Under the pieces are notes generated by a model. That model did no database searches. It saw only the letters and a list, made by a program, of their open reading frames with translations, and was not told where the DNA came from. The position numbers and the translations under genes were made by a program. DNA of 64,000 bases from Nesterenkonia alkaliphila (lineage in GTDB: Bacteria; Actinomycetota; Actinomycetes; Actinomycetales; Micrococcaceae): positions 1-64,000 of the forward strand of contig NZ_WRPM01000046.1 of NCBI RefSeq assembly GCF_009758175.1, in the 5' to 3' direction. Within the stretch, counting starts at the first letter, position 1. Each line of letters begins with the position of its first letter. Below, piece after piece: positions 1 through 64,000 of the stretch.

Positions 1-2055
1 GCCATCCTCAACACCGTCCTCAGTGCCGTCTACGTCACCATCGTCGGTGCCATCCTCAACACCATCTTCAGTGCCATCTACGTCACCGTCGTCAGTGCCA
101 TCCTCAACACCGTCCTCAGTGCCATCTACGTCACCGTCGTCAGTACCGTCCTCGACACCGTCCTCGGTGCCATCTTCAGTGCCATCAACGTCACCATCGT
201 CGGTGCCATCCTCAACACCGTCCTCAGTGCCATCCTCGTCACCGTCTTCATCACCCGCATCGGGCTCAATCACGGTGATGGTGGTGCTCGCAGGCGTCTC
301 GGATACATCACCGACTGCGGTGACATCCACCGGACCAATACCGTAGTCGTCAGGAACCGGCAGAGTCACGGAGATGGTGCCATCATCATTTGCGGTAGTT
401 TCTACACCATCTTCGCCGGGGATACTGACGGTGACGTTCTCGCCGGGCGCGAAGCCCTCACCGGTCACCACTGTCTCAGCACCCTGCTCAACAACATCAG
501 GATTCGCAGAGATTGAGGTCTCGTAGACCACATCAGTGCCACGCACAGTTGAAGAAGCCAACTGAACAGTAGCCAGCGGAGAGTTGGGAAGCAGATTGAT
601 CTCTACAGCACGCACTGTGCTGGAACCCTCGCCCAGATCACCAACTCCAGGCTGGGCATTGACGGTAACGGCAACAACCTGGTTCACAACTTCCAGGAGC
701 GGTCCAACTACCTCGGTGGCCAGGGGACCAGTGATGTCGTCTACGACGCCTTCCAAGTCACCCAGCACATCGAGTGAGTCACCGAGGGCACCAGTCAGCA
801 GGCCCACAAGATCATTCGCCAGTTCCGTGACACTCCCCAGTCCGAGGAGATTCAGCAGTTCACCGACGACACCACTTGTATTGATGGTCACCAGATCGTC
901 TGCATTGCCTGCCAGCAGCTCACCTATGGTCGCGTCCACACTGAGATCGACGCTCGCGAGGAGCGGAACCGAAAGCCCAACGCTAACACCGAGCTGCGTT
1001 TCAGAGATCGATGTCTCGAGGTTCGTGACGATCTCTGTGACAACATCGGTGACTGCCTGAGTGATTCCGTCGGCAATTGCGGCAACGACGGGACCGCTCA
1101 GCAGCTCCGAATTCGCCGGCATCGCGTTGAGATTCGGAAGGTCAGGGTTAGCGGCCAGCAAAGTCTCCAGGTCAACCGTGACCGCACCGGTAGCGAGGTT
1201 GACGGTGACACCACTGGACTCACCGATCAAGTTCTCCGGCAACAGTGCTGAAAGATCTGGCGGGGTAAAGGTGACATCGGTACTCAGACCGACACCAGCA
1301 ACCCCCAGCTCAGCTCCCAAAAGACTTTCCAACTCTGACGAAAGCCCCTCGAGGGCCACCTGGAGTTCGTCAACCGTCCCTTCCAGGGAGTCGTAGACAC
1401 CACCCACAGCAGGACTGACGATATTCAGAGTGGCACCGGCAATCTGATAGGCAGGTACCGGATCCGCACCGTCAACCTGTTCAATACTGGAGGAAACAGC
1501 ACCCAACTGGAGGCTGAGGTCCTCAACGAGGTAACTGGTGCCCGCACCGCCTACCTCAGAGAGCAGCGCACTCAGATCCAGCGTCGCATCAGAGGGAAAC
1601 TCATCGGAAGCGCCGACAGCGATTCCGCCCTGATCGGCCACCGCACCAGAAGCAGCCTCTGCTCTGCCGTCATCGGCGGCCTCGGCGTACTGGTTCACCG
1701 CTCCGAGCTGAATGACACCATTGGGCCCGAACAGCTGCAGACCATCACCCAAGTCGAGACCGACGACGTTCAGAACCTCAGCACCCAAAGGGTTTGTGAC
1801 CAACGGGTGTTCACCGCTGGGATTCTCTGCCAACGCACCGTTGACCTCGGCAATGTCATCAAGATCAATATTGACTGCAGAGCCGCCTAGGAACTTACCG
1901 AGCGCCTCCGACACATCATCTGGCGCGGCTTGCGCAGGGGCAGAGCCCGCCACGGCCAAGCCTGCGGCCAATACTGCGCTGGAAGTATATGCCATCCAGC
2001 GTTTGAGCCTCCCCGGTGGAGGCGCGGATCTTTCTAAGGACGGTGAGAGAGACAA
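1..2055 (-). CDS. Choice-of-anchor G family secreted protein, 3' end outside the window
   Basis: The minus strand is open from 2055 to the left edge, so the C-terminus is missing. I prefer the TTG at 2055: an AGGGG-type ribosome site precedes it and it supplies the basic RLKR residues of a signal peptide, followed by a hydrophobic stretch ending APAQA. An ATG at 1995 would lack the basic region. The mature part contains GRAEAASGAVADQGGI and long beta-rich, leucine/valine/aspartate-rich stretches, which match the choice-of-anchor G family of actinobacterial surface proteins. After about 600 residues comes an Ig-like stretch and then the Asp/Glu/Gly/Thr repeat tract. A wall anchor is expected beyond the edge. 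The substrate or partner is unknown. Confidence 0.82.
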   Translation of the reverse strand, partial: MSLSPSLERSAPPPGRLKRWMAYTSSAVLAAGLAVAGSAPAQAAPDDVSEALGKFLGGSAVNIDLDDIAEVNGALAENPSGEHPLVTNPLGAEVLNVVGLDLGDGLQLFGPNGVIQLGAVNQYAEAADDGRAEAASGAVADQGGIAVGASDEFPSDATLDLSALLSEVGGAGTSYLVEDLSLQLGAVSSSIEQVDGADPVPAYQIAGATLNIVSPAVGGVYDSLEGTVDELQVALEGLSSELESLLGAELGVAGVGLSTDVTFTPPDLSALLPENLIGESSGVTVNLATGAVTVDLETLLAANPDLPNLNAMPANSELLSGPVVAAIADGITQAVTDVVTEIVTNLETSISETQLGVSVGLSVPLLASVDLSVDATIGELLAGNADDLVTINTSGVVGELLNLLGLGSVTELANDLVGLLTGALGDSLDVLGDLEGVVDDITGPLATEVVGPLLEVVNQVVAVTVNAQPGVGDLGEGSSTVRAVEINLLPNSPLATVQLASSTVRGTDVVYETSISANPDVVEQGAETVVTGEGFAPGENVTVSIPGEDGVETTANDDGTISVTLPVPDDYGIGPVDVTAVGDVSETPASTTITVIEPDAGDEDGDEDGTEDGVEDGTDDGDVDGTEDGTEDGVEDGTDDGDVDGTEDGVEDGTDDGDVDGTEDGVEDGTDDGDVDGTEDGVEDG
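2..253 (-). repeat. 48-bp tandem repeats coding an acidic D/G/T/E tract
   Basis: Near-identical units begin at 2, 50, 98 and 146, a period of 48 bp. A longer 60-bp unit follows from 146 and a degenerate unit starts at 206. On the minus strand each 48-bp unit codes 16 residues of the pattern DGTDDGDVDGTEDGVE. The array continues past the left edge. Units in frame, with changes mostly at third positions, suggest selection on the acidic peptide. Such tracts often bind calcium or act as flexible stalks, but that role is inferred. Confidence 0.85.
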
Positions 2056-2461
2056 TGGTTTCCCCTGTTCCAATTGACACCCAAAAGAGGGCCGGCGAGA
2101 CCGCGGGCCCACTTCATGCAAACACATTAACAAGCCCCCATCAAGGTCTTGCTAGGGAAAAAAAAAGAAGTTCCCCTAGAGGACACCTGCAGCAGCGCGC
2201 CTATTTCACTGGCTAGTAACTTCGCTTAAGACCACAGAAACCCCCAGCTCAGCAGGTGTTCCACGAGGTTCGGTGCCCTCGGGAAGCTAGTGAAGCGGCG
2301 AGGTTGGTCAGCCCAAACTCACTAGGGAACTGTTCAGGTAAAATAAGGGTAAACAGAGGGTGACTTAGGGAAGTTCTCAGGTTTACGCTACGCAGCAAAT
2401 CAGAGCAAATGTGTTCTCGCTGGCCTAGCTGCATCAGATGCAGCACATTTCTCGGCCGTCG
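2056..2461. other. Intergenic region upstream of the anchor-G gene
   Basis: About 400 bp without a convincing gene and visibly more AT-rich than its surroundings. It must hold the promoter of the leftward surface-protein gene and the end of the response-regulator transcript. It contains an A9 run (2158-2166) and a short hairpin at 2428-2444. A 65-codon minus-strand open frame at 2249-2446 has no ribosome site or recognisable sequence and I do not call it. Confidence 0.6.
2428..2444 (-). terminator. Short hairpin after the response regulator
   Basis: Perfect inverted repeat GCTGCATC-A-GATGCAGC, 17 bases past the stop codon of the response regulator. No T-run follows, so it may be a weak terminator, a processing site or an operator. 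Confidence 0.4.
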
Positions 2462-3160
2462 TCAATGACTTTCACCCACACCCGATTCGCGGGCGAGGAC
2501 TGCCGCCTGCATACGTGAGCTCAGCTGCAGTTTGGCCAGCAGACTGGAGACATGGGACTTCACTGTAGCCTCGGTGATGAACAGCTCCGCGGCAATCTGG
2601 GCATTGCCAAGTCCCCTGCCCAGGGCAGCCAGCACCTCCCGCTCCCGCGGCGTGAGTCCGTCCAGCTGCGCGTTGTCACCGGCCGGTTCCTTCGCCGCCT
2701 GATCTGAGGCGCCGCTGACAAAAGTGTCCAGCACTCTGCGGGTTACCTCAGGGGCGACGACGCCGTCCCCGGCTGCCACTCGCCGGATCGCCTCAACGAG
2801 GTCCCTGGGCTCGGCCGACTTCAGCAGGAACCCAGCCGCTCCGGCCTGCAGGGCACCGAAGACCACTTCATCGAGGTCGAAGGTAGTGAGCATCAGCACC
2901 TCAGTATCGGTCTCTTCCACGAGACGGCGGGTAGCTGCGATCCCGTCGGTGCCAGGCATTCGGGCATCCATCAACACCACATCCGGCCCCAGCGCCCGGA
3001 CCTGACCCAGGGCCGCCTCACCGTCAGCCGCTTCGCCGACCACCTCGATCCCTTCTGCAGTCTCCAGGAGCAGCCGCAGGCCGGCCCGCACACTGGAATG
3101 GTCATCGGCTAGCAGCACGGTGATTGCTGAGTCCTTCCCGCGGGCTCCCTGAGGGCTCAC
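2462..3160 (-). CDS. LuxR/NarL-family response regulator
   Basis: DNA-binding partner of the adjacent kinase. The receiver domain starts ITVLLADDHSSVRAGL, with the phospho-acceptor Asp in VLMDARMPG and the conserved Lys in FLLKSAEP. A linker is followed by a LuxR-type helix-turn-helix, LTPREREVLAALGRG to ATVKSHVSSLLAKL. The start is the GTG at 3160, which overlaps the kinase stop (GTGA) and has AAGGAGG upstream; the frame stays open to 3220 but that extension is out of character. The product is 232 aa, normal for the family. Coupled translation with the kinase supports a dedicated two-component pair. The signal and targets cannot be read from sequence. Confidence 0.93.
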   Translation of the reverse strand: MSPQGARGKDSAITVLLADDHSSVRAGLRLLLETAEGIEVVGEAADGEAALGQVRALGPDVVLMDARMPGTDGIAATRRLVEETDTEVLMLTTFDLDEVVFGALQAGAAGFLLKSAEPRDLVEAIRRVAAGDGVVAPEVTRRVLDTFVSGASDQAAKEPAGDNAQLDGLTPREREVLAALGRGLGNAQIAAELFITEATVKSHVSSLLAKLQLSSRMQAAVLARESGVGESH

Positions 3161-4371
3161 CCTTCCTCCTTGTGAATTGTCCAGTCCCGGCCCAGCGGCA
3201 GCTGCGCCTGCACTCGCCACCTGCCCCGGTGCTCCCCAACGGAGACGCTGCCGCCGATGCTCTGGGCACGTTCTTCCATGGCGATCAGCCCGGTCCCGGT
3301 CCCCTCCACCACCGCTTCGCGTTCCTCCTCGTCCAGCGCGGACTCCACGGTCAACACCAACTTCCGCCGCCCGGTCCGCAGCCAGACCTCGGCAGTCCCG
3401 GCGCCGTGCCGAGCCGCATTGGTCAGCGACTCCTGCAGGATACGCAGCAGCACGGATTGTACAGCCGGACCCAGCTGGCTCGGCGGGGCGCCGCGTACCT
3501 CGAGCTCCAGGCCCTGGCGATGCGCCTGGGCGAGCACCTGCTCCCAGGTGACTGCGGTGAGCAGCTCCGCTGCGGCGTCGTCCTCCTCCTGTCCCTGACT
3601 GCGCAGCATCTGGACCATCTGACGCAATTGATCCATGGTCTCCACACTGGTCCCCCGGATGGTCTGCAGCGCCCTGCGGTCGCGCTCATGGTCTGGATCC
3701 GCGTTCAGCACCGCCCCGGAGGTCAGGGCGATGGAAGCCACCTGAGAAGAAACTACATCGTGAAGTTCCCGGGCCATTCGGCGCCGCTCACTGTCTATCG
3801 CGGCGCTTCGTCTGCGCTGCTGCTCAGCCAGCAGCTCCCGGTGCCGCTCCTCTTCCAGCCGCTGCCTGATTTGGTCCTCTACAAAAGCCGGATAACCGCG
3901 GCGCACCTCGGCGGCCCACCAGAGCGGAACCATCAGCACCGCGGTGGCCAGCAGCAGCATACTGATCCCTGTGAGCAGCGTGTTGAAGAGGACCGCCGCT
4001 GCGGTCACCAAAATGACGACGACTCCCAACACCCGTTCAGCCGCCTTGGCCCGGCGGGCGGGTGCCCGCACGCCGTGACTGTAGATGAGATCGGTCAGGC
4101 AGATCAGGATCCCAGCGTTGAAGCCGAAGCTGAGATCGGCAGCCACGCAGGCCGCGCCCAGCAGCAGGGCCAGGGTGGGGCGCTGGACTTTGAGCAGCAT
4201 CACCGTGCCCATGGCTGCAAGTGTGACCAGGTGCCACCAAGTCTGGGGTGCCACGGGCAGGTGCTCCCACCAGGGCAGGCCGGTGGGTCCAGCCCAGCCG
4301 GCCAGCACTGCTACTACGCCCAGCGCCAGGTAGGCGGCGGTCTGCAGGTGGGCACGGTAGTTTCGGGGCAC
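3157..4371 (-). CDS. Sensor histidine kinase, NarL/DesK-like
   Basis: 404-aa membrane kinase. The N-terminal 150 residues hold several hydrophobic segments and no obvious extracytoplasmic sensor, so sensing is probably in the membrane. The HisKA_3 dimerisation region reads RRMARELHDVVSSQVA, with the His as expected phosphorylation site. The C-terminal ATPase domain contains LRILQESLTNAARHG (N-box) and GTGLIAMEERA (G-box). It starts with GTG. Its stop overlaps the response regulator start, so the two genes form an operon. Confidence 0.92.
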   Translation of the reverse strand: MPRNYRAHLQTAAYLALGVVAVLAGWAGPTGLPWWEHLPVAPQTWWHLVTLAAMGTVMLLKVQRPTLALLLGAACVAADLSFGFNAGILICLTDLIYSHGVRAPARRAKAAERVLGVVVILVTAAAVLFNTLLTGISMLLLATAVLMVPLWWAAEVRRGYPAFVEDQIRQRLEEERHRELLAEQQRRRSAAIDSERRRMARELHDVVSSQVASIALTSGAVLNADPDHERDRRALQTIRGTSVETMDQLRQMVQMLRSQGQEEDDAAAELLTAVTWEQVLAQAHRQGLELEVRGAPPSQLGPAVQSVLLRILQESLTNAARHGAGTAEVWLRTGRRKLVLTVESALDEEEREAVVEGTGTGLIAMEERAQSIGGSVSVGEHRGRWRVQAQLPLGRDWTIHKEEG

Positions 4372-4488
4372 ACCGTTATTCGACCATAGTCCTGCACCCT
4401 GCGGCCTCCGCCGAAAGTGGGAGAAGGGTTGCTGGCTGCAGAAAGCGGTTCCATCCTTTGGCCGATGTGCGCAGGAGATCCGGGCCGG

Positions 4489-5340
4489 ATGATCGTGGTT
4501 ATGAATGGACTGATTACCACTGCCCTGCTCCAGACGGGGCTCAACGCATTGCCCGGGGAGTGGCTCGGCGCAGGCGGAGAAGGCCCCTGGGCCCTGCTGG
4601 GGATCCTTACCGTGCTGGCACTGATCGACTCCACCAGCTTCGGCACCCTGCTGATCCCAGTGTGGCTGTTGATGGCTCCGGGCCGGCTGCGCGCCGGACG
4701 GGTGCTGGTCTACCTGGGCGTGGTGGCCGGGGCCTATACCGTGATCGGCCTGGTGCTCCTGGCCTCCCTGGTGCTAGTGGGAGATCAGCTGCTCGCCTGG
4801 TTCAACGCTGCCAGCGAGTCTGAGGCGTTCCTCCTCGCTCAGGCGGTGCTGGCTGCGGGGCTGATCTGGTACAGCATGCGACTGGACCCCTGGACCGAGG
4901 CGGGCAAGGAGAAGAAGCGTCAGCGCGAGGCGCAGCGCGACACCGACGGCCGCGTGAGCCGATTCCGCGCCCGGGCAGTGGGTGAGGGCTCCTCCGGGGG
5001 TCTCGGCCCCCTGTTGGCACTGGCCCTTGCCGCGGTGGGCCTGGAGATCGCCACGCTGATTCCCTATCTTGCCGGAATCGGGCTAGTAGCAGGCACGGCT
5101 CCTGAGCCGCCGGGTTCGGCACTGATGATCCTGTTCTACTGCGCGGTGATGATCACCCCGGCACTGGTGCTGCTGCTGGGCAGGATCGCAGCCCGCCCCC
5201 TGTTGGAACGCCCTTTGGCCAAACTGGAGGGTTTCCTCAGTCGGCATGCCAATGGCACGATTGCGCTGATCCTGTTCCTGCTCGGCCTGTTCCTGGGCCT
5301 GAATGCCCTGGAGGGCCTACAAGACTCCGGGCTGCTATAA
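4489..5340 (+). CDS. GAP/Sap-type multi-pass membrane protein
   Basis: About 283 aa with six or so hydrophobic segments and a charged cytoplasmic loop (KEKKRQREAQRDTDGR) in the middle. The pattern of a first segment with ALIDSTSFGTLLIPVWLLM, then a loop, then LLALALAAVGLEIATLIPYLAGI resembles the GAP (Sap, sulfolipid-1-addressing) family, which helps export cell-envelope lipids in mycobacteria. The cargo here is unknown. The frame is open from 4417; I chose the ATG at 4489 because it directly precedes the first membrane segment. It is divergent from the two-component operon and may be its target (inference). Confidence 0.75.
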   Translation: MIVVMNGLITTALLQTGLNALPGEWLGAGGEGPWALLGILTVLALIDSTSFGTLLIPVWLLMAPGRLRAGRVLVYLGVVAGAYTVIGLVLLASLVLVGDQLLAWFNAASESEAFLLAQAVLAAGLIWYSMRLDPWTEAGKEKKRQREAQRDTDGRVSRFRARAVGEGSSGGLGPLLALALAAVGLEIATLIPYLAGIGLVAGTAPEPPGSALMILFYCAVMITPALVLLLGRIAARPLLERPLAKLEGFLSRHANGTIALILFLLGLFLGLNALEGLQDSGLL

Positions 5341-5351
5341 CGTTGCCGCCC

Positions 5352-6137
5352 TCAGGCGCGCCAGGTGGCCAGACGGCCGCACATTCCGTAGAGGCGTGGG
5401 GAGCTGTCGCTGCCGGCTTGGGGTGTGCCGCGCAGCACGGTCGCCTGGCCCAGGTGGGAGCCGTCCCCGGCTGCCAGCGCGGCCAGCTGCTCGGCGGTGC
5501 GCTGGGTCTCAGCGGCCACATTGGCCTCGAAGATCTGCTGCCAGCGCTGGGTCTTGGGCCGCACTAGGTTCACCGCATACTGGTAGAACCGGCCCATCGC
5601 CGCCTCCACCCCTTCGGTTTCGATAGCAGCCAGCAGCTGCTCATAGCCTTCCAGTGCCAGGTCGCGACGGGTACGGGCGGCCTCCGCTTTGTCGGCGTCC
5701 GTTGGCAAAGCCACCGCTGCCGCGTACTTCTCAGGGTCGGCCACAATCTCTTCGGGGAAGGTCAGCACCGCGTCACCGGCCTCGGGCAGCCCGGCATTGG
5801 ACATCACCACGGCCATCTCCAACCCGCCGTGGTTGACCAGCCGGTGCACGGTCCCAGGGGTGAACCACAGCAGGGAGCCAGGCTCCAGTGCATCCTGGGC
5901 GGGCCCCGCCGCACTGATGGTGTGCACCTCGCCGCGGCCGGCAGTGATCACATAGGCCTCGGTGGACAGGGTGTGCAGATGCGGGGAGCCGCCATGCAGC
6001 CCGTCCGGGGTGTCCCAGTCGTAGACGCAGAGGTGGGAGAGGCTGGTGCCGCCGGGGAAGTGCGGCAGGGCGCGGTCCACCACGGGGCCTGCTCCGGAGG
6101 GAACCTGGCTGCCGGGGGTCTCTGCAGGGCTAGACAT
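5352..6137 (-). CDS. Cupin-domain protein
   Basis: 261 aa. The N-terminal half is a cupin barrel with the metal-type motif HLHTLSTEAYVITAGRGEVH and a second motif WFTPGTVHRLVNHG. The C-terminal half is helical and includes a tract similar to those in sugar-associated cupins. It is last in a three-gene operon: its ATG overlaps the stop of the PmoA-like gene by one base (TGATG). A role in binding or isomerising a sugar acid is inferred from the neighbours. The precise reaction is unknown. Confidence 0.8.
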   Translation of the reverse strand: MSSPAETPGSQVPSGAGPVVDRALPHFPGGTSLSHLCVYDWDTPDGLHGGSPHLHTLSTEAYVITAGRGEVHTISAAGPAQDALEPGSLLWFTPGTVHRLVNHGGLEMAVVMSNAGLPEAGDAVLTFPEEIVADPEKYAAAVALPTDADKAEAARTRRDLALEGYEQLLAAIETEGVEAAMGRFYQYAVNLVRPKTQRWQQIFEANVAAETQRTAEQLAALAAGDGSHLGQATVLRGTPQAGSDSSPRLYGMCGRLATWRA

Positions 6138-7159
6138 CAGAGCGCGTACTCCTGAGCAATGGCGGTCAGCTCATCGCCCTCGAGCAGTTGGTCGATGAAC
6201 ACAAAGCGGTGGTTGAGTTTCAGAGTACCGTCGGCGGGCAGGTGGATCTCCTGGTCGAAGGCCGGTGAGGGGCTGGCCACCGCGAAGATCCCGGTGCGGG
6301 TGAACCATTTGACCGGGGGCACCGCAGTGTCCTCAGAGGTTGAGCTGCCCGAGTAGACCAGCACCGTGCCGCCGCCGTTGAAGTCATCGTGCTCAGAGCT
6401 GAAGGCCACCCATTCGGCCTCAGTGCCCATGATGGTCGAATCCTCCTCCATCCCGGTGGAGGAGACGACCTTGCAGCCGGTCCAGGACCGCGGCCCGCGC
6501 CAGAACCAGCCGGTGTAGCCGGCTTTCTCCCGGCCAGCGGTGGTGGGGCTGCCCAAATCTATGGTGGAGCCGCGCACGTTGGTGATCTCCGTGACGAGGT
6601 CCACCGCCCAGATACCGCGGCCCTCAGCAAAGCGGTTCAGGTCCAGTGAGTGGAGGCGCTGGACCCGGTGCTCATCTATCCAATGCTCCCCTGCGGCGGT
6701 GATCCACTGCAGGTCCTCATCGAGGACCACCTCGTCCCCACCGGCTGGTGCGGTGCGGAACCCGGTATGCCGCATAGTGCCCAGGTTGTCCTTCATCACA
6801 TACCATTTGGTCTCCTTGTCGAAGGAGGCCCCGCCCCAAAAATTCTGGTCATCCACATGGGACCAGGTGAACTGCAGCCCGGTGTGCCAGCGGTGGTCCC
6901 AGGGCCGGCGCACCGAGGCCTCAGCTCCGCCGGTGAACCGCAGCGGAAACAGGTAGGGCTTGGGCGCCTCGTCCTGGGGTGAGTCGGGGTCGGTCTCGTA
7001 GCGGGCGATCTCAACGTCCCCGGCCCGCACCGAGACCGCGCCCCCTCGCTGGTGCTGCCCCACCGCCTGGGAAGACTCAGCAGCGGTGCTGGTCCCGGTA
7101 CCAGTGCTCACCCGGCCCAGTCGGGCGTCGTCGTAATTTTCAACCTCAAACTGGTTCAT
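6137..7159 (-). CDS. PmoA-like (DUF6807) family protein
   Basis: 340 aa with the family pattern KPYLFPLRFTGGAEASVRRP, WDHRWHTGLQFTWSHVDDQNFW and later GYTGWFWRGPRSWTG. The family name refers to methane oxygenase similarity in annotation only; these proteins sit with sugar oxidoreductases and glycosidases in many actinobacteria and are probably carbohydrate-related. It is sandwiched between the Gfo/Idh oxidoreductase and the cupin with one-base start/stop overlaps on both sides, so the three are translationally coupled. No catalytic residue can be assigned with confidence. Confidence 0.8.
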   Translation of the reverse strand: MNQFEVENYDDARLGRVSTGTGTSTAAESSQAVGQHQRGGAVSVRAGDVEIARYETDPDSPQDEAPKPYLFPLRFTGGAEASVRRPWDHRWHTGLQFTWSHVDDQNFWGGASFDKETKWYVMKDNLGTMRHTGFRTAPAGGDEVVLDEDLQWITAAGEHWIDEHRVQRLHSLDLNRFAEGRGIWAVDLVTEITNVRGSTIDLGSPTTAGREKAGYTGWFWRGPRSWTGCKVVSSTGMEEDSTIMGTEAEWVAFSSEHDDFNGGGTVLVYSGSSTSEDTAVPPVKWFTRTGIFAVASPSPAFDQEIHLPADGTLKLNHRFVFIDQLLEGDELTAIAQEYAL

Positions 7160-8262
7160 CAGCCCTCCTGCGGCTTCTGGTAGATGTAGTTCGCATCATG
7201 CATGCCGGTGTAGTAGATGCCGTCCTTGACCAAGTCCTCGCGACGGACCCGCTGGCCGGTCTCAGCCGACTGGTAGAGAGCGGCGATGAACTCCAAGGTG
7301 CGGCGCCCGTCGTGACCTGAGGCGCGCGGGCGGGTGCCTTCGGCCATGGCGTCGAGCAGCTCTGCCAGCTGCTGCCGGTGTGAGGAGGGGATGTTCTCCT
7401 GCGGGGCCCAGGACTGCACGGTCTCGGTGTCCTCCGCCTTATGCGGTGCCGGGGTCCACCGCCAGGAGGAGTTGTCATAGCCGTAGAGGTGCTCCACCTC
7501 CACTGTGGCGTCCTGGAAGTCGAAGCGCAGGTAGGAGGTCTCCCGGGGCGAGAGCACCGAGTTCACGATGGAGGCGATGGCTCCGGACTCCAACTTCACG
7601 ATGGCGAAGCTGACATCCTCGGTCTCGATATCGCGGTCCAGGGTGTCTGCCACTGCGGTGACCTCGGTCCAGTCGCCGAGCACCTCGAAGAGCAGGTCCA
7701 TCTGGTGGATGCCGTGACCCATCGCCGGGCCACCCCCCTCAGTGGCCCAGAGTCCGCGCCAGGGCACGTCATAGTAGGCGTGCGGGCGGTACCAGAGGGT
7801 GTTGCACAGAGCGACCATCGGCCGCCCCAGGGTGCCCTGCGCCACCTGCTGCTTCAGGGTGGCTGCCCCGGAGCCGAACCGGTGCTGAAACACGTAGCTG
7901 GCGTAGGGGCCGCCTTCACGCTCCTGGGCCTCCACCTCGTCATAGTCAGAAAGGGTGAGCATGGGGGGCTTCTCGCACCAGACCCAGGCCCCGGCCCGCA
8001 GGCCTTTGAGCACCGCCTCCTTATGCGCCGAGGGAGGGGTGCAGACGATCAGCAGATCGGGTTTCTCCGCCTCCAGCAGGGCGTCCACATCTGTGTAGCG
8101 CCCGGGAATGTCCCACTCCTGGGCTACCTGAGCGACCCGGTCGGCATCGAGATCGGCAATGGCTGCCACCTCGACCCGATCCTGGTGGGCACGCAGGGTG
8201 GGCAGATGGGCGATAGTGGCGATGCCGCCGGCACCGATGAGGCCGACTTTGACCTTGGACAT
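7159..8262 (-). CDS. Gfo/Idh/MocA-family oxidoreductase
   Basis: 367-aa NAD(P)-dependent sugar or cyclitol dehydrogenase-type enzyme. The N-terminal Rossmann fold is VGLIGAGGIATIAHLPTL, followed by the EKP motif (WCEKPPMLTL) that carries the family's catalytic Lys; His residues lie in the C-terminal substrate domain (GHGIHQMDLLFEVLGD). A good AAGGAG site precedes the ATG. It is the first gene of the operon with the PmoA-like and cupin genes, and it is divergent from lacI. A Crp-type site ends 22 bp upstream of its start, next to a LacI operator, so expression is probably repressed by LacI and linked to cAMP-Crp. Confidence 0.9.
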   Translation of the reverse strand: MSKVKVGLIGAGGIATIAHLPTLRAHQDRVEVAAIADLDADRVAQVAQEWDIPGRYTDVDALLEAEKPDLLIVCTPPSAHKEAVLKGLRAGAWVWCEKPPMLTLSDYDEVEAQEREGGPYASYVFQHRFGSGAATLKQQVAQGTLGRPMVALCNTLWYRPHAYYDVPWRGLWATEGGGPAMGHGIHQMDLLFEVLGDWTEVTAVADTLDRDIETEDVSFAIVKLESGAIASIVNSVLSPRETSYLRFDFQDATVEVEHLYGYDNSSWRWTPAPHKAEDTETVQSWAPQENIPSSHRQQLAELLDAMAEGTRPRASGHDGRRTLEFIAALYQSAETGQRVRREDLVKDGIYYTGMHDANYIYQKPQEG

Positions 8263-8284
8263 GATCCATGACTCCTTGACAGAT

Positions 8285-8300
8285 TGTGATGCTGTTCACA
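8285..8300. promoter_or_regulatory. Crp/GlxR binding site
   Basis: TGTGATGCTGTTCACA is a perfect match to TGTGA-N6-TCACA, the consensus of actinobacterial Crp/GlxR. It lies 7 bp from the LacI operator in the divergent promoter. A matching pair of sites precedes the xylanase gene. Confidence 0.8.
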
Positions 8301-8307
8301 GCCTATT

Positions 8308-8321
8308 GGAAAACGTTTGCC
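8308..8321. promoter_or_regulatory. LacI-family operator
   Basis: GGAAAACGTTTGCC is a near-palindrome with the central CG and AAACGTTT core typical of LacI/CcpA-type operators. It lies between lacI and the Gfo/Idh operon. Its exact reverse complement occurs at 57595-57608 before the xylanase gene. Confidence 0.82.
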
Positions 8322-8493
8322 CAGCGCAACAGCACCACGTAATCGCCCTCATGTCGCCATTCTTCCGGATACGATGACGAACACAGCAAGCTGCCCTGAG
8401 CTCCGCACTACCGAATCAGGGACGACGCCGCCCACCCGACCTCGATACCCCGCCCCGGGCAGCAGCCACCCCGGGAACACCAAGGAGCACGCT

Positions 8494-9516
8494 ATGCCGC
8501 CTCAGCACCAGGTCACCTTAGCCCAGGTCGCCGAGGCTGCCGGAGTCTCCATCGCCACCGCCTCCCGGGCGATCAACGGCAGCACCCGCAAGGTCAGCGA
8601 GGAGATCCGGGTCCGGGTCACCCAAACCGCAGAGGAGCTCGGCTATCTGCCGAATCTCTCGGCGCAGACTGTGGTGAAGGGGGCCTCACCCACAGTGGCG
8701 GTGCTGGTCAGCGATATTGCCGATCCCTACTTCAGCGCAATCAGCTCCGGCATCATGGCCGCGGCGCGGCAGGCCGGGCTGATGGTCACTATGGCCACCT
8801 CCGAACGCCGCTCGGCTGACGAGCGGGATATGATCCGCACTTTCCGCTCACAACGGCCGCGGGCGATCGTGGTGGTCGGATCCCGCTGGGACCAGGACCC
8901 TCAGGCTGCGGCCATCGAGGAGCAGCTCGCCGCCTACCAACAGGCCGGTGGGCGGGTGGTCCTGGTCTCCCAGGGCCCCTCCCCCTTCGACCTGGTGGAG
9001 ATCCAGAACTTTGAGGGCGCCAAGGCCCTGGCCCACGCTCTGGTCGACCAGGGCGGCCAGCGCTTCGGGGTCGCAGTGGGCTACCGCCGGCTGCGTACCA
9101 ACGCGGACCGGCTGGCCGGTTTTACCCAGGGATTGGCTGAGCGCTCTATCACCCTGAAGGAGGAGGCTGTGGCGGAGGCAGCCTTCACCCGCGACGGCGG
9201 CTACGCAGCTATGCGCCAGCTCCTGGAGCGGGGCGTGGAGCTGGACACGGTCTTCGCGGCCAGTGATCTGATGGCATTCGGCGCGGCCACCGCCATGCGT
9301 GAGGCCGGGGTGCAGCCGGGTGCCCAGATCGGGCTGGCCGGCTTCGACAACATTGCGCTCACCGAGGATGTCACCCCCGCGCTGACCACTGTGGACGCCC
9401 CGCTGGGAGAGATCGGCAGGCGCGCCATGGACCTGGCACTCTCCGAAGGCACGGAGCCGCGCACTGTGGAGGTTCCCACCTCAGTGATTCTGCGCGCCTC
9501 CACTCCGCGCCGCTGA
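8494..9516 (+). CDS. LacI-family transcriptional regulator
   Basis: 340-aa repressor. The N-terminal helix-turn-helix is VTLAQVAEAAGVSIATASRAING, followed by the hinge region and a periplasmic-binding-protein-like effector domain (VAVLVSDIADPYFSAISSGI to GLAGFDNIALTEDVTPALTTVD). The start at 8494 has AAGGAG upstream and places the helix-turn-helix at the very N-terminus; an in-frame extension to 8317 would overlap the operator. It most likely binds GGAAAACGTTTGCC in its own divergent promoter and at the xylanase. The effector is probably a hemicellulose-derived sugar (inference). Confidence 0.93.
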   Translation: MPPQHQVTLAQVAEAAGVSIATASRAINGSTRKVSEEIRVRVTQTAEELGYLPNLSAQTVVKGASPTVAVLVSDIADPYFSAISSGIMAAARQAGLMVTMATSERRSADERDMIRTFRSQRPRAIVVVGSRWDQDPQAAAIEEQLAAYQQAGGRVVLVSQGPSPFDLVEIQNFEGAKALAHALVDQGGQRFGVAVGYRRLRTNADRLAGFTQGLAERSITLKEEAVAEAAFTRDGGYAAMRQLLERGVELDTVFAASDLMAFGAATAMREAGVQPGAQIGLAGFDNIALTEDVTPALTTVDAPLGEIGRRAMDLALSEGTEPRTVEVPTSVILRASTPRR

Positions 9517-9568
9517 GGTGGGCAGCCCGCTACGACAACTCGCTGCACGAACAAGCATGTCGTCACCT

Positions 9569-9734
9569 ACTGCCCAGTACACCCGCCAGTTCCACCAATC
9601 CTGGGCAATAGTGAACGACAACACGGGCCCCAACCCCTCCCAGCATCACCCACTGCCCAGTACACCCGCCAGTTCCACCAATCCTGGGCAGTAGTGAACG
9701 ACAACACGGGCCCCAGCCCGTCTCAGTGTCACCT
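9569..9734. repeat. Two tandem copies of an 83-bp repeat with internal inverted arms
   Basis: Copies at 9569-9651 and 9652-9734 differ at about 7 of 83 positions. A partial third start (actgcc) follows at 9735 within the end of the trhO gene. Each copy has inverted arms TGCCCAG and CTGGGCA about 23 bases apart. It occupies the gap between the convergent lacI and trhO genes and could fold as a bidirectional terminator or be a REP-like intergenic element. Confidence 0.85.
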
Positions 9735-10718
9735 ACTGCCCGCTGGCAGCTCAGACAGAGGTGGGGTGGGGCGTCGTCGTACTTTGCCCAGGTTCCCGGA
9801 GTTGGGATCCTCCGGGTTGGCGACTAGGCGGGCTGCGCATGTAGCGCAGCGCTGGGTGGCCGGGATATGCGCGCAGTCATCGCAGTAGAGCTGGAGGGTG
9901 GAGCAGCCGCGGTCCAGGCAGTTGTGGAAGGTTGAGGTGGCCGCTGTGCAGCTCACGCATTCGCCCAGCGTCTTGGCCTCCTCGCTGAACCGGGTGTTCA
10001 TCCGCCCGTCGAACACATACAGCTCGCCCTCCCAGTAGCCGGAGTCACCGTAGGTCTCCCCGTAGCGGACGATCCCTCCATCCAGCTGGTACACCTCCTG
10101 CCAGCCACGGTCCTTCATCAGGGCCGAGAGCACCTCACAGCGGATACCGCCAGTGCAGTAGGTGACCACCGGCTTGTCCTTGAGGTGGTCGTATTTGCCG
10201 GAGTCCAGCTCAGCGATGAAGTCCCGAGTGGTCTCGGTATCCGGGACCACAGCATTCTTGAACCGCCCGATCTGGGCTTCCAGGGCGTTGCGCCCGTCGA
10301 AGAAGGTCACCTCCACGCCCTCGGCCTTCTTGGTCTCCACCAGCTGGTTGACCTGCTCAGGCTTGAGGTGCTCCCCGCCGCCGATCACGCCGTCTTCATT
10401 GACCTTGACCTGCTCGGGCACCCCGAAGGCCACCAGCTCGGGCCGGACCTTCACGCTGAGCCTGGGGAAGTCCTCCGCGCCGCCGGCGGACCACTTGAAC
10501 TCGGTGCCGCGGAACGGGCGGTAGCTGCGGGTCTCCTTGACATAGCGTTTCACCGCCCGCATCGGACCACCCACAGTGCCGTTGATGCCGTGCTCGGATA
10601 TGATGATCCGGCCTTTGAGGCCCAGTTCCCGGCACAGCGCCCGCTGCCAGAGTTTCACCGCCTCCGGGTCTTTGACCGGGGCGAACTTGTAGTACAGAAC
10701 AATGCGGGACTCAGTCAC
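9729..10718 (-). CDS. trhO: tRNA uridine(34) hydroxylase (rhodanese-related)
   Basis: 329 aa, the usual TrhO/YceA length. The N-terminal domain reads [17 protein letters not shown] and [12 protein letters not shown]. The central rhodanese domain has the active-site Cys in [17 protein letters not shown]. The C-terminal cysteine-rich tail (CVSC, CLDRGC, CDDCAH, CATC) probably binds zinc. The family makes 5-hydroxyuridine at tRNA position 34. It starts with GTG. Its last codons run into the 83-bp repeat. Confidence 0.93.
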
Positions 10719-10936
10719 AACGTTTAAGGGTATTACGACGGCGCCGGCCCCGCCCGTCCAGACAATTGTTACCTAAGCCCCCTACCGATGAAAGTGATCT
10801 TGCCTATATGTTGGATAGTGAACCCATAACTTCATGAGCCGCCCTGCCTCGGTGACGGCGAGCAGGCATTGCATATGACCCGACCTGGCGGTGATCTGGA
10901 AGGATACCGCGGGCCGAGAAGGAAACGGAGCACAGA

Positions 10937-11644
10937 ATGACTACCGAGCTGAGCGACTCTCTTGTCCAGATTTGGGTGACCGGTTGGGCACGGACCCACG
11001 GCTACGAAGTGCGCGACGAAGGCGGCGTGCACTCTGCGCGGCTGGGCCCGGACTCCGATGAGTGGGAATACGTGGTCTTTGACCCCGAGGAGACTGAGCT
11101 GCGCAAACTGGCCGCTGCAGTGGATAAGAGTCCCACCCGGCTGCTGACCGTGATTGCCGAACCTGATTCGGACATCATGGGCGCCAAGGAGGTCGACGGG
11201 CTGGAGATGATCTCCGATGAGGAGAAGCTCATGGTGGTGGATATGGGCACCCAGGATGTGGAGGACCCGATCACTCCGGAGACCTACACCACCAGCCGCG
11301 AGGACTTCGACGGCTGGGTGCTCTTCACCGTGCACCAGGGCGAGAACGTTGCCGCCCGGGGCCGGATGGCGGTGGTGGATGACTATGTGATCCTGGACCG
11401 CATCTACACCTCCCCAGACTACCGGCGCCAGGGTCTTGGCACCTTCGTGACCCGCGCCCTGCTGGCTATCGCCCATGAGCACGACGTCTCCTGGGGGCTG
11501 TTGGTTGCCAACGCAGACGGCCAGGAGCTCTATGAGTACCTCGGCTGGACCCACCTGGGTGATGTGCATGTTTTCGGCGCCCCCGGGGCTGAGGACCGCC
11601 GCCGTCCCTCGCACTCCCAGATCGATGAGGAGATCAGCCAATAG
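10937..11644 (+). CDS. GNAT-family N-acetyltransferase
   Basis: 235 aa. The N-terminal 130 residues are acidic and not recognised. The C-terminal half is a GNAT fold with the acetyl-CoA loop YRRQGLGTFVTRALL, then LLVANADGQELYEYLGW, a typical final strand-helix. A GGAG ribosome site precedes the ATG. The substrate is unknown and the neighbours give no strong hint. Confidence 0.85.
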   Translation: MTTELSDSLVQIWVTGWARTHGYEVRDEGGVHSARLGPDSDEWEYVVFDPEETELRKLAAAVDKSPTRLLTVIAEPDSDIMGAKEVDGLEMISDEEKLMVVDMGTQDVEDPITPETYTTSREDFDGWVLFTVHQGENVAARGRMAVVDDYVILDRIYTSPDYRRQGLGTFVTRALLAIAHEHDVSWGLLVANADGQELYEYLGWTHLGDVHVFGAPGAEDRRRPSHSQIDEEISQ

Positions 11645-11710
11645 CCTCAACGGTGCTGCCCTGAATCGGCGCGGACTCGCACCGTACCCACGGCATAGTT
11701 GAACATAATC

Positions 11711-11740
11711 TTGTTCGGCGTGGATGTGTTGCGCTATAGT
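11711..11740 (+). promoter_or_regulatory. Probable sigma70-type promoter
   Basis: TTGTTC (11711-11716) and TATAGT (11735-11740) with an 18-base spacer lie about 110 bp before the methyltransferase start codon. The predicted transcript would begin just before the structured leader. Confidence 0.5.
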
Positions 11741-11745
11741 CATGG

Positions 11746-11818
11746 ACACTGCCACGGACAGTTAATTCTTCCGGCCGGATATGCGAGGCCTCGCCTCGGC
11801 CGCTCCTTCGCGTGGCAG
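11746..11818 (+). promoter_or_regulatory. Structured 5' leader of the methyltransferase gene
   Basis: Outer arms CTGCCACG (11749-11756) and CGTGGCAG (11811-11818) enclose about 54 bases. Inside are the palindrome GCGAGGCCTCGC (11783-11794) and an alternative hairpin CGAGGC-CTC-GCCTCG (11784-11798). The ribosome site lies 19 bases further on. I cannot match it to a known SAM or SAH riboswitch by eye. It may be a cis-regulatory RNA. Confidence 0.4.
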
Positions 11819-11850
11819 CTTCATGTCAACGACTGAAAGGAGCGGTGCAT

Positions 11851-12900
11851 ATGCCCGCGCGACTCTCTCTGAACGACCGTCTCGACGCCGGTCCTGTGAT
11901 CTGCGCCGAAGGGTTCCTCTTTGAACTTGAACGCCGCGGCTACCTGACCGCCGGGGAGTTCGTCCCCGAGGTGGCCCTCGAGCACCCTGAGGCGCTGAAG
12001 ACCCTGCACGTGGACTTCCAGCGGGCCGGCTCTGACATTGTGGAGGCCTTCACCTACAACGGGCACCGCGAGAAGATGCGAGTGATCGGCAAAGAGGATC
12101 TGCTGGAACCGCTGAACCGTGCCGCGCTGCAGATCGCCCGCGCGGTGGCCGATGCCAGTCCCAACGACTTTATGGCCGGCAATATCTCCAACACCAATAT
12201 CTGGGATCCCGCGGACCCGGCCAAGCAGGCCGAGGTGCGCGGGATGTTCCAGGAAATGGTCGGTTGGGCTGTGGAGGAGGGCGCTGATCTGATCATCGGG
12301 GAGACCTTCTACTACGCTGGTGAGGCGCTCGCCGCCCTAGAGGTAGCCAAATCCTCGGGCCTGCCGGTGGTACTGACCCTGGCACCGATGGCATTCGAGG
12401 AGATGGCCGATGGCGTAGGAGTGGTGGAGACTGCACAGCAGCTTGAGCAGGCCGGAGCTGATGTGGTGGGGCTGAACTGCTTCCGCGGTCCGGAGACCAT
12501 GCTGCCCTGGCTGAAGCAGATCCGGGAGAAGGTCAGCTGCCATGTGGGGGCACTGCCCGTCCCCTACCGGACTACTGCGCAGGAGCCCACCTTCTTCAAC
12601 CTCTCGGATGTGCGCGCCTCAGTACCCTCACCCCACGGGCGGACCTTTCCCACTGCCCTGGACCCGCTGTACACCAACCGGTATGAGATCGGTGCTTTCG
12701 CCAAGGAGGCCTATGCGCTGGGCGTGAACTATCTGGGCGTCTGCTGCGGTGCCTCGCCCATGCACATCCGGGAGACCGCCGAGGCGGTGGGGCTGACCAC
12801 CGAGGCCAGCCGGTTCTCCGAGAATATGGCCAATCATTTTATGTACGGCTCGCATGAGCGGCTGCCCGAGAACATCGCCGCACTGGGCAGCCGGGCATAG
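11851..12900 (+). CDS. Homocysteine S-methyltransferase family protein, BHMT-like
   Basis: 349 aa, a single Zn-dependent methyltransferase barrel. Zinc ligands are visible as the Cys in VVGLNCFRGPE and the Cys pair in LGVCCGASPMHIR. The N-terminal part (AEGFLFELERRGYL, FQRAGSDIVEAFTYNGHREKM) is like betaine-homocysteine methyltransferase rather than cobalamin MetH. It probably remakes methionine from homocysteine with a small methyl donor, perhaps glycine betaine, which would suit a salt-tolerant cell (inference). The start has AAGGAG nine bases upstream. It is followed ten bases later by the helicase gene. Confidence 0.85.
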   Translation: MPARLSLNDRLDAGPVICAEGFLFELERRGYLTAGEFVPEVALEHPEALKTLHVDFQRAGSDIVEAFTYNGHREKMRVIGKEDLLEPLNRAALQIARAVADASPNDFMAGNISNTNIWDPADPAKQAEVRGMFQEMVGWAVEEGADLIIGETFYYAGEALAALEVAKSSGLPVVLTLAPMAFEEMADGVGVVETAQQLEQAGADVVGLNCFRGPETMLPWLKQIREKVSCHVGALPVPYRTTAQEPTFFNLSDVRASVPSPHGRTFPTALDPLYTNRYEIGAFAKEAYALGVNYLGVCCGASPMHIRETAEAVGLTTEASRFSENMANHFMYGSHERLPENIAALGSRA

Positions 12901-12909
12901 CCTGGTGGG

Positions 12910-15318
12910 GTGACTGAGCACCAGGAAACCGACAGCCGCCCCGCTCCGGAGGCTCTGGGGCTGCTCCGCGCGGCCAAACTGCCGGTCCGGGTGGGCGAGG
13001 GCTCCCCGGTCAAGCACATCCGGACCCTGCCCGCCCGGCCTGCGCAGACTGCTGACTGGCCGGAGTGGACGCCTGCGGAGCTTCGGGCGGCCTACCGGCA
13101 GCTGGGCGTACCGCGACCCTATGCTCATCAGGTGCAGGCTGCCCAAGCCCTGCATTCCGGCCGGCACACGATTCTGGCCACGGGCACCGCCTCCGGCAAG
13201 TCCCTGGCCACCCAGTTGCCGGGGCTGGCCGCAATTCTGGGGACGAGGCCGCCGCAGGGCGTGCCTGCCCATCCCTCCGGTGGCGCGACCATCCTCTACC
13301 TCTCCCCCACCAAGGCGTTGGCAGCCGACCAGCTGGATGCGCTGGCTGAGCTGGCTGAAACCGTGGGCCACGCCGGCCCATCCGGCGGTATCCGGCCGGC
13401 CGCCTACGATGGGGACACCGATTCGGAGGAGCGCCGCTGGGTGCGTCAGCACGCCAATGTGGTGCTGAGCAATCCGGATATGCTCAATGCCGGCATCCTG
13501 CCAAACCACCGCGGTTGGGCCCGGTTCTTCTCCCGGCTGCGCTATGTGATCGTGGATGAGGCCCATACCGCCCGAGGGATCTTCGGCTCACACACCGCAC
13601 TGCTGCTGCGCAGGCTGCGCCGGGTGGCACGCTCCTATGGTGCCGATCCGGTGTTCGCCGGAGCTTCGGCTACCAGTGGTGACCCGGCGTCGTCGTTCTC
13701 CCGGCTGATCGGTGAGCCCAGTTCCCAGGTGCTGGCAGTGACCGAGGACGGTTCCCCGCACGGTCCGGTGGACGTCTACCTATGGGAGCCGGCGGAGTCC
13801 AGCTTCACCGGGGACAATGATGCTCCGCTGAAACGCAGCCTGACCGCTGAGGCCGCCGATATTCTCAGCAGCTTAGTGGTGGCCGGGCACCGCAGCCTGG
13901 CGTTCATCAAGTCCCGGCGCGGAGCAGAGACCATCACCGCCATCGCCCGCGATAATCTCCTGGAGACCGATCCGGCGCTGAAGGACCGGGTGGCCACCTA
14001 CCGGTCCGGGTACCTCAAGGAGGAGCGCCGGGCCCTGGAGGAGGCGCTGCGCACCGGGGAGCTGCTGGGTGCAGCCTCCACTCCCGCCCTGGAGCTGGGG
14101 ATCGACATCTCGGGGCTGGACGCGGTGGTGATCGCCGGCTGGCCGGGCACCCGCGCCGGCTTCTTCCAGCAGCTGGGCCGGGCGGGCCGCTCTGCCGACA
14201 CTGAGCAGCGCAGTGCCGCGTTCTTCATCGCCGGGGACGACCCGCTGGACGCCTATCTGTTGGAGCATCCGGAGGCGATCTTCGCCACTCCGGTGGAGGA
14301 TGCGGTGACCGATCCGCACAACCCGCATGTGGCCGCTGCGCATCTGCTGGCCGCCGCCCAGGAGCTGCCGCTGGTGCCGGATGATCTCGCAGCCTCCGGG
14401 CTGTTCGCCGGGCTGGGTGAGCTGGTGGACTCACTCACCGCCCAGGGGCATCTACGACGCCGCCCCCGGGGCTGGTTCTTCGGCCACGATGATGTCTCCG
14501 CAGCCAGCTGGGTGCGGATGCGCTCTGATGGGGGTGGTCCCTACACCATCGTCAACGCAGAGGACGGCACAGTGGTGGGAGATATGGGGGCTGCTCAGGT
14601 ACAGCCCCAGGCCCATCCGCAGGCGGTGTATGTCCATCAGGGCAGGACCTTCATTGTGGAAGAGCTTGACCTGGAGCAGAACACGGTGCTGGTGAGCCCG
14701 GCGAATCCGCCGTTCTACACCCAGGCCCGGGAGACCACCTCGATTGCCGTGCTTCAGGAGCTGGAGCAGCAGGTGTGGGGGGATTTCCGGCTGTGCTTCG
14801 GCATGGTGGAGGTGACGTCCGCGGTGGTGGGTTTCCAGCGCAAAGCGGTGGGCACCTCGGAGGTGCTCTCAGATGAGCCGCTTGAACTACCACCCTCCAC
14901 CCTGCGCACCCAGGGGATGTGGGTCACCGGCGCTGAGACCGTTCTGCAGCAGGCAGGTGTGGTGGTGGAGCATATTCCCGGGGCGCTGCATGCCGCCGAG
15001 CATGCGATGATCGGGCTGCTGCCGCTGCTGACAAGCTCTGACCGCTGGGACATCGGCGGGGTCTCCACTGCACTGCACCGGGACACCGAGCTGCCCAGCA
15101 TCTTTGTCTACGACGGGCATCCGGGCGGGGCGGGCTTCGCCGAACGCGGCTACCGGATGGCGGAGCGCTGGCTCAGCGCCACTGCGGACACCATTGCAGC
15201 CTGCTCCTGCGCGGAGGGCTGCCCCAGCTGTGTGCAGTCTCCCAAATGCGGAAACCGGAACTCCCCGCTGCACAAGCAGGGGGCGCTCAACCTGCTCCGC
15301 GGCATGCTGCCTACCTAA
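12910..15318 (+). CDS. DEAD/DEAH-box helicase with C-terminal zinc domain, MrfA-like
   Basis: 802 aa. Walker A is ILATGTASGKSLATQLP, the DEAH-type Walker B is VIVDEAHTARGIFGSH, and the second RecA domain contains ATPALELGIDISGLDAVV and QLGRAGRS. The C-terminal domain (DUF1998) ends in the cysteine cluster CSCAEGCPSCVQSPKCGN, the metal site of the YprA/MrfA group. Bacillus MrfA is a 3'-5' DNA helicase acting in mitomycin-lesion repair; a DNA-repair role here is inferred from that. It starts with GTG. Confidence 0.9.
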   Translation: MTEHQETDSRPAPEALGLLRAAKLPVRVGEGSPVKHIRTLPARPAQTADWPEWTPAELRAAYRQLGVPRPYAHQVQAAQALHSGRHTILATGTASGKSLATQLPGLAAILGTRPPQGVPAHPSGGATILYLSPTKALAADQLDALAELAETVGHAGPSGGIRPAAYDGDTDSEERRWVRQHANVVLSNPDMLNAGILPNHRGWARFFSRLRYVIVDEAHTARGIFGSHTALLLRRLRRVARSYGADPVFAGASATSGDPASSFSRLIGEPSSQVLAVTEDGSPHGPVDVYLWEPAESSFTGDNDAPLKRSLTAEAADILSSLVVAGHRSLAFIKSRRGAETITAIARDNLLETDPALKDRVATYRSGYLKEERRALEEALRTGELLGAASTPALELGIDISGLDAVVIAGWPGTRAGFFQQLGRAGRSADTEQRSAAFFIAGDDPLDAYLLEHPEAIFATPVEDAVTDPHNPHVAAAHLLAAAQELPLVPDDLAASGLFAGLGELVDSLTAQGHLRRRPRGWFFGHDDVSAASWVRMRSDGGGPYTIVNAEDGTVVGDMGAAQVQPQAHPQAVYVHQGRTFIVEELDLEQNTVLVSPANPPFYTQARETTSIAVLQELEQQVWGDFRLCFGMVEVTSAVVGFQRKAVGTSEVLSDEPLELPPSTLRTQGMWVTGAETVLQQAGVVVEHIPGALHAAEHAMIGLLPLLTSSDRWDIGGVSTALHRDTELPSIFVYDGHPGGAGFAERGYRMAERWLSATADTIAACSCAEGCPSCVQSPKCGNRNSPLHKQGALNLLRGMLPT

Positions 15319-15326
15319 GCCTCTCA

Positions 15327-15350
15327 ACCGCCATTAGGAATTGCGGCGGT
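15327..15350. terminator. Hairpin between convergent genes
   Basis: Arms ACCGCC (15327-15332) and GGCGGT (15345-15350) with a 12-base loop lie just after the helicase stop and overlap the end of the opposing hydrolase gene. A weak bidirectional terminator is possible. Confidence 0.35.
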
Positions 15351-16101
15351 ACCTTCTTGCTGCGTCGAGGAACGCCCGTGCGAGGGCGTTGAGGTGGTCA
15401 ACCCTGGCTTCCTGGTCCTCCGGGTGCCATTGCACGCCCACGAGCCATCCTTCTCCGCGGGCTTCGTAGCCCTCCAGCAGTCCATCCTCGGCAAAGGCCG
15501 CCGGCGTCAGCAACTCCGGAAGCCTGCCGATGGCCTGATGGTGCGCTGACCGGACCTCGATCCTGGCGGATCCGTAAATCCGGGCGAGCGCAGTGCCCGG
15601 GGTGAGCTCGACCTGGTGAGTGGTCATCTCATCGCTGCCCGGGCGCTGATTATGCACCGTTCCGGCCCCGATATCGGGGATCAGCGATCCGCCCAGGGCC
15701 ACGTTGACCACCTGCATTCCCCGGCAGATCCCCAGTAGCGGCACGCGTCTCTCCACCGCCGTGCGGGCAAGCTTCATTTCGAAGCCGTCCACAGCGGAGT
15801 TGATCCCCTCAGCATCCACCTGTTCGCGGGTTCCAGGGTCCGAGGTGTAGAATCGGGGTTCGATATCTGCCCCGCCGAGGATCACCAGCCCGTCAGCGCG
15901 CTGTAGCAACTCCGACGGCTGGGCCCCGGGGGATGCTGCATCCACGAACCAGATCTGGACGTCCGGGCCTCCCCGGGTGAGGGCCTGGCCCATGCGCTGG
16001 GCCAGCGCATGCAGGGTTTCGGCGTAGCGCTGCGAGACATTGGCGTCATCCATGCTGTACGAGACGAGGATCCGCAGCGGGCACTTCACGGGCTGGGTCA
16101 T
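15334..16101 (-). CDS. Gamma-glutamyl-GABA hydrolase-like class I amidotransferase (peptidase C26)
   Basis: About 255 aa. The glutamine-amidotransferase fold has the nucleophile Cys in LLGICRGMQVVNVALGG, the PuuD-type region GGADIEPRFY, and the His-Glu pair in GVQWHPEDQE. Members such as PuuD release glutamate from gamma-glutamyl amides. I chose the ATG at 16101 because GGGAG sits eight bases before it; a GTG at 16107 is also possible. It is on the same strand as, and about 10 kb downstream of, a glutamine-synthetase-like ligase, so the two may be the first and last steps of a gamma-glutamylation route (inference). Confidence 0.85.
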   Translation of the reverse strand: MTQPVKCPLRILVSYSMDDANVSQRYAETLHALAQRMGQALTRGGPDVQIWFVDAASPGAQPSELLQRADGLVILGGADIEPRFYTSDPGTREQVDAEGINSAVDGFEMKLARTAVERRVPLLGICRGMQVVNVALGGSLIPDIGAGTVHNQRPGSDEMTTHQVELTPGTALARIYGSARIEVRSAHHQAIGRLPELLTPAAFAEDGLLEGYEARGEGWLVGVQWHPEDQEARVDHLNALARAFLDAARRYRRNS

Positions 16102-16128
16102 GGGCACCGCTCCCGGCTCACCGCCGGC

Positions 16129-16467
16129 TCAGATCGCGTCACTGCCGTGCTCCCCCGTGCGCACCCGGACCACGCCGACCAGATCGGTGGACCATACCTT
16201 GCCGTCCCCGATCTCCCCGGTGCGGGCGGCATCGACGATCGTGTCAATGACCTGCTCCACGACCTCGGTGGGAACGATCACCTCGATCTTGGTCTTGGGG
16301 AGGAAGTCCACCGCGTGCTCCCTGTCGCGGAAGACCTCCTTGCGACTTTTCTGGGAGCCGTAGCCGAGCACATCGGTGGCGGTGAGCCCACCCACCCCTG
16401 CGGCAGTGAGCGATTCAGTCACGGCTTCGAGCTTGCGCCGCTGGATGATCGCTGTCACGAGTTTCAT
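16129..16467 (-). CDS. glnK: P-II family nitrogen regulator with His at position 51
   Basis: 112 aa, standard P-II length; the ATG at 16467 gives the usual MKLVTAIIQ start. Nucleotide-binding and core motifs are intact (VDFLPKTKIEVIVP, TGEIGDGKVW, VRVRTGE with Arg101 and Arg103). In the T-loop the residue normally Tyr51, the site of uridylylation or adenylylation, is His (EVFRDREHAVDF). So covalent control at that site cannot occur, though ligand sensing may persist. It lies eleven bases after a broken amtB, the usual partner that GlnK plugs. The gene name reflects family and position, not proven function. Confidence 0.88.
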   Translation of the reverse strand: MKLVTAIIQRRKLEAVTESLTAAGVGGLTATDVLGYGSQKSRKEVFRDREHAVDFLPKTKIEVIVPTEVVEQVIDTIVDAARTGEIGDGKVWSTDLVGVVRVRTGEHGSDAI

Positions 16468-16477
16468 ATCTGCTCCC

Positions 16478-17025
16478 TCAGCGGTAGTCGTAGGCGGTTT
16501 CGCCGTGGATGCTAAAATCGAGGTCCTCTTCCACCTCATCCGTGACCCGGATCCCCATGATGAGATCCATCACCTTGGCCAGCACCCAGGTGATGATGAA
16601 AGCGTAGATGCAGGTGACGGAGACAGCGATGAGCTCTCCCACCAGCAGGGTCCAGCTGCCCGGAATTTCATCCTGCCCAAGACCCCCGAGGCCACGATCG
16701 CCACGGTGATGCAGGCCACCAGGGCGAAGAAGGCGAAGTCAGTGATCTCCGAGACCTGGTCCCCGGTGTCCTCGTAGAAGCCGAGCATCCCGAGATAATC
16801 TGCCGGATTACCGATCACCCCGCCCAGGGATTCACCTAGCACCGCGCCGTGGCCGATGAGCAGGTACATCACCCCCACGGAGAAGAGTGTGCTCATCACC
16901 ATGAGGATCATATTGAGGACGTTCTAGGCGCCGGACATCCCGCCGTAGAAGAACGCCAGCCCGGGGAACATGATGACGACCAGCGCCGTGCAGATCATCA
17001 GCCATGCTACATCTGCTGCAGCCAT
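16478..17025 (-). pseudogene. amtB: amtB ammonium transporter remnant
   Basis: The start is intact: GGAGG ribosome site, then MAAADVAWLMICTALVV and PGLAFFYGGMSGA. Codon 34 is TAG (16924-16926) where Lys is expected before NVLNM. Reading on, about 90 further AmtB-like residues follow, up to GRMKFRA. The sequence then jumps, with a frame change near 16645-16665, to the family's C-terminus (LLVGELIAVSVTCIYAF to the acidic tail). About 180 residues remain of roughly 400, so most of the channel helices are deleted. Two independent lesions make this a pseudogene and not a sequencing slip. Confidence 0.88.
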
Positions 17026-17185
17026 GGTCAGTTACCTCCATTCATCGAGAGCGCGCAGGAGCACGCGGTATCAGATAAGGCGGGAGGGGCATCAGCCCCG
17101 GTCCTCAGCGGGCAGTGGAGGAGAGAGACGGCGCCGCTGGTGCCGTTTTCCGGGGACGACGCCGCAGGAAATTCCCGGGGGACGG

Positions 17186-17905
17186 TTACGCCTCGGCGGC
17201 GGCCGGCTGCATCTGGGGGCTCAGCACGGCGCGGAATCCGGCGATCCCGGCCCGGGCGGCCTGCTGGATGCTCTCCGTCTGGTCGGGGTCAGCCAGGAAG
17301 GCCCGCAGCGAGACCTCCGCCGAGGTATCGGCGTAGCGGTGCATATCATTCATGGTGCTGATCCCGGAGTGGAACCGGTACTGGCTACCTTCATTGAGGT
17401 TCAGGGCCGCCTGGACCATCTCTGCGGCATCCGCGGTCCGGAAACTGCCATCCTCAAGCCCGTCGTCCACGATGCTCCGGAGCTTCCCGGCGAGTTCCGC
17501 GTAGTCGCTGTGGAAATCACTGAAGACATCGGGCTGCTGGGTGGCTGACTCCTCCAGGTCGTAGAAGTTCAGCGGCGCCGAGCACATCTGGATCACGTCT
17601 TGGTAGAGCACGATGTAGAGCCGGACCGGAGCGGGTTCGCTGCGCCCGGCCAGGGCCCGGGCGGCCGTCAGCGATACCCGGTTCTGATCCATGATGGCCC
17701 GCAGGACCTCATCCTTGGACCGGAACCAGTAGTAGATGGAGGACTGCCGCAGACCCGAGGCCTGAGCGATCTCGGTCATCCGCGTGGCCTTGAAGCCTTT
17801 CTCAGCGAAGAGCTCCGCTGCGGCGGTGACGATGCCTTCCCGAGGGTCATCGGTGACGATACCGCTCTGACGAGGGCGTCCTCCCGGGGCGACTGATCTG
17901 GCCAT
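17186..17905 (-). CDS. TetR-family transcriptional regulator
   Basis: About 239 aa. The N-terminal helix-turn-helix reads IVTAAAELFAEKGFKATRMTEIAQASGLRQ and SIYYWFRSKDEVLRAI. The C-terminal ligand domain is helical and not specific. I chose the Met at 17905 because residues upstream are low-complexity and have no ribosome site; 17923 is an alternative. It lies 95 bp after the substrate-binding-protein gene on the same strand and probably controls the importer and catabolic genes, perhaps through the GTTTC/GAAAC repeats found in two nearby promoters. Confidence 0.88.
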   Translation of the reverse strand: MARSVAPGGRPRQSGIVTDDPREGIVTAAAELFAEKGFKATRMTEIAQASGLRQSSIYYWFRSKDEVLRAIMDQNRVSLTAARALAGRSEPAPVRLYIVLYQDVIQMCSAPLNFYDLEESATQQPDVFSDFHSDYAELAGKLRSIVDDGLEDGSFRTADAAEMVQAALNLNEGSQYRFHSGISTMNDMHRYADTSAEVSLRAFLADPDQTESIQQAARAGIAGFRAVLSPQMQPAAAEA

Positions 17906-18000
17906 GCAGTTGATGCTACCCATTGTGCGAGACCGGGGAGTCAAGCGGCAGGTGCGTGACATGGCTCCCCTCACCCGGAGCGCTCGTGGCGGGCGCATGC

Positions 18001-18996
18001 TCAGTCGTTGCCCGCGAACAGCGACTCGTAGTCCTCAGGCTCTCCGCTGAGGATCCCGTACTCCACGGACGCTTCGGCGTAGTCCTGAAGGGTCTCCACC
18101 TCGTTGTCATTGGGGAACATCGGCAGGTTCACGTCGTCAATGTACTCGGCATCGAAGCCCATCTCCTCCACGGCCACCTCACGGACCAGATCGGGGTTCT
18201 CCTCCGCGAAGGTGTTGATCTCCGTCATAGCGTCCTGGAATGCCTCGACCACCTCGGGGTTGGCCTCGGCATAGGACACAGAGGTGGACCAGTAGCCGCC
18301 GACCTGCTCGGGGAAGGACTGGGCGCCCGGGGCGATCAGCCACTCGTATCCCGCTGCCAGGCCGGGGGCCAGGAAGGGTTCCGAGACCCAGATGGCATCG
18401 ACATCGCCGCGCTCGAGCGCTTCTCCCATATCCGGGAAGGGCAGCTGGGTCCAGCTGAGCTCGGAGTGGTCCAGGTCGAGGTTGTCGAAGGCGCGGCGGA
18501 CATGGACCTCCCCGATGTTCTGCAGGGTGTTGACCGCGATATTCGCCCCCTCCAGGTCTGCAGGCTCATCGAATCCGCTGTCGGGTAGGACCAGCAGCCC
18601 GTGATCGTCCTCCTCGAATTCGCCGTGGGGCGCCCAGGCGGGGTGGACCAGTTGCAGGGGCAGGGCCTCGTCGATCGCCGCCAGCTGGCTCACCGTGTTG
18701 GAGTAGCCGAACTGGTACTCATCGGAGAGCACCGCGGGGATGACCGCGGCACCGCCATCGGCGAAGCTGATGTCAACGCCCAGGCCGTGCTCCTCGAAGA
18801 TGCCCTCAGATACGCCCAGGAACAGCGGCGCGGAGAGGATGCCGTTGAGGGTGCCGACGCTGATCTCCACCAGGTCGTCGCCCCCGTTCTCCTCCCCGGG
18901 GCTCTCCCCGTTGTCATCGTCGCAAGCGGCGAGAGCCAGGGCAGCGGCTGAGGCCACGGTGATGATTTTCATGCGGTGCGGTAGGCGAGTGATCAT
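18001..18996 (-). CDS. ABC transporter substrate-binding lipoprotein, NMT1/SsuA-like
   Basis: 331 aa with a lipoprotein signal: basic start, hydrophobic run and LALAACDDD, the Cys being the expected lipidation site. After an acidic linker the mature protein begins VEISVGTLNGILSAPLFLGVSEGIF, the pattern of NitT/TauT-type receptors (nitrate, sulfonate, thiamine precursor). AAGGAAAG precedes the start. It pairs with the ATPase just upstream and two permeases. The ligand cannot be read from sequence, but the enzymes upstream suggest an organic nitrogen compound. Confidence 0.88.
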   Translation of the reverse strand: MITRLPHRMKIITVASAAALALAACDDDNGESPGEENGGDDLVEISVGTLNGILSAPLFLGVSEGIFEEHGLGVDISFADGGAAVIPAVLSDEYQFGYSNTVSQLAAIDEALPLQLVHPAWAPHGEFEEDDHGLLVLPDSGFDEPADLEGANIAVNTLQNIGEVHVRRAFDNLDLDHSELSWTQLPFPDMGEALERGDVDAIWVSEPFLAPGLAAGYEWLIAPGAQSFPEQVGGYWSTSVSYAEANPEVVEAFQDAMTEINTFAEENPDLVREVAVEEMGFDAEYIDDVNLPMFPNDNEVETLQDYAEASVEYGILSGEPEDYESLFAGND

Positions 18997-19034
18997 GTTC
19001 TTCTTTCCTTTTCCTCAGGGGTGGGGGTAAGGGC

Positions 19035-19820
<786 letters not shown>

Positions 19821-19839
19821 TTTATCTCTCTTGATTGAT

Positions 19840-19997
19840 GAAACAGTACGCAGTATGGGACATACTTTTCGACCGGCTAGGACGGCTATTCAAAGCAAAC
19901 CTTCAAGCTCCTTTAAAGACTGTATTGAAACAGTAGGCTCCTAAAGTTTCACTGCATTATCTGATGTGTTACAGGAACGTTTCATTGCTGAGTTTCA
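19840..19997. promoter_or_regulatory. Promoter region with repeated GAAACAGTA / GTTTCA motifs
   Basis: GAAACAGTA occurs at 19840-19848 and 19927-19935. GTTTCA occurs at 19946-19951, 19979-19984 and 19992-19997. The motifs at 19926-19931 and 19946-19951 form the inverted pair TGAAAC-N14-GTTTCA. A related GTTTC-N11-GAAAC pair precedes the ligase gene at 27177-27197. These are candidate operators for the local TetR protein. Confidence 0.45.
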
Positions 19998-20003
19998 GTG
20001 GCG

Positions 20004-20825
20004 TCATGATTCACGGTCACGCCGCGGGTCCGCCCAGCGCAACAATCGCCGTTCGATGAGTGAGTAGGCGAAGGTCAGCAGGAAGCCGAGAATCCCCAGG
20101 ATCAAGATTCCGGACCACATCGTGAGGATCTGGAAGGTGGCCTGGGCCTGGGTGATCACGAATCCGAGCCCCTGCTGGACTCCCACCATTTCGCTGGTCA
20201 CCATCAGGATCAGGCTCAGCGGAATGGCGATCCGGATTCCCACCAGAATGCGCGGCAGCACCGCGGGCAGCATGACGTACCGCTGGAACTGTATCCCCTC
20301 CACCTGGAAGGCCCGGGCGGAGTCCCGCATGGTCGTGTCGATGCCCCGGGCCCCGTCCGCGGTGCTGAGCAGGATAGGCCAGATGCAGCCCAGTGCAATG
20401 AGGAAGATCTTCATCTCATCACTGACCCCGAAGAGCATCAGTGCGAAGGGGATCAGTGCGGTGGCGGGGATGGCCCGGGCGAACTCCAGGCTGGGTGTGA
20501 CCGTCTGCTCCACGACGGCCAGCTGGCCGATGACCAGTCCGATGGCCACCCCCAGGACGATGGCGAAGAAGAGGCCTCCGCTGAGGGTGCGCAGACTGGC
20601 CAGGATGTTGTCCACGCCCTCCGGCGTGGTCCAGTACTCCCAGGCTCGTTCCACGATGGCTTCCAGGGGCGGGAAGTAGGGGTTGTCGGACCCGCGGGAG
20701 AGGAGGAACCAGGCTAGAAGGGCGGTCACCGCGCCCAGCAGACCCAGGACCAGCCGGCCCCTTCCGGTGTGCGCTGCGGCGTTGAGGCTCGATACGGTGG
20801 TGCGGGTAATACTGGCGGAGCTCAC
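20004..20825 (-). CDS. ABC transporter permease, NitT/TauT type (second)
   Basis: 273 aa with about six membrane helices and the coupling-helix region FARAIPATALIPFALMLFGVSDEMKIFLIALGCIWPILL, the EAA-loop pattern of SsuC/TauC permeases. I start it at the GTG at 20825, which overlaps the stop of the preceding permease (GTGA) and has GGGAGG upstream; the open frame to 20873 lies inside that gene. It forms a heterodimeric channel with the permease upstream. Confidence 0.9.
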   Translation of the reverse strand: MSSASITRTTVSSLNAAAHTGRGRLVLGLLGAVTALLAWFLLSRGSDNPYFPPLEAIVERAWEYWTTPEGVDNILASLRTLSGGLFFAIVLGVAIGLVIGQLAVVEQTVTPSLEFARAIPATALIPFALMLFGVSDEMKIFLIALGCIWPILLSTADGARGIDTTMRDSARAFQVEGIQFQRYVMLPAVLPRILVGIRIAIPLSLILMVTSEMVGVQQGLGFVITQAQATFQILTMWSGILILGILGFLLTFAYSLIERRLLRWADPRRDRES

Positions 20826-21640
20826 TGCTTCCCTCCCTTTCCGTGGGTGCTGGCCACCCGGGATTCCGCCCACCGGACCAGGCCATTGAGCACGATCCCA
20901 GCGATCCCGCTGAGCGCGATATAGGCGTACATCCGCGCGGGGTTGCCCGCGCTGCGAGACATGGTGATCTCATAGCCCAGCCCCGGCATCTGGATGATGA
21001 TCTCCGCGGTGACGATGAGGATGAGCGTGGTGGAGGTAGCCAGCCGGATGGAGGTGACCAGATAGGGCATCATGCTGGCTAGTTGGATGTACCGGATGCG
21101 CTGCCACAGGGTGAAGTTGTAGGAGCGGGCAGTCTCCAGCGCCACCGGGTGTGCTGATCGCACGCCCACGATGGCGGGGATGAGCACCTGCCAGAAGGCG
21201 GCGAAGACCGCCAGGAAGAGCGCGGAATCCGAGCCAGTGCCGATGGTCAACACCACCAGCGGGATCAGCGCCACCGAGGGCACCGGGCGTAGGAATTCGA
21301 TGACCGGGCGTAGGAAGGCCTCCAGCGGGACCACCAGGCCCAGCAGCACCCCTATCACCGTGCCCAGCACCACGGAGATCACCAGCGCCTGCAGCCAGGT
21401 GCTCAGCGTCCCGAAGAGCGCATCGGGCAGGGCGGAGCCGCCCAGTTCCCCGATGAATGCAGTGAAGATCTCACTGGCCGGGGGGAAGTAGTTCGAGGGC
21501 AGTACCTCGGTACGTGTGAGCAGTTCCTGCAGGCTGATGAGGAAAGCGATGAACGCTGTGGGCAGCACGAAGCGTCGTCCGGGTAGGGAGGCTGTGCCGC
21601 TGCGGCACTTCGGCGGGGCGGGGGCGACGACGGCTGTCAT
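20822..21640 (-). CDS. ABC transporter permease, NitT/TauT type (first)
   Basis: 272 aa, about six helices, EAA-type loop FLRPVPSVALIPLVVLTIGTG. It starts ATGA over the stop of the FAD monooxygenase, so importer and enzyme are co-translated, a strong sign that the monooxygenase acts on the imported compound or its product. Confidence 0.9.
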   Translation of the reverse strand: MTAVVAPAPPKCRSGTASLPGRRFVLPTAFIAFLISLQELLTRTEVLPSNYFPPASEIFTAFIGELGGSALPDALFGTLSTWLQALVISVVLGTVIGVLLGLVVPLEAFLRPVIEFLRPVPSVALIPLVVLTIGTGSDSALFLAVFAAFWQVLIPAIVGVRSAHPVALETARSYNFTLWQRIRYIQLASMMPYLVTSIRLATSTTLILIVTAEIIIQMPGLGYEITMSRSAGNPARMYAYIALSGIAGIVLNGLVRWAESRVASTHGKGGKQ

Positions 21641-22731
21641 ACTTCGAACTCCATGTACCGGTCGATCTGCAGGTTGCTTCCGGCGGTACGGTACTCCGCC
21701 CGGGTCTTCTCCCAGCTGAAGTGCAGCCGGGAGTACTCCACCATGGTGTTGGCCTCATGCATCCGCTCTGCTTCGAAGGCCTGCAGCGCCCGGGGGACCT
21801 CCATGTGCTCGTCCAGTTTCCCGGCGAGCACCTGGCCGTCGATGAGCGCCTGGTTCGCGCCCTGGGCCATGCCGGGGTACATGGGGTGTGCGGAGTCTCC
21901 GAGCAGGGTTACGCGCCCATCGGCCCAGCGCGGCAGGTGGTTCTTGTAATGGGTCAGTTCCCGGCCGATGATGCTCTCGGGTTCGCTGACCTCGATGATC
22001 TTCGGTACCGGGGTTCCGGTCCAGGTGTTGTAGACGCCGCGGAACTCCTCGAAGGTCGAGAGACTCCCGAGGCTTCCGTACCAGTAGGCGTGGGTGGCGT
22101 CGATGGGGATCCAGCCGAAGTGCCCTTCAGCCCCGTAGACATCGGCCTGGACATCGGCGGGGACCCCGGCTTCTGCTGTGGCGAATACTCCGCGCCAGCG
22201 TGTGATGCCCTCATCGGTGAATTCCGGGGGCCCGCCCAGCATGTGGTTGCGAATCTTGGACCCCACGCCGTCGGCGCCCAACAGCAGATCACCGGTGGCG
22301 GAAGTGCCGTCGTCGAAGTGCACGGTCACCGAGTCGGTGTCCTGCTCATAGGACACCGCGGTGGTGTTGAACTGGATGGTGTCATATCCGAGCGCCTCGG
22401 CGAGCATGGCGTTGAGACGACGGCGGCGGGCTCCGGTGATGGGGGCACCCAGCAGTTGGTCCCATCCGCTGACGTCGACATCCGAGGTCAGGGTGCCATC
22501 GCTGTCCAGGGCCCACCAGCGCTTCATCGCCGCGGCGAAGGAGAGGAACTCCTCCCCCAGGCCCAGTCCCTTGAGGACCCTGACCCCGTTGGGCCAGATA
22601 TTGAGCCCCACGCCGGCAGTACGCAGTTCGGAGTCCTTCTCGAAGAGCCGGACCTCCCAGCCGTGCTTCCTCAGGTGCAGGGCGGAGGAGAGCCCGGCCA
22701 CGCCGCCTCCGCAGATCAGTGCTGTACGCAT
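21637..22731 (-). CDS. FAD-dependent monooxygenase, salicylate hydroxylase/HpxO-like
   Basis: 364 aa, class A flavoprotein monooxygenase. FAD-binding GXGXXG-type start ALICGGGVAGLSSALHLRK, the DG motif GADGVGSKIR, and the GD motif LLGDSAHPMYPGMAQGANQALIDG. The segment GVGLNIWPNGVRVLKGLGLG is typical of the urate (HpxO), 6-hydroxynicotinate and salicylate hydroxylase branch, which hydroxylates aromatic or heterocyclic rings with NAD(P)H and O2. Overlaps with the gene on each side show an operon. The substrate is unknown. Confidence 0.88.
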   Translation of the reverse strand: MRTALICGGGVAGLSSALHLRKHGWEVRLFEKDSELRTAGVGLNIWPNGVRVLKGLGLGEEFLSFAAAMKRWWALDSDGTLTSDVDVSGWDQLLGAPITGARRRRLNAMLAEALGYDTIQFNTTAVSYEQDTDSVTVHFDDGTSATGDLLLGADGVGSKIRNHMLGGPPEFTDEGITRWRGVFATAEAGVPADVQADVYGAEGHFGWIPIDATHAYWYGSLGSLSTFEEFRGVYNTWTGTPVPKIIEVSEPESIIGRELTHYKNHLPRWADGRVTLLGDSAHPMYPGMAQGANQALIDGQVLAGKLDEHMEVPRALQAFEAERMHEANTMVEYSRLHFSWEKTRAEYRTAGSNLQIDRYMEFEV

Positions 22732-23630
22732 CAGGCCGTCCCCCCTGCTTCCGGGAGGACGACTCCGGAAAGTCGTTCAATGGCCTTGATGAGAGCCCCG
22801 TGGTCTTCTCCGCCGTCGCCGGCTGCCCGGAGGGCCTGGACCAGCTGTGTGGTGAGGCCCGTCAGCGGGACCGCCAGGCCGGCCTGCTCTGCTGCGGCCA
22901 GGGCGATCCTGAGGTCCTTATAATGCAGATCCAACCGGAATCCGGGGGTGAAGTTGCGCTCGAGCATGGCAGGGCCCTTGACCTCCAGCACCCGGCTGGC
23001 GGCCAGGCCGCCGTTGAGGACTTCCAGTGCGGAGGGGATATCCACCTCGGTGCGCTGCAGCAGGGAGATCGCCTCCCCCACCAGCGCGATGTTCCCCGCC
23101 ACGAGCATCTGGTTGGCGGCCTTGACCAGCTGCCCGGAACCGGCTGGTCCCACATGCGCCATGGCGGAGGCGAAGACGCTGAGCACCTGCTGGGCCCGGG
23201 TGACCGCCTCGGACTCCCCGCCCATCATGATGGCCAGCTTCCCGGCGACTGCGCCCACCTCCCCGCCGCTGACGGGGGCGTCCACGAACTGCATGCCTGC
23301 CTCAGCCAGCTGAGCCCCGATCCGGGCGGCCGACTCCGGGGAGATGGTGCTGCAGTCAATGACCAGGGCGCCAGGGGGCAGGGAGGAGACTAGTCCTTCC
23401 TCGGCGAAGAGCACTGCCTCCACGTCGGGGGAGTCCGGCAGCATCGTGATCACCACCTCGGAGGCCTTGCCGACCTCGGCGATGCTGGCCGCACCGGTAG
23501 CGCCCCGGGTGAGGAGGTCCTGGGCCTTGGCGGGGGTGCGGTTGTAGACGCTCACCTCGAGTCCGGCGTCGATTAGGTGCCCGGCCATGGGCTTTCCCAT
23601 GACGCCGAGTCCGATGAATCCGACCTTCAT
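22731..23630 (-). CDS. NAD(P)-dependent beta-hydroxyacid dehydrogenase (HIBADH family)
   Basis: 299 aa. Rossmann start MKVGFIGLGVMGKPMAGHL, substrate motif DAPVSGGEVGA, and the catalytic Lys in GSGQLVKAANQML. Family members reduce or oxidise 3-hydroxyisobutyrate, tartronate semialdehyde or similar small hydroxyacids. The ATG at 23630 follows AAGGAG; a longer open frame upstream is a shadow of the next gene. Its stop overlaps the monooxygenase start (TGATG). It probably handles a short-chain aldehyde or keto product of the pathway. Confidence 0.9.
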   Translation of the reverse strand: MKVGFIGLGVMGKPMAGHLIDAGLEVSVYNRTPAKAQDLLTRGATGAASIAEVGKASEVVITMLPDSPDVEAVLFAEEGLVSSLPPGALVIDCSTISPESAARIGAQLAEAGMQFVDAPVSGGEVGAVAGKLAIMMGGESEAVTRAQQVLSVFASAMAHVGPAGSGQLVKAANQMLVAGNIALVGEAISLLQRTEVDIPSALEVLNGGLAASRVLEVKGPAMLERNFTPGFRLDLHYKDLRIALAAAEQAGLAVPLTGLTTQLVQALRAAGDGGEDHGALIKAIERLSGVVLPEAGGTA

Positions 23631-23677
23631 ATCTGTTTCTCCTTGGTCCGTAGTCTGGGATCCTGGTGCACGGGCAC

Positions 23678-24712
23678 TCAGTAGCCGCGGGTGAGATCGA
23701 CGACGTTGCGGAACTCCCGGCCGGCCACCAGGCGGGAGAGGTTGTCCACAAACACATCGACCTGCCGGTCTCCCAGCAGCTGGGAGGCGTGGGAGTCGTG
23801 CGGGAAGACCAGGGCGCCGGGCGCCTCCCAGAGCGGGTCGTCCGCGGGCAGGGGTTCGGTGACGTGGCAGTCGATGAGCGCCCCGTTGAGGTGTCCGCTG
23901 TGCAGGGCGTCCACCAGAGCGGCGGAGTCGTGGACGGCGCCGCGGGAGACATTGGCCACCCATCCGCCGGGCTTCATGGCGGCCAGCGCCTCGGCGTCGA
24001 TCAGTCCATTGGTCTCAGAGGTCAGCGGCGCGGCGATGACCAGGTAGTCTGAGATCGTCAGCGCGGCGTGCAGTTCCGCGGTGGTGCGGATCTCGTCGAA
24101 GCCCTCCACCTTGTTGCCGCGGCGATTGATGCCGATGGTGCGGATGCCCATCGCCCGGGCCATTCGCGCGGTGACAGTGCCGATATTGCCGGTGCCGAGC
24201 ACGGACATCACCGAGCCGTCGAGCTCGCGGGCGGGCAGTTCCTGCCATTCCTTGGCGTCGTGGTGCGCCCAGCGCTGGCGCAGCATCTTGGCCTCGGCGA
24301 GGATGCCGGTGATGACGGTCTCGGCGATGGCGTTGGCCGCCACTCCTCCGGCGTTGGCCAGCACCACTCCCTCGGGCATGATGCCCACCAGGTGCTCAGC
24401 ACCGGCGCTCATGGACTGCAGCAGCTTGAGGTCGGGGTTGAGGAGACGCTCCAGCCCGGGCATCTTGAGGATGCCCTGCTCACCTTCGATGCCCTTCTTC
24501 GAGCCGCTGGTTTCCACCATGATGGCGTGCGGGGGCCGTTGCGGGCCTTCCCCGGCGTGCAGCGCGGAGACGGGGAGGTGCTCCAGCCAGACGTCCTCGG
24601 CCACCGCGGTGATGCGCTGTTTCTGCTGCTCGGTGAGCCAGATGCCCTCATCGGGGTCGGCAGCGCCCTGCACGGCCTTGGGAAGCCCGGCGACGACGAT
24701 ATTCAGTGACAC
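23678..24712 (-). CDS. D-isomer-specific 2-hydroxyacid dehydrogenase
   Basis: 344 aa. NAD-binding motif SVLGTGNIGTVTARMARAMG, the Arg in NVSRGAVHD, the Glu in VTEPLPADDPLWEA and the catalytic His in FPHDSHAS. The family interconverts 2-keto and D-2-hydroxy acids. It starts with GTG after GAAGGAGA. It stands between the MetX-like hydrolase and the HIBADH-type gene, both within about 50 bp, consistent with one operon. Confidence 0.9.
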   Translation of the reverse strand: MSLNIVVAGLPKAVQGAADPDEGIWLTEQQKQRITAVAEDVWLEHLPVSALHAGEGPQRPPHAIMVETSGSKKGIEGEQGILKMPGLERLLNPDLKLLQSMSAGAEHLVGIMPEGVVLANAGGVAANAIAETVITGILAEAKMLRQRWAHHDAKEWQELPARELDGSVMSVLGTGNIGTVTARMARAMGIRTIGINRRGNKVEGFDEIRTTAELHAALTISDYLVIAAPLTSETNGLIDAEALAAMKPGGWVANVSRGAVHDSAALVDALHSGHLNGALIDCHVTEPLPADDPLWEAPGALVFPHDSHASQLLGDRQVDVFVDNLSRLVAGREFRNVVDLTRGY

Positions 24713-24738
24713 GATGTGGTCTCCTTCGGGTGTAGCGA

Positions 24739-25761
24739 TCAGGTGGGGTTGGTGGTGGCCAGCAAGCTCTGCAGGCAGGATTCGACCTGGCTCTGCTCCT
24801 GAGGGCGGATGCCGGGGCGGCCTGCGACATGGCCCAGGGGGGACCGCAGTTCGCGCAGTTCGCCTGCCACGAGATAGCGGGCTTCGGCCCGGCTCTCCCG
24901 CAGCGTGAAGTAGGTATCGGTGGTCGAGGGCATCAGCACGGTGCGGGCGGTGATGCTACTCAGGGCTGGCCGCAAGCCCCCGCGCTGGGCGCCGAGATCG
25001 GCAGTGCGCCACATCCGCAGGCTGGTCATAAGGTCATGGGCGTTGTGCTCAAGGTGATCCCGCCCCCAGGAGGCGACGACTTCGGCGGGATCCCGGTAAC
25101 CCAGTTCGCGGTAGATACCGGTGGCATAGAACTCCTCGGAGTACGCCCATCCGGCGTAGACGCGGCCGAAGGCGTCCAGCCCGACTTCCGGGGGCTCGCC
25201 GTGCGGCCCGTTGGCGAACCGGGGGTCGGCGTGCAGGGCCGCGGCGAGCCCGTCGAGGAAGACCTGGTTGGTCTCCGCGCAGCGCGCTGCGCTGCAGCAG
25301 GCGAATACCGCCTCCACCTCCCGGGGGTACCGGATGGCGAATTCCAGGGACTGCATCCCTCCCAGCGACCACCCGGCGGCCAGTCTCAGGCGCTGAACCC
25401 CCAGGTGCTCCAGTAGCTGCCTGACCGCGCGCACCGTGTCCGCGATCTGCACCGGCGGGAACTCGGCGGCGGTATTCGACGGGGAACTCGAGACTCCTCC
25501 GCCGAAGTGGTTCACCGCCAGGATGCAGTGCCGGGAGGGGTCGAGGGCCTGACCGGGCCCGAACCAGGGGGCATAGCTCCGGTCGGTGCCAGTGTAGTAG
25601 CTGAAGAGCACCACGCAGTTATCACCCGCCGGATTCAGTTGCCCGTAGCGCCGGTAGCTCAGCTGCGCCCCGGGCAGCGGCCGACCGCTGACCAGGCGGA
25701 AGTCCCCCGGCTGGAAGCTCTCCAGTGCGGGAAGGGCGGTGCTGGCCTGGTCGAGGCTCAT
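24739..25761 (-). CDS. Alpha/beta hydrolase, homoserine acetyltransferase (MetX)-like
   Basis: 340 aa. Nucleophile elbow AAGWSLGGMQSLEFA (Ser), Asp in LMPSTTDTYF, His in LGHVAGRPG, together the MetX-type triad. The N-terminal YRRYGQLNPAGDN matches the family. Genuine MetX is expected near methionine genes; here the neighbours are an importer, redox enzymes and a GS-like ligase, so hydrolysis of an amide or ester intermediate is more likely (inference). Confidence 0.83.
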   Translation of the reverse strand: MSLDQASTALPALESFQPGDFRLVSGRPLPGAQLSYRRYGQLNPAGDNCVVLFSYYTGTDRSYAPWFGPGQALDPSRHCILAVNHFGGGVSSSPSNTAAEFPPVQIADTVRAVRQLLEHLGVQRLRLAAGWSLGGMQSLEFAIRYPREVEAVFACCSAARCAETNQVFLDGLAAALHADPRFANGPHGEPPEVGLDAFGRVYAGWAYSEEFYATGIYRELGYRDPAEVVASWGRDHLEHNAHDLMTSLRMWRTADLGAQRGGLRPALSSITARTVLMPSTTDTYFTLRESRAEARYLVAGELRELRSPLGHVAGRPGIRPQEQSQVESCLQSLLATTNPT

Positions 25762-25805
25762 GGGATCCTTCCGTGGCGCTTATCAGGGGTCTGGCGGGAG
25801 GGGCC

Positions 25806-27158
25806 TCAGTAGAATGTGAGGTAGCGGTCGCGTTCCCAGTCGGTGACAGCGGTCTGGTAGGACTCCCATTCACCGCGCTTGTAGTCAATGAAGGATTTCC
25901 AAAAGGCCTCGCCGCAGATCTCCCGAGTGAAGGGATCCGCCTCGAAGGCGTCGATGGCGTCCCCCAGCGTGCGTGGCAGCAGGCTCAGGCCGCGCCTGCC
26001 GTAGTCGGCGGGGTCCACTTCGTAGAGGTTGTCGGTGTGGAAGTGCTCCAGTTCGGTTTTCTCCCGAATACCCTCCAGGCCCGCGGCCAGCAGCAGCGCG
26101 GCGGCCAGGTGGGGGTTGGCGGCCGAGTCTACGGCGCGGCATTCCACCCTGCCCCCGCCCAGCGGAATGCGTAGCATATTGGTGCGGTTGTTGTTGCCGC
26201 AGCTGGCGAAGATGGGTGCCCAGGTGGAGCCCGACATGCTTCCCTGGCGCACCAGGCGCTTGTAGCTGTTCACCGTGGGAGCGATGACCGCGCAGATCGC
26301 GGGGGCATGGCGCAGGATCCCCGCAGCGAAGTGGTAGCCCAGGTCGCTCAGACCGGCGTTCCGCGGGTCATGATCGGTCTCGAAGATGTTCTGACCGGAT
26401 TCGGCATCTGCCAGGGACATGTTGAAGTGCGCCCCGGAGCCCGTGCGGTCGGCGAACGGCTTGGGCATGAAGGTCGCGTATGCGCCGTGCTTGCGGGCTA
26501 CCTCGCTAGCCATGGCGCGGAAGATGACCACGCGGTCGGCCATGGTCATCCCGTCGGCGTAGGCGAAGTCGATTTCAAACTGACCCTGGGCGTCCTCGTG
26601 GTCGAATGAGTAGACGTCCCAGCCCAGGGTGTTCATGTGGTCGACGAGTTCCTGGAGCCACCCGAAGTTGTCCATGAGGGTGGGAATGGCGTAGCAGGGC
26701 TTGTCGAGGGTATCCCGGTCGCTGAGGTTGTCAGTTCCGGTTTCTCCCTCTTTGAGGACAAAGAACTCGGTTTCGACGCCGAGATTGAAGGTGTATCCCA
26801 GCTCAGCGGCCGCCGTGGTTTGACGAGCGAGAATATTGCGCGTGGAGGCTTCGAACTCCTCTCCCGCCACATAGAGGTTCGAGAGGAAGAGCGCCACTTC
26901 CTCCCGCCAGGGAAGCACCACTCCACGGTCCAGATCGGGTCGGGCGGAGAGTTCTTCATCGGAGACGTCCTGGGGCAGTCCGTCCAGCGCAGCACCGGTG
27001 AAGAGCTCAGAACCATTCGCCATCTGCACGAAGTGGTCGATAGGAACCATCTTGCCCTTGAGGTTCCCATGCAGATCGGTGTATCCGGCAATCGCGAAGC
27101 GGACTCCGTCTTCTTTTAGCTGCTTGCCGAGTGTCGCAGCCTGTGCATCCTGGAACAC
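25806..27158 (-). CDS. Glutamine synthetase-like gamma-glutamyl ligase (GlnT/PuuA type)
   Basis: 450 aa. GS fold with metal ligands in LGVETEFFVL and DHEDAQGQFEIDF, GAHFNMSL, PTVNSYKRL, and the ATP/glutamate region LRIPLGGGRVECRAVDSAANPHLAAALLL. The sequence is of the GlnT/PuuA/gamma-glutamylanilide-synthetase sort and not a canonical GlnA. Such enzymes join glutamate to amines (methylamine, putrescine, isopropylamine, aniline) using ATP. It starts with GTG after GGGAGG and is the first gene of the long minus-strand series. A PuuD-like hydrolase and a gamma-glutamyltransferase are nearby. The amine substrate is unknown. Confidence 0.88.
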   Translation of the reverse strand: MFQDAQAATLGKQLKEDGVRFAIAGYTDLHGNLKGKMVPIDHFVQMANGSELFTGAALDGLPQDVSDEELSARPDLDRGVVLPWREEVALFLSNLYVAGEEFEASTRNILARQTTAAAELGYTFNLGVETEFFVLKEGETGTDNLSDRDTLDKPCYAIPTLMDNFGWLQELVDHMNTLGWDVYSFDHEDAQGQFEIDFAYADGMTMADRVVIFRAMASEVARKHGAYATFMPKPFADRTGSGAHFNMSLADAESGQNIFETDHDPRNAGLSDLGYHFAAGILRHAPAICAVIAPTVNSYKRLVRQGSMSGSTWAPIFASCGNNNRTNMLRIPLGGGRVECRAVDSAANPHLAAALLLAAGLEGIREKTELEHFHTDNLYEVDPADYGRRGLSLLPRTLGDAIDAFEADPFTREICGEAFWKSFIDYKRGEWESYQTAVTDWERDRYLTFY

Positions 27159-27486
27159 TATTGCCCTCCCGTCGTAGTTTCTACTATGTATCGAAACACT
27201 AGATGGACAACATTTCTCGGCCTTGTCATTGCTGTTACAGGCAGGTTACTGAGCGTTCTCATCCAGAATCGTTTTGATGGAACGCAAAAAGACAGTGTGC
27301 GACAGGCGAACCCCAGGTGCTCAGCCCTAAGGGCTCAAGTGGCACGCCTATAGATAGACACAAAGACCGCCCCGGAAAGCGCCGCGCTCAACACCAACCT
27401 TGCCAGCGAGTGACAGGCCCGAATAGGCGGAGCGCCACACGCTAGGAAGCATGCACTCAGTCTTGGGCTACGCCGTCGGCCGTTAG
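27159..27486. other. Intergenic region between ligase and gamma-glutamyltransferase
   Basis: About 330 bp with no gene that I can support; a 69-codon open frame across 27335-27544 is a chance overlap. It holds the ligase promoter with a GTTTC/GAAAC pair, a small hairpin AGCCCT-A-AGGGCT (27323-27335) and the first arm of the long hairpin at 27465-27508. Confidence 0.6.
27177..27197. promoter_or_regulatory. Candidate TetR operator before the ligase gene
   Basis: GTTTC (27177-27181) and GAAAC (27193-27197) form an inverted pair with an 11-base gap, 20 bp upstream of the ligase start. The right part, GAAACACTA, resembles GAAACAGTA in the importer promoter at 19840 and 19927. Confidence 0.4.
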
Positions 27487-27508
27487 TCAGCGGCCGACGG
27501 CGTAGCCC
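27465..27508 (-). terminator. 18-bp perfect hairpin spanning the end of the gamma-glutamyltransferase gene
   Basis: GGGCTACGCCGTCGGCCG (27465-27482) and its exact reverse complement (27491-27508) enclose eight bases that include the stop codon. The upstream arm of the transcript codes the last residues, GYAVGR. No T-run follows, as is common for actinobacterial terminators. Confidence 0.7.
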
Positions 27509-29268
27509 TGGGCGCCGCGGGGGTTGGCGGCGGCTTTGAGCCATTCGCCGTCGCGAGCCACAGCCGAGAGCCGGCCCTCGGTCCAGCCGCCGCCGACTTT
27601 GAGGTCGTGACCGCGGCGGGCCAGTTCCTGAAGCACCTCCGGGGCGAACCGGTTCTCGATCATCAGCTGCGCCGGGAAGGATTCCCGGGGGTAGAAGGAG
27701 CTGGGCACATGTGTGGAGTGGAACGCAGGAGCATCAATCGCCTCCTGAAGGTTCATCCCCCCGTGCACCAGGTTGAGGAACAGCTGCAGATTCCACTGGT
27801 CCTGCGAGTCCCCGCCGGGGGTGCCGAAGGCCAGCCAGGGCTTGCCGTCACGCAGCGCGAAGCTCGGGGTCAGGGTGGTGCGCGGGCGGGCACCTGGGCG
27901 CAACGAGTTCGGCAGCCCCTCTTGGAGCCAGAACATCTGGGCCCGGGAACTGAGGCAGAAGCCCAGCTCCGGGATGGTCGGGGAGGCCTGCAGCCAGCCG
28001 CCGGAGGGGGTGGCGGAGATCATCAGTCCGCCGGAGTCCACCACATCCACGTGGCAGGTATCGCCCCGGGTCTCCCCGTTGTTGGCCACTGTGGGCTCGC
28101 CCACCCCGGCCGCTGCGGCGGTCAGGCTGGCCTGCGGGTACTTCGGCAGCACTGGAGTGCGGCCACCGGGTGAGCCGGGCAGCAGAGCCGTGGAGGCGGC
28201 GTCGTGGTCTATCAACGCCCGCCGGGCGGCGGTGTACTCCGCACTGAGCAGATCATCCAGCGGCACCTCAGTGAACCGCGGGTCCCCGTACCAGGCCTCA
28301 CGGTCGGCGAAAGCCAGCTTGGAGGTCTCCGCGATCAGGTGCACCCAATCAGCCGAGCCCGGTCCCAGGCTGTCCAGGTCGAAGCCCTCCAGCAGGGCCA
28401 GCTGCTGCAGCATCACCGGGCCCTGCCCCCAGGGTCCGGTCTTGGCCACAGTGAAGTTCTTGTAGTCCAGGGTGACTGGCTCCTCCACCTCGGGGTGCCA
28501 GCCGGCCATGTCCTCAGCGGTGAGCAGCCCGGGATTGGCCTGGCCGGAGGTGTCCTGCACAGGGTGGGAAGCGCAGAACTCGCCGATCGCCTCCGCCACG
28601 AACCCCTGGTACCAGGCCCGCTGGGCCGCCTCAATCTGGGCCTCGCGATCACTGCCTGCGGCCTCGGCCTCCTCCACCAGGCGGGTGTAGGTGCGAGCCA
28701 GCACGCTGTTGCGGAACCTGCTGTTGGGGGCGGGCACCTCGCCGCCGGGCAGCCAGGTGGCGGCGGAGGTGGGCCAGTGATCGGCGAAGAGATCCTTGAC
28801 CGTGGCGATGGTGCTCGAGACCCGGGACAGCATCGGGTGGCCGTGCAGGGCAAAGTCAACAGCGGGGCTGAGCACCTCGCGCAGGGTCATAGTGCCGTGG
28901 CGGGCCAGCAGGGTCAGCCAGGCGCCGAAGGCCCCCGGGACCACTGCTGAGAGCAGGCCCGTGCCGGGCATGATGTCTAGGCCCATGTCCTTGAGCCGGG
29001 CCACGGTGGCGGCCTGTGGTGCGGTGCCCTGACCATTGATCACCTCGACCTTCTGCTCGGTCTCGGACCAGACCAGAATGGGCACCTCGCCGCCGGGACC
29101 GTTGAGGTGGGGTTCGACCACCTGGAGCACGAATCCGGAGGCCACCGCGGCATCGGCGGCATTGCCTCCGCGCTCCAGGATGCTCATGCCGGTCTGTGAG
29201 GCGAGCCAGTGGGTGGAGGCGACCATTCCGAAGTCACCGAGCAGTTCGGGGCGAGTTGATTCGAGCAC
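27487..29268 (-). CDS. Gamma-glutamyltransferase family protein
   Basis: 593 aa. The N-terminal GGT pattern is GMVASTHWLASQTGMSILERGGNAADAAVASGF. The autoprocessing region is GETRGDTCHVDVVD, whose Thr should become the new N-terminus and nucleophile of the small subunit, followed by LRPGARPRTTLTPSFAL and AFGTPGGDSQDQW. No signal peptide is seen, so a cytoplasmic enzyme is likely. I start it at the GTG at 29268 (VLESTRPELLG), because residues upstream (open to 29484) are not family-like. It cleaves or transfers gamma-glutamyl groups, which fits a region with a gamma-glutamyl ligase and a PuuD-like hydrolase. Confidence 0.88.
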   Translation of the reverse strand: MLESTRPELLGDFGMVASTHWLASQTGMSILERGGNAADAAVASGFVLQVVEPHLNGPGGEVPILVWSETEQKVEVINGQGTAPQAATVARLKDMGLDIMPGTGLLSAVVPGAFGAWLTLLARHGTMTLREVLSPAVDFALHGHPMLSRVSSTIATVKDLFADHWPTSAATWLPGGEVPAPNSRFRNSVLARTYTRLVEEAEAAGSDREAQIEAAQRAWYQGFVAEAIGEFCASHPVQDTSGQANPGLLTAEDMAGWHPEVEEPVTLDYKNFTVAKTGPWGQGPVMLQQLALLEGFDLDSLGPGSADWVHLIAETSKLAFADREAWYGDPRFTEVPLDDLLSAEYTAARRALIDHDAASTALLPGSPGGRTPVLPKYPQASLTAAAAGVGEPTVANNGETRGDTCHVDVVDSGGLMISATPSGGWLQASPTIPELGFCLSSRAQMFWLQEGLPNSLRPGARPRTTLTPSFALRDGKPWLAFGTPGGDSQDQWNLQLFLNLVHGGMNLQEAIDAPAFHSTHVPSSFYPRESFPAQLMIENRFAPEVLQELARRGHDLKVGGGWTEGRLSAVARDGEWLKAAANPRGAQGYAVGR

Positions 29269-29471
29269 CCCTCCAGCATAGTTGCCGGCAGTAACTGTTG
29301 CATTCTGCAACGAACTCCACAGAGTTTTCCCCAGGTCGGGACAGCACTGCAGGCCGCGCCGTGGCCTGCACAGGACTGCGACCCGGCATCCCGGGAGATC
29401 ACCGGACGGGCCACCGTGGAAGCAGCCGCCCACCACCCGGTGGCGGCAGGTCCACCGGAAAGGAGAGAACT

Positions 29472-29660
29472 GTGAGCGATCCACCCAAGGACCGGTCCCT
29501 GGCAGCCCTGCACACTGAGGAGGACGGCCTGGCCACCGCTGAGTATGGAATTGTCATGCTCGGAGCGGTAGCTTTTGCCGGCCTGCTCACCGCCATCCTC
29601 ACCTCGGACACCGTCCGCGGCTGGCTGGAGGCGATCGTGCAGCGGGCACTGAGTGCCTAA
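29472..29660 (+). CDS. DUF4244 Flp-pilin-like small protein
   Basis: 62 aa from the GTG at 29472 after AAAGGAGAG. A short charged start is followed by EEDGLATAEYGIVMLGAVAFAGLLTAIL, the ATAEYG signature and single helix of Flp-type pilins; DUF4244 is the actinobacterial tad form. It is probably the major pilin subunit, cut by a prepilin peptidase not found in this window. It begins a plus-strand set with two TadE-like genes. Confidence 0.85.
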   Translation: MSDPPKDRSLAALHTEEDGLATAEYGIVMLGAVAFAGLLTAILTSDTVRGWLEAIVQRALSA

Positions 29661-29675
29661 ACACAGGTGCGGTCC

Positions 29676-30077
29676 ATGAACCGAACCCGGTACCGCTTAA
29701 CCAGATCACCTTCTTCCACTGCGGAGCGGGGGTCCGTCACTGCCGAGTTCGCCCTGGCGCTGCCCGGGGTGGTGCTGGTGCTGCTGCTGGTGATCTCACT
29801 GGCGATGACCGGCGCCTCCCGGGTGGCTCTGGAGGATGCGGCCCGGGCCGCGGCCCGAGAGGCCGCCCGAGGGGAGTCCGTGGCATCCGCTGAGCAGACG
29901 GCCCGGGACGCCGCTGGTGACGATATCTCCATCTCTGTCTCAGCTGAGGGCGCCTACACCACAGTGGTGGTGAGCCGGCCCGTTCAGGTGCTCGGTCTGA
30001 TCGAGCTCAATGCAGAGCTGTCTGCCGAAGCCCATGCCCGGACCGAGCACCTGGAGCAGCCAGGCGGTGCCCCGTGA
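29676..30077 (+). CDS. TadE-family pseudopilin
   Basis: About 133 aa. The N-terminal ERGSVTAEFALALPGVVLVLLLVISLAM is the TadE motif with its Glu and single membrane helix; an exported soluble domain follows. A GTG at 29667 is an alternative start. It lies between the DUF4244 pilin and the TadG-like protein, as in mycobacterial tad loci. Confidence 0.85.
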   Translation: MNRTRYRLTRSPSSTAERGSVTAEFALALPGVVLVLLLVISLAMTGASRVALEDAARAAAREAARGESVASAEQTARDAAGDDISISVSAEGAYTTVVVSRPVQVLGLIELNAELSAEAHARTEHLEQPGGAP

Positions 30078-30478
30078 GCCGGAAGATGCTGCAGGAGCAG
30101 CGCGGCTCCGGCACCGTGGCGGCGCTGGGGATCATCGCAGTGCTGCTGGTGCTGCTGGGCGTAGTGACAGTGCTCGGCGCAGCAGCCACCGCCAAGTCCC
30201 AAGCAGCCCGCGCCGCTGATCTGGCCGCGCTGGCTGCGGCTGACACCGCCCGGGGGCTGACCATCGGCGACCCCTGCACCGTGGCCGAGCAGGTGGCCGC
30301 GCGCAACGGTGCCCAGCTTCAGGAGTGCACCGTGGGCGGGGAGTATCCCACCGAGGTGACTGTCACGGTCAGCCGCGACTCCGGCGTCGTCGTCATCTCA
30401 CATCTGATCCCTGCGGTGCATCTGAACGCGGTGAGCACCTCCCGCGCCGGCCCGCCCGAGGCGCTGCAGGGCGAGTAG
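30074..30478 (+). CDS. TadE/G-like protein, Rv3654c family
   Basis: 134 aa starting GTG over the previous stop (GTGA). It begins QRGSGTVAALGIIAVLLVLLGVVTVLG, one membrane helix, then AARAADLAALAAADTARG, a motif of TadG-like helicase/secretion neighbours. Two cysteines in the exported part (DPCTVAEQ and QECTVGG) could form a disulfide. A minor pilus component is likely. Confidence 0.82.
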   Translation: MSRKMLQEQRGSGTVAALGIIAVLLVLLGVVTVLGAAATAKSQAARAADLAALAAADTARGLTIGDPCTVAEQVAARNGAQLQECTVGGEYPTEVTVTVSRDSGVVVISHLIPAVHLNAVSTSRAGPPEALQGE

Positions 30479-30490
30479 ACCTACACCCGG

Positions 30491-30525
30491 TCCCCCTCTG
30501 GGGATCCGCCCGGCTCATGGGGCGG
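30491..30525. terminator. Paired hairpins between convergent tad gene sets
   Basis: TCCCC-CTCT-GGGGA (30491-30504) is followed by CCGCCC (30506-30511) and GGGCGG (30520-30525). They sit between the plus-strand pilin genes and the minus-strand assembly genes and may end both transcripts. Confidence 0.5.
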
Positions 30526-30564
30526 GAATGCCTACGTGCTCAGCGACACTGCGCATCTGACCCG

Positions 30565-31149
30565 CTAGATCCCCAGGGCATCGGGGAGCATGCTAACCAC
30601 TACCGGCACTACGCCCAGCAGGATGAAGGCGGGCAGGAAGCAGGCACCTAGCGGCAGCATCATCTTCACACCCAGCCGCTCAGCCGCAGCCTCGGCTTCA
30701 TGCCGGCGCTCGGCGCGGGCCCGAGCGGCAGCCGCCTGCAGCATCCGGGCGCTCGGGGCTCCGGTGGCATAGGCGAAGCTCAGATGGTCACAGAAGCTGC
30801 GCAGCTCAGGATCCTCCGCCACGGCATCCACGGCCTGTTCCCAGCTCGCTCCGGCCGCGAGCGCCCGGTGCACTCCGGCAAGCGGCTGGGCGCCAGGCAC
30901 TGCATGTGCCAGCCGGGCGAGTCCAGCCTCGATGCCCACCCCGGCCCTCAGCAGTGCTGCGGTGAGGTCCAGCAGTGCAGCGGCGTCCACCGCGGAGCCG
31001 GGGTCCTTGGAACGACGACGAAGCCACCCTCGCAGCGCCCTGTCCCAGGGCCGGCTCTCTGCCACCCTCTCTGCCGGAAGGCGGGGCACCAGCAGCAGAG
31101 CTGCGGCCGCCGCGGCAAGACCGGCGGAGGTCACCCACAGGTTAGACAT
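30565..31149 (-). CDS. Tad pilus inner-membrane protein, type II secretion F family (TadC-like)
   Basis: 194 aa. GspF-type cytoplasmic region FCDHLSFAYATGAPSARMLQAAAARARAERRHEAEAAAERLG, then a final helix KMMLPLGACFLPAFILLGVVPVV. One helix lies at the N-terminus. Overlaps tadB by 8 bp. It would form the membrane platform for pilus assembly. Confidence 0.83.
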   Translation of the reverse strand: MSNLWVTSAGLAAAAAALLLVPRLPAERVAESRPWDRALRGWLRRRSKDPGSAVDAAALLDLTAALLRAGVGIEAGLARLAHAVPGAQPLAGVHRALAAGASWEQAVDAVAEDPELRSFCDHLSFAYATGAPSARMLQAAAARARAERRHEAEAAAERLGVKMMLPLGACFLPAFILLGVVPVVVSMLPDALGI

Positions 31150-31885
31150 GGCGCATCACCGTTCTGATCATCCTGCTGCTCCAGACCCGGCCGGCCAGCA
31201 GGCACAGCGTTCCTCCGACCAGGCAGGCCAGCCCCAGTCCGCCTCCGAACAGTGCTCCAACCGGCTGGGCGCCCATCAGCTGCCCCAGGCCCAGGCCGCC
31301 CACCGGCAGCAGAGTCAGCAGCAGCTGGGTGAGCCGTGGCCCGGCCGTGGCGGTCTGCACCGCGGCAGCCAGTTCCGCAGAGCTGTCCACGGAGTCGGCC
31401 AGCTGCTCCACCAGCCCCGAGAGCGGTGCTCCGGTCTGCTCGGACAGTGCGGTGACCGCCAGCAGGCGCTGCAGCAGCCGGCGCAGCTCGGGGCCGCGGT
31501 GGGCGTTGAGTTCGCTGGCAGAAAGCGCCCGGCGCAGCCCTTCGGCGGTGCCGGCGCCGGAGGTTTCGGCGGCGGCGGTATGGCGGCACACCGCGGTGAG
31601 CGGATGCTCCGGGTCCCTGCCCCGCCAGGTTTCCCGCAGATCCGCCCAGGCCTGGGCCTCACCGCGCCCGGAGGCCAGCAGTGCGGAGAACTGGCGCAGC
31701 AGCTCGGCAGTCTCTTTGCGCAGCTGCCCGGGCTGCTGCCCGGCGCGGGACCGCAACGCCCTGCCCAGCGCCAGGAGGGCGGCCGCACCCCGGTGTTGTC
31801 CGGGCCGGCGTGTCTGCGCGGGGAGCACCAGAAGGACTGCCGCCACCGCGCAGCAGATGGTGATCAGCATCAGGACCAGTCTCAT
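31142..31885 (-). CDS. Tad pilus inner-membrane protein, type II secretion F family (TadB-like)
   Basis: 247 aa with hydrophobic segments at both ends and the F-domain pattern LSEQTGAPLSGLVEQLADSVD. ATGA overlap with tadA upstream and 8-bp overlap with tadC downstream show a single operon. It is divergent in family but the position makes the assignment safe. Confidence 0.83.
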   Translation of the reverse strand: MRLVLMLITICCAVAAVLLVLPAQTRRPGQHRGAAALLALGRALRSRAGQQPGQLRKETAELLRQFSALLASGRGEAQAWADLRETWRGRDPEHPLTAVCRHTAAAETSGAGTAEGLRRALSASELNAHRGPELRRLLQRLLAVTALSEQTGAPLSGLVEQLADSVDSSAELAAAVQTATAGPRLTQLLLTLLPVGGLGLGQLMGAQPVGALFGGGLGLACLVGGTLCLLAGRVWSSRMIRTVMRHV

Positions 31886-33003
31886 CCCAGCAGCTCCTGC
31901 CAGGCCGGGCCCTTCTCCACCCGCTCCGCCACTGTGGTGAGTACCGGGCGCATGACCAGCCGGGCGTCGTCGTAGGTCAGGGCGGAGAGCGCCACCGGCA
32001 TCCGCCGCCCGCCGCGGCGCTCCACATGAATCACCGCATCAAGCGCGGCCGCAGCCTGCACGGCCACAGCCTCAGGGGTCAGGCCGGCCAGTGCGCCCAT
32101 CGCCACCAGCCGCGCGGGCACCGCCTGGGGCGAGTTAGCGTGCACCGTGCCGCCAGCCCCCGCGTGGCCAGTGTTCATGGCGGTGAGGAAGTCGCGCAGT
32201 TCCGCTCCGCGGCATTCGCCCACAATCAGCCTGTCCGGGCGCATGCGCAGGGTCTCGCGCACCAGCTGGCCCATGTCCACCCGGCCGGCGCCCTCCACGT
32301 TGCCGCCGCGGCTCTGCAGATGCAGCACATGCGGATGCGTGGGGGCCAGCTCGGTGGTGTCCTCGACGATCACCATCCGCTCAGTGGCCGGGACCTCGCT
32401 GAGCATCGCAGCCAGCAGCGAGGTTTTCCCGGAGCCGGTGGCCCCGGAGACCAGGCAGTTGCGGCGCTGGTCCACCAGCCCGCGCAGGGCTGAGAGCCAT
32501 TGCTGAGCCCCAGTCCAGTGCCGGGCAAGCTGCTCCAGAGTGGCGGTGGAGCCGCGCGCCACCCGCACGGAAATCAACGTACCCTCCACCGCGATCGGCG
32601 GGATCACGGCGTGGATGCGGCAGTTGCCGATCCTGCCATCAGCGCAGGGGTGCCCCTCGTCCAGTCTGCCGCCGGCCACCGAGACCAACCTGCGGGCCAA
32701 GGCCCGGGCCTGCTCCTCACTGCCGATCTGCTGCCCGGTGTCGGTGAGCCCGTGCTCCCCGTCGGTCCAGATCCGCCCCTGTCCGTCTAGCACCACATCA
32801 GTCACCCCAGGGCTGTCCACGAACTGCTGCAACGGGCCCAGCCCCACCAGCTCGTCGCGCAGCGCCTTGACCAGCTGCGCCGTGGTGCCTGTGCCCAACG
32901 CAAGGCCTTCGGCGCGCACGGCCTCCGCGATGCGTGCAGCGCTGACCGGCTCGGCAGAGGCGGTCAGCCGCTCCCGGATGGCCTCCAGCTGCTGCTCACG
33001 CAT
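31882..33003 (-). CDS. tadA: Tad pilus assembly ATPase, CpaF/TadA family
   Basis: 373 aa. Walker A GATGSGKTSLLAAM, Asp/Glu box MVIVEDTTEL, Walker B region RPDRLIVGECRGAE and the conserved AGAGGTVHANSP. It powers pilus extension or retraction from the cytoplasmic side. I chose the ATG at 33003, which overlaps the stop of the CpaE-like gene by 8 bp; an extension to 33090 would lie inside that gene. Confidence 0.93.
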   Translation of the reverse strand: MREQQLEAIRERLTASAEPVSAARIAEAVRAEGLALGTGTTAQLVKALRDELVGLGPLQQFVDSPGVTDVVLDGQGRIWTDGEHGLTDTGQQIGSEEQARALARRLVSVAGGRLDEGHPCADGRIGNCRIHAVIPPIAVEGTLISVRVARGSTATLEQLARHWTGAQQWLSALRGLVDQRRNCLVSGATGSGKTSLLAAMLSEVPATERMVIVEDTTELAPTHPHVLHLQSRGGNVEGAGRVDMGQLVRETLRMRPDRLIVGECRGAELRDFLTAMNTGHAGAGGTVHANSPQAVPARLVAMGALAGLTPEAVAVQAAAALDAVIHVERRGGRRMPVALSALTYDDARLVMRPVLTTVAERVEKGPAWQELLG

Positions 33004-34096
33004 CGTCTGCCCCCAGCGCGCTGAGCACCCGGGCGATGAGCGCGCTGCCTCGCCTGCTGCGCAGCAGCTCATAGGCCTCGGCAATGTCATCAGTGCGGGC
33101 CAGCCACTTCTGTACCGGCAGGTCGGCCACCACGGGTGCGCCCAGCGTCTCTTCCGCCTCAGCGGCGCTCCAGCCCGGGGCGGCGTGCCCGTTGAGCACC
33201 AGCTGAGGCCGCGACTGCGGTGCGGCGCGGATCAGCTGTTCAGCCGCGTCCACGCCGCGCCGGGAGGCCCGGGTGACCAGCAGCAGCTCATCGACGTTCT
33301 CACCCAGCCCGCTGAGCGTGTCTGTCTGCTGGCCGGTATCAATAACGACGACGTCGTAGGCTCGCCTGGCTGCCAGCACCGCAGCTCTGAGCCGGGCGGC
33401 GGGGATTCGGGACAGTGCCGGGCCGGTGAGTACGCCGATGCCCTCCAGCACCGGGACCGCATCTCTGAGATGTGCGGCGGAGAGCTCCCCCTCGGTGCTG
33501 GCCAACTGCTTCCAGTCGAGCTCACCGCCGCTGAGCTTTTGGCTGCCGCCGGCCGAGCGCAGCAGATCGGCGATCCCACTGCCCGGTCCGCCAGCGGCGT
33601 CGATCAGGATGCAACTGCGCTCCCGGGCGGCCAGCTCAGCCGCGCAGAGGTAGGCGAAAGTGGTGGCGCCGACACCTCCGGCGGCTCCGGCCACTGCGAT
33701 GACCAGCCCCTGGGAGCGATCCAGCACCTGGGCCGAAAGGTGCTCGGTAAGCCACTTTTCGGCGGCTGGCAGCGGCACCGGTGTCAGGCCGGGGGTCTGG
33801 GCGGCGGCTGACCAGACCGCCTCGGCGTCGTGGCCCACCAGCAGGCACTGCTGGGCCATCACGGCAGTGCGCGGGGTGCTCTCCGGGCAGCAGAGCACTG
33901 CTACGGCCGATTCTGCCGCCTTGTCAGTGATACGACTCCAGCGTGTGGCTGTCTCCAGCCGCAGTCCCACCACCGCAGCGATCAGGGCGATGTCATCGCA
34001 CAGCTGTTGGTCCTCGGTGACCAACAGCAGGACCGGGTCCTCTGCGGCCGGGACCGCGCCCGCAGGTCTTGGAGCAGGGCGTTGGCTGAGTCTCAT
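32996..34096 (-). CDS. CpaE/Ssd-like MinD-family ATPase
   Basis: 366 aa. An N-terminal pseudo-receiver-like part is followed by a deviant Walker A, AVAGAAGGVGATTFAYLCA, in which the terminal Lys is Ala, and YDVVVIDTGQQTDTL. The mycobacterial homologue Ssd precedes tadA in the same way and is linked to septum regulation; CpaE proteins place pilus machines at poles. It is first in the minus-strand tad operon. Confidence 0.85.
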   Translation of the reverse strand: MRLSQRPAPRPAGAVPAAEDPVLLLVTEDQQLCDDIALIAAVVGLRLETATRWSRITDKAAESAVAVLCCPESTPRTAVMAQQCLLVGHDAEAVWSAAAQTPGLTPVPLPAAEKWLTEHLSAQVLDRSQGLVIAVAGAAGGVGATTFAYLCAAELAARERSCILIDAAGGPGSGIADLLRSAGGSQKLSGGELDWKQLASTEGELSAAHLRDAVPVLEGIGVLTGPALSRIPAARLRAAVLAARRAYDVVVIDTGQQTDTLSGLGENVDELLLVTRASRRGVDAAEQLIRAAPQSRPQLVLNGHAAPGWSAAEAEETLGAPVVADLPVQKWLARTDDIAEAYELLRSRRGSALIARVLSALGADDA

Positions 34097-34305
34097 ATGA
34101 CTCAGAGTGCTGAGCAGCTCTCCGGTTCAGCAGCGGCACTGCAGGACACCGTGGAGATACCGGCGCGCCGAGGACCGCTGACCCCGCCCTGGGGAAAACT
34201 GCAGCCAGGCCCGCGTAGCCGGGTCCGTCGACTGCGCAGTCAGCGCCAGGACTGAGTCCACCCCGCACCTGAGCCAGGTGGGAACTCGATCAGCGCCGCA
34301 CCGCA

Positions 34306-34339
34306 GTCAGCGCCGGAACTGGGTCAGCGCCGGAACTGG
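34306..34339. repeat. Tandem 17-bp direct repeat
   Basis: GTCAGCGCCGGAACTGG occurs at 34306-34322 and 34323-34339, exactly adjacent. A diverged copy lies at 34239-34256. The second copy overlaps the last codons of the Nudix gene. It sits in the 227-bp gap that holds the tad operon promoter. Confidence 0.75.
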
Positions 34340-35088
34340 CGGGGATCGATCTCCCTGGTCCGGTCCCAGTCACGCTCCCAGCCCAGCCGGTGAATCATCC
34401 GGTCCAGCAGCGTGCCGGTGAACCCCCAGACAAACGCGGCGTCCTCGCCACCAAACAGGTACGCAGGGGAGGGCAGCCGCGGGCCGCGGTGGACCACCAC
34501 GGCGGTGTGCCGGTGTTCGGGCTCCACCAGGTGGGCCACGGGGATCTTCAACACCCGGGAGACCTCCCCGGTCTGCGGGGCGAGCACTCCGGGATCCTCA
34601 GCAACGGCCACTACCGGAGTGACCACAAAGCCGCTGATCCGGATCGGTGCCACCGGCAGGGTGCCGATGACCTTGACCCGGCTGGGGTCCAGCCCCGTCT
34701 CCTCCTGAGCCTCGCGCAGCGCTGTGGCCACCGGGCCGGAGTCGCCCTCCTCAGCGCCGCCTCCGGGAAAGCTGATCTGGCCGGGGTGCTTGGCCAGCTG
34801 GGGGCTGCGCTCGGTCAACAGTACGCGCGGGCCCTCGGGGCTCGGCCAGAACAGGGCGAGCACCGCCGCCTCACGGGAGGCTGCGGGGGCCGTGACGTGC
34901 TGGTGCACCTCATGGGCGGGGACTCCCCACCACCAGACGCCTGCGGCAGCGTCCTCAGGGTGCTGGGCGGCGTAGTCGGCGCCGAGCTGCACGAGCCCGC
35001 CGAGCGCCTCAGCCAGCTCCTGCTGCGTGGTGGGCAGCGGGGTCTCGGGGGCGGCGTCCTGCCTTGGTCGGGAATGATTCTCAGGCAC
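34324..35088 (-). CDS. Nudix hydrolase, probable CoA pyrophosphatase
   Basis: 254 aa. Nudix box GGGAEEGDSGPVATALREAQ followed by EETGLD, and the CoA-type upstream motif LLTERSPQLAKHPGQISFPGG. The family cuts CoA and its derivatives to acyl-phosphopantetheine and 3',5'-ADP. It overlaps nth by 8 bp, the arrangement usual in actinobacteria. Confidence 0.88.
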   Translation of the reverse strand: MPENHSRPRQDAAPETPLPTTQQELAEALGGLVQLGADYAAQHPEDAAAGVWWWGVPAHEVHQHVTAPAASREAAVLALFWPSPEGPRVLLTERSPQLAKHPGQISFPGGGAEEGDSGPVATALREAQEETGLDPSRVKVIGTLPVAPIRISGFVVTPVVAVAEDPGVLAPQTGEVSRVLKIPVAHLVEPEHRHTAVVVHRGPRLPSPAYLFGGEDAAFVWGFTGTLLDRMIHRLGWERDWDRTREIDPRQFRR

Positions 35089-35884
35089 TGAGCGGATATC
35101 CTTCCGCCTGCAGCTGCCGGCGGGTGTAGCCGGCCAGGAACTTCTGGTGCAGCTCCTCCCGGCCGGGGGCCAGCTCGTACTTCAACAGTTTGGCCGCGGC
35201 CTCAGCGTCCGTCTCCCCAGTTCCGTAGCTGGGGCACAGATGTGCCACCGGGCAGGCCCCGCAGGCCGGGCGCCGGGAGTGGCAGACTCGCCTGCCGTGG
35301 TAGATCAGCCGCTGCGACAGGTCGGTCCAGTCCTTGGGCTCAAACAGCTCCGCCACCTCCCGCTCCACCTTCACGGGATCGGTCTGCTGCGTCATACCGA
35401 ACCGACGGGCCAGCCGGCCGAAATGGGTGTCCACGGTCAGTCCCGGCCTGCCGAAGGCACTGCCCAGCACTACGAACGCAGTTTTCCGCCCCACCCCGGG
35501 CAGCTTGACCAACTGGTCCAGATCCTCAGGGACCTGACCGTCATGCTCCTCCACCAGTGCGCCGGCCAGTCCCAGCAGCGAACGGGTCTTGGCCTGGTAG
35601 AAGCCGGTGGGCCGGATGATCTCGGCAAGCTCAGCCTCATCAGCGGCGGCCATCGCCTCGGCATCCGGATAGCGGGCGAACAGCCGGGGGGTGATTGCGT
35701 TGACCCGTACATCGGTGGTCTGCGCCGAGAGCACGGTAGCCACCAGCAGTTCGAAAGGGGTCTCGAAGTCCAGCTCGGCCACCGCATAGGGGTAGGTCTC
35801 CCCCAGAATGCGGTTGATCCTCCGGACTCGGCGTTTTTTGCCGATGAGCGTCTTATCCTGCGCTGGTGTGGCCATCACCACCAT
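35081..35884 (-). CDS. nth: Endonuclease III
   Basis: About 267 aa. Helix-hairpin-helix with catalytic Lys, LPGVGRKTAFVV, catalytic Asp in TVDTHFGRLARRFG, and a [4Fe-4S] motif CHSRRPACGACPVAHLC (spacing 6-2-5). It removes oxidised pyrimidines and nicks abasic sites. The start is uncertain: Met codons at 35884 and 35875 are both possible, and an open frame reaches 35965 with unrelated residues. Confidence 0.95.
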   Translation of the reverse strand: MVVMATPAQDKTLIGKKRRVRRINRILGETYPYAVAELDFETPFELLVATVLSAQTTDVRVNAITPRLFARYPDAEAMAAADEAELAEIIRPTGFYQAKTRSLLGLAGALVEEHDGQVPEDLDQLVKLPGVGRKTAFVVLGSAFGRPGLTVDTHFGRLARRFGMTQQTDPVKVEREVAELFEPKDWTDLSQRLIYHGRRVCHSRRPACGACPVAHLCPSYGTGETDAEAAAKLLKYELAPGREELHQKFLAGYTRRQLQAEGYPLSA

Positions 35885-36023
35885 CCTATGGGCAATCCAC
35901 AGGCCGGTGGGCGGCGTCGTACCCTTCTTGCTAAGACCGCTCACAGCGCGATACCGACCGCTCATCCGTGATCCTCACCACTCTGTGACCCTCATCTCGC
36001 CTGAGCAGGCGGGGTCGCGCTAT

Positions 36024-36039
36024 TGTGAGGACAGACACA
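36024..36039. promoter_or_regulatory. Crp/GlxR-like site before acs
   Basis: TGTGAGGACAGACACA differs from TGTGA-N6-TCACA at one base. It lies 27 bp before the acs start codon, too close for classical activation, so repression is more likely if it works at all. Confidence 0.35.
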
Positions 36040-36066
36040 GCTGTGAAGCCCAAGGAGGTACATTTC

Positions 36067-38055
36067 ATGACCACCACACCCGACGAGAGCGTCCAGACCT
36101 TCCCACCGAGTGCGGACTTCGCTGCTGGTGCTGTTGCCACCGCAGAGAGGTACGACGCCGCCCGGGCCGACCGTCTCGGGTACTGGGCGGACCAGGCCCG
36201 CAGCACCCTGAGCTGGGACAAAGACTTCGGCGAGGTGCTCGACTGGTCCGAGGCTCCCTTCGCCAAATGGTTCGTGGGCGGGGAGCTCAATGCGGCCTAT
36301 AACTGCGTGGACCGTCATGTGGAGGCCGGCAACGGTGAGCGAGTAGCACTGTACTTCGAGGGTGAGCCCGGCGACACCCGTGAGATCACCTATGCAGAAC
36401 TGAAAGCGGAGGTGGCCAGGGCCGCCAACGCCTTCGAGTCCCTGGGTGTGGCCAAGGGCGACCGGGTGGCCATCTACATGCCGATGATCCCGGAGACTGT
36501 GGTCACCATGCTGGCCTGCGCCCGGATCGGCGCGATCCACTCGGTGGTCTTCGGCGGGTTCAGCTCGGATGCGCTGCGCTCCCGGGTCGATGACGCCGAG
36601 GCCAAGCTGGTGGTCACCGCAGACGGCTCCTACCGCCGCGGCAAGCCTTCCGCGCTGAAGCCCAATGTGGACACCGCCCTGGCCCGGCCCGGGCACACCG
36701 TGGAGCATGTGGTGGTGGTCCAGCGCAACGGGGAGGCCGTGGACTTCGAGGAAGGCCGCGACATCTGGTGGCATGACCTGGTACCAGGCCAGTCCGCCGA
36801 GCACAGCTATGTGCCGCATGACTCCGAGCACCCGCTGTTCATCCTTTACACCTCCGGCACCACCGGTAAGCCCAAGGGCATCCTGCACACCACCGGCGGC
36901 TACCTGACCCAGACCGCGGTCACCCACCGGGACAGCTTTGACCTCAAGCCCGAGCAGGATGTCTATTGGTGCTCCGCCGATGTCGGCTGGGTCACCGGGC
37001 ACAGCTACATCGTCTACGGACCGATGGCCAATGGCGCCACCCAGGTGATCTACGAAGGCACCCCGGACACCCCGCATAAGGGCCGGCTCTGGGAGATCGT
37101 GCAGAAGTACAAGGTCACCCAGTTCTACACTGCGCCGACCCTGATCCGCACCTGCATGAAGTGGGGCCGGGAGATCCCTGACCAGTACGACCTCTCCTCG
37201 CTGCGTGTGCTGGGCACTGTGGGTGAGGCGATCAACCCGGAGGCCTGGTTGTGGTTCCGTGAGGTGATCGGCGCCAATAACGGTCCCGGCAACCCGCCCA
37301 AGGAGCAGCCGGCCCCGGTCGTGGACACCTGGTGGCAGACCGAGACCGGCGCTCATATGATCGCTCCGCTGCCCGGGGTCACGCACACCAAGCCGGGTTC
37401 GGCCCAAACCCCGGTGCCCGGTGTGGAGGTCGCCGTGGTGAATGAGGAGGGCAAGCCGCTGGGCAAGAGCGAGGCCGGTCTGCTGGTGATCAAAGAGCCC
37501 TGGCCCGCCATGCTGCGTGGGATCTACAAGAACCCGGAGCGGTACAAGGAGACCTACTGGTCACGGTTCGGCGATCTGTACTTCGCCGGCGACGGCGCCC
37601 GTTACGACGCTGACGGGGATATCTGGCTGATGGGCCGGGTGGACGATGTCATGAACGTCTCCGGGCACCGGCTCTCCACCACGGAGATCGAATCAGCACT
37701 GGTGGCCCATGAGGCCGTGGCCGAGGCCGCGGTGGTCGGTGCCAAGGACGCCACCACCGGCGAGGCTGTGGTCGCCTTTGTGATCCTCACCGGCGCAGCC
37801 GCCGAGGCCACCTCGGACAAGGAGGCCCTCGAGCAGGAGCTGCGTGGGCATGTGGGCAAGGAGATCGGGCCGATCGCCAAGCCGCGCAATGTGCTGGTGG
37901 TGCCGGAGCTGCCCAAGACCCGCTCCGGCAAGATCATGCGCAGGCTGCTGAAGAATGTGGCCAACGGCGATGAGGTGGGCGACGCCTCCACCCTGGCCGA
38001 TCCCTCCATCATGGAGCAGATCGCCGAGGATATGCGCGCCAAGCACGGAAGCTGA
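36067..38055 (+). CDS. acs: Acetyl-CoA synthetase
   Basis: 662 aa, usual length. AMP-binding motif [13 protein letters not shown], core motifs [16 protein letters not shown] and [18 protein letters not shown], and the C-terminal [11 protein letters not shown] whose Lys is the known acetylation site. It activates acetate to acetyl-CoA through acetyl-AMP. The ATG at 36067 has a strong AAGGAGG. A one-mismatch Crp-type site lies upstream. Confidence 0.96.
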
Positions 38056-38114
38056 AGCGGTGGAAAGGCGGCGGGTGCCCCTCCGCCCCGCCGCCTTCCA
38101 AGTAGTCTGTTCCT

Positions 38115-38561
38115 ATGACTGGGCGACTGCTGATCGTGCATGGGCCGAATCTCAACCTGCTGGGGACCCGCGAGCCGGAGATTTACGGTTCGGACACCCT
38201 TGAGGACGTCAACGAGCTGTGCCGAAAGACCGCCTCTGAGCGCGGGTTGGAAGTACAGACTGTGCAGTCGAATCACGAGGGTGAGCTGGTCGATGCGATC
38301 CAAGCTGCCCGCGGTAATGCCGATGGCATCGTGATCAATCCCGCGGCCTACACCCACACCTCAGTGGCGATCGCCGATGCGCTGGCTGCGGTGGGGCTGC
38401 CGATAGTGGAGGTGCACCTGTCCAATGTGCACGCCCGGGAGCCGTTCCGGAAGCACTCCTATGTCTCTGCGCTGGCCAGTGCGGTGATCGCCGGTGCCGG
38501 CATCACCGGCTACCGGTTCGCCGTGGAGCACCTGGCCGAGCTCATCAACAGCCGCAGGTGA
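38115..38561 (+). CDS. aroQ: 3-dehydroquinate dehydratase, type II
   Basis: 148 aa. [16 protein letters not shown] with the catalytic Tyr, [16 protein letters not shown] with the catalytic His, and [17 protein letters not shown]. It makes 3-dehydroshikimate in the shikimate route. It is isolated from other aro genes here. Confidence 0.95.
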
Positions 38562-38586
38562 AACCGTTGAACTGAGAGGGAGCCAA

Positions 38587-39330
38587 ATGAGAATCACAGT
38601 TGTCGGCGGCACAGGAACTGCCGGAAGAGCTGTCACCAGGGCGGGGCAGGCGCGCGGCCATCACGTCAATCCGATCTCACGCAGTACCGGTGCTGACGTT
38701 CTCACCGGTCAGGGACTGCAGGAGGCGTTCACCGGGGCCGACGTGGTGGTTGATACCAGCAGCATCCCCACCCTCTCCGGTCCCACCTCAGTGAAGTTCT
38801 TCACCGCCGCCTCCCAGAATGTCCTCGCTGCGGCCCGGCAGGCAGGAGTCGAACATGTGGTGCGCCTTTCCATCATCGGAGTTGACCGTAATCCGCACGG
38901 GTTCTACGCCGGTCAGCTGGCGATGGAGAAAATCTACGACGACGCCCCAGTTCCCACCACTGTGCTCCGTGCAGCACAGTTCCATGAGTTTGCCGCCCAG
39001 ACGCTGATGCGCTCGTCCTTCGGCCCGCTGGGGTTGGCTCCCAGAGCGCGGGTGCAGCCTGTCTCCGGGCAGGAGGTTGGCCAACGAGTAGTAGAGATCG
39101 CTGAGGGAGCAGCCCAAGGCCAGGCCGCTGATCTGGCCGGACCGCGCGAAGAGGACCTCGCGGAGATGATCCGCCGCTATGCGCAACGTGCCGGGCTTCG
39201 GCGGCTCATTGTGCCCGTGCGCCTGCCCACCGCCATGATGCGCGGGATGGCCGCGGGGCTGCAGCTGCCCGATGCGCAGGCTCAGCTGGGCTCCCAAACC
39301 TTCGCAGAGTGGCTGGAGCATCACGCGTAG
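38587..39330 (+). CDS. NAD(P)H-binding SDR-family protein
   Basis: 247 aa. It starts MRITVVGGTGTAGRAVTRAG, an atypical-SDR Rossmann motif, continues with VVVDTSSIPTLSGP and VEHVVRLSIIGVDRN, and lacks the YXXXK pair of classical SDRs, like NmrA-type proteins. The start is the ATG at 38587 after GAGGGAG; a longer open frame overlaps aroQ. Function unknown; a sugar-nucleotide or redox-sensing role is possible. Confidence 0.82.
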   Translation: MRITVVGGTGTAGRAVTRAGQARGHHVNPISRSTGADVLTGQGLQEAFTGADVVVDTSSIPTLSGPTSVKFFTAASQNVLAAARQAGVEHVVRLSIIGVDRNPHGFYAGQLAMEKIYDDAPVPTTVLRAAQFHEFAAQTLMRSSFGPLGLAPRARVQPVSGQEVGQRVVEIAEGAAQGQAADLAGPREEDLAEMIRRYAQRAGLRRLIVPVRLPTAMMRGMAAGLQLPDAQAQLGSQTFAEWLEHHA

Positions 39331-39387
39331 TCCCCCGTGAGCCACGGTGGAGAGTCGCCCCGCGGGCGCTCGGCCGAGGACAAGGGC

Positions 39388-40560
39388 TCAGCGCTGCACG
39401 CACTGGCCGGTAGAGACGGTCTCGGTGAAGGACTCGGGGGCGGTGAGCACCTGCCCGGCCGCCTCGGCCGTCACAGCGAAGCCCACCGAGTTGCCCTCCA
39501 TGGCGCGGGCGAACACGATGCCGGAGACCCGTCCTTGCTGATCCACCAGCGGGCCGCCAGAGTTGCCCTGCCGCACATCGGCGTTGAGCTGGTAGATCTC
39601 CAGCTCTGAGGGGGAGCTGCCGTAGATGTTGTTGACCTGGGAGACATCGCGGGCCTGGACCACCGCGGAACCCACTGAGAAGGGTCCGCCTGAGGGGTAG
39701 CCCATCACAAAACCAGCCTCCCCCGGTTCCATCGGACCTCCCACCGGGGCTGCCACGGCCTGGATGTCATCCACGGCCAGCAGCGCCAGGTCGCTTGAGG
39801 TGTTGAAGTAGACCACCCGGGCAGTGCCGATCTGCCCGTCCGGCAGCTCCACCGAGGGCTCGGCAACTCCGGCCACCACATGCGCGTTGGTCGCCACACG
39901 GTGGGGGCCCACCGCCACGCCCGAGCCGGCCTGGGACTGGCCGCACTGCTGAGCCACGCCGGTGATGCGGGCCACCGACTGCTGTACCGTGGCCGCAGCC
40001 TCCGTCAGCTCACTGGCCTGTGGGGCCTCCGGCTCTTCCGGAACCAGAAGCTGGGCGAGCTCGGGGATATCGGAGGCCAGCACTGTGGAGCGGACATCGG
40101 CGAACATCGCCTCGACCCGCTCGGGCATCAGAGTGTCGATGCCCTGCAGCACTGCCGACTGCTTCATGTGCTGGTTGACCTGCGGGAAGCCCATGGCCTG
40201 CACGGAGAAGCTCAGGGCTGCGATCACAATGAAAGCCACCACCAGATTGACGGCAGCCCCGATCAGTGCCGAGACCGTCTTCAGCGCCGGTGAGCGGAAC
40301 AGCCGCTGCACCTCAGCACCGGCAGCGGAGCCTAGGGCGTGCCCTGCCACCACCAGCACGATGGCTGCGCCGATCACCGCCACCACCCGCCACAGCGGGT
40401 CCGGCACCCAGGAGGCGACAGTGGGAATCGCGAAGAACGCTGCCGTTGCTCCCACCAGGAATCCGGCAGCTCCGCCCACTGTGGCCCAGACGCCGCGGGC
40501 GAATCCGGCCGCTACAAAGCCAATCACCACCAGCACCAGGACCACATCCAGTAAAGTCAC
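39388..40560 (-). CDS. MarP-type membrane serine protease
   Basis: 390 aa. Four N-terminal membrane helices of CvpA type (residues about 1-125), then a trypsin-like domain with His in ATNAHVVAG, Asp in SSDLALLAV and Ser in RQGNSGGPL. In mycobacteria the homologue MarP protects against acid stress and processes wall hydrolases. A lone Cys near the domain start (QQCGQ) and one near the end (TGQCVQR) could form the redox disulfide known in that family. Confidence 0.9.
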   Translation of the reverse strand: MTLLDVVLVLVVIGFVAAGFARGVWATVGGAAGFLVGATAAFFAIPTVASWVPDPLWRVVAVIGAAIVLVVAGHALGSAAGAEVQRLFRSPALKTVSALIGAAVNLVVAFIVIAALSFSVQAMGFPQVNQHMKQSAVLQGIDTLMPERVEAMFADVRSTVLASDIPELAQLLVPEEPEAPQASELTEAAATVQQSVARITGVAQQCGQSQAGSGVAVGPHRVATNAHVVAGVAEPSVELPDGQIGTARVVYFNTSSDLALLAVDDIQAVAAPVGGPMEPGEAGFVMGYPSGGPFSVGSAVVQARDVSQVNNIYGSSPSELEIYQLNADVRQGNSGGPLVDQQGRVSGIVFARAMEGNSVGFAVTAEAAGQVLTAPESFTETVSTGQCVQR

Positions 40561-40646
40561 GAGACCATACGTTAGCCTGACAGCGCTACAACCTGGTAAC
40601 TTCTATGCCATAATGATCAACTTCACACCCCAGGAATGGAACGGTT

Positions 40647-41324
40647 ATGGATCTTGAAGTGCTGCGCCGCGCTCCTCTGTTCGCCACGCTCGACGACGAA
40701 GTCTTCGCGGCACTGACCAATGAGCTCACCGAGGTGGAGCTCTCCCGCGGCGCCTCAGTCTTCCACGAGGGAGACCAGGGCGATCAGCTCTACTTCATCG
40801 TCTCCGGCAAGATCAAGCTGGGCCGCTCCACCCAAGACGGCCGCGAGAACCTGCTGGCCGTGCTCGGCCCGGGTGAGATCTTCGGCGAGATGGCACTGTT
40901 CAACCCGGCCCCGCGCACCGCCACGGCCACCGCAGTCTCCGAGACCCGGCTGGCCGGGCTGAAGCATGACAGCCTCAAGGAGATCATCAACTCCAACCCG
41001 GAGATCTCAGTGCAGCTGCTGCAGGCCCTGGCCAAGCGCCTGACCCGCACCAATGAGTCCCTGGCCGACCTGGTGTTCTCCGATGTGCCTGGCCGTGTGG
41101 CCAAGGCCCTGCTGGACCTGGCCGACCGCTTCGGCCGGCCCGCACCGGACGGCATCCTGGTGGCCCACGAGCTCACCCAGGAGGAGCTGGCCCAGCTGGT
41201 GGGCGCCTCCCGCGAAACGGTCAACAAGGCTCTGGCGGAGTTTGTTCAGCGCGGCTGGCTGCGGCTTGAAGCACGCGCCGTGGTCATCCTGGATATCCAG
41301 CGCATCAAACAGCGCTCCCGCTAG
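40647..41324 (+). CDS. crp: Crp/Fnr-family cAMP-type regulator (Crp/GlxR)
   Basis: 225 aa. The cyclic-nucleotide domain has the phosphate-binding cassette FGEMALFNPAPRTATATA with Arg; the C-terminal winged helix is LTQEELAQLVGASRETVNKAL. Position beside marP and nth matches mycobacterial crp. It should bind TGTGA-N6-TCACA, which occurs perfectly at 8285 and 57632 in this window. Confidence 0.93.
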   Translation: MDLEVLRRAPLFATLDDEVFAALTNELTEVELSRGASVFHEGDQGDQLYFIVSGKIKLGRSTQDGRENLLAVLGPGEIFGEMALFNPAPRTATATAVSETRLAGLKHDSLKEIINSNPEISVQLLQALAKRLTRTNESLADLVFSDVPGRVAKALLDLADRFGRPAPDGILVAHELTQEELAQLVGASRETVNKALAEFVQRGWLRLEARAVVILDIQRIKQRSR

Positions 41325-41353
41325 CACCCGCCCCTACGGGCACTGCTAAGTGC

Positions 41354-42580
41354 TCACGCTTTGGCCCAGGTGGCGTTGGCGTACTTCTGCTTGTACCGGA
41401 TCCCCCGGACTGCCACCCAGGCCCGTCGCTTGGGGTGGAACCGGTCAGCGCGGGCGATCATCGGGGTGTGCAGCTTCTTCTCCCGGTAGAGCCGGTCCAC
41501 CTCTGCGAGCACTGCGGGGTCATCCACATAGGCTTTGAGAATGGACCGGGGCACCACTGTGTAGAGGATCTCAGAATCCACGTAGACGCACTCCCTTGAG
41601 GGGTTGCCGCGGATCACATCCTCCACCAGGTAGCCGGCCAGGTTGTGCCCCTGCGCGGTGGCATGGGAGCTGGAGCGACCCTGACGGGTGTTGACCTCCA
41701 GGATCTTGAACTCCCCGTCGCGTTCGTCATACTTCAGGTCCACATTGGCCAGCCCCGTATAGCCGATCCCCTCCAGGAACTCCTTCAGCTGGGTCATGAC
41801 CTCCCGATTGAACTGGGAGCGCACAGCAGCGAAGTTCCCAATCGCTGTGGGCTCATGCTCCTGCAGCACCACCTGGGCCAGATTCACGAACTCGGCCCGA
41901 CCGTCCGTGTGCAGATAGAGATCCGATTCGTAGACGTAGGTGTCACCACCGGGGATGAAGTCCTGGATGATCAGGGAGCTGCGGTACCCGGAGCCTTCAA
42001 TACGGGCGACGACGCCGCGCAGCTCCTCTGCCGAACCCACCCGGTAGATCTTCTCCTGGCCCTGAAACTTGTTCCGGTTGTACTGGACCGGGTCGCTGGG
42101 CTTGACGATCACCGGGTAGCGGCTGATCTTATCAGTCTCCAGCGGTTCACCGGCCTGGTGGATATGAGTCTCCGGGATGGTCAGCCCGTGCTGCTCTGCG
42201 AAGGGGTAGAACAGCTCCTTGAGCTGGAGCTGCTCCAGCAGCTCCGCGCTGGGATAGTTGAACCGGTAGTGCTCTCGCAGCTGGTCAGCGTGTTCGATGA
42301 TCAGCCGCACGTACTGGTCGTTGGTGCCCACCAGCAGGAGGGGGGCGGCGTCGTGGTTGTGTGCGAACTCCAGCAGGGCGGGCAGGAAGGCCTCGGCGGT
42401 GTCCAGATCCTCCACCAGGGTGATCGAATCGATGATGTTGGAGTAGCTGACGTAGCCCAGGGCCATCTTGCCGATCACATGCGGCTTGATCCCGTAACCC
42501 TCATGGAAGGCGGTGGCCATATGGTAGGCGTTCAGATCGGTGCCGATGAGCACCGGGGTGAAGCCATGTTCAGCGGACAT
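41354..42580 (-). CDS. ATP-grasp carboxylate-amine ligase, D-aspartate ligase-like (copy 2)
   Basis: 408 aa. ATP-grasp features include YPVIVKPSDPVQYN, SLIIQDFIPGGDTYVYES, the metal site EFKILEVNTRQGRSSSHA and a basic C-terminus. It is homologous along its length to the ligase at 43250-44485 (for example GYTGLANVDLKYDERDG against GYTGVANVDMKWDERDG). Relatives include the D-aspartate ligase of Enterococcus that adds the cross-bridge residue to peptidoglycan. A cell-wall role is plausible with a PBP gene close by. The ATG at 42580 overlaps the RidA stop. Confidence 0.8.
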   Translation of the reverse strand: MSAEHGFTPVLIGTDLNAYHMATAFHEGYGIKPHVIGKMALGYVSYSNIIDSITLVEDLDTAEAFLPALLEFAHNHDAAPLLLVGTNDQYVRLIIEHADQLREHYRFNYPSAELLEQLQLKELFYPFAEQHGLTIPETHIHQAGEPLETDKISRYPVIVKPSDPVQYNRNKFQGQEKIYRVGSAEELRGVVARIEGSGYRSSLIIQDFIPGGDTYVYESDLYLHTDGRAEFVNLAQVVLQEHEPTAIGNFAAVRSQFNREVMTQLKEFLEGIGYTGLANVDLKYDERDGEFKILEVNTRQGRSSSHATAQGHNLAGYLVEDVIRGNPSRECVYVDSEILYTVVPRSILKAYVDDPAVLAEVDRLYREKKLHTPMIARADRFHPKRRAWVAVRGIRYKQKYANATWAKA

Positions 42581-43028
42581 GGGCAATGAGGTCCACTTCG
42601 ACCGGGGTGTCCAGGGGCAGCACCGGTACGCCCACTGCGCTGCGGGCGTGGGTTCCGGTATCACCGAATGCCTCCCCGAGCAGCTCGGAGGCGCCGTTGA
42701 TGACCTGGGGCTGTCCGGTGAAGTCCGGGGCGCTGGCTACGAATCCGCCGACCTTGGCGATCCGGGTGATGCTGTCCAGGTCCACCACGGACTTCAGAGC
42801 TGCCAACAAGTTGAGCCCGCACTGCTTGGCCAGCTCATAGGCCTGCTCGGCGGTCACCTCCGCGCCGACCTTGCCCTTCACCGGCAGTTCCCCGTTGATC
42901 AGGGGCAGCTGACCGGAGACGTAGACGACATTGTCCACCACGACCGCGGGCTGGTAGGCGGCCACCGGGGGCACCACGGTGGGCACCGTGAGCCCCAGGG
43001 CGGCCAGGCGGTCCTCGACTCTAGACAT
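42570..43028 (-). CDS. RidA/YjgF-family protein
   Basis: 152 aa. YVSGQLPLINGELPVKG, AKQCGLNLLAALKSVVDLD, and the C-terminal HARSAVGVPVLPLDTPVEVDLIA with the substrate Arg. RidA proteins hydrolyse reactive enamines or imines from PLP enzymes. The same gene follows the crp region in mycobacteria. It overlaps the downstream ATP-grasp gene by 11 bp. Confidence 0.92.
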   Translation of the reverse strand: MSRVEDRLAALGLTVPTVVPPVAAYQPAVVVDNVVYVSGQLPLINGELPVKGKVGAEVTAEQAYELAKQCGLNLLAALKSVVDLDSITRIAKVGGFVASAPDFTGQPQVINGASELLGEAFGDTGTHARSAVGVPVLPLDTPVEVDLIAHVR

Positions 43029-43042
43029 GGTCCTGCCCGCCC

Positions 43043-43207
43043 CTACTGCTTGGGACGTTTCAGATAGGCCACCGGGGCGTTGCCGTCAGGCCCGGGGAGC
43101 ACTGTGACCAGCTCCCAGCCGTCCTCGCCCCACTGGTCGAGGATGCCCTTGGTGTTGTGGATGATGAGCGGAATAGTGGCGTATTCCCACTGTGTCAGTT
43201 CAGCCAT
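43043..43207 (-). CDS. DUF4177-like small protein
   Basis: 54 aa, MAELTQWEYATIPLIIHNTK to APVAYLKRPKQ. The WEY start and DGWELVTVLPG are the DUF4177 hallmark. It sits 14 bp before ridA on the same strand, as in mycobacteria. A structural, non-enzymatic role is usual; function unknown. Confidence 0.88.
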   Translation of the reverse strand: MAELTQWEYATIPLIIHNTKGILDQWGEDGWELVTVLPGPDGNAPVAYLKRPKQ

Positions 43208-43249
43208 ACCCCAAGGCTAACGCACCGCGGGGGCAAGCTGCGCAGCGGC

Positions 43250-44485
43250 TCAGCTGACCCAGGTTCCTTCGGCGTAGCGCTTGCCCTGCCGGATATGCCG
43301 GCCGAGCATGTAGGCCGCACGCTTGACAGAGCGGTCCCTGCGGTAGATGAGCGGGTTGGTGTCTTTGCCCTCGGCCAGCAGCCGGTCCACCTCGGCCTTG
43401 ACCTCGGGGTCAGTGACGTATCTGTTGAGGATGTACTTAGGCACCACGCGGAAGAGGATGTCGCCGCGGGCAAGCGTCAGGCCCTTGCGGATCCCGTGCA
43501 CCACATCATCCACCAGGTATTTCATGAGTGGGTGGCCCAGCAGGGCGGTGTAGTAGCTTGAGCGGCCGGGCCGGCAGTTGATCTCCATGACCTTGTAGAC
43601 GCCGTCGCGCTCGTCCCACTTCATATCCACATTGGCGACTCCGGTATAGCCGATGGCTTCCAAGAAGTTCTTGAACTTCAGCATCAGCTCCTCGTCATAT
43701 CTGGAGATGATGGCGGTGTAGGACCCCACCGCATTGGCCTGGTGCTCCTGCAGCGCCACCTGGCCGAGAGTGACAAGCTCACACTTGGCCTCGCTGTTCA
43801 GGTACAGCACGGCGTCCCAAATCTTGGTGTCATCCCCTGGAACGAACTCCTGGATAATCAGTGCATCCCGGTACGGGGAGTCCTCCACAACGGCCACCAG
43901 GTCTTTGACCTCCTGGAGCGTCTCCAACCGGTAGACCTTCTCCTGGCCTGCGATCTTGTCCTGGTTCAGCCACCACTGATTGGGATTGGCGGGTTTGACG
44001 ATCACTGGGAACCGGTCGATCTCGAGCTCAAAGGGCTCGCCGATCTGATGGATCTGGGTGGAGGGGATATCGATGCCATGCTGTGCCGCAAGCTCATAGA
44101 AGGCCCGCTTGTCCATGATCTGGGAGCGCAGCGCCTCATCGGGGTTATTGAACACATAGTGATCCTTGAGCGTCTCAGCGTGCCGTGCCACCAGTTCCAC
44201 GTACATATCGTTGCTGGGCACCAGCACCAGGGGTACCCCGTGCTCAGCTGTGAGCTGCTCGGCCTTTGCCGAGAGCAGCCGCAGGAAGGCTTCGTCATCG
44301 TTGATGTCTTCGTGCAGTTCCAGATCGATGATGCTGCTGCCCCATACAAAGATGGTCTTGTGCTTGCCCAGCATCACTGACTTCACACCATAGGTTTCGT
44401 GGAAGCTGCGGGCTGCGTTGTAGCCGTGTATATGGGTACCGAGGATCACCGGCAGGAACCCTGCCTTGCGGGGAGATGTGCTCAT
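43250..44485 (-). CDS. ATP-grasp carboxylate-amine ligase, D-aspartate ligase-like (copy 1)
   Basis: 411 aa. FPVIVKPANPNQWWLNQ, ALIIQEFVPGDDTKIWDA and the magnesium site VYKVMEINCRPGRSSYY. Paralogue of the gene at 41354. The N-terminal domain begins FLPVILGTHIHGYNAARSFHETYG against TPVLIGTDLNAYHMATAFHEGYG in its twin. Two copies would suit two sequential additions to a peptide bridge or two different amino acids (inference). It is transcribed toward DUF4177, ridA and the twin. Confidence 0.8.
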   Translation of the reverse strand: MSTSPRKAGFLPVILGTHIHGYNAARSFHETYGVKSVMLGKHKTIFVWGSSIIDLELHEDINDDEAFLRLLSAKAEQLTAEHGVPLVLVPSNDMYVELVARHAETLKDHYVFNNPDEALRSQIMDKRAFYELAAQHGIDIPSTQIHQIGEPFELEIDRFPVIVKPANPNQWWLNQDKIAGQEKVYRLETLQEVKDLVAVVEDSPYRDALIIQEFVPGDDTKIWDAVLYLNSEAKCELVTLGQVALQEHQANAVGSYTAIISRYDEELMLKFKNFLEAIGYTGVANVDMKWDERDGVYKVMEINCRPGRSSYYTALLGHPLMKYLVDDVVHGIRKGLTLARGDILFRVVPKYILNRYVTDPEVKAEVDRLLAEGKDTNPLIYRRDRSVKRAAYMLGRHIRQGKRYAEGTWVS

Positions 44486-44592
44486 CCTTTGAGCGTAGCG
44501 CAGCAGAGCATCGCTGAGGCGGCAGGCTCACCTAAACTGCGCCTTGAGAGCTGGCCGCCCGAGGTTTGACCGAGCCCGATATCATAGTGCGG

Positions 44593-46887
44593 ATGGCAAC
44601 TGCGAAATCCTCCCTTTTTGACACGGCTACCACCGTGGGCAAGATCATGTCCTTCTTGGGCATCAGCGCCCTCTGCGGCCTGCTTGCCGCGGGCCTGCTG
44701 TTCCCGATGGCCGCCACCGGCGGTGCCGCCGCCTCGGCCGGTCACAACATCCTCCACGAGGTCCCGGTGGAGCTCCAGGAGGAGCCGCTGTCCACCCCTT
44801 CCCATATGTACGCTCGGGACGGTGAGACCTGGATTGCCACCTTCTACGTAGAGAACCGGGTCCCGGTTCCCCTGGAGGACATCTCCCAGGAGATGCAGGA
44901 TGCCATCGTGGCCATCGAAGATGAGCGGTTCTTCCAGCACGGCGGCGTGGATGCCCAGGGTGTGGCCCGCGCTGCGGTGAACAACATCATGTCCTCGAAC
45001 ACTCAGGGTGCCTCCACCCTGACGATGCAGTACGTGAACAACATCCTGAACAACGCCATGGTGGTCCGAGGGGAGGCGGACAATATCCTGGCTGCCGGTA
45101 TTCAGGAGAAGACCTATGCGGACAAGCTGCGCGAGATGAAGCTTGCCGTGCAGCTGGAGCAGGAGATGACCAAGGAGGAGATCCTTGAGGGCTATCTCAA
45201 CATTGTGATGCTCGGCGGGGTGAACTACGGGGTGGAGGCTGCTGCCCAGTACTACTTCGGCGTCCCGGCCTCGGAGCTGGATGTCCAGCAGGCTGCCACT
45301 CTGGCGGGGATCGTACAGGCCCCGAACCACTACCGCCCAGACCGCAATGTGGCGGCTGCCGAAAACCGCCGCAACCAGGTGCTGGGCAATATGCACCGCC
45401 ACGGTTTCATCAGTGAGGAGGAGTACCAGGAGGCCAGGGACACCGACCTCGCAGAGACCCTGCTGCCCGAGGATGAGATGAACAACGAGCGGGGCTGCGT
45501 CGCTGCGGAGTTCGCCCACTACTTCTGCGATTACGCCACTCAGGAAATCATGCAGAATGAGGCCTTCGGTGATACCCCTGAGGAACGCGCTGAGCTGCTG
45601 CACCGCGGTGGGCTGCGCATCACCACCACTCTGGATCCGGAGCTGCAGGAGCATGCCGAGAACACGGTAGAGCAGCACCGTCCCTCCGGCACCCGCGCCG
45701 CCGCTGTGCTGAACTCCCTGGACCCGGAGACCGGTGACATCCTGACGATGGCCCAGTCCACCAACTACAACCCTGATGACGCCGGCGACTGGGACGATAT
45801 CTCCCTGAACCTCAATGCCGGCACCTCCCACAACGGCGGGGAGGGCTTCCAGGGCGGCTCGATCCTCAAACCCTTTGTCGCTGCGGCCTGGGTGGAGGAG
45901 GGCAACTCCATGGACGACCGGGTAGCCGCAGACACCACCGAATACCCCTACGGCGAGGAATGGGAGGCCTCCTGCATGCCTGGGGGCTCCTTCACCCTGC
46001 TGGGACCGGAGGGCGAGTCCTGGGACGTCTGGAACGTCATGGACGATACCGAGCGTGAGATGAGCGTGGACTGGGGCCTGTACTACTCCATCAACACAGC
46101 CACCATCGCCACCGCCCATGCCATGGACCTCTGCGCCTTCACTGACCTCACCGACCGCCTGGGCATCGAAGGCCAGACTGAAGACCGCCCCCTGGGCCCC
46201 CTCCACCCCGACACGCCTTCGGTTACTCTGGGCACCGCCTCAATCACCCCGATGGTGGTGAACCGGGCATACGCCGCTTTCGCCAATGACGGCACTATCT
46301 GCACCCCCCGCGCCCTGCTGGAGGTCACAGATGCTCACGGCAACTCCTATGAGGTGCCCGAGCCCGACTGCGAAGAGGTTGTGGACCCGGATGTGGTGGC
46401 CCAGGTCAATGACACCCTGATCAATATCGCCGAGCAGAACCAATACGTCCAGCAGCGCGATGGCAGCGCCCCATTCCCGATGGCCGGGAAGACCGGTACC
46501 CACCAAAGCGTCTCGGTGATGTCTTTCGTGGGGTACACCGAGGGCATCTCCACCAGCGCCTACATCACTCGTATCTACGATGACGGCTGCATGTGGCCTG
46601 AAGGCGCAATCGAGGGCGTCCCGTGTCACGGCAACATCCCGGAAAGCTACGCCGGCGATGTCGCGTTCCCCTTCTGGTACGACTACATGCGTCAGGCGGC
46701 CCCGACCCGGGACACTGGCGACTTCGCCACCTCGCCCAACTCGCCCTTCGATGAGCGCCGTTCTAGCTGGTCGGGTCGCTACAACCCCTCCGAGCTCGGC
46801 AGCGGCGGCGGGAGCAACTCGAATGACGAGAATGACGACGACAACGGCGACAGTGACGAGGACGACAGCGACGAGGACGATGACTGA
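44593..46887 (+). CDS. Class A penicillin-binding protein (PonA2-like)
   Basis: 764 aa. One N-terminal membrane helix, then the glycosyltransferase domain with EDERFFQHGGVDAQGVARAA and GASTLTMQYVNN, then the transpeptidase with SxxK at Ser423-Lys426 (GGSILKPF), SIN in YYSINTATIA, and KTG at Lys633. No PASTA domain is seen. The last 25 or so residues are nearly all Asp, Glu, Ser and Asn. I use the ATG at 44593; a TATCAT seven bases before suggests a leaderless message, while a TTG at 44566 is an alternative. Confidence 0.93.
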   Translation: MATAKSSLFDTATTVGKIMSFLGISALCGLLAAGLLFPMAATGGAAASAGHNILHEVPVELQEEPLSTPSHMYARDGETWIATFYVENRVPVPLEDISQEMQDAIVAIEDERFFQHGGVDAQGVARAAVNNIMSSNTQGASTLTMQYVNNILNNAMVVRGEADNILAAGIQEKTYADKLREMKLAVQLEQEMTKEEILEGYLNIVMLGGVNYGVEAAAQYYFGVPASELDVQQAATLAGIVQAPNHYRPDRNVAAAENRRNQVLGNMHRHGFISEEEYQEARDTDLAETLLPEDEMNNERGCVAAEFAHYFCDYATQEIMQNEAFGDTPEERAELLHRGGLRITTTLDPELQEHAENTVEQHRPSGTRAAAVLNSLDPETGDILTMAQSTNYNPDDAGDWDDISLNLNAGTSHNGGEGFQGGSILKPFVAAAWVEEGNSMDDRVAADTTEYPYGEEWEASCMPGGSFTLLGPEGESWDVWNVMDDTEREMSVDWGLYYSINTATIATAHAMDLCAFTDLTDRLGIEGQTEDRPLGPLHPDTPSVTLGTASITPMVVNRAYAAFANDGTICTPRALLEVTDAHGNSYEVPEPDCEEVVDPDVVAQVNDTLINIAEQNQYVQQRDGSAPFPMAGKTGTHQSVSVMSFVGYTEGISTSAYITRIYDDGCMWPEGAIEGVPCHGNIPESYAGDVAFPFWYDYMRQAAPTRDTGDFATSPNSPFDERRSSWSGRYNPSELGSGGGSNSNDENDDDNGDSDEDDSDEDDD

Positions 46888-47851
46888 TGCCGGCCCAGTC
46901 CGACCCAAGGGCGCAGGAGACGCTGTTCGTGCCTTGACCCGGGCCGGCGGCGTCGTCGGCGCCCTGGGACTGGGAACCCTGGTGTACTCGAACCGGGTGG
47001 AGCTCAACCGGTTCACTCTCCGGCAGGTCCGGATCACAGTTCCGCATCTGCCAGCTGAGCTGAGGGTCCTGCACATCTCAGATATCCACTATGTACGCGG
47101 CCAACACCGCAAACTCCGCTGGCTGCAGCAGTTAGCGGAGCTGCAGCCGGATCTGGTGATCAACACCGGGGATAATCTCTCCGACGCCCGGGCCGTTCCC
47201 GAGGTGCTTGAGGCGCTGGGTCCGCTGCTGAGGTTCCCCGGCTGCTTTGTGCCCGGCTCCAATGACTACTACGCCCCCCGGTTCAAGAACCCGCTGATGT
47301 ACCTCAAGGGGCCCTCCACACTGCACCCCAGCGCCGAATCGCTGCCCACTGAGGAGCTGTTCGGCGGGTTCGAGGCTGCCGGCTGGGCGAATCTGAGCAA
47401 TGCGCACAGCGCCACCCGGCTCAATGGGTTGAAGGTGGAGTTCTCCGGGGTGGATGACCCGCATCTGGACCTCGATGAGTTCTCGGGCTGGCCCAGCACA
47501 GATGCCCAGCCGGAACCGCCTGCCGATCTCAAGATCGGGGTGGCCCATGCCCCGGTGGTGCGGGTACTGGAGACCTTCGCCGATTCCGGGGCGGATGCTG
47601 TCTTCGCCGGACACACCCACGGCGGGCAGGTCTGCCTACCAGCCTTCGACGGTTCGGGCGGACGGGCCCTGGTCACCAACTGCGATCTGCCAGCCAAATA
47701 CGCCAAGGGCCTGCATACCCGCCGCCGAGCAGATGGCGGCAGCACCGGGGTGCATGTCTCCGCTGGGATCGGCACCTCGGCCAAGGCTCCGGTGCGGCTG
47801 TTCTGCCCTCCCGAGGCGAGCTTGGTGACAATCAGCCCGACATCTGAGTGA
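46880..47851 (+). CDS. Metallophosphoesterase
   Basis: 323 aa. Calcineurin-like motifs: HISDIHY (D-X-H), NTGDNLSD (GDNXXD), PGSNDYY in place of GNHD, and AGHTHGGQ. A membrane segment lies near the N-terminus (GGVVGALGLGTLVYSN). It overlaps the PBP stop by 8 bp, and the same gene follows ponA2 in mycobacteria. The Asn-Asp in GSNDYY instead of Asn-His is a change at a usual metal-site position also seen in this subfamily. Substrate unknown. Confidence 0.88.
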   Translation: MTDAGPVRPKGAGDAVRALTRAGGVVGALGLGTLVYSNRVELNRFTLRQVRITVPHLPAELRVLHISDIHYVRGQHRKLRWLQQLAELQPDLVINTGDNLSDARAVPEVLEALGPLLRFPGCFVPGSNDYYAPRFKNPLMYLKGPSTLHPSAESLPTEELFGGFEAAGWANLSNAHSATRLNGLKVEFSGVDDPHLDLDEFSGWPSTDAQPEPPADLKIGVAHAPVVRVLETFADSGADAVFAGHTHGGQVCLPAFDGSGGRALVTNCDLPAKYAKGLHTRRRADGGSTGVHVSAGIGTSAKAPVRLFCPPEASLVTISPTSE

Positions 47852-47856
47852 AGAGT

Positions 47857-47886
47857 TTGTCCATCATCCCCTACCCAGAGTAAAGT
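47857..47886 (+). promoter_or_regulatory. Probable promoter of the ABC exporter operon
   Basis: TTGTCC and TAAAGT with an 18-base spacer end nine bases before the start codon, so the message would be leaderless or nearly so. The sequence GTTGCATCATGCAAC (47888-47902), with inverted arms GTTGCA/TGCAAC, straddles the start codon and could be an operator. Confidence 0.5.
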
Positions 47887-47895
47887 AGTTGCATC

Positions 47896-49887
47896 ATGCA
47901 ACAATCTGAGCAGAAGCCCGGTGCGGGCTCCCAGAGTCAACCCGAATCTCCTATCGGAGCCCAGCAGCGGGCCGCCCAGCAGCGCGTGGAGTCTGGAGAG
48001 CGGCGCACCCTGGCACAGGCCTTCGGCCGCCTAGTCCCCTACCTGCAGGGGCTGAAGCTGCGCTGGCTGCTCGGGGTGTTCGCCGCCATCGGCGCCGGGG
48101 TGATCGCCCTCTCCATCCCCGTGGTGCTGGGCAGACTGGTCGATGACATTGAGGCCATCGACGCCGTAGGTGCCGTGGTCTGGACCGCTTTCGCCGTGGT
48201 GCTGTGCCTGGGTGTGCTGGAGGCCGTCTTCGTCTTCCTGCGCCGGTTCTTTGTGATCCCGCCGGCCTCTGATGCCGAGATGAACATGCGCGTGTCACTC
48301 TTCGACCGGCTGGTGCACCAGACGGCCTCATTCCACGGTGCTTGGGAAGCCGGTCAGCTGCAGTCCCGGGCGATCGCTGACCTCAATATGCTGCGCAGGT
48401 TCTTCGCCTTCGGCTCCCTGATGCTGTTGACCTCCTGCATCACGGTCACAGTGGGCATCGCTGTGATGTTCACCTGGTCCCCCCTGCTGGCCGGCCTTTT
48501 CCTCTGCGCCGCAGTGCCGGTGATCGTGCTGGGGCCCGCATTCCGCCGCAAGTTCATCCACTACTCCCGTTCCGCTCAGGACCAGGCCGGCGAGGTGGCC
48601 ACCAAGGTGGAGGAGTCGGTGCACGGGATCCGGGTGCTCAAGGCCTTCGGCCGCGGCGACTGGGCACGCTCCTCCTTCAAGGAGGAGGCCGCCACTTTGC
48701 GTGACCTCGAAGTCTCCAAGATGCGCACGCTGGCCAAGTTCCAGATGCTCATGGTGCTGCTGCCGGAATCGGTGCTGGCTGCCTGTATCTTCACCGGCCT
48801 CTACCTGGCCGCTCAGGGCGATATGACCGCCGGAGCCCTGGCCGGGTTCTTCTCCATGGCCGTGGTGCTCAAGCAGCCCATCGAAGGCATCGGCATGCTC
48901 ATCGGTATGGTCTTCATGGCTAAGACCAGCATCGACCGGCATATCGATGTGATGGACATTGAACCGGAGATCGCCTCCCCCACGGAGCCGCGCACCACGC
49001 AAGAGCGCGGCCTGGTGGAGCTCGACAATGTGCACTTCCGCTACCCGGATGCCGCAGAGGACCTGATCCGCGGCGCTACTCTGCGCATCGAACCCGGAGA
49101 GACCATGGCTCTGGTCTCAGCCACCGGAGGCGGCACCTCCACCCTGCTGAACCTGGTGCCCCGGCTCTATGACGTGACCGGGGGCAGTGTGCGTATCGAC
49201 GGCGTCGACGTCCGTGAGTATTCGCTGCCGGATCTGCGCTCCCGGGTTGCAGTGGCCTTCGAGGACCCCACCCTGTTCTCCACCACAGTGAAGTCCAATG
49301 TGCTCTTGGGCACCGGACACCACCGCGATGAGGACGATCCTGCCCATCCGTACCGCGAGAAGTCACCCCGCCCGGACCAGCTGGAGCAGGTGCTGGCCGA
49401 GGCCCTGCACACCGCAGACGCCGAGTTCGCCGCCAACCTGCCGGAGGGCTTGGACACCCGAATCGGCGAGGAGGGGCTGAGCCTCTCCGGTGGGCAGCGC
49501 CAGCGGTTGGCGCTCTCCCGGGCAATCGCGGCCAAGCCCTCGGTGCTGCTGCTGGACGACCCGCTCTCCGCCCTCGATGTGCGCACGGAGGAGCGAGTCA
49601 CCGACCGGCTGCGCCGTGTGCTGCAGGGCACCACTACGCTGATCGTGGCCCACCGCCCCTCCACGGTGGCCATGGCCGACCGGGTGGCGCTGCTGCATGA
49701 GGGGCGGATCGCCGATGTGGGCACCCACACCGAGCTGCTGACCCGCAGTGAGACCTACGCCAAGATCATGAAACCCCCGGCACCCGGTGGCCAGGAGCTT
49801 ATGGATACGGTAGCCGCAGCAGGGAGCGAGCCGGGGACCGAACAGGACGCCATCGCGGCGGAAGAACCTGAGGAGGTCCGCTCATGA
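47896..49887 (+). CDS. ABC exporter half-transporter with degenerate ATP site
   Basis: 663 aa: six membrane helices (about 45-330) then an ATPase domain. The signature LSGGQRQRLALSRA and H-loop VAHRPST are normal. Walker A reads SATGGGTST (residues 408-416): the invariant Lys is Thr414 and the first Gly is Ser. The Walker B catalytic Glu is Asp (LLLDDPLSALD). It therefore should not hydrolyse ATP well at its own Walker site and must pair with the next gene, whose ATG overlaps its stop (ATGA). Drug or lipid export is typical for such heterodimers. Confidence 0.92.
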   Translation: MQQSEQKPGAGSQSQPESPIGAQQRAAQQRVESGERRTLAQAFGRLVPYLQGLKLRWLLGVFAAIGAGVIALSIPVVLGRLVDDIEAIDAVGAVVWTAFAVVLCLGVLEAVFVFLRRFFVIPPASDAEMNMRVSLFDRLVHQTASFHGAWEAGQLQSRAIADLNMLRRFFAFGSLMLLTSCITVTVGIAVMFTWSPLLAGLFLCAAVPVIVLGPAFRRKFIHYSRSAQDQAGEVATKVEESVHGIRVLKAFGRGDWARSSFKEEAATLRDLEVSKMRTLAKFQMLMVLLPESVLAACIFTGLYLAAQGDMTAGALAGFFSMAVVLKQPIEGIGMLIGMVFMAKTSIDRHIDVMDIEPEIASPTEPRTTQERGLVELDNVHFRYPDAAEDLIRGATLRIEPGETMALVSATGGGTSTLLNLVPRLYDVTGGSVRIDGVDVREYSLPDLRSRVAVAFEDPTLFSTTVKSNVLLGTGHHRDEDDPAHPYREKSPRPDQLEQVLAEALHTADAEFAANLPEGLDTRIGEEGLSLSGGQRQRLALSRAIAAKPSVLLLDDPLSALDVRTEERVTDRLRRVLQGTTTLIVAHRPSTVAMADRVALLHEGRIADVGTHTELLTRSETYAKIMKPPAPGGQELMDTVAAAGSEPGTEQDAIAAEEPEEVRS

Positions 49888-51806
49888 CCGAGCGCAACGG
49901 CCGCACCGCGAACGTGGATGACAGGCATTTCACCGACACTGCAGCACTGGACCTCTCCAAGATCACTCCGCCGCGGGAGCAGGACGAGTTCGCCCATCTG
50001 CGCGGCACCGCCGCTGAGGAAGAGCTCACCTTCAACAAGGAGGAACGCAAGTTCATCCGCCGGCGCTCGCTCTCCCTGCTCTGGCGGGCCAGTGAAGGTG
50101 TCCGCGGCAAGCTGCTGCTGACAGCCTCTGCCGTGGTGGTCTCCCAGGCCGCCCAGGCCGCCACCCCGTTCATCGCCGGCGGCCTGGCCATCGACTGGGG
50201 CCTGCCGCGGCTGATCGATGGGGATATCACCGGCCTGTGGATCCCCGCAATGCTCTACCTGCTGTGCGCCGTCACCGCCGGGGTGCTGCTGTACTGGTAC
50301 ACCCGGATGACCGCCGAGGCATCCCAGGCGATGCTCTACAAGCTCCGCGATGAAGTCTTCCGCAAGACCCAGGCGCTGAGCCTGGACTTCCATGAGGACT
50401 ACACCTCCGGGAAGGTGATCTCCCGGCAGACCTCGGACCTGGAGGCCCTGCGCGAGCTGCTCGACGGCGGTGTCAACCAGCTGGTCCAAGGCATCATGTT
50501 CATGATGTTCACCACCGTGTACATCTGGATCAGTGACTTCCGCTCCGGGCTGGTGCTGCTGGCCGCCGTGATCCCGATCATCTTCCTGGGCCGCTGGTAC
50601 CAGAAGAACGCCGAGATTGCCTACCGGCGCACCCGGATCAGTTCGGCCAGAATGATTGTGCACTTTGTGGAGTCGATGACCGGCATCCGGGCCGTACAGG
50701 CCTTCCGCCGAGAGCACGCCCGCTCCCGGCAGTACCGCAAGCTGGCCAAGATCTACCGCGATGACATGGTGAAGTCCATCGGACTCTTCGGCATCCTGCA
50801 GCCGAGCCTGATGCTGGTGGGCAACCTCTCAGTGGCTGCGGTGCTGCTCTGGGGCGGATTCCGAGTCCTGGAGGGTGATCTGGGCGCGGGACTGCTGGCC
50901 GGTATCGTGCTCTCCACCAAGCGGGTCTTCCAGCCCCTGGACATGATCGCGATGTTCTACAACTCGCTGCAATCAGCTACTGCCGCCCTGGAGAAGGTCT
51001 CCGGCCTGCTGGAGGAGACCCCCAAGGTGCGCCAGGTGAAGTCCCCCCAGCGCCTGGAGGACTGCCGCGGTGAGATCGAATTCCGTGACGCCGAGTTCAA
51101 GTACAGCGAGGACGGTCCGGTGGTGATGCAGAAGCTGGATCTGCACATCCCCGCTGGCCAGACTGTGGCCGTGGTGGGCCGCACCGGCGCCGGCAAATCC
51201 ACTCTGGTCAAGCTGCTGGCGCGGTTCTACGACGTCACCGCCGGCTCGCTGACCCTAGACGGGGTGGAGCTGCGCAAGCTCTCCGAGCAGGATCACCACC
51301 GGCACGTTGCCATGGTGACCCAGGAGGCCTTCCTGTTCTCCGGGTCCATCCGGGAGAACATTGCCCTGTCCCGCCCGGAGGCGACTGACGAAGAGATCTA
51401 CGACGCCGCCAAGGCAGTCGGTGCCCATGAGTTCATCATGAGCCTGCCCGAGGGCTATGACACAGATGTGAATAAGCGCGGCGGACGGATCTCGGCCGGG
51501 CAGCGTCAGCTGGTCTCCTTCGCCCGAGCGTTCCTGGCCGACCCGGCGGTGCTGATTCTGGACGAGGCGACCTCCTCCTTGGACCTCCCCAGCGAGCAGC
51601 TGGTTCAGCAGGGACTGGAGCGGCTGCTGGGCAACCGGACCGCGCTGATCATTGCCCACCGGCTCTCCACAGTGGCCATCGCCGACCGGGTGCTGGTCAT
51701 CGATGAGGGCCAGGTGGTGGAGGACGGCTCGCCCGCTGAGCTCATCGCCCAAGGCGGCTACTTCGCCAAGCTCCACTCCGCTTGGTCCGCCACTATGCAA
51801 GCCTAG
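49884..51806 (+). CDS. ABC exporter half-transporter, catalytic partner
   Basis: 640 aa: an N-terminal cytoplasmic stretch, six helices, then an ATPase domain with intact Walker A (GRTGAGKST) and Walker B (VLILDEATSSLD). Its signature is ISAGQRQ in place of LSGGQ. In the heterodimer its signature faces the partner's degenerate Walker A, so the weak motifs combine in one dead or slow site, while the good Walker A/B here meets the partner's good signature. Confidence 0.93.
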   Translation: MTERNGRTANVDDRHFTDTAALDLSKITPPREQDEFAHLRGTAAEEELTFNKEERKFIRRRSLSLLWRASEGVRGKLLLTASAVVVSQAAQAATPFIAGGLAIDWGLPRLIDGDITGLWIPAMLYLLCAVTAGVLLYWYTRMTAEASQAMLYKLRDEVFRKTQALSLDFHEDYTSGKVISRQTSDLEALRELLDGGVNQLVQGIMFMMFTTVYIWISDFRSGLVLLAAVIPIIFLGRWYQKNAEIAYRRTRISSARMIVHFVESMTGIRAVQAFRREHARSRQYRKLAKIYRDDMVKSIGLFGILQPSLMLVGNLSVAAVLLWGGFRVLEGDLGAGLLAGIVLSTKRVFQPLDMIAMFYNSLQSATAALEKVSGLLEETPKVRQVKSPQRLEDCRGEIEFRDAEFKYSEDGPVVMQKLDLHIPAGQTVAVVGRTGAGKSTLVKLLARFYDVTAGSLTLDGVELRKLSEQDHHRHVAMVTQEAFLFSGSIRENIALSRPEATDEEIYDAAKAVGAHEFIMSLPEGYDTDVNKRGGRISAGQRQLVSFARAFLADPAVLILDEATSSLDLPSEQLVQQGLERLLGNRTALIIAHRLSTVAIADRVLVIDEGQVVEDGSPAELIAQGGYFAKLHSAWSATMQA

Positions 51807-51915
51807 GAGAGCCGCTCCCCTTGCGCATCTTCGACTGCGGCCGCTGTTCCTTTTGCGCGGCCTACGTCGAAATGCTCCGCGCGGCTCCCCGGAGCCTCAG
51901 GATACGATCTAGCTG

Positions 51916-52854
51916 ATGTCTTCTGTCTCTGCGCGCGTGAACTCTCCTCAGCATGCCTCTTGGCGCCGCCGTTTGGGCGAATTGGTGGAGTCAGCACCCG
52001 TTCAGCGGATCGTGATCACTGTGATCCTGCTCAACGCGGTGGTGCTGGGCATGGAGACCTCCCCCGCCCTGATGGAGGCTGCCGGGCCCGCGCTGATCAG
52101 CATAGACACCGCCTGCCTGGCGGTGTTCGTGGTGGAGATCGGCCTAAAGCTCACCGCCTTCGGCTGGCGGTTCTTCCGGGATCCCTGGAACGTGTTCGAC
52201 TTCGTGGTGGTCGGCATCGCCCTGGTCCCCGCCGGTGCCGGCCTCGAGGTGCTGCGCACCCTGCGGGTGCTGCGTGTGCTGCGCCTGATCTCCTCACTGC
52301 CGCAGCTGCGCAAAGTGGTTTCCGCACTGCTTCACGCGATCCCGGGCATCCTCTCCACCGGTGCGCTGCTGGCGCTGATCTTCTACGTGGCCGCGGTGAT
52401 GGCCACCACTTTCTTCCGTGAGACGCTGCCGGAGTTCTTCGGCAGCTTCGGCGCCAGCCTGTTCAGCCTATTCCAGATCGCCACGCTCTCCAGCTGGGAG
52501 ACCATAGTCCGCCCCGCCATGGACGAGCACTCCTGGGCCTGGGCATTCTTCATCCCGTTCATCATCCTGGCTGCCTTCACCGCGCTGAACCTGATCATCG
52601 CGGTCATCGTGGATGCGATGAACACCCTGCACGATATGCCCAGCGTCCAGAAAGGCTCAGCGCCCGACGACGCCCCCTCACCCGAGGAAGCCGAAGTACC
52701 ACCACAGGATGATCACCAGCTGCTCTATGAAGAACTCAAAGAACTCCGGGCAGACGTCGCCAGACTCTCTGCCCAGTTGAAGAGCTCCGCCCAGTTGAGG
52801 AGCTCTGCCCAGTTGAGGAGCTCTGAGGTCAGAGGCTCAGACCAGTTCCGGTGA
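51916..52854 (+). CDS. Voltage-gated-type cation channel (BacNav-like) with TLSSWE filter
   Basis: 312 aa. Six helices: S1 IVITVILLNAVVLGME, S4 with Arg every third residue (LRTLRVLRVLRLISSL), pore helix and S6 FIPFIILAAFTALNLIIAVIVDAM. The selectivity filter is T190-L-S-S-W-E195, where known sodium channels have TLESWS, so the key Glu is Ser192 and a Glu stands at 195. The C-terminal tail has a coiled-coil-like heptad stretch, LLYEELKELRADVARLSAQL, continued by three 6-residue repeats. Its last 26 bp overlap the end of purC on the other strand. Confidence 0.9.
   Translation: MSSVSARVNSPQHASWRRRLGELVESAPVQRIVITVILLNAVVLGMETSPALMEAAGPALISIDTACLAVFVVEIGLKLTAFGWRFFRDPWNVFDFVVVGIALVPAGAGLEVLRTLRVLRVLRLISSLPQLRKVVSALLHAIPGILSTGALLALIFYVAAVMATTFFRETLPEFFGSFGASLFSLFQIATLSSWETIVRPAMDEHSWAWAFFIPFIILAAFTALNLIIAVIVDAMNTLHDMPSVQKGSAPDDAPSPEEAEVPPQDDHQLLYEELKELRADVARLSAQLKSSAQLRSSAQLRSSEVRGSDQFR
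52771..52824 (+). repeat. Three 18-bp tandem repeats in the channel gene tail
   Basis: Units start at 52771, 52789 and 52807; the last two are identical (GCCCAGTTGAGGAGCTCT) and the first differs at two bases. They code AQLKSS, AQLRSS, AQLRSS. The near-identity suggests a recent slippage event that lengthened the protein. Confidence 0.9.
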
Positions 52855-53740
52855 GCCGCTGGTAGGCGTCCAGGTACCGCTCTCGGGTGGCAGCCACGAT
52901 GCGCTGGGGCAAAGCGGGTGGGGCGGCGTCGTCGTTCTGGTTCCAACCTGACTCAGGTGAGGTCAGCCAGTTGCGAACGAACTGTTTGTCGAAGCTGGGC
53001 TGTGCCCTGCCGGGCTGCCACTCCTCAGCGGGCCAAAACCTGGAGGAGTCAGGAGTGAGCACCTCATCCGCCAGAATCAGCTCGCCGGTGGGGTCCAACC
53101 CGAACTCGAACTTGGTGTCAGCCAGAATGATTCCGGCCTGGGCTGTGCGGCCGGCAGCAAAGCGGTAGATCTGCAGAGCAGCCTGGCGCAGCCTCGCCGC
53201 CAGCTCGGCGCCGATGGCGGACTCCAGGGCGGTGAAGCTGATGTTCTCATCATGCCCGCCCTGCTCGGCCTTGGTGGAGGGAGTGAAGATCGGTTCCGGC
53301 AGCTGGCTGCCGTCCGCTAGGCCGGCCGGCAGCGGAATCCCATTGACGGTGCCGGACTCCCGGTACTCCGCCATGGCGGAGCCGGTGAGGAAGCCGCGCA
53401 CAATGGCCTCGGCGCCGACCATCTCCAAGCCCTGCACGATCATCCCGCGCCCGGCGGCAGCCTCCGGCACGCCGCGCTCTCCCACCTCGGCGGTGACCAC
53501 ATGGTTGCCGATTCCCTCAGCGGCCAGCTGCTCGAACCACCAGAGGCTCAGCTGGGTGAGGATGATGCCCTTGTCCGGGATCCCCGGGGACAGCACATGA
53601 TCATAGGCGCTGATCCGGTCGGTGGCGACCATCAGCAGCACCTGCTGGCCCTCCCATGCTGAGCCCGCAGCGGGGGTGTAGATCTCGCGGACTTTCCCTG
53701 AGGAGAGGTGCTGCCACCCCGGGTACCGGGCGGCACTCAT
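52829..53740 (-). CDS. purC: SAICAR synthase (phosphoribosylaminoimidazole-succinocarboxamide synthase)
   Basis: 303 aa, the longer single-domain form. GKVREIYTP at the N-terminus, TDRISAYDHVLSPGIPDKG, EAIVRGFLTGSAMAEY and ADTKFEFGLD are the family motifs. It ligates aspartate to CAIR with ATP. Its ATG overlaps the purD stop (ATGA), so the two purine genes are coupled. Confidence 0.96.
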   Translation of the reverse strand: MSAARYPGWQHLSSGKVREIYTPAAGSAWEGQQVLLMVATDRISAYDHVLSPGIPDKGIILTQLSLWWFEQLAAEGIGNHVVTAEVGERGVPEAAAGRGMIVQGLEMVGAEAIVRGFLTGSAMAEYRESGTVNGIPLPAGLADGSQLPEPIFTPSTKAEQGGHDENISFTALESAIGAELAARLRQAALQIYRFAAGRTAQAGIILADTKFEFGLDPTGELILADEVLTPDSSRFWPAEEWQPGRAQPSFDKQFVRNWLTSPESGWNQNDDAAPPALPQRIVAATRERYLDAYQRLTGTGLSL

Positions 53741-55038
53741 ACGGAAATCTCCCCACGGAGAGCTTTGGCGGCGATATCGGTGCGGTGCTGTACCCCGGCC
53801 CAGTCGATCTTGGCCACCCCCGCATAGGCTCGGTCCACTGCCTGCTGCAGGGTGCTGCCGGTCCCCACGACTGCCAACACCCGGCCCCCCGCTGTCATCA
53901 GTGCCCCCTCCCGCTCAGCGGTGCCGGCGTGCAGCACTGTGACACCCTCGAGCCGCTCAGCCTCCGGGATACCGGTAATCACATCCCCTGTGCGTGGGGA
54001 GCCGGGGTAGTTCTCAGCGGCCAGCACCACGTCAACTGCGTAGCCCTGGGACCATCCCAGCCGACGGGAAGGCCCCAGCTGACCGGTGGCGGCATCCCGC
54101 AGCAGGCCTCCCAGCGGCGTGGCGAGCCGCTCCAAGACAGCCTGGGTCTCGGGATCGCCGAACCGAACGTTGAACTCCACCACCCGGACTCCGCGTGAGG
54201 TCACCGCCAGCCCGCAGTAGAGCACGCCGATGAACGGGGTGCCGCGGCGGGCCATCTCGGCCACAGTGGGCCGGGCCACCGTCTCCACCACGATCTCGGT
54301 GAAGTCCCGGCTCACTCCGTCCGGGCCAGTCTCGGCATAGCCTTCCAACCAGTCGAGGGGCGTATAGGCGCCCATGCCTCCGGTGTTGGGGCCGGCGTCG
54401 TCGTTGTAGATCCGTTTGAAGTCCTGAGCGGGGCTCAGCGGCACCAGGTTCTCACCGTCGCTGAGCACAAACAGGGAGACTTCGGGTCCGTCCAGGAACT
54501 CCTCGATGACCACAGTGGAGCCGCCAGAGAGGCAGCCCACCGCATGGGCCAGCGCCGCTTCACGGTCCTCGGTGACCACTACGCCCTTGCCCGCGGCCAG
54601 GCCATCGTCCTTGACCACATAGGGGGGACCGAAGCGGCTCAGCGCCTCGACGGCCTCCGCGGGGGTGGTGAGATGCACCGCCTCTGCGGTGGGCACCCCG
54701 GCGGCGGACATGACCTCCTTGGCGAAGGCCTTGGAGGCCTCGAGCTGGGCGGCAGCCTGTGAGGGGCCGAAGACCGGGATGCCGGCGGCACGGAGGGCAT
54801 CAGCCACACCTGCGGCCAGTGGAGCCTCAGGGCCGATCACCACCAGGTCATAGCCGCCGTCTGCGGCCAGGGCGGTCACGGCCTGGGGGTCGCTGGCCTC
54901 CACCGGCAGGCACTCCACATCACGGGCGATGCCGGCATTGCCCGGTGCGGCATGCACCGCGTTCACAGAGGGATCGCGCATAAGCGCTCGGATGATCGCG
55001 TGCTCCCGGCCTCCCGGCCCGACAACCATAATCTTCAT
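53737..55038 (-). CDS. purD: Phosphoribosylamine-glycine ligase
   Basis: 433 aa. [16 protein letters not shown] start, ATP-grasp segment [18 protein letters not shown], and [27 protein letters not shown] carrying metal ligands. It joins glycine to phosphoribosylamine in purine synthesis. First gene of the purD-purC pair. Confidence 0.97.
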
Positions 55039-55079
55039 AGGCTCCAGACTATCGGCTGCCGGGCCGCCGGGAGGCTGCC

Positions 55080-57533
55080 TCAGCGCTGGGCTGCCCGGCG
55101 GCGGGCGATCAGCAGGGCTGATCCGCCCAGGCCCAGCAGCGCCAGTGCAGCCAGCAGGAGGCCTCCCACTGTGGCGCCGGTTCTTGCCAAGCCTGCGCCC
55201 TCATCCCCTGCTGGGACAATGGTGAGCTCCGTCCAGCCGATGAGCTCTCCGGCGGTGGTGTAGACCGCCAGGCGGTGTTCACCCTCGCTGTCCTCGGGCA
55301 GCGTGACCGTGATGGATCCCTCAGCATCAGCGGCAGACTCGCCCAGGTCCTCCGGTTCGGAGAACAGCCAGGAGCGCAGGGTCTGCCCGGAAGCCTCAGA
55401 GCCAGCTGAGACCTGGATCTCCTGCCCAGCAACAGCCGGGTCAGTGAGGATCTCCACTGCTCCGCGGTTCTGGTCGGTGAGCTCTTCGGCGGACGGCGGC
55501 CAGACGCTCTCCGGATCAGCGGTCTCGGTGGGCTCAGGGGACTCAGTGGGGTCCGGGGACTCGGCCGGGCCGCTGGGCTCCTCGCTGGGGTCCGGGGATG
55601 CGGTGGGGTCAGGCTCCTCGCTGGGCTCCGGCGATGCGGTCGGCTCCGTCGGCGTAGCCGTGGGAGTGGGCTCAGTCGGCTCCTCGGTGGGGTCCGGGGA
55701 CTCGCTCGGGTCTTCCGGATCCGCCGGGTCTGTGGCCTGTGGCCAGCTCACCAGCAGCTCGCTCCCACCGTCCTCCTCCAGTTTCTCCACACGGAGGGAA
55801 TTGATGGTGTAGGCGCTGCCACCCCCACCTCCGCGGATGGCGATATTGCCGATCAGCCCGTCGGCGGGCTGGTCGCCGTCCAGGGTCACCTCTGTGACCA
55901 GGTCATAGGTGCCCATATTCACCATCCCACTGTTGAAGTAGGCGGGAATGTGTGTGGCGACCTCATCTGCCCCGTACTGGTAGTCATTGACCACTGCGCC
56001 GTCCGCTGAGGTGTAGCCGCCGTTGGATTCGTCACGGACCCAGCGCACCCTCAGCGAGGTAGTGCCTGAGGGGGTGTAGTTGACGGTCAGCCGGTAAGTA
56101 GCCCCCGGCTCGGGCTCAAAGGCCACCTCACCGTCCTCACCGGCAGTTGACCAGGGCCATTGCGAGGCGTCGTTTCCGAGGATGATGTTGGCCCCGGTAT
56201 AACCGTCGCCCCGCTCAGCGTGGTAGACGTGCACCCCCGGGACTGGCTCTTGGTCATCATCCTGGTGCTCCGGCTCCATCCAGTCATGGGTGGCGAGGAA
56301 CTCCTCCGGGTACAGGATGCCCAGCAGCGCCTTCTTCGCCCGGCCCTCATAGTCATAGGGCATGGCGTATTCGCCGGCCTTCCAGCCCTCGGTCACATCG
56401 CGGACTCCGGCGAGCTTGACCGTGGTGATGACCCGGGGGTTGCCGGTGGTGTTGGCGGGTCCGGCCGCGTAGTCGCGGAAGACCCTGAACAGCTCGGCAT
56501 ACTGCATCCCCTGATTGTTCTCCTTCTCCTCGGTCAGCTCCCCTGGAGGCACTCCCACATCCATCTCGGTGATGTGGATCTCCACGCCGGGAAGGGTGGC
56601 GAAGAGCTGGATATTGCCCTCGACATCACTGATGTCTGTGTTCAACCCGTAGTGGCCCTGCATGCCGATCACTTCGATCAACTGCTTGCCGTCAGGCCGA
56701 ACACCTTCGTTGCGCTCGTTGATCTCCTTGACCATCTCGTACACCACTCGAGCCTTATCCGGGTTGTTCAGGCCGAAGTCGTTGTAGGTCAGCTTGACGT
56801 CCCACCCGTTCTCATCGACCACTTCGGCCGCCTCCAGGAATGCCATCTCCACCCAGTCGGAGCCCAGGGCCGGATACCAGCCTTGCCCCGTTGACAGCGA
56901 GGCTCGCCAGTCAGAGGGATCGGCGTGCTCCACGGCTTCGTTGACCACATCGATGGCTTCCAGGCGGTCGCCGAAATGTCCCAACACTCCCTGGATGTGC
57001 TGACGTAGGTTCTCCTGGGCCACCTCCGGGTCATACTCCCCCGGCTGGTCATAGCGGGCGGGCGGGGCGTCCCACATCCAGGACGGGGTCTGGGAGTGCC
57101 AGGCCAGTGCGTGGCCGAAGAAGAGCAGGTCTGGGTTGTGCGCGGCATGCTCGGCCATGGCGGCCTCTGCGGGGTCGAACGTGAACTGCCCCTTCTCCGG
57201 CTGAGTGCTCTCAGGCTTCATCTCGTTGCCCGGCGTGTAGGAGCCGTAGTTGTAGATCAAGGCGTCCATATCGTTGCCGCGCCCGAAGATGCCTACGTGG
57301 AAGTAGTCCTGGTAGACCTCCTGCATCGCCGGATAATGGTCATAGGTCTGGCCGGTGGGCGGCAGCTCCGCTGTTGGAGCCGCATGTGCCGGGAGATCTG
57401 CAGAACCCACCAGGGAGGCTCCTACCAGCAGTCCTGCTACCGCCATTGCCTGGGCAGGGCGGAAGCGTCGGCGAACACCTCCTCCGGGCTTCTCTCTCCT
57501 GGCGTTCTTCCCATGTGATCGTTGCGTAGACAT
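55080..57533 (-). CDS. Cell-wall-anchored GH10 endo-1,4-beta-xylanase
   Basis: 817 aa. A long twin-basic signal peptide (RRRFRPAQAMAVAGLLVGASLVG to PAHA) is followed by a GH10 barrel with acid-base Glu199 (DVVNEAVE) and nucleophile Glu323 (HITEMDV). Next comes a beta-sandwich, probably a carbohydrate-binding module (residues about 435-585), then a Pro/Glu/Thr/Ser linker of some 85 residues, an Ig-like domain and the sorting signal LARTG (782-786), a hydrophobic helix and RRRAAQR. LAXTG suits the class E sortases of actinobacteria. It cuts xylan at the cell surface. A LacI operator and a perfect Crp site lie upstream. Confidence 0.94.
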   Translation of the reverse strand: MSTQRSHGKNARREKPGGGVRRRFRPAQAMAVAGLLVGASLVGSADLPAHAAPTAELPPTGQTYDHYPAMQEVYQDYFHVGIFGRGNDMDALIYNYGSYTPGNEMKPESTQPEKGQFTFDPAEAAMAEHAAHNPDLLFFGHALAWHSQTPSWMWDAPPARYDQPGEYDPEVAQENLRQHIQGVLGHFGDRLEAIDVVNEAVEHADPSDWRASLSTGQGWYPALGSDWVEMAFLEAAEVVDENGWDVKLTYNDFGLNNPDKARVVYEMVKEINERNEGVRPDGKQLIEVIGMQGHYGLNTDISDVEGNIQLFATLPGVEIHITEMDVGVPPGELTEEKENNQGMQYAELFRVFRDYAAGPANTTGNPRVITTVKLAGVRDVTEGWKAGEYAMPYDYEGRAKKALLGILYPEEFLATHDWMEPEHQDDDQEPVPGVHVYHAERGDGYTGANIILGNDASQWPWSTAGEDGEVAFEPEPGATYRLTVNYTPSGTTSLRVRWVRDESNGGYTSADGAVVNDYQYGADEVATHIPAYFNSGMVNMGTYDLVTEVTLDGDQPADGLIGNIAIRGGGGGSAYTINSLRVEKLEEDGGSELLVSWPQATDPADPEDPSESPDPTEEPTEPTPTATPTEPTASPEPSEEPDPTASPDPSEEPSGPAESPDPTESPEPTETADPESVWPPSAEELTDQNRGAVEILTDPAVAGQEIQVSAGSEASGQTLRSWLFSEPEDLGESAADAEGSITVTLPEDSEGEHRLAVYTTAGELIGWTELTIVPAGDEGAGLARTGATVGGLLLAALALLGLGGSALLIARRRAAQR

Positions 57534-57594
57534 AGATAGCCTTCATCGCGTGGAGTGGAGCGGTCGGTGCGAATAACTCCGGAGGCAAACCGCT

Positions 57595-57608
57595 GGCAAA
57601 CGTTTTCC
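57595..57608. promoter_or_regulatory. LacI-family operator before the xylanase
   Basis: GGCAAACGTTTTCC is the exact reverse complement of the site at 8308-8321. It lies 62 bp upstream of the xylanase start codon, a suitable place for repression. Confidence 0.82.
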
Positions 57609-57631
57609 GCATGCCTGAGCATCGATCCTAT

Positions 57632-57647
57632 TGTGATGTGCTTCACA
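57632..57647. promoter_or_regulatory. Crp/GlxR binding site before the xylanase
   Basis: TGTGATGTGCTTCACA matches TGTGA-N6-TCACA perfectly. It lies about 100 bp upstream of the xylanase start and 23 bp beyond the LacI operator, the order expected for an activator upstream of a repressor site. Confidence 0.8.
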
Positions 57648-57719
57648 TGGCAACCTCTGAGTTGTCCCCGAACGTGCAGGCAGCCGGAGGTTAGGCCCCG
57701 ATCGGCATAGGCTGGAGGT

Positions 57720-58733
57720 ATGAGCAGTGTGCAGACAGCAGCAGCATCAGAGTCCGCGGAACTGGCAGTGGTGACCCGGGCTGGGATCGCGGAGTCCCGG
57801 CATGTGGGTTCAGCGGTGCTGGTGGGACCGGAGGGCACCGTGATCCGCTCCCTGGGCCTACCGGAGGCAGTCACTTTTCCCCGCTCGGCACTGAAGCCCC
57901 TCCAGGCAGTGGCCTCGCTGCGCTCCGGGGCACTGATCAGCCCGGAGGCGGTGGCGCTGGCCTGCGGATCCCATGTGGGCTCGCCGCGGCACCAGGACCT
58001 GGCGGCGGCAACGCTGGCCAAGGAGCGGCTGGAGGAAAGCGACCTGAAGTGCCCTGAGGCCTATCCGGCGCGCACCAAGGATCTGCAGGCCCACCTGGAG
58101 GCCGGAAGGCCCAAGACTAAACTGGCCTTCAACTGCTCCGGCAAGCATGCAGCCTTCCTGGCCGCCGCCCGCACTCAGGGCTGGCGGCTGGCCACCTACA
58201 CTGAGCCTGAGCATCCTCTCCAGCGGACCATCAACGAGGTCTATGCCGAGTACTGCGGCGAACAGCCCACCGCAGTGGGGATAGACGGCTGCGGGGCTCC
58301 GGCTGCCGCGATGAGCCTGACCGGCCTGGCCCGCGGAATGGGGAAACTGGCCTGGTCATTGTCCCGCCGGGATGCTGAGGTGCATGCCTTCACCGTGGCG
58401 CAGGCCATGCTGGACTACCCCTGGGCAGTCCGCGGGGAGGGCGAGTCCGACACCGTGGTCATGGAGCAGCTGGGCCTGCTGGCCAAGTCCGGCGCGGAGG
58501 GCGTGCTGGTGGTGGCGGCCCCGGACGGCACCACCGCCGCAGTGAAGACCTTGGACGGCTCGGCACGGGCCAACCACCTGGTGGCGCTGAGCCTGCTGGC
58601 CGGGGCCGGAGCCATCGATCTGGACGATCTGCAGCGGGTGCTCACCATTCTGGTCAAACCGATCACCGGTGGCGCAGAGGATCTGCCCGCCGGAGAGCTG
58701 CGGCTCTCTGAGCAAGTCACCCAAACGCTGTAA
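57720..58733 (+). CDS. Asparaginase, type II-like (Asparaginase_II family)
   Basis: 337 aa. VVTRAGIAESRHVGSAVLVG, PRSALKPLQAVA, LACGSHVGSPRHQ, and FNCSGKHAAFLAA match the thermostable/rhizobial asparaginase family, which has Ser-Lys pairs in place of the classic Thr triads. No signal peptide is seen. GGAGG sits only one base before the ATG, so the GTG three codons later (57729) may be the true start. It is divergent from the xylanase. Confidence 0.88.
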   Translation: MSSVQTAAASESAELAVVTRAGIAESRHVGSAVLVGPEGTVIRSLGLPEAVTFPRSALKPLQAVASLRSGALISPEAVALACGSHVGSPRHQDLAAATLAKERLEESDLKCPEAYPARTKDLQAHLEAGRPKTKLAFNCSGKHAAFLAAARTQGWRLATYTEPEHPLQRTINEVYAEYCGEQPTAVGIDGCGAPAAAMSLTGLARGMGKLAWSLSRRDAEVHAFTVAQAMLDYPWAVRGEGESDTVVMEQLGLLAKSGAEGVLVVAAPDGTTAAVKTLDGSARANHLVALSLLAGAGAIDLDDLQRVLTILVKPITGGAEDLPAGELRLSEQVTQTL

Positions 58734-58776
58734 AACCTCGGCGGCGGGCTCCGCACCTCAGAAATCAGGCACTTAT

Positions 58777-58812
58777 CGGAAGATCGGCACCTCATGAACT
58801 GCCGATCTTCCG
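58777..58812. terminator. 13-bp perfect hairpin
   Basis: CGGAAGATCGGCA (58777-58789) and TGCCGATCTTCCG (58800-58812) with a ten-base loop lie between the asparaginase stop and the next start. No T-run follows. A terminator or REP-like element are both possible. Confidence 0.65.
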
Positions 58813-58839
58813 GAAACCCCCTGACAATCAGAAAGAGAC

Positions 58840-59211
58840 ATGGCAAAGCGACGCATCACGCACCAGATTGGGCAGCAGGCCCTCAGCGCCTGGGCAGACC
58901 AGTACGACGCCGCCAGCACACCTGATCGCCGCAGACTCGCCACAGCCGTGCGGTACCTGCTGGAGGAGTTAGCCGAGCGCGCCCCCGGAAACGCCGTGGA
59001 GGTGAGGGTCCCGCCCTATGGGGTCACCCAGTGCATCGCAGGCCCGACTCACACCCGGGGCACTCCGCCGAATGTAGTGGAGCTGGACCCGAACACCTGG
59101 TTGGAGCTGGGCACCGGCAAGCTCACCTGGCAACAGGCCCAGCAGGCCGGCCGGATCACAGCCTCCGGCACCCGAGCCGACCTTAGCGGCCTCCTCCCCC
59201 TGGATATCTGA
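58840..59211 (+). CDS. Sterol-carrier-family-like small protein
   Basis: 123 aa. It matches a conserved actinobacterial group annotated as sterol carrier family: [63 protein letters not shown] and [13 protein letters not shown]. The SCP2-like fold binds lipids in relatives. Ligand unknown; the usual neighbours are purine genes, which lie nearby here. Confidence 0.83.
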
Positions 59212-59247
59212 GAAGAGGAGGCCGCAACAGCCTGACGCCCCAGGCGG

Positions 59248-61077
59248 CTAGGCCGCCCAGGTCACGGTGTTCGAGGAGGCAATTAACGTGACGATCAGCC
59301 CGTTGATCAACCCCGGCAGGTACGGGTTGTTCGTCTCCCGGTAGATCTTGCGGGAGATCACGGTGCTGACCGGCAGGATCACCACGAAGGGATAGAGCCA
59401 GACCGTCTGTATATTCGCCTCGGCGAAGGGCAGGAACCCGGTGCTGTAGAACCCGATGTACTGCACCAGGAGCAGCCCCACAACAGGGATCATGTTGAAC
59501 AGCGCCAGCACCATGGTGTTCAGCCACTCCCGCTCCTTCTCCGAACGGCCGATCCGCACGAAGTTGATCGAGTTCGCCGCCACCGAGGAAACGATGAAGA
59601 AGATGAGCAGTAGCGGCAGCGCCGGGAACAGAGCTGTGGTAATCACATCCGCAGGGAAGGTCTTCACCGCAAGCGTCCACAGCCGGAAATCGGTGCTGAA
59701 GAAGTAGTCGGCAATAAACACCGTGAGGAAGGACAACGCAGTCACCACCACCGCAAGCGCCGCCGTCTTTCCAGCTTTGGCCCAGGAGAGCGTCACCCCG
59801 CGTTCGGCAAGGCTGATGCTGCGCGGCCTGATGTAGAAGAAGTAGAAGGCAGCCAGCATCAGTAGGACAAACAGCCCGTTAGCCGCAGCCCACATGCCGA
59901 TGCCGTAGGTCTGGATCTGCGCCCAACCGCCTCCAGCAACGGTAACGCTCGTCAGTATGGGCAGGTAACTCAGCCCGGCGAAAAGAGCCCCAGCCACCAA
60001 GGTGGACCAGAACCAGATCTTCCCGGTCCTATCGGCGGAGCGGATGCGCACTGGGTCAGCCACGCGCAGGCTGGAGAAGAAGCTGCTGCGCAGCAACACC
60101 GAGGTCACTGCCACAATGAACATCCCGAAGCCGATCAGCCCGAGAGTAGTGAAGACAGCTTTGATCTGCCATACCTGCTGCCCTGCGGGGATCGGATTGG
60201 GTGCGCCCAACGCTTCTTCGAAGAAGTTCACCGTGTCCTCGGCAGCCTGCGGGGAGTGATGGGCCCCTGGGTGGGTGACCGAGGGGTTGTAAATCACCCG
60301 CAGCGCTTCCTCCCCGTCGACCTCCTGGTAGTAGAAGACGCCTGGCTCGCGGGGCTCATCCTCCGGTTCGGCGCCGAAGTGCAGGAAAGATTGGGCGTTG
60401 CCGTAATCGATGAAGTCACGTGCGGCCGTCGCGCTGCCCTGCTCGTCAACATCGTCGAAGAAGAACTCGTCGTATTGTGGAGCCAGGATCCCAACGTCGC
60501 GGGCGCCATAGATATTGGCCAACTCTCCGGTCTCTTCGTCCGCATAGACGGCTTCGGTGGAGTTGATCAGCACTGCGGAGATAAGACCGGTGCCCATCGC
60601 TTCATCGAGTTGCACCGCCACGTTGCTGGATATTCCGCCCATAGAATGGCCAGTGATTCCGATTCGTTCATCGTCCACGTAATCGAGGCCGGCTACCTTG
60701 TTCACCGCCTGGTACATGCCAGTGGTCAACGTGCCAATATCCGAAACCGGATCAGACCAGCCGTGGGAGTACATGTCCATGGACAGCACTACATATCCGC
60801 GGCGGGAGAGCTCAACGTAGTTGGCCTCCTGCATCTCTCGGTTGTTGTTCATACCGTGGCTGACTACCACAGCAGGTGCAGGGTTCTCCCCTGATACTCC
60901 CTCAGGAACAAAGAGCAGACCGCTCATCGCTCCTCCCTGCGAGGTTTCCCACCGGAGGTCCTTGACCTCAACCTCCCCACCCGAGGTCTGGACAAAGGAA
61001 GCGCCCACGGCGCTGACCAGCATCAGGACCACCGAGACGGCCAGCCACAGCCACCTCGTTCTTGTTCTGCTCTTCAT
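59248..61077 (-). CDS. Membrane alpha/beta hydrolase with polytopic C-terminus
   Basis: 609 aa. One N-terminal helix, then an extracytoplasmic hydrolase with VVSHGMNNNREMQ, nucleophile Ser in GHSMGGISSN, and His in THPGAHHSPQAAEDTVNFF. From about residue 310 there are eight or so membrane helices. Long acidic stretches fit an exported domain. The ATG at 61077 is followed by RTRTRW, a good topogenic start; the open frame to 61155 adds unlikely residues. Relatives are annotated dienelactone hydrolase-like, but the substrate is unknown. A palindrome resembling the SorC site before glpD lies 77 bp upstream. Confidence 0.85.
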   Translation of the reverse strand: MKSRTRTRWLWLAVSVVLMLVSAVGASFVQTSGGEVEVKDLRWETSQGGAMSGLLFVPEGVSGENPAPAVVVSHGMNNNREMQEANYVELSRRGYVVLSMDMYSHGWSDPVSDIGTLTTGMYQAVNKVAGLDYVDDERIGITGHSMGGISSNVAVQLDEAMGTGLISAVLINSTEAVYADEETGELANIYGARDVGILAPQYDEFFFDDVDEQGSATAARDFIDYGNAQSFLHFGAEPEDEPREPGVFYYQEVDGEEALRVIYNPSVTHPGAHHSPQAAEDTVNFFEEALGAPNPIPAGQQVWQIKAVFTTLGLIGFGMFIVAVTSVLLRSSFFSSLRVADPVRIRSADRTGKIWFWSTLVAGALFAGLSYLPILTSVTVAGGGWAQIQTYGIGMWAAANGLFVLLMLAAFYFFYIRPRSISLAERGVTLSWAKAGKTAALAVVVTALSFLTVFIADYFFSTDFRLWTLAVKTFPADVITTALFPALPLLLIFFIVSSVAANSINFVRIGRSEKEREWLNTMVLALFNMIPVVGLLLVQYIGFYSTGFLPFAEANIQTVWLYPFVVILPVSTVISRKIYRETNNPYLPGLINGLIVTLIASSNTVTWAA

Positions 61078-61154
61078 GTGTAGCCTCTCTGTGCGATGTG
61101 AAAAGTGATTCGTGCTGACAGAGTATCTAGCCCACGTGATACGGGCCACATGCA

Positions 61155-61168
61155 TGAACGATCGTGCA
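61155..61168. promoter_or_regulatory. Candidate SorC-type operator before the membrane hydrolase
   Basis: TGAACGATCGTGCA is a near-palindrome around ACGATCGT. It shares 10 of 14 bases with the reverse complement of the site at 62276-62289. Confidence 0.35.
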
Positions 61169-61278
61169 GAATACCACTGTCAGAGCCTATTCATGCCGAT
61201 CCAGGCCACCCAAGTCCACGAAACCAATGAACGGACGTGCAACAGCGGCACGCAGCGGCAGAACTGCCTAATCTGCCG

Positions 61279-62253
61279 TTAGGCACCGTGGGTCAGAGCG
61301 TTCGCCGTGGCCTGGTCCAGCACCAGGTCCGACACCAGTCCCGCCGCAAGCACCCCGCGCAGCGCACCGACCTTATGTGGGGCATTAGCAACGCAGACTC
61401 GCCTCGGGATCCGACCCAACGCATCAGGCTCCATCCCCGAGCACCGGCTGTTCAGCTCAATATCGCGCCAGGATCCTTCGGCCCGCAGAAAAACTGTGCA
61501 CACATCACCCACCACCCGCTCGGCGTTGAGCTGGTCAAGGTCTTCACGGCTCAGGTACCCCTCGGAATACACCTGGGAGGGTGCGCCGCCGGCGAACGTC
61601 CCAACGCCGAACACCGCCAGGGAGGCCCGGCGCTGCAGGTTGAGGATTCGCCGGGTCGACCGCTCGCGCCACAGCGCCTGCTTTGTCTGCTCATAGTCGA
61701 AGAAAGCCGGGACGGCAAAGAGGTGAGCGCGGGCCGCATAGGCGTCGGCAAAGCGCTCGACCACTCCCATACCGAGGTCAATACCGGAGGGCGAGTCCAT
61801 GAACTCGGGCTGGGAATTGACCGCACCATTCAGCTGCACCACCTGCACTCCTGGCACCTCCCGAACAGGCAGTCTTCGAACCACTGAGGTCACAGTGGCA
61901 CCCCAGGCCAAGCCGACAATGGTGTTAGGCGTCACCAGATCATCGATCACCGCGGCGGCAAGCACTGCGACAGCCTCTGTCCGCTCGGCGGCAGAGGCTC
62001 GCGTCCCGGTCTGAGCCACATGGGCGGTCACCCCGTAGAGCTGGGAGATCCTGTGTTCGAGTGCGCTGACCCGGTCCGTCGGCGGGTGTACCGAGATCCG
62101 CACGATGCCCTGCTCCCGCGCCTCCCGCAGCAGCCGCGAAACTGTCGAACGCGAGATACCCATCTGCTGGGCAATCTGCTCCATGGTGCGGTGCTGCACG
62201 TAGTACATCTGTGCAGCAGTGAACTCAGCCTTTTCCCGGAACGAGCCCCTCAT
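61279..62253 (-). CDS. SorC/DeoR-type sugar-binding transcriptional regulator
   Basis: 324 aa. Helix-turn-helix MEQIAQQMGISRSTVSRLLREAREQGIV, then the SorC sugar-phosphate domain with VGLAWGATVTSVVRRL and GVGTFAGGAPS. It is divergent from glpD with 110 bp between them, so control of glycerol 3-phosphate use is likely; the effector would be a phosphorylated sugar or polyol. Confidence 0.9.
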   Translation of the reverse strand: MRGSFREKAEFTAAQMYYVQHRTMEQIAQQMGISRSTVSRLLREAREQGIVRISVHPPTDRVSALEHRISQLYGVTAHVAQTGTRASAAERTEAVAVLAAAVIDDLVTPNTIVGLAWGATVTSVVRRLPVREVPGVQVVQLNGAVNSQPEFMDSPSGIDLGMGVVERFADAYAARAHLFAVPAFFDYEQTKQALWRERSTRRILNLQRRASLAVFGVGTFAGGAPSQVYSEGYLSREDLDQLNAERVVGDVCTVFLRAEGSWRDIELNSRCSGMEPDALGRIPRRVCVANAPHKVGALRGVLAAGLVSDLVLDQATANALTHGA

Positions 62254-62275
62254 GACCCTCCATCCTAGGCCCTAT

Positions 62276-62289
62276 TGCACATTCGTGCG
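62276..62289. promoter_or_regulatory. Candidate SorC operator in the divergent glpD promoter
   Basis: TGCACATTCGTGCG contains the arms GCAC and GTGC four bases apart. It lies 23 bp before the regulator start and 74 bp before glpD. Confidence 0.4.
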
Positions 62290-62363
62290 CCTTCGTTGAG
62301 AATATCGAACCTTAGGTGTGGGATATGTAACGTATTACTTTCGGCCCTGACAATTGAGGTCCT

Positions 62364-64000
62364 ATGCAACCACGCCCACTCGACCGTACCGCCAGGGCCC
62401 GCGCCCTAGAAATGCTGGAGTCCACCACTGCCCAGAAGCCTCTCGACCTGCTGGTCATCGGCGGCGGGGTGGTAGGGACTGCTGCTGCCCTCGACGCCGC
62501 CACCCGGGGCCTGCGGGTGGGGCTGGTCGAGGCTCGCGACCTCGCCCAAGGCACCTCTTCCCGGTCCTCGAAGCTCATCCATGGGGGTCTACGCTACCTA
62601 CAGATGCTGGACTTCAAGCTGGTGGCCGAAGCCCTGCGCGAGCGCAACCTGCTGATGACACGTACTGCCCCCCACCTGGTGCGCCCCCTGCCCTTTGTCT
62701 TCCCCTTCACACGCCCGCTGGTGGACCGGGCATTCATCGGCTCGGGTGTGAGCCTGTACGACGGGCTCTCCCTGCGAGCTTCCCGGGGTAGGGATACCCG
62801 TCCCCCTCTGCACCGCCATATGTCTCGCAAAGGACTGTCCGAGCGGTTTCCAGGCCTGGACGGGGATAAGTTCCTCGGCGGGCTGGAGTACTTCGACGCC
62901 CAGGTGGACGACGCCCGCTTGGTACTCACCCTAGCCCGCTCCGCACACAGCTTGGGGGTCTCGGTGGCCACCCAGACTGAGGTGACCGGCTATATACGGC
63001 AGGCACAGCAGAGTCCAACCGCCACCGAGCGGGAGGTGGCCGGTGTGACTGTCAAGGACCGCGAGACGGGCCGTGAGTTCACCGTCCACGCTGCCGAGAC
63101 CATGCTGGCCGCGGGTGCTTGGACCGGGGAGCAGCAGGACCGCGCCCACAGCTCGGGTCCGGGGAGAAGCCCTGCCGGCCTAAAGGTGCTGGCTTCCAAG
63201 GGCATCCACATCACCGTGCCAGCCGAGCGGATCCAGGCCCAAGAGCGCGTAGGACTGATCAGTCCGACAGAAAAATCCGTGCTGTTTATTATCCCGATGG
63301 GCCGCTATTGGGCCATCGGGACCACCGACACCGCCTGGCATGAGCCGGTGGACTCACCCGCCCCCACCGCAGGTGATATCGACTACGTGCTCGCGCAGGC
63401 CAATGCGGTGCTGCACAGCCGCCTCACCCGGGAGGACGTGATCGGCACCTGGGCAGGGCTGCGTCCTCTGCTTCAGCCGGTCGCCACGGATGAGAAATCC
63501 TCGGCGAAAATCTCCCGGGAGCACACCGTCATGCGGATAGCGCCTGGGCTGAGCGCAGTAGCCGGCGGCAAGCTCACCACCTACCGGTCCATGGCCGAGG
63601 ATGCCGTGGACTTCGTCACCTCCGAGCGGTTCGGCCCGCGCCGCTCACTCACCGCATACCTTCCCCTGCTGGGCGCCCAGGGCTTCGATCAATGGCAGCG
63701 CCGGGCACACGAACTTACCGCAGAGCTCGGGCTCTCAGAGGAGGCCGTCGACCGTCTGCTGCACCGTTATGGGGCGCTGCTGGGCGAACTGCTTGAGTTG
63801 TCCGAGGAGGACCCCTCCCTGCTTCAGGAAGTCACTGGAGCCGGGGGGTACCTGCGCGCTGAGTTCGTCTATGCGGCCCGCTATGAGGGCGCCCTGCATT
63901 TGCAGGATCTTTTGGAGCGGCGGACTCGCCTGTTCCACGAGGTATCCGACCGCGGGCTGGCGGCTCTGGACGAGGTTGCCGATCTCGTGTCAGCGGAGCT
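62364..64000 (+). CDS. glpD: Glycerol-3-phosphate dehydrogenase/oxidase, 3' end outside the window
   Basis: 545 codons are visible. FAD motif DLLVIGGGVVGTAAALDAATRGL, then SSRSSKLIHGGLRYLQMLDF, FIIPMGRYWAIGTTDT and GLSAVAGGKLTTYRSMAEDAV, all GlpD signatures. It oxidises glycerol 3-phosphate to dihydroxyacetone phosphate at the membrane, feeding the quinone pool. The start has GAGG six bases upstream. The family is about 560-580 aa long, so only a short tail is missing. Confidence 0.95.
   Translation, partial: MQPRPLDRTARARALEMLESTTAQKPLDLLVIGGGVVGTAAALDAATRGLRVGLVEARDLAQGTSSRSSKLIHGGLRYLQMLDFKLVAEALRERNLLMTRTAPHLVRPLPFVFPFTRPLVDRAFIGSGVSLYDGLSLRASRGRDTRPPLHRHMSRKGLSERFPGLDGDKFLGGLEYFDAQVDDARLVLTLARSAHSLGVSVATQTEVTGYIRQAQQSPTATEREVAGVTVKDRETGREFTVHAAETMLAAGAWTGEQQDRAHSSGPGRSPAGLKVLASKGIHITVPAERIQAQERVGLISPTEKSVLFIIPMGRYWAIGTTDTAWHEPVDSPAPTAGDIDYVLAQANAVLHSRLTREDVIGTWAGLRPLLQPVATDEKSSAKISREHTVMRIAPGLSAVAGGKLTTYRSMAEDAVDFVTSERFGPRRSLTAYLPLLGAQGFDQWQRRAHELTAELGLSEEAVDRLLHRYGALLGELLELSEEDPSLLQEVTGAGGYLRAEFVYAARYEGALHLQDLLERRTRLFHEVSDRGLAALDEVADLVSAE

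Follow-up and report, generated by a model that had tools for sequence, protein, structure and literature searches.

Predicted LacI and GlxR sites exchange positions at the core promoters of putative xylan-utilization genes in Nesterenkonia

The lac promoter of E. coli, with its LacI and CRP, is the familiar case of a local repressor and a Crp protein working at one promoter; Crp sites that activate usually lie near -61.5 or -41.5. The closest described relative in terms of predicted targets is Streptomyces BxlR, a LacI-type regulator that, in the excerpted text of PMC12772271, is thought to control GH10 and GH11 xylanases together with an ABC transporter, the bxl cluster combining xylobiose uptake by this transporter with a beta-xylosidase. 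The Crp-type protein of C. glutamicum, GlxR, has TGTGA-N6-TCACA as its consensus site and, at ldhA, improving the site raised promoter activity (both from an excerpt of PMC7999487). GlxR activates or represses according to where its site lies, a site downstream of the transcription start indicating repression, as has been inferred on that ground for gabT (PMC7652997, in part). For C. glutamicum, growth on glucose was reported to raise cAMP ten-fold over growth on acetate (from a study to which the excerpt of PMC2230225 refers). A literature text search yielded no paper with GlxR regulation of xylanases in its title, and we know of no description of a spacer position that alternates between GlxR and a LacI protein.

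The window analysed here is the whole 64,000-nucleotide stretch, C46:1-64000, of the source genome (G000; 3,318,774 bases, 3.32 Mb, in 103 contigs). Its relevant features are the following:

5352-6137, minus strand: cupin protein (PF07883 and PF00190, both barely above cut-offs)
6137-7159, minus strand: DUF6807 protein (PF14100, E 3.7e-61)
7159-8262, minus strand: gfo1, Gfo/Idh/MocA oxidoreductase (PF01408, PF22725, PF02894)
8285-8300, no strand: Crp/GlxR-type site TGTGATGCTGTTCACA, with one base in common with the predicted gfo1 -10 and extending into the start region
8300-8305, minus strand: predicted -10 of gfo1, TAGGCT (alignment and promoter-frame scan)
8308-8321, no strand: predicted LacI operator 1, GGAAAACGTTTGCC, palindrome GGNAARCGYTTNCC, in the predicted -35/-10 spacer of gfo1
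8324-8329, minus strand: predicted -35 of gfo1, TTGCGC; TTGCGC-N18-TAGGCT frames the operator (chance of frame 0.0011)
8494-9516, plus strand: LacI-family regulator, 340 aa (Pfam LacI and Peripla_BP; nearest solved chain 5ysz, LacI family)
40647-41324, plus strand: GlxR/Crp-type protein, 225 aa (cNMP_binding and HTH_Crp_2), candidate reader of the TGTGA-N6-TCACA sites
55080-57533, minus strand: GH10 endo-xylanase-type protein (PF00331, E 6.4e-55)
57595-57608, no strand: predicted LacI operator 2, starting 16 nt downstream of the predicted GH10 -10
57625-57630, minus strand: predicted -10 of the GH10 gene, TAGGAT (promoter-frame scan)
57632-57647, no strand: Crp/GlxR-type site TGTGATGTGCTTCACA, within the 17 bp that separate the predicted -35 and -10 of the GH10 gene
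57648-57653, minus strand: predicted -35 of the GH10 gene, TTGCCA (promoter-frame scan)

The LacI protein has an N-terminal HTH (PF00356, E 2.5e-15) and a periplasmic-binding-like core (PF13377, E 2.6e-22), and the GH10 protein carries a Pro/Thr-rich linker and, as read from its sequence, an LARTG-type wall anchor. None of eight proteins scanned reached an NCBIfam family cut-off.

As in lac, a LacI-type operator and a Crp site lie close together at one promoter; unlike lac, the Crp sites are in the predicted spacer or over and downstream of the -10, and there are four promoters with two alternating layouts. BxlR is likewise a LacI-family regulator, with a GH10 xylanase, an oligosaccharide-type ABC operon and a xylosidase-type gene among the predicted targets (excerpt of PMC12772271), a likeness that is functional and drawn from predicted targets. 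The Nesterenkonia set differs in adding two Gfo/Idh operons (one with DUF6807 and a cupin, the other with DUF993 and a TIM barrel) and in having a GlxR-type site in or adjoining each core promoter. The C. glutamicum GlxR regulon is matched in that TGTGA-N6-TCACA stands beside the site of a local regulator and that the genome encodes a GlxR-type protein and a class III adenylate cyclase. A further difference from BxlR is that the spacer is taken by the predicted LacI site at some promoters and by the GlxR site at others.

We think it probable, from the sequence comparisons that follow, that LacI 8494-9516 is a dedicated repressor responding to xylan or xylo-oligosaccharides at four promoters, that GlxR acts at each of these, and that both hinder RNA polymerase. 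The LacI protein would bind GGNAARCGYTTNCC at the promoters of gfo1-DUF6807-cupin, GH10, gfo2-DUF993-TIM barrel and the ABC-operon gene, and a GlxR/Crp protein, most likely that encoded at 40647-41324, would bind a TGTGA-N6-TCACA-type site in each. At the gfo promoters LacI would occupy the -35/-10 spacer and GlxR the DNA from the last base of the -10; at the GH10 and ABC promoters of G000 GlxR would take the spacer and LacI the DNA downstream of the -10. Transcription would follow when an inducer derived from xylan takes LacI off its operator and GlxR has also come off the DNA.

The initial annotation had noticed that the 14-mer GGAAAACGTTTGCC at 8308-8321 (plus strand) recurs exactly, as its reverse complement, at 57595-57608 (minus strand), with a perfect TGTGA-N6-TCACA site within 23 bp at both places. 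The coordinates are confirmed, the gap between operator and Crp site being 7 bp at the gfo1/lacI locus and 23 bp at the GH10 locus. Numerous copies elsewhere would have spoken against a specific operator, and they did not turn up: the exact 14-mer occurs in G000 only at these two positions, and allowing one mismatch adds a single further place, C46:85178. (At up to two mismatches there are 12 rows, at 9 places, as against 6 rows for the reversed-pattern control; one two-mismatch match, C46:83477, is inside a called frame, and further ones are on C25, C30, C44 and C78.) The palindrome GGNAARCGYTTNCC, with its central CG, is found at four places in G000, all on contig C46 (8308, 57595, 85178 and 88836, the latter two beyond the window), and its reversed control at none. 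A wider regulon in G000 is rejected on that count. The perfect TGTGA-N6-TCACA palindrome has six places in G000 (control 0), two of them in the window loci, and pairs of operator and perfect Crp site no more than 60 bp apart number two, with 0.0009 expected (Poisson P ~4e-7). The two operators outside the window each have a one-mismatch Crp site, so that a TGTGA-N6-TCACA-type site is present at all four G000 promoters. Taken by itself at up to two mismatches, the Crp motif is found 15 times in the window, with 20.6 expected by chance.

The genes downstream of these operators bear on what the repressor controls. C46:85178 lies upstream of an operon of gfo2 (Gfo/Idh), DUF993 and an AP_endonuc_2 TIM barrel. 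At C46:88836 the operator is followed by a start codon only 64 bases from the contig end, which cuts the gene; its counterpart in the sister species (G005) opens an ABC transporter operon whose products are two permeases, a binding protein, a 222-aa protein that no Pfam family matches and a GH43 protein. G005 itself has four strict operators, before gfo1/lacI, gfo2, the ABC/GH43 operon and a GH10-CBM protein whose architecture is unlike that of the window GH10 and whose promoter has a perfect Crp site. Targets of the BxlR type are preceded by operators in both genomes, GH10 in G000 and GH10 and ABC/GH43 in G005, the substrate of the transporter being assigned by inference. Operators with the central CG also lie near the repressor's own gene in G000 (8308-8321), G005, G025 and G002. 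The earlier proposal that this LacI is a hemicellulose-utilization repressor is upheld for xylan by its strict operators, which stand at GH10, the two Gfo/Idh operons and the ABC/GH43-type gene. It draws further support from gene order in four of the eight LacI-bearing genomes of the genus (G003, G022, G019 and G018), in which lacI sits between xylA-xylB-type genes and the ABC operon (the domain scan covered G003 of these four, and domain content together with gene neighbourhood suggested the names xylA and xylB). G025 and G002 share the window's arrangement, with lacI and gfo1-DUF6807-cupin divergent; lacI is followed by gfo2 in G025. The xylAB-type genes of G000 itself, on C6, find no support as a target: they have no operator and adjoin a ROK-type regulator.

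In a sample of 30 Nesterenkonia genomes, G000 included, eight hold a LacI at least 61% identical to that of the window. Strict operators occur at 17 places, 13 of them in these eight genomes and four in the other 22, with six places for the reversed-pattern control over all 30; two LacI-bearing genomes, G018 and G019, have a one-mismatch operator only. For every one of the 13 operators in LacI-bearing genomes there is, no more than 58 bp away, a Crp site with one mismatch or none, as against 4 of 152 background windows (each 130 bp long and taken from in front of called genes). This background includes the G025 GH10 promoter with its perfect Crp site and two-mismatch operator; the counts come from related sequences and are not independent events. 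Conservation is concentrated on the sites. In the stretch bounded by the -35 and the far edge of the Crp site, 34 of 44 columns are identical at gfo2 (G000, G005 and G025), compared with 40 of 167 in the flanks, and 34 of 44 at gfo1, compared with 17 of 47 (the same count of three species, G002 being left out). Operator 1 is identical in G005 and falls within the conserved block of the gfo1 promoter alignment, the TTGC of the gfo1 -35 is invariant across four aligned species, and the Crp site TGTGATGCTGTTCACA is identical in G005 and has one mismatch in G025.

The four operator places in genomes without the LacI are a mixed lot. Those of G001 (inside a GH10 frame), G014 and G029, which lack a Crp site even with one mismatch allowed, are treated as chance. 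The fourth, in G006 (C22:202933; L145:1501-1514), has a perfect Crp site at a gfo1-like 23-bp offset and lies upstream of a DUF6807 gene; G006 has no close orthologue of the window LacI, so that other LacI proteins may read the operator. DUF6807 matches are present in 18 of the 30 genomes; at five of ten loci examined there is no close operator/Crp pair. G001, which also lacks a close LacI orthologue, has a GH10 gene (76% identical over residues 13-625) whose predicted spacer contains a Crp site with one mismatch and which has no LacI operator.

LacI proteins of the collected loci with 280 or more aligned residues, 89 in all, were placed in a tree, in which the eight Nesterenkonia LacIs group together with support of 100/100. 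G000 has seven LacI HTH matches, one of which is below the family cut-off and was left out; among the six in the tree LacI 8494-9516 is the only one in its 71-row clade. The nearest row outside the genus is from Amycolatopsis suaedae (98/90), at a locus that also has gfo1, DUF6807 and cupin genes, its placement being unsure because of a long branch. A second Nesterenkonia LacI clade was seen, of nine proteins at 40-44% identity, each beside gfo2 by position (L031-L038, L051); GGAAAGCGCATTCC or its complement is present at eight of these loci and GGAAAGCGTATTCC at one.

Beyond the genus the company that these LacI proteins keep changes. At 56 non-Nesterenkonia loci (some cut by contig ends; L116, a clostridial partial match, and L059, from Nesterenkonia ebinurensis, were left out) gfo2 or DUF993 is present in 29, gfo1 or DUF6807 in five and neither in 22, while GH10 and XylB are found at none and XylA and GH43 at one each. 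In 15 of these loci an operator-like site with no more than one mismatch stands where gfo2 starts, and other such sites adjoin ThuA-domain, sugar-binding and pectate lyase genes. These observations speak for a reading in which the repressor's real signal is not xylan: the clade would ancestrally sense a substrate of Gfo/Idh-DUF993-TIM or of Gfo/Idh-DUF6807-cupin, the xylan genes having been added in Nesterenkonia because that sugar is found together with xylan. We regard this as the strongest competitor of a xylan repressor, though a good deal less likely, given that the targets and neighbours in Nesterenkonia are GH10 genes with two different architectures, an ABC operon that includes GH43, and genes of the xylA-xylB type. 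The initial annotation placed Gfo/Idh, DUF6807 and cupin in the use of xylan or its side-chain sugars; the case for this is guilt by association, and the outside LacI relatives are almost without xylan genes, so that the substrate is not assignable to xylan by association.

Structure comparisons offer some leads. The solved relatives of Gfo1 include DgpA (7xr9) and a glucuronide-3-dehydrogenase (8tdi) among many other Gfo/Idh enzymes, so that an oxidative keto-sugar route is thinkable in a family that is broad. For DUF6807 the sole sequence match among solved chains is insignificant (E 0.31), and an AlphaFold model from a 12-row alignment (mean pLDDT 78) weakly matches mutarotase-like and glycoside-hydrolase beta-sandwiches, with a best E of 2.7e-4 and a query TM of at most 0.37 among the 50 matches listed; because these matches are weak, no function is claimed for it. 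DUF993 has a solved uncharacterised relative, 4dnh, and the best solved matches of the TIM barrel of the gfo2 operon are 3ju2, 3qc0 and 7vpf. Literature searches found no paper for DUF993 and a passing mention for DUF6807, and among the matches listed for Nesterenkonia and LacI no title concerns gene regulation. As a speculation that we would ourselves rate as rather improbable, the two Gfo/Idh operons could form an uncharacterised route that handles xylo-oligosaccharides, or the decorated ends of these, by oxidation and not by hydrolysis, with the LacI clade as its Actinomycetota-wide sensor and with interchangeable LacI and GlxR slots; if that were true, one repressor would tie classical GH10/GH43 hydrolysis to an oxidative route. 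Be that as it may, having DUF6807 and DUF993, two uncharacterised Pfam families, and their Gfo/Idh partners under a predicted xylan repressor makes their substrates testable.

The placement of the sites within the promoters bears on how the two regulators would act. A search for TTGnnn-N16-19-TAnnnT, a pattern picked once the sequences had been inspected, found a single promoter frame, at the sites, in the upstream region of each of 17 genes; these promoters are consensus calls and their start sites are predicted. Flank shuffling of five of the promoters puts the chance of such a frame at 0.0008-0.0013 in each case, and across upstream regions in general, with these promoters counted in, a frame surrounds 10 of 2,380 arbitrary 16-bp stretches. 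In 13 of the 17 the predicted spacer holds either the operator or the Crp site. It is the operator at gfo1 (G000, G005, G025 and G002) and gfo2 (G000, G005 and G025), with the Crp site starting on the last base of the -10, except in G002, where it is further downstream. It is the Crp site at the GH10 genes of G000, G005, G025 and G001 and at the ABC operons of G000 and G005; there the operator lies downstream of the -10, with two mismatches at the G025 GH10 gene and absent at that of G001. In the other four, the ABC promoters of G003, G022, G019 and G018, both sites are downstream of the -10. The initial annotation remarked that order and spacing differ between the two window loci and that the logic might differ too: order and spacing do differ, but the layouts look like versions of one core-promoter scheme. 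A perfect Crp palindrome followed by TAnnnT gives 11 rows (10 places) in 10 of the 30 genomes, the control giving 0, and three of these places are the GH10 promoters of G000, G005 and G025. The remaining places are in G001, G002, G006, G008, G011, G017 and G023 (L180, L181, L184-L188, L190).

By their placement, the Crp and LacI sites look like sites at repressing positions, since a protein bound within the spacer, or across the -10 and the start, is an obstacle to RNA polymerase, and LacI and GlxR most likely both repress. Transferring the logic of the lac operon to these promoters, with LacI repressing and cAMP-GlxR activating, has in its favour that GlxR is able to activate, as at C. glutamicum ldhA (excerpt of PMC7999487), and that the ABC promoters of G003, G022, G019 and G018 have an extra two-mismatch Crp-like site directly upstream of the -35. 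Such activation is nevertheless unlikely here: the strong Crp sites of the window promoters are within the predicted spacer or cover the -10 and DNA downstream of it, away from the usual activating centres around -61.5 and -41.5, which makes co-repression the likelier arrangement. If cAMP is higher on glucose in Nesterenkonia, as reported for C. glutamicum, co-repression would give glucose repression. The proposal of cAMP-Crp co-control accordingly divides: a Crp-type input is supported by the presence of a GlxR-type protein and of one adenylate cyclase of class III, but the Crp sites are off the activating positions. With a local repressor and GlxR exchanging positions, these promoters are a natural set for a clean test of site position against regulatory logic in actinobacterial Crp proteins.

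The candidate reader of the Crp sites, the 40647-41324 protein, matches 3mzh, 3h3u and 3d0s at E ~3e-78 and 4cyd and 4byy at 8.5e-73, entries which we take to be M. tuberculosis and C. glutamicum proteins. G000 has one class III adenylate cyclase domain, on C74, and 12 HTH_Crp_2 matches, of which two are strong: that of the window protein (E 3.2e-17) and that of a protein on C103 (E 2.2e-18). That there are two strong matches is what could commend another Crp/Fnr protein, such as that at C103:22629, as the reader of the sites; it is a very improbable one, since its helix differs (TTPESLSRQLRKL) while the window protein shares the helix segment GASRETVNKALA with its best solved relatives, letter for letter with the top match. 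A two-mismatch Crp site, AATGATCAACTTCACA, lies at 40612-40627, directly before the GlxR-type gene, and autoregulation through it is possible. Chance co-occurrence of common motifs is scarcely credible and is rejected: two-mismatch matches of either motif are indeed near control counts, but the exact and palindromic forms are rare genome-wide, paired with Crp sites, conserved and tied to the same genes.

A further pairing of this kind lies elsewhere in G000. At C102:85683-85720 (L203:5684-5721) a second LacI-type operator and a perfect Crp site, TGTGACACTTCTCACA 8 bp from TGCAAGCGCTTCCA, lie between an alpha-amylase/CBM25 gene and a pullulanase-type gene, at a locus where LacI and GH13-type genes are also present and TGGAAGCGCTTGCA precedes a sugar-binding protein. 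The pairing of operator and Crp site may be a wider design for polysaccharidase promoters in this genome.
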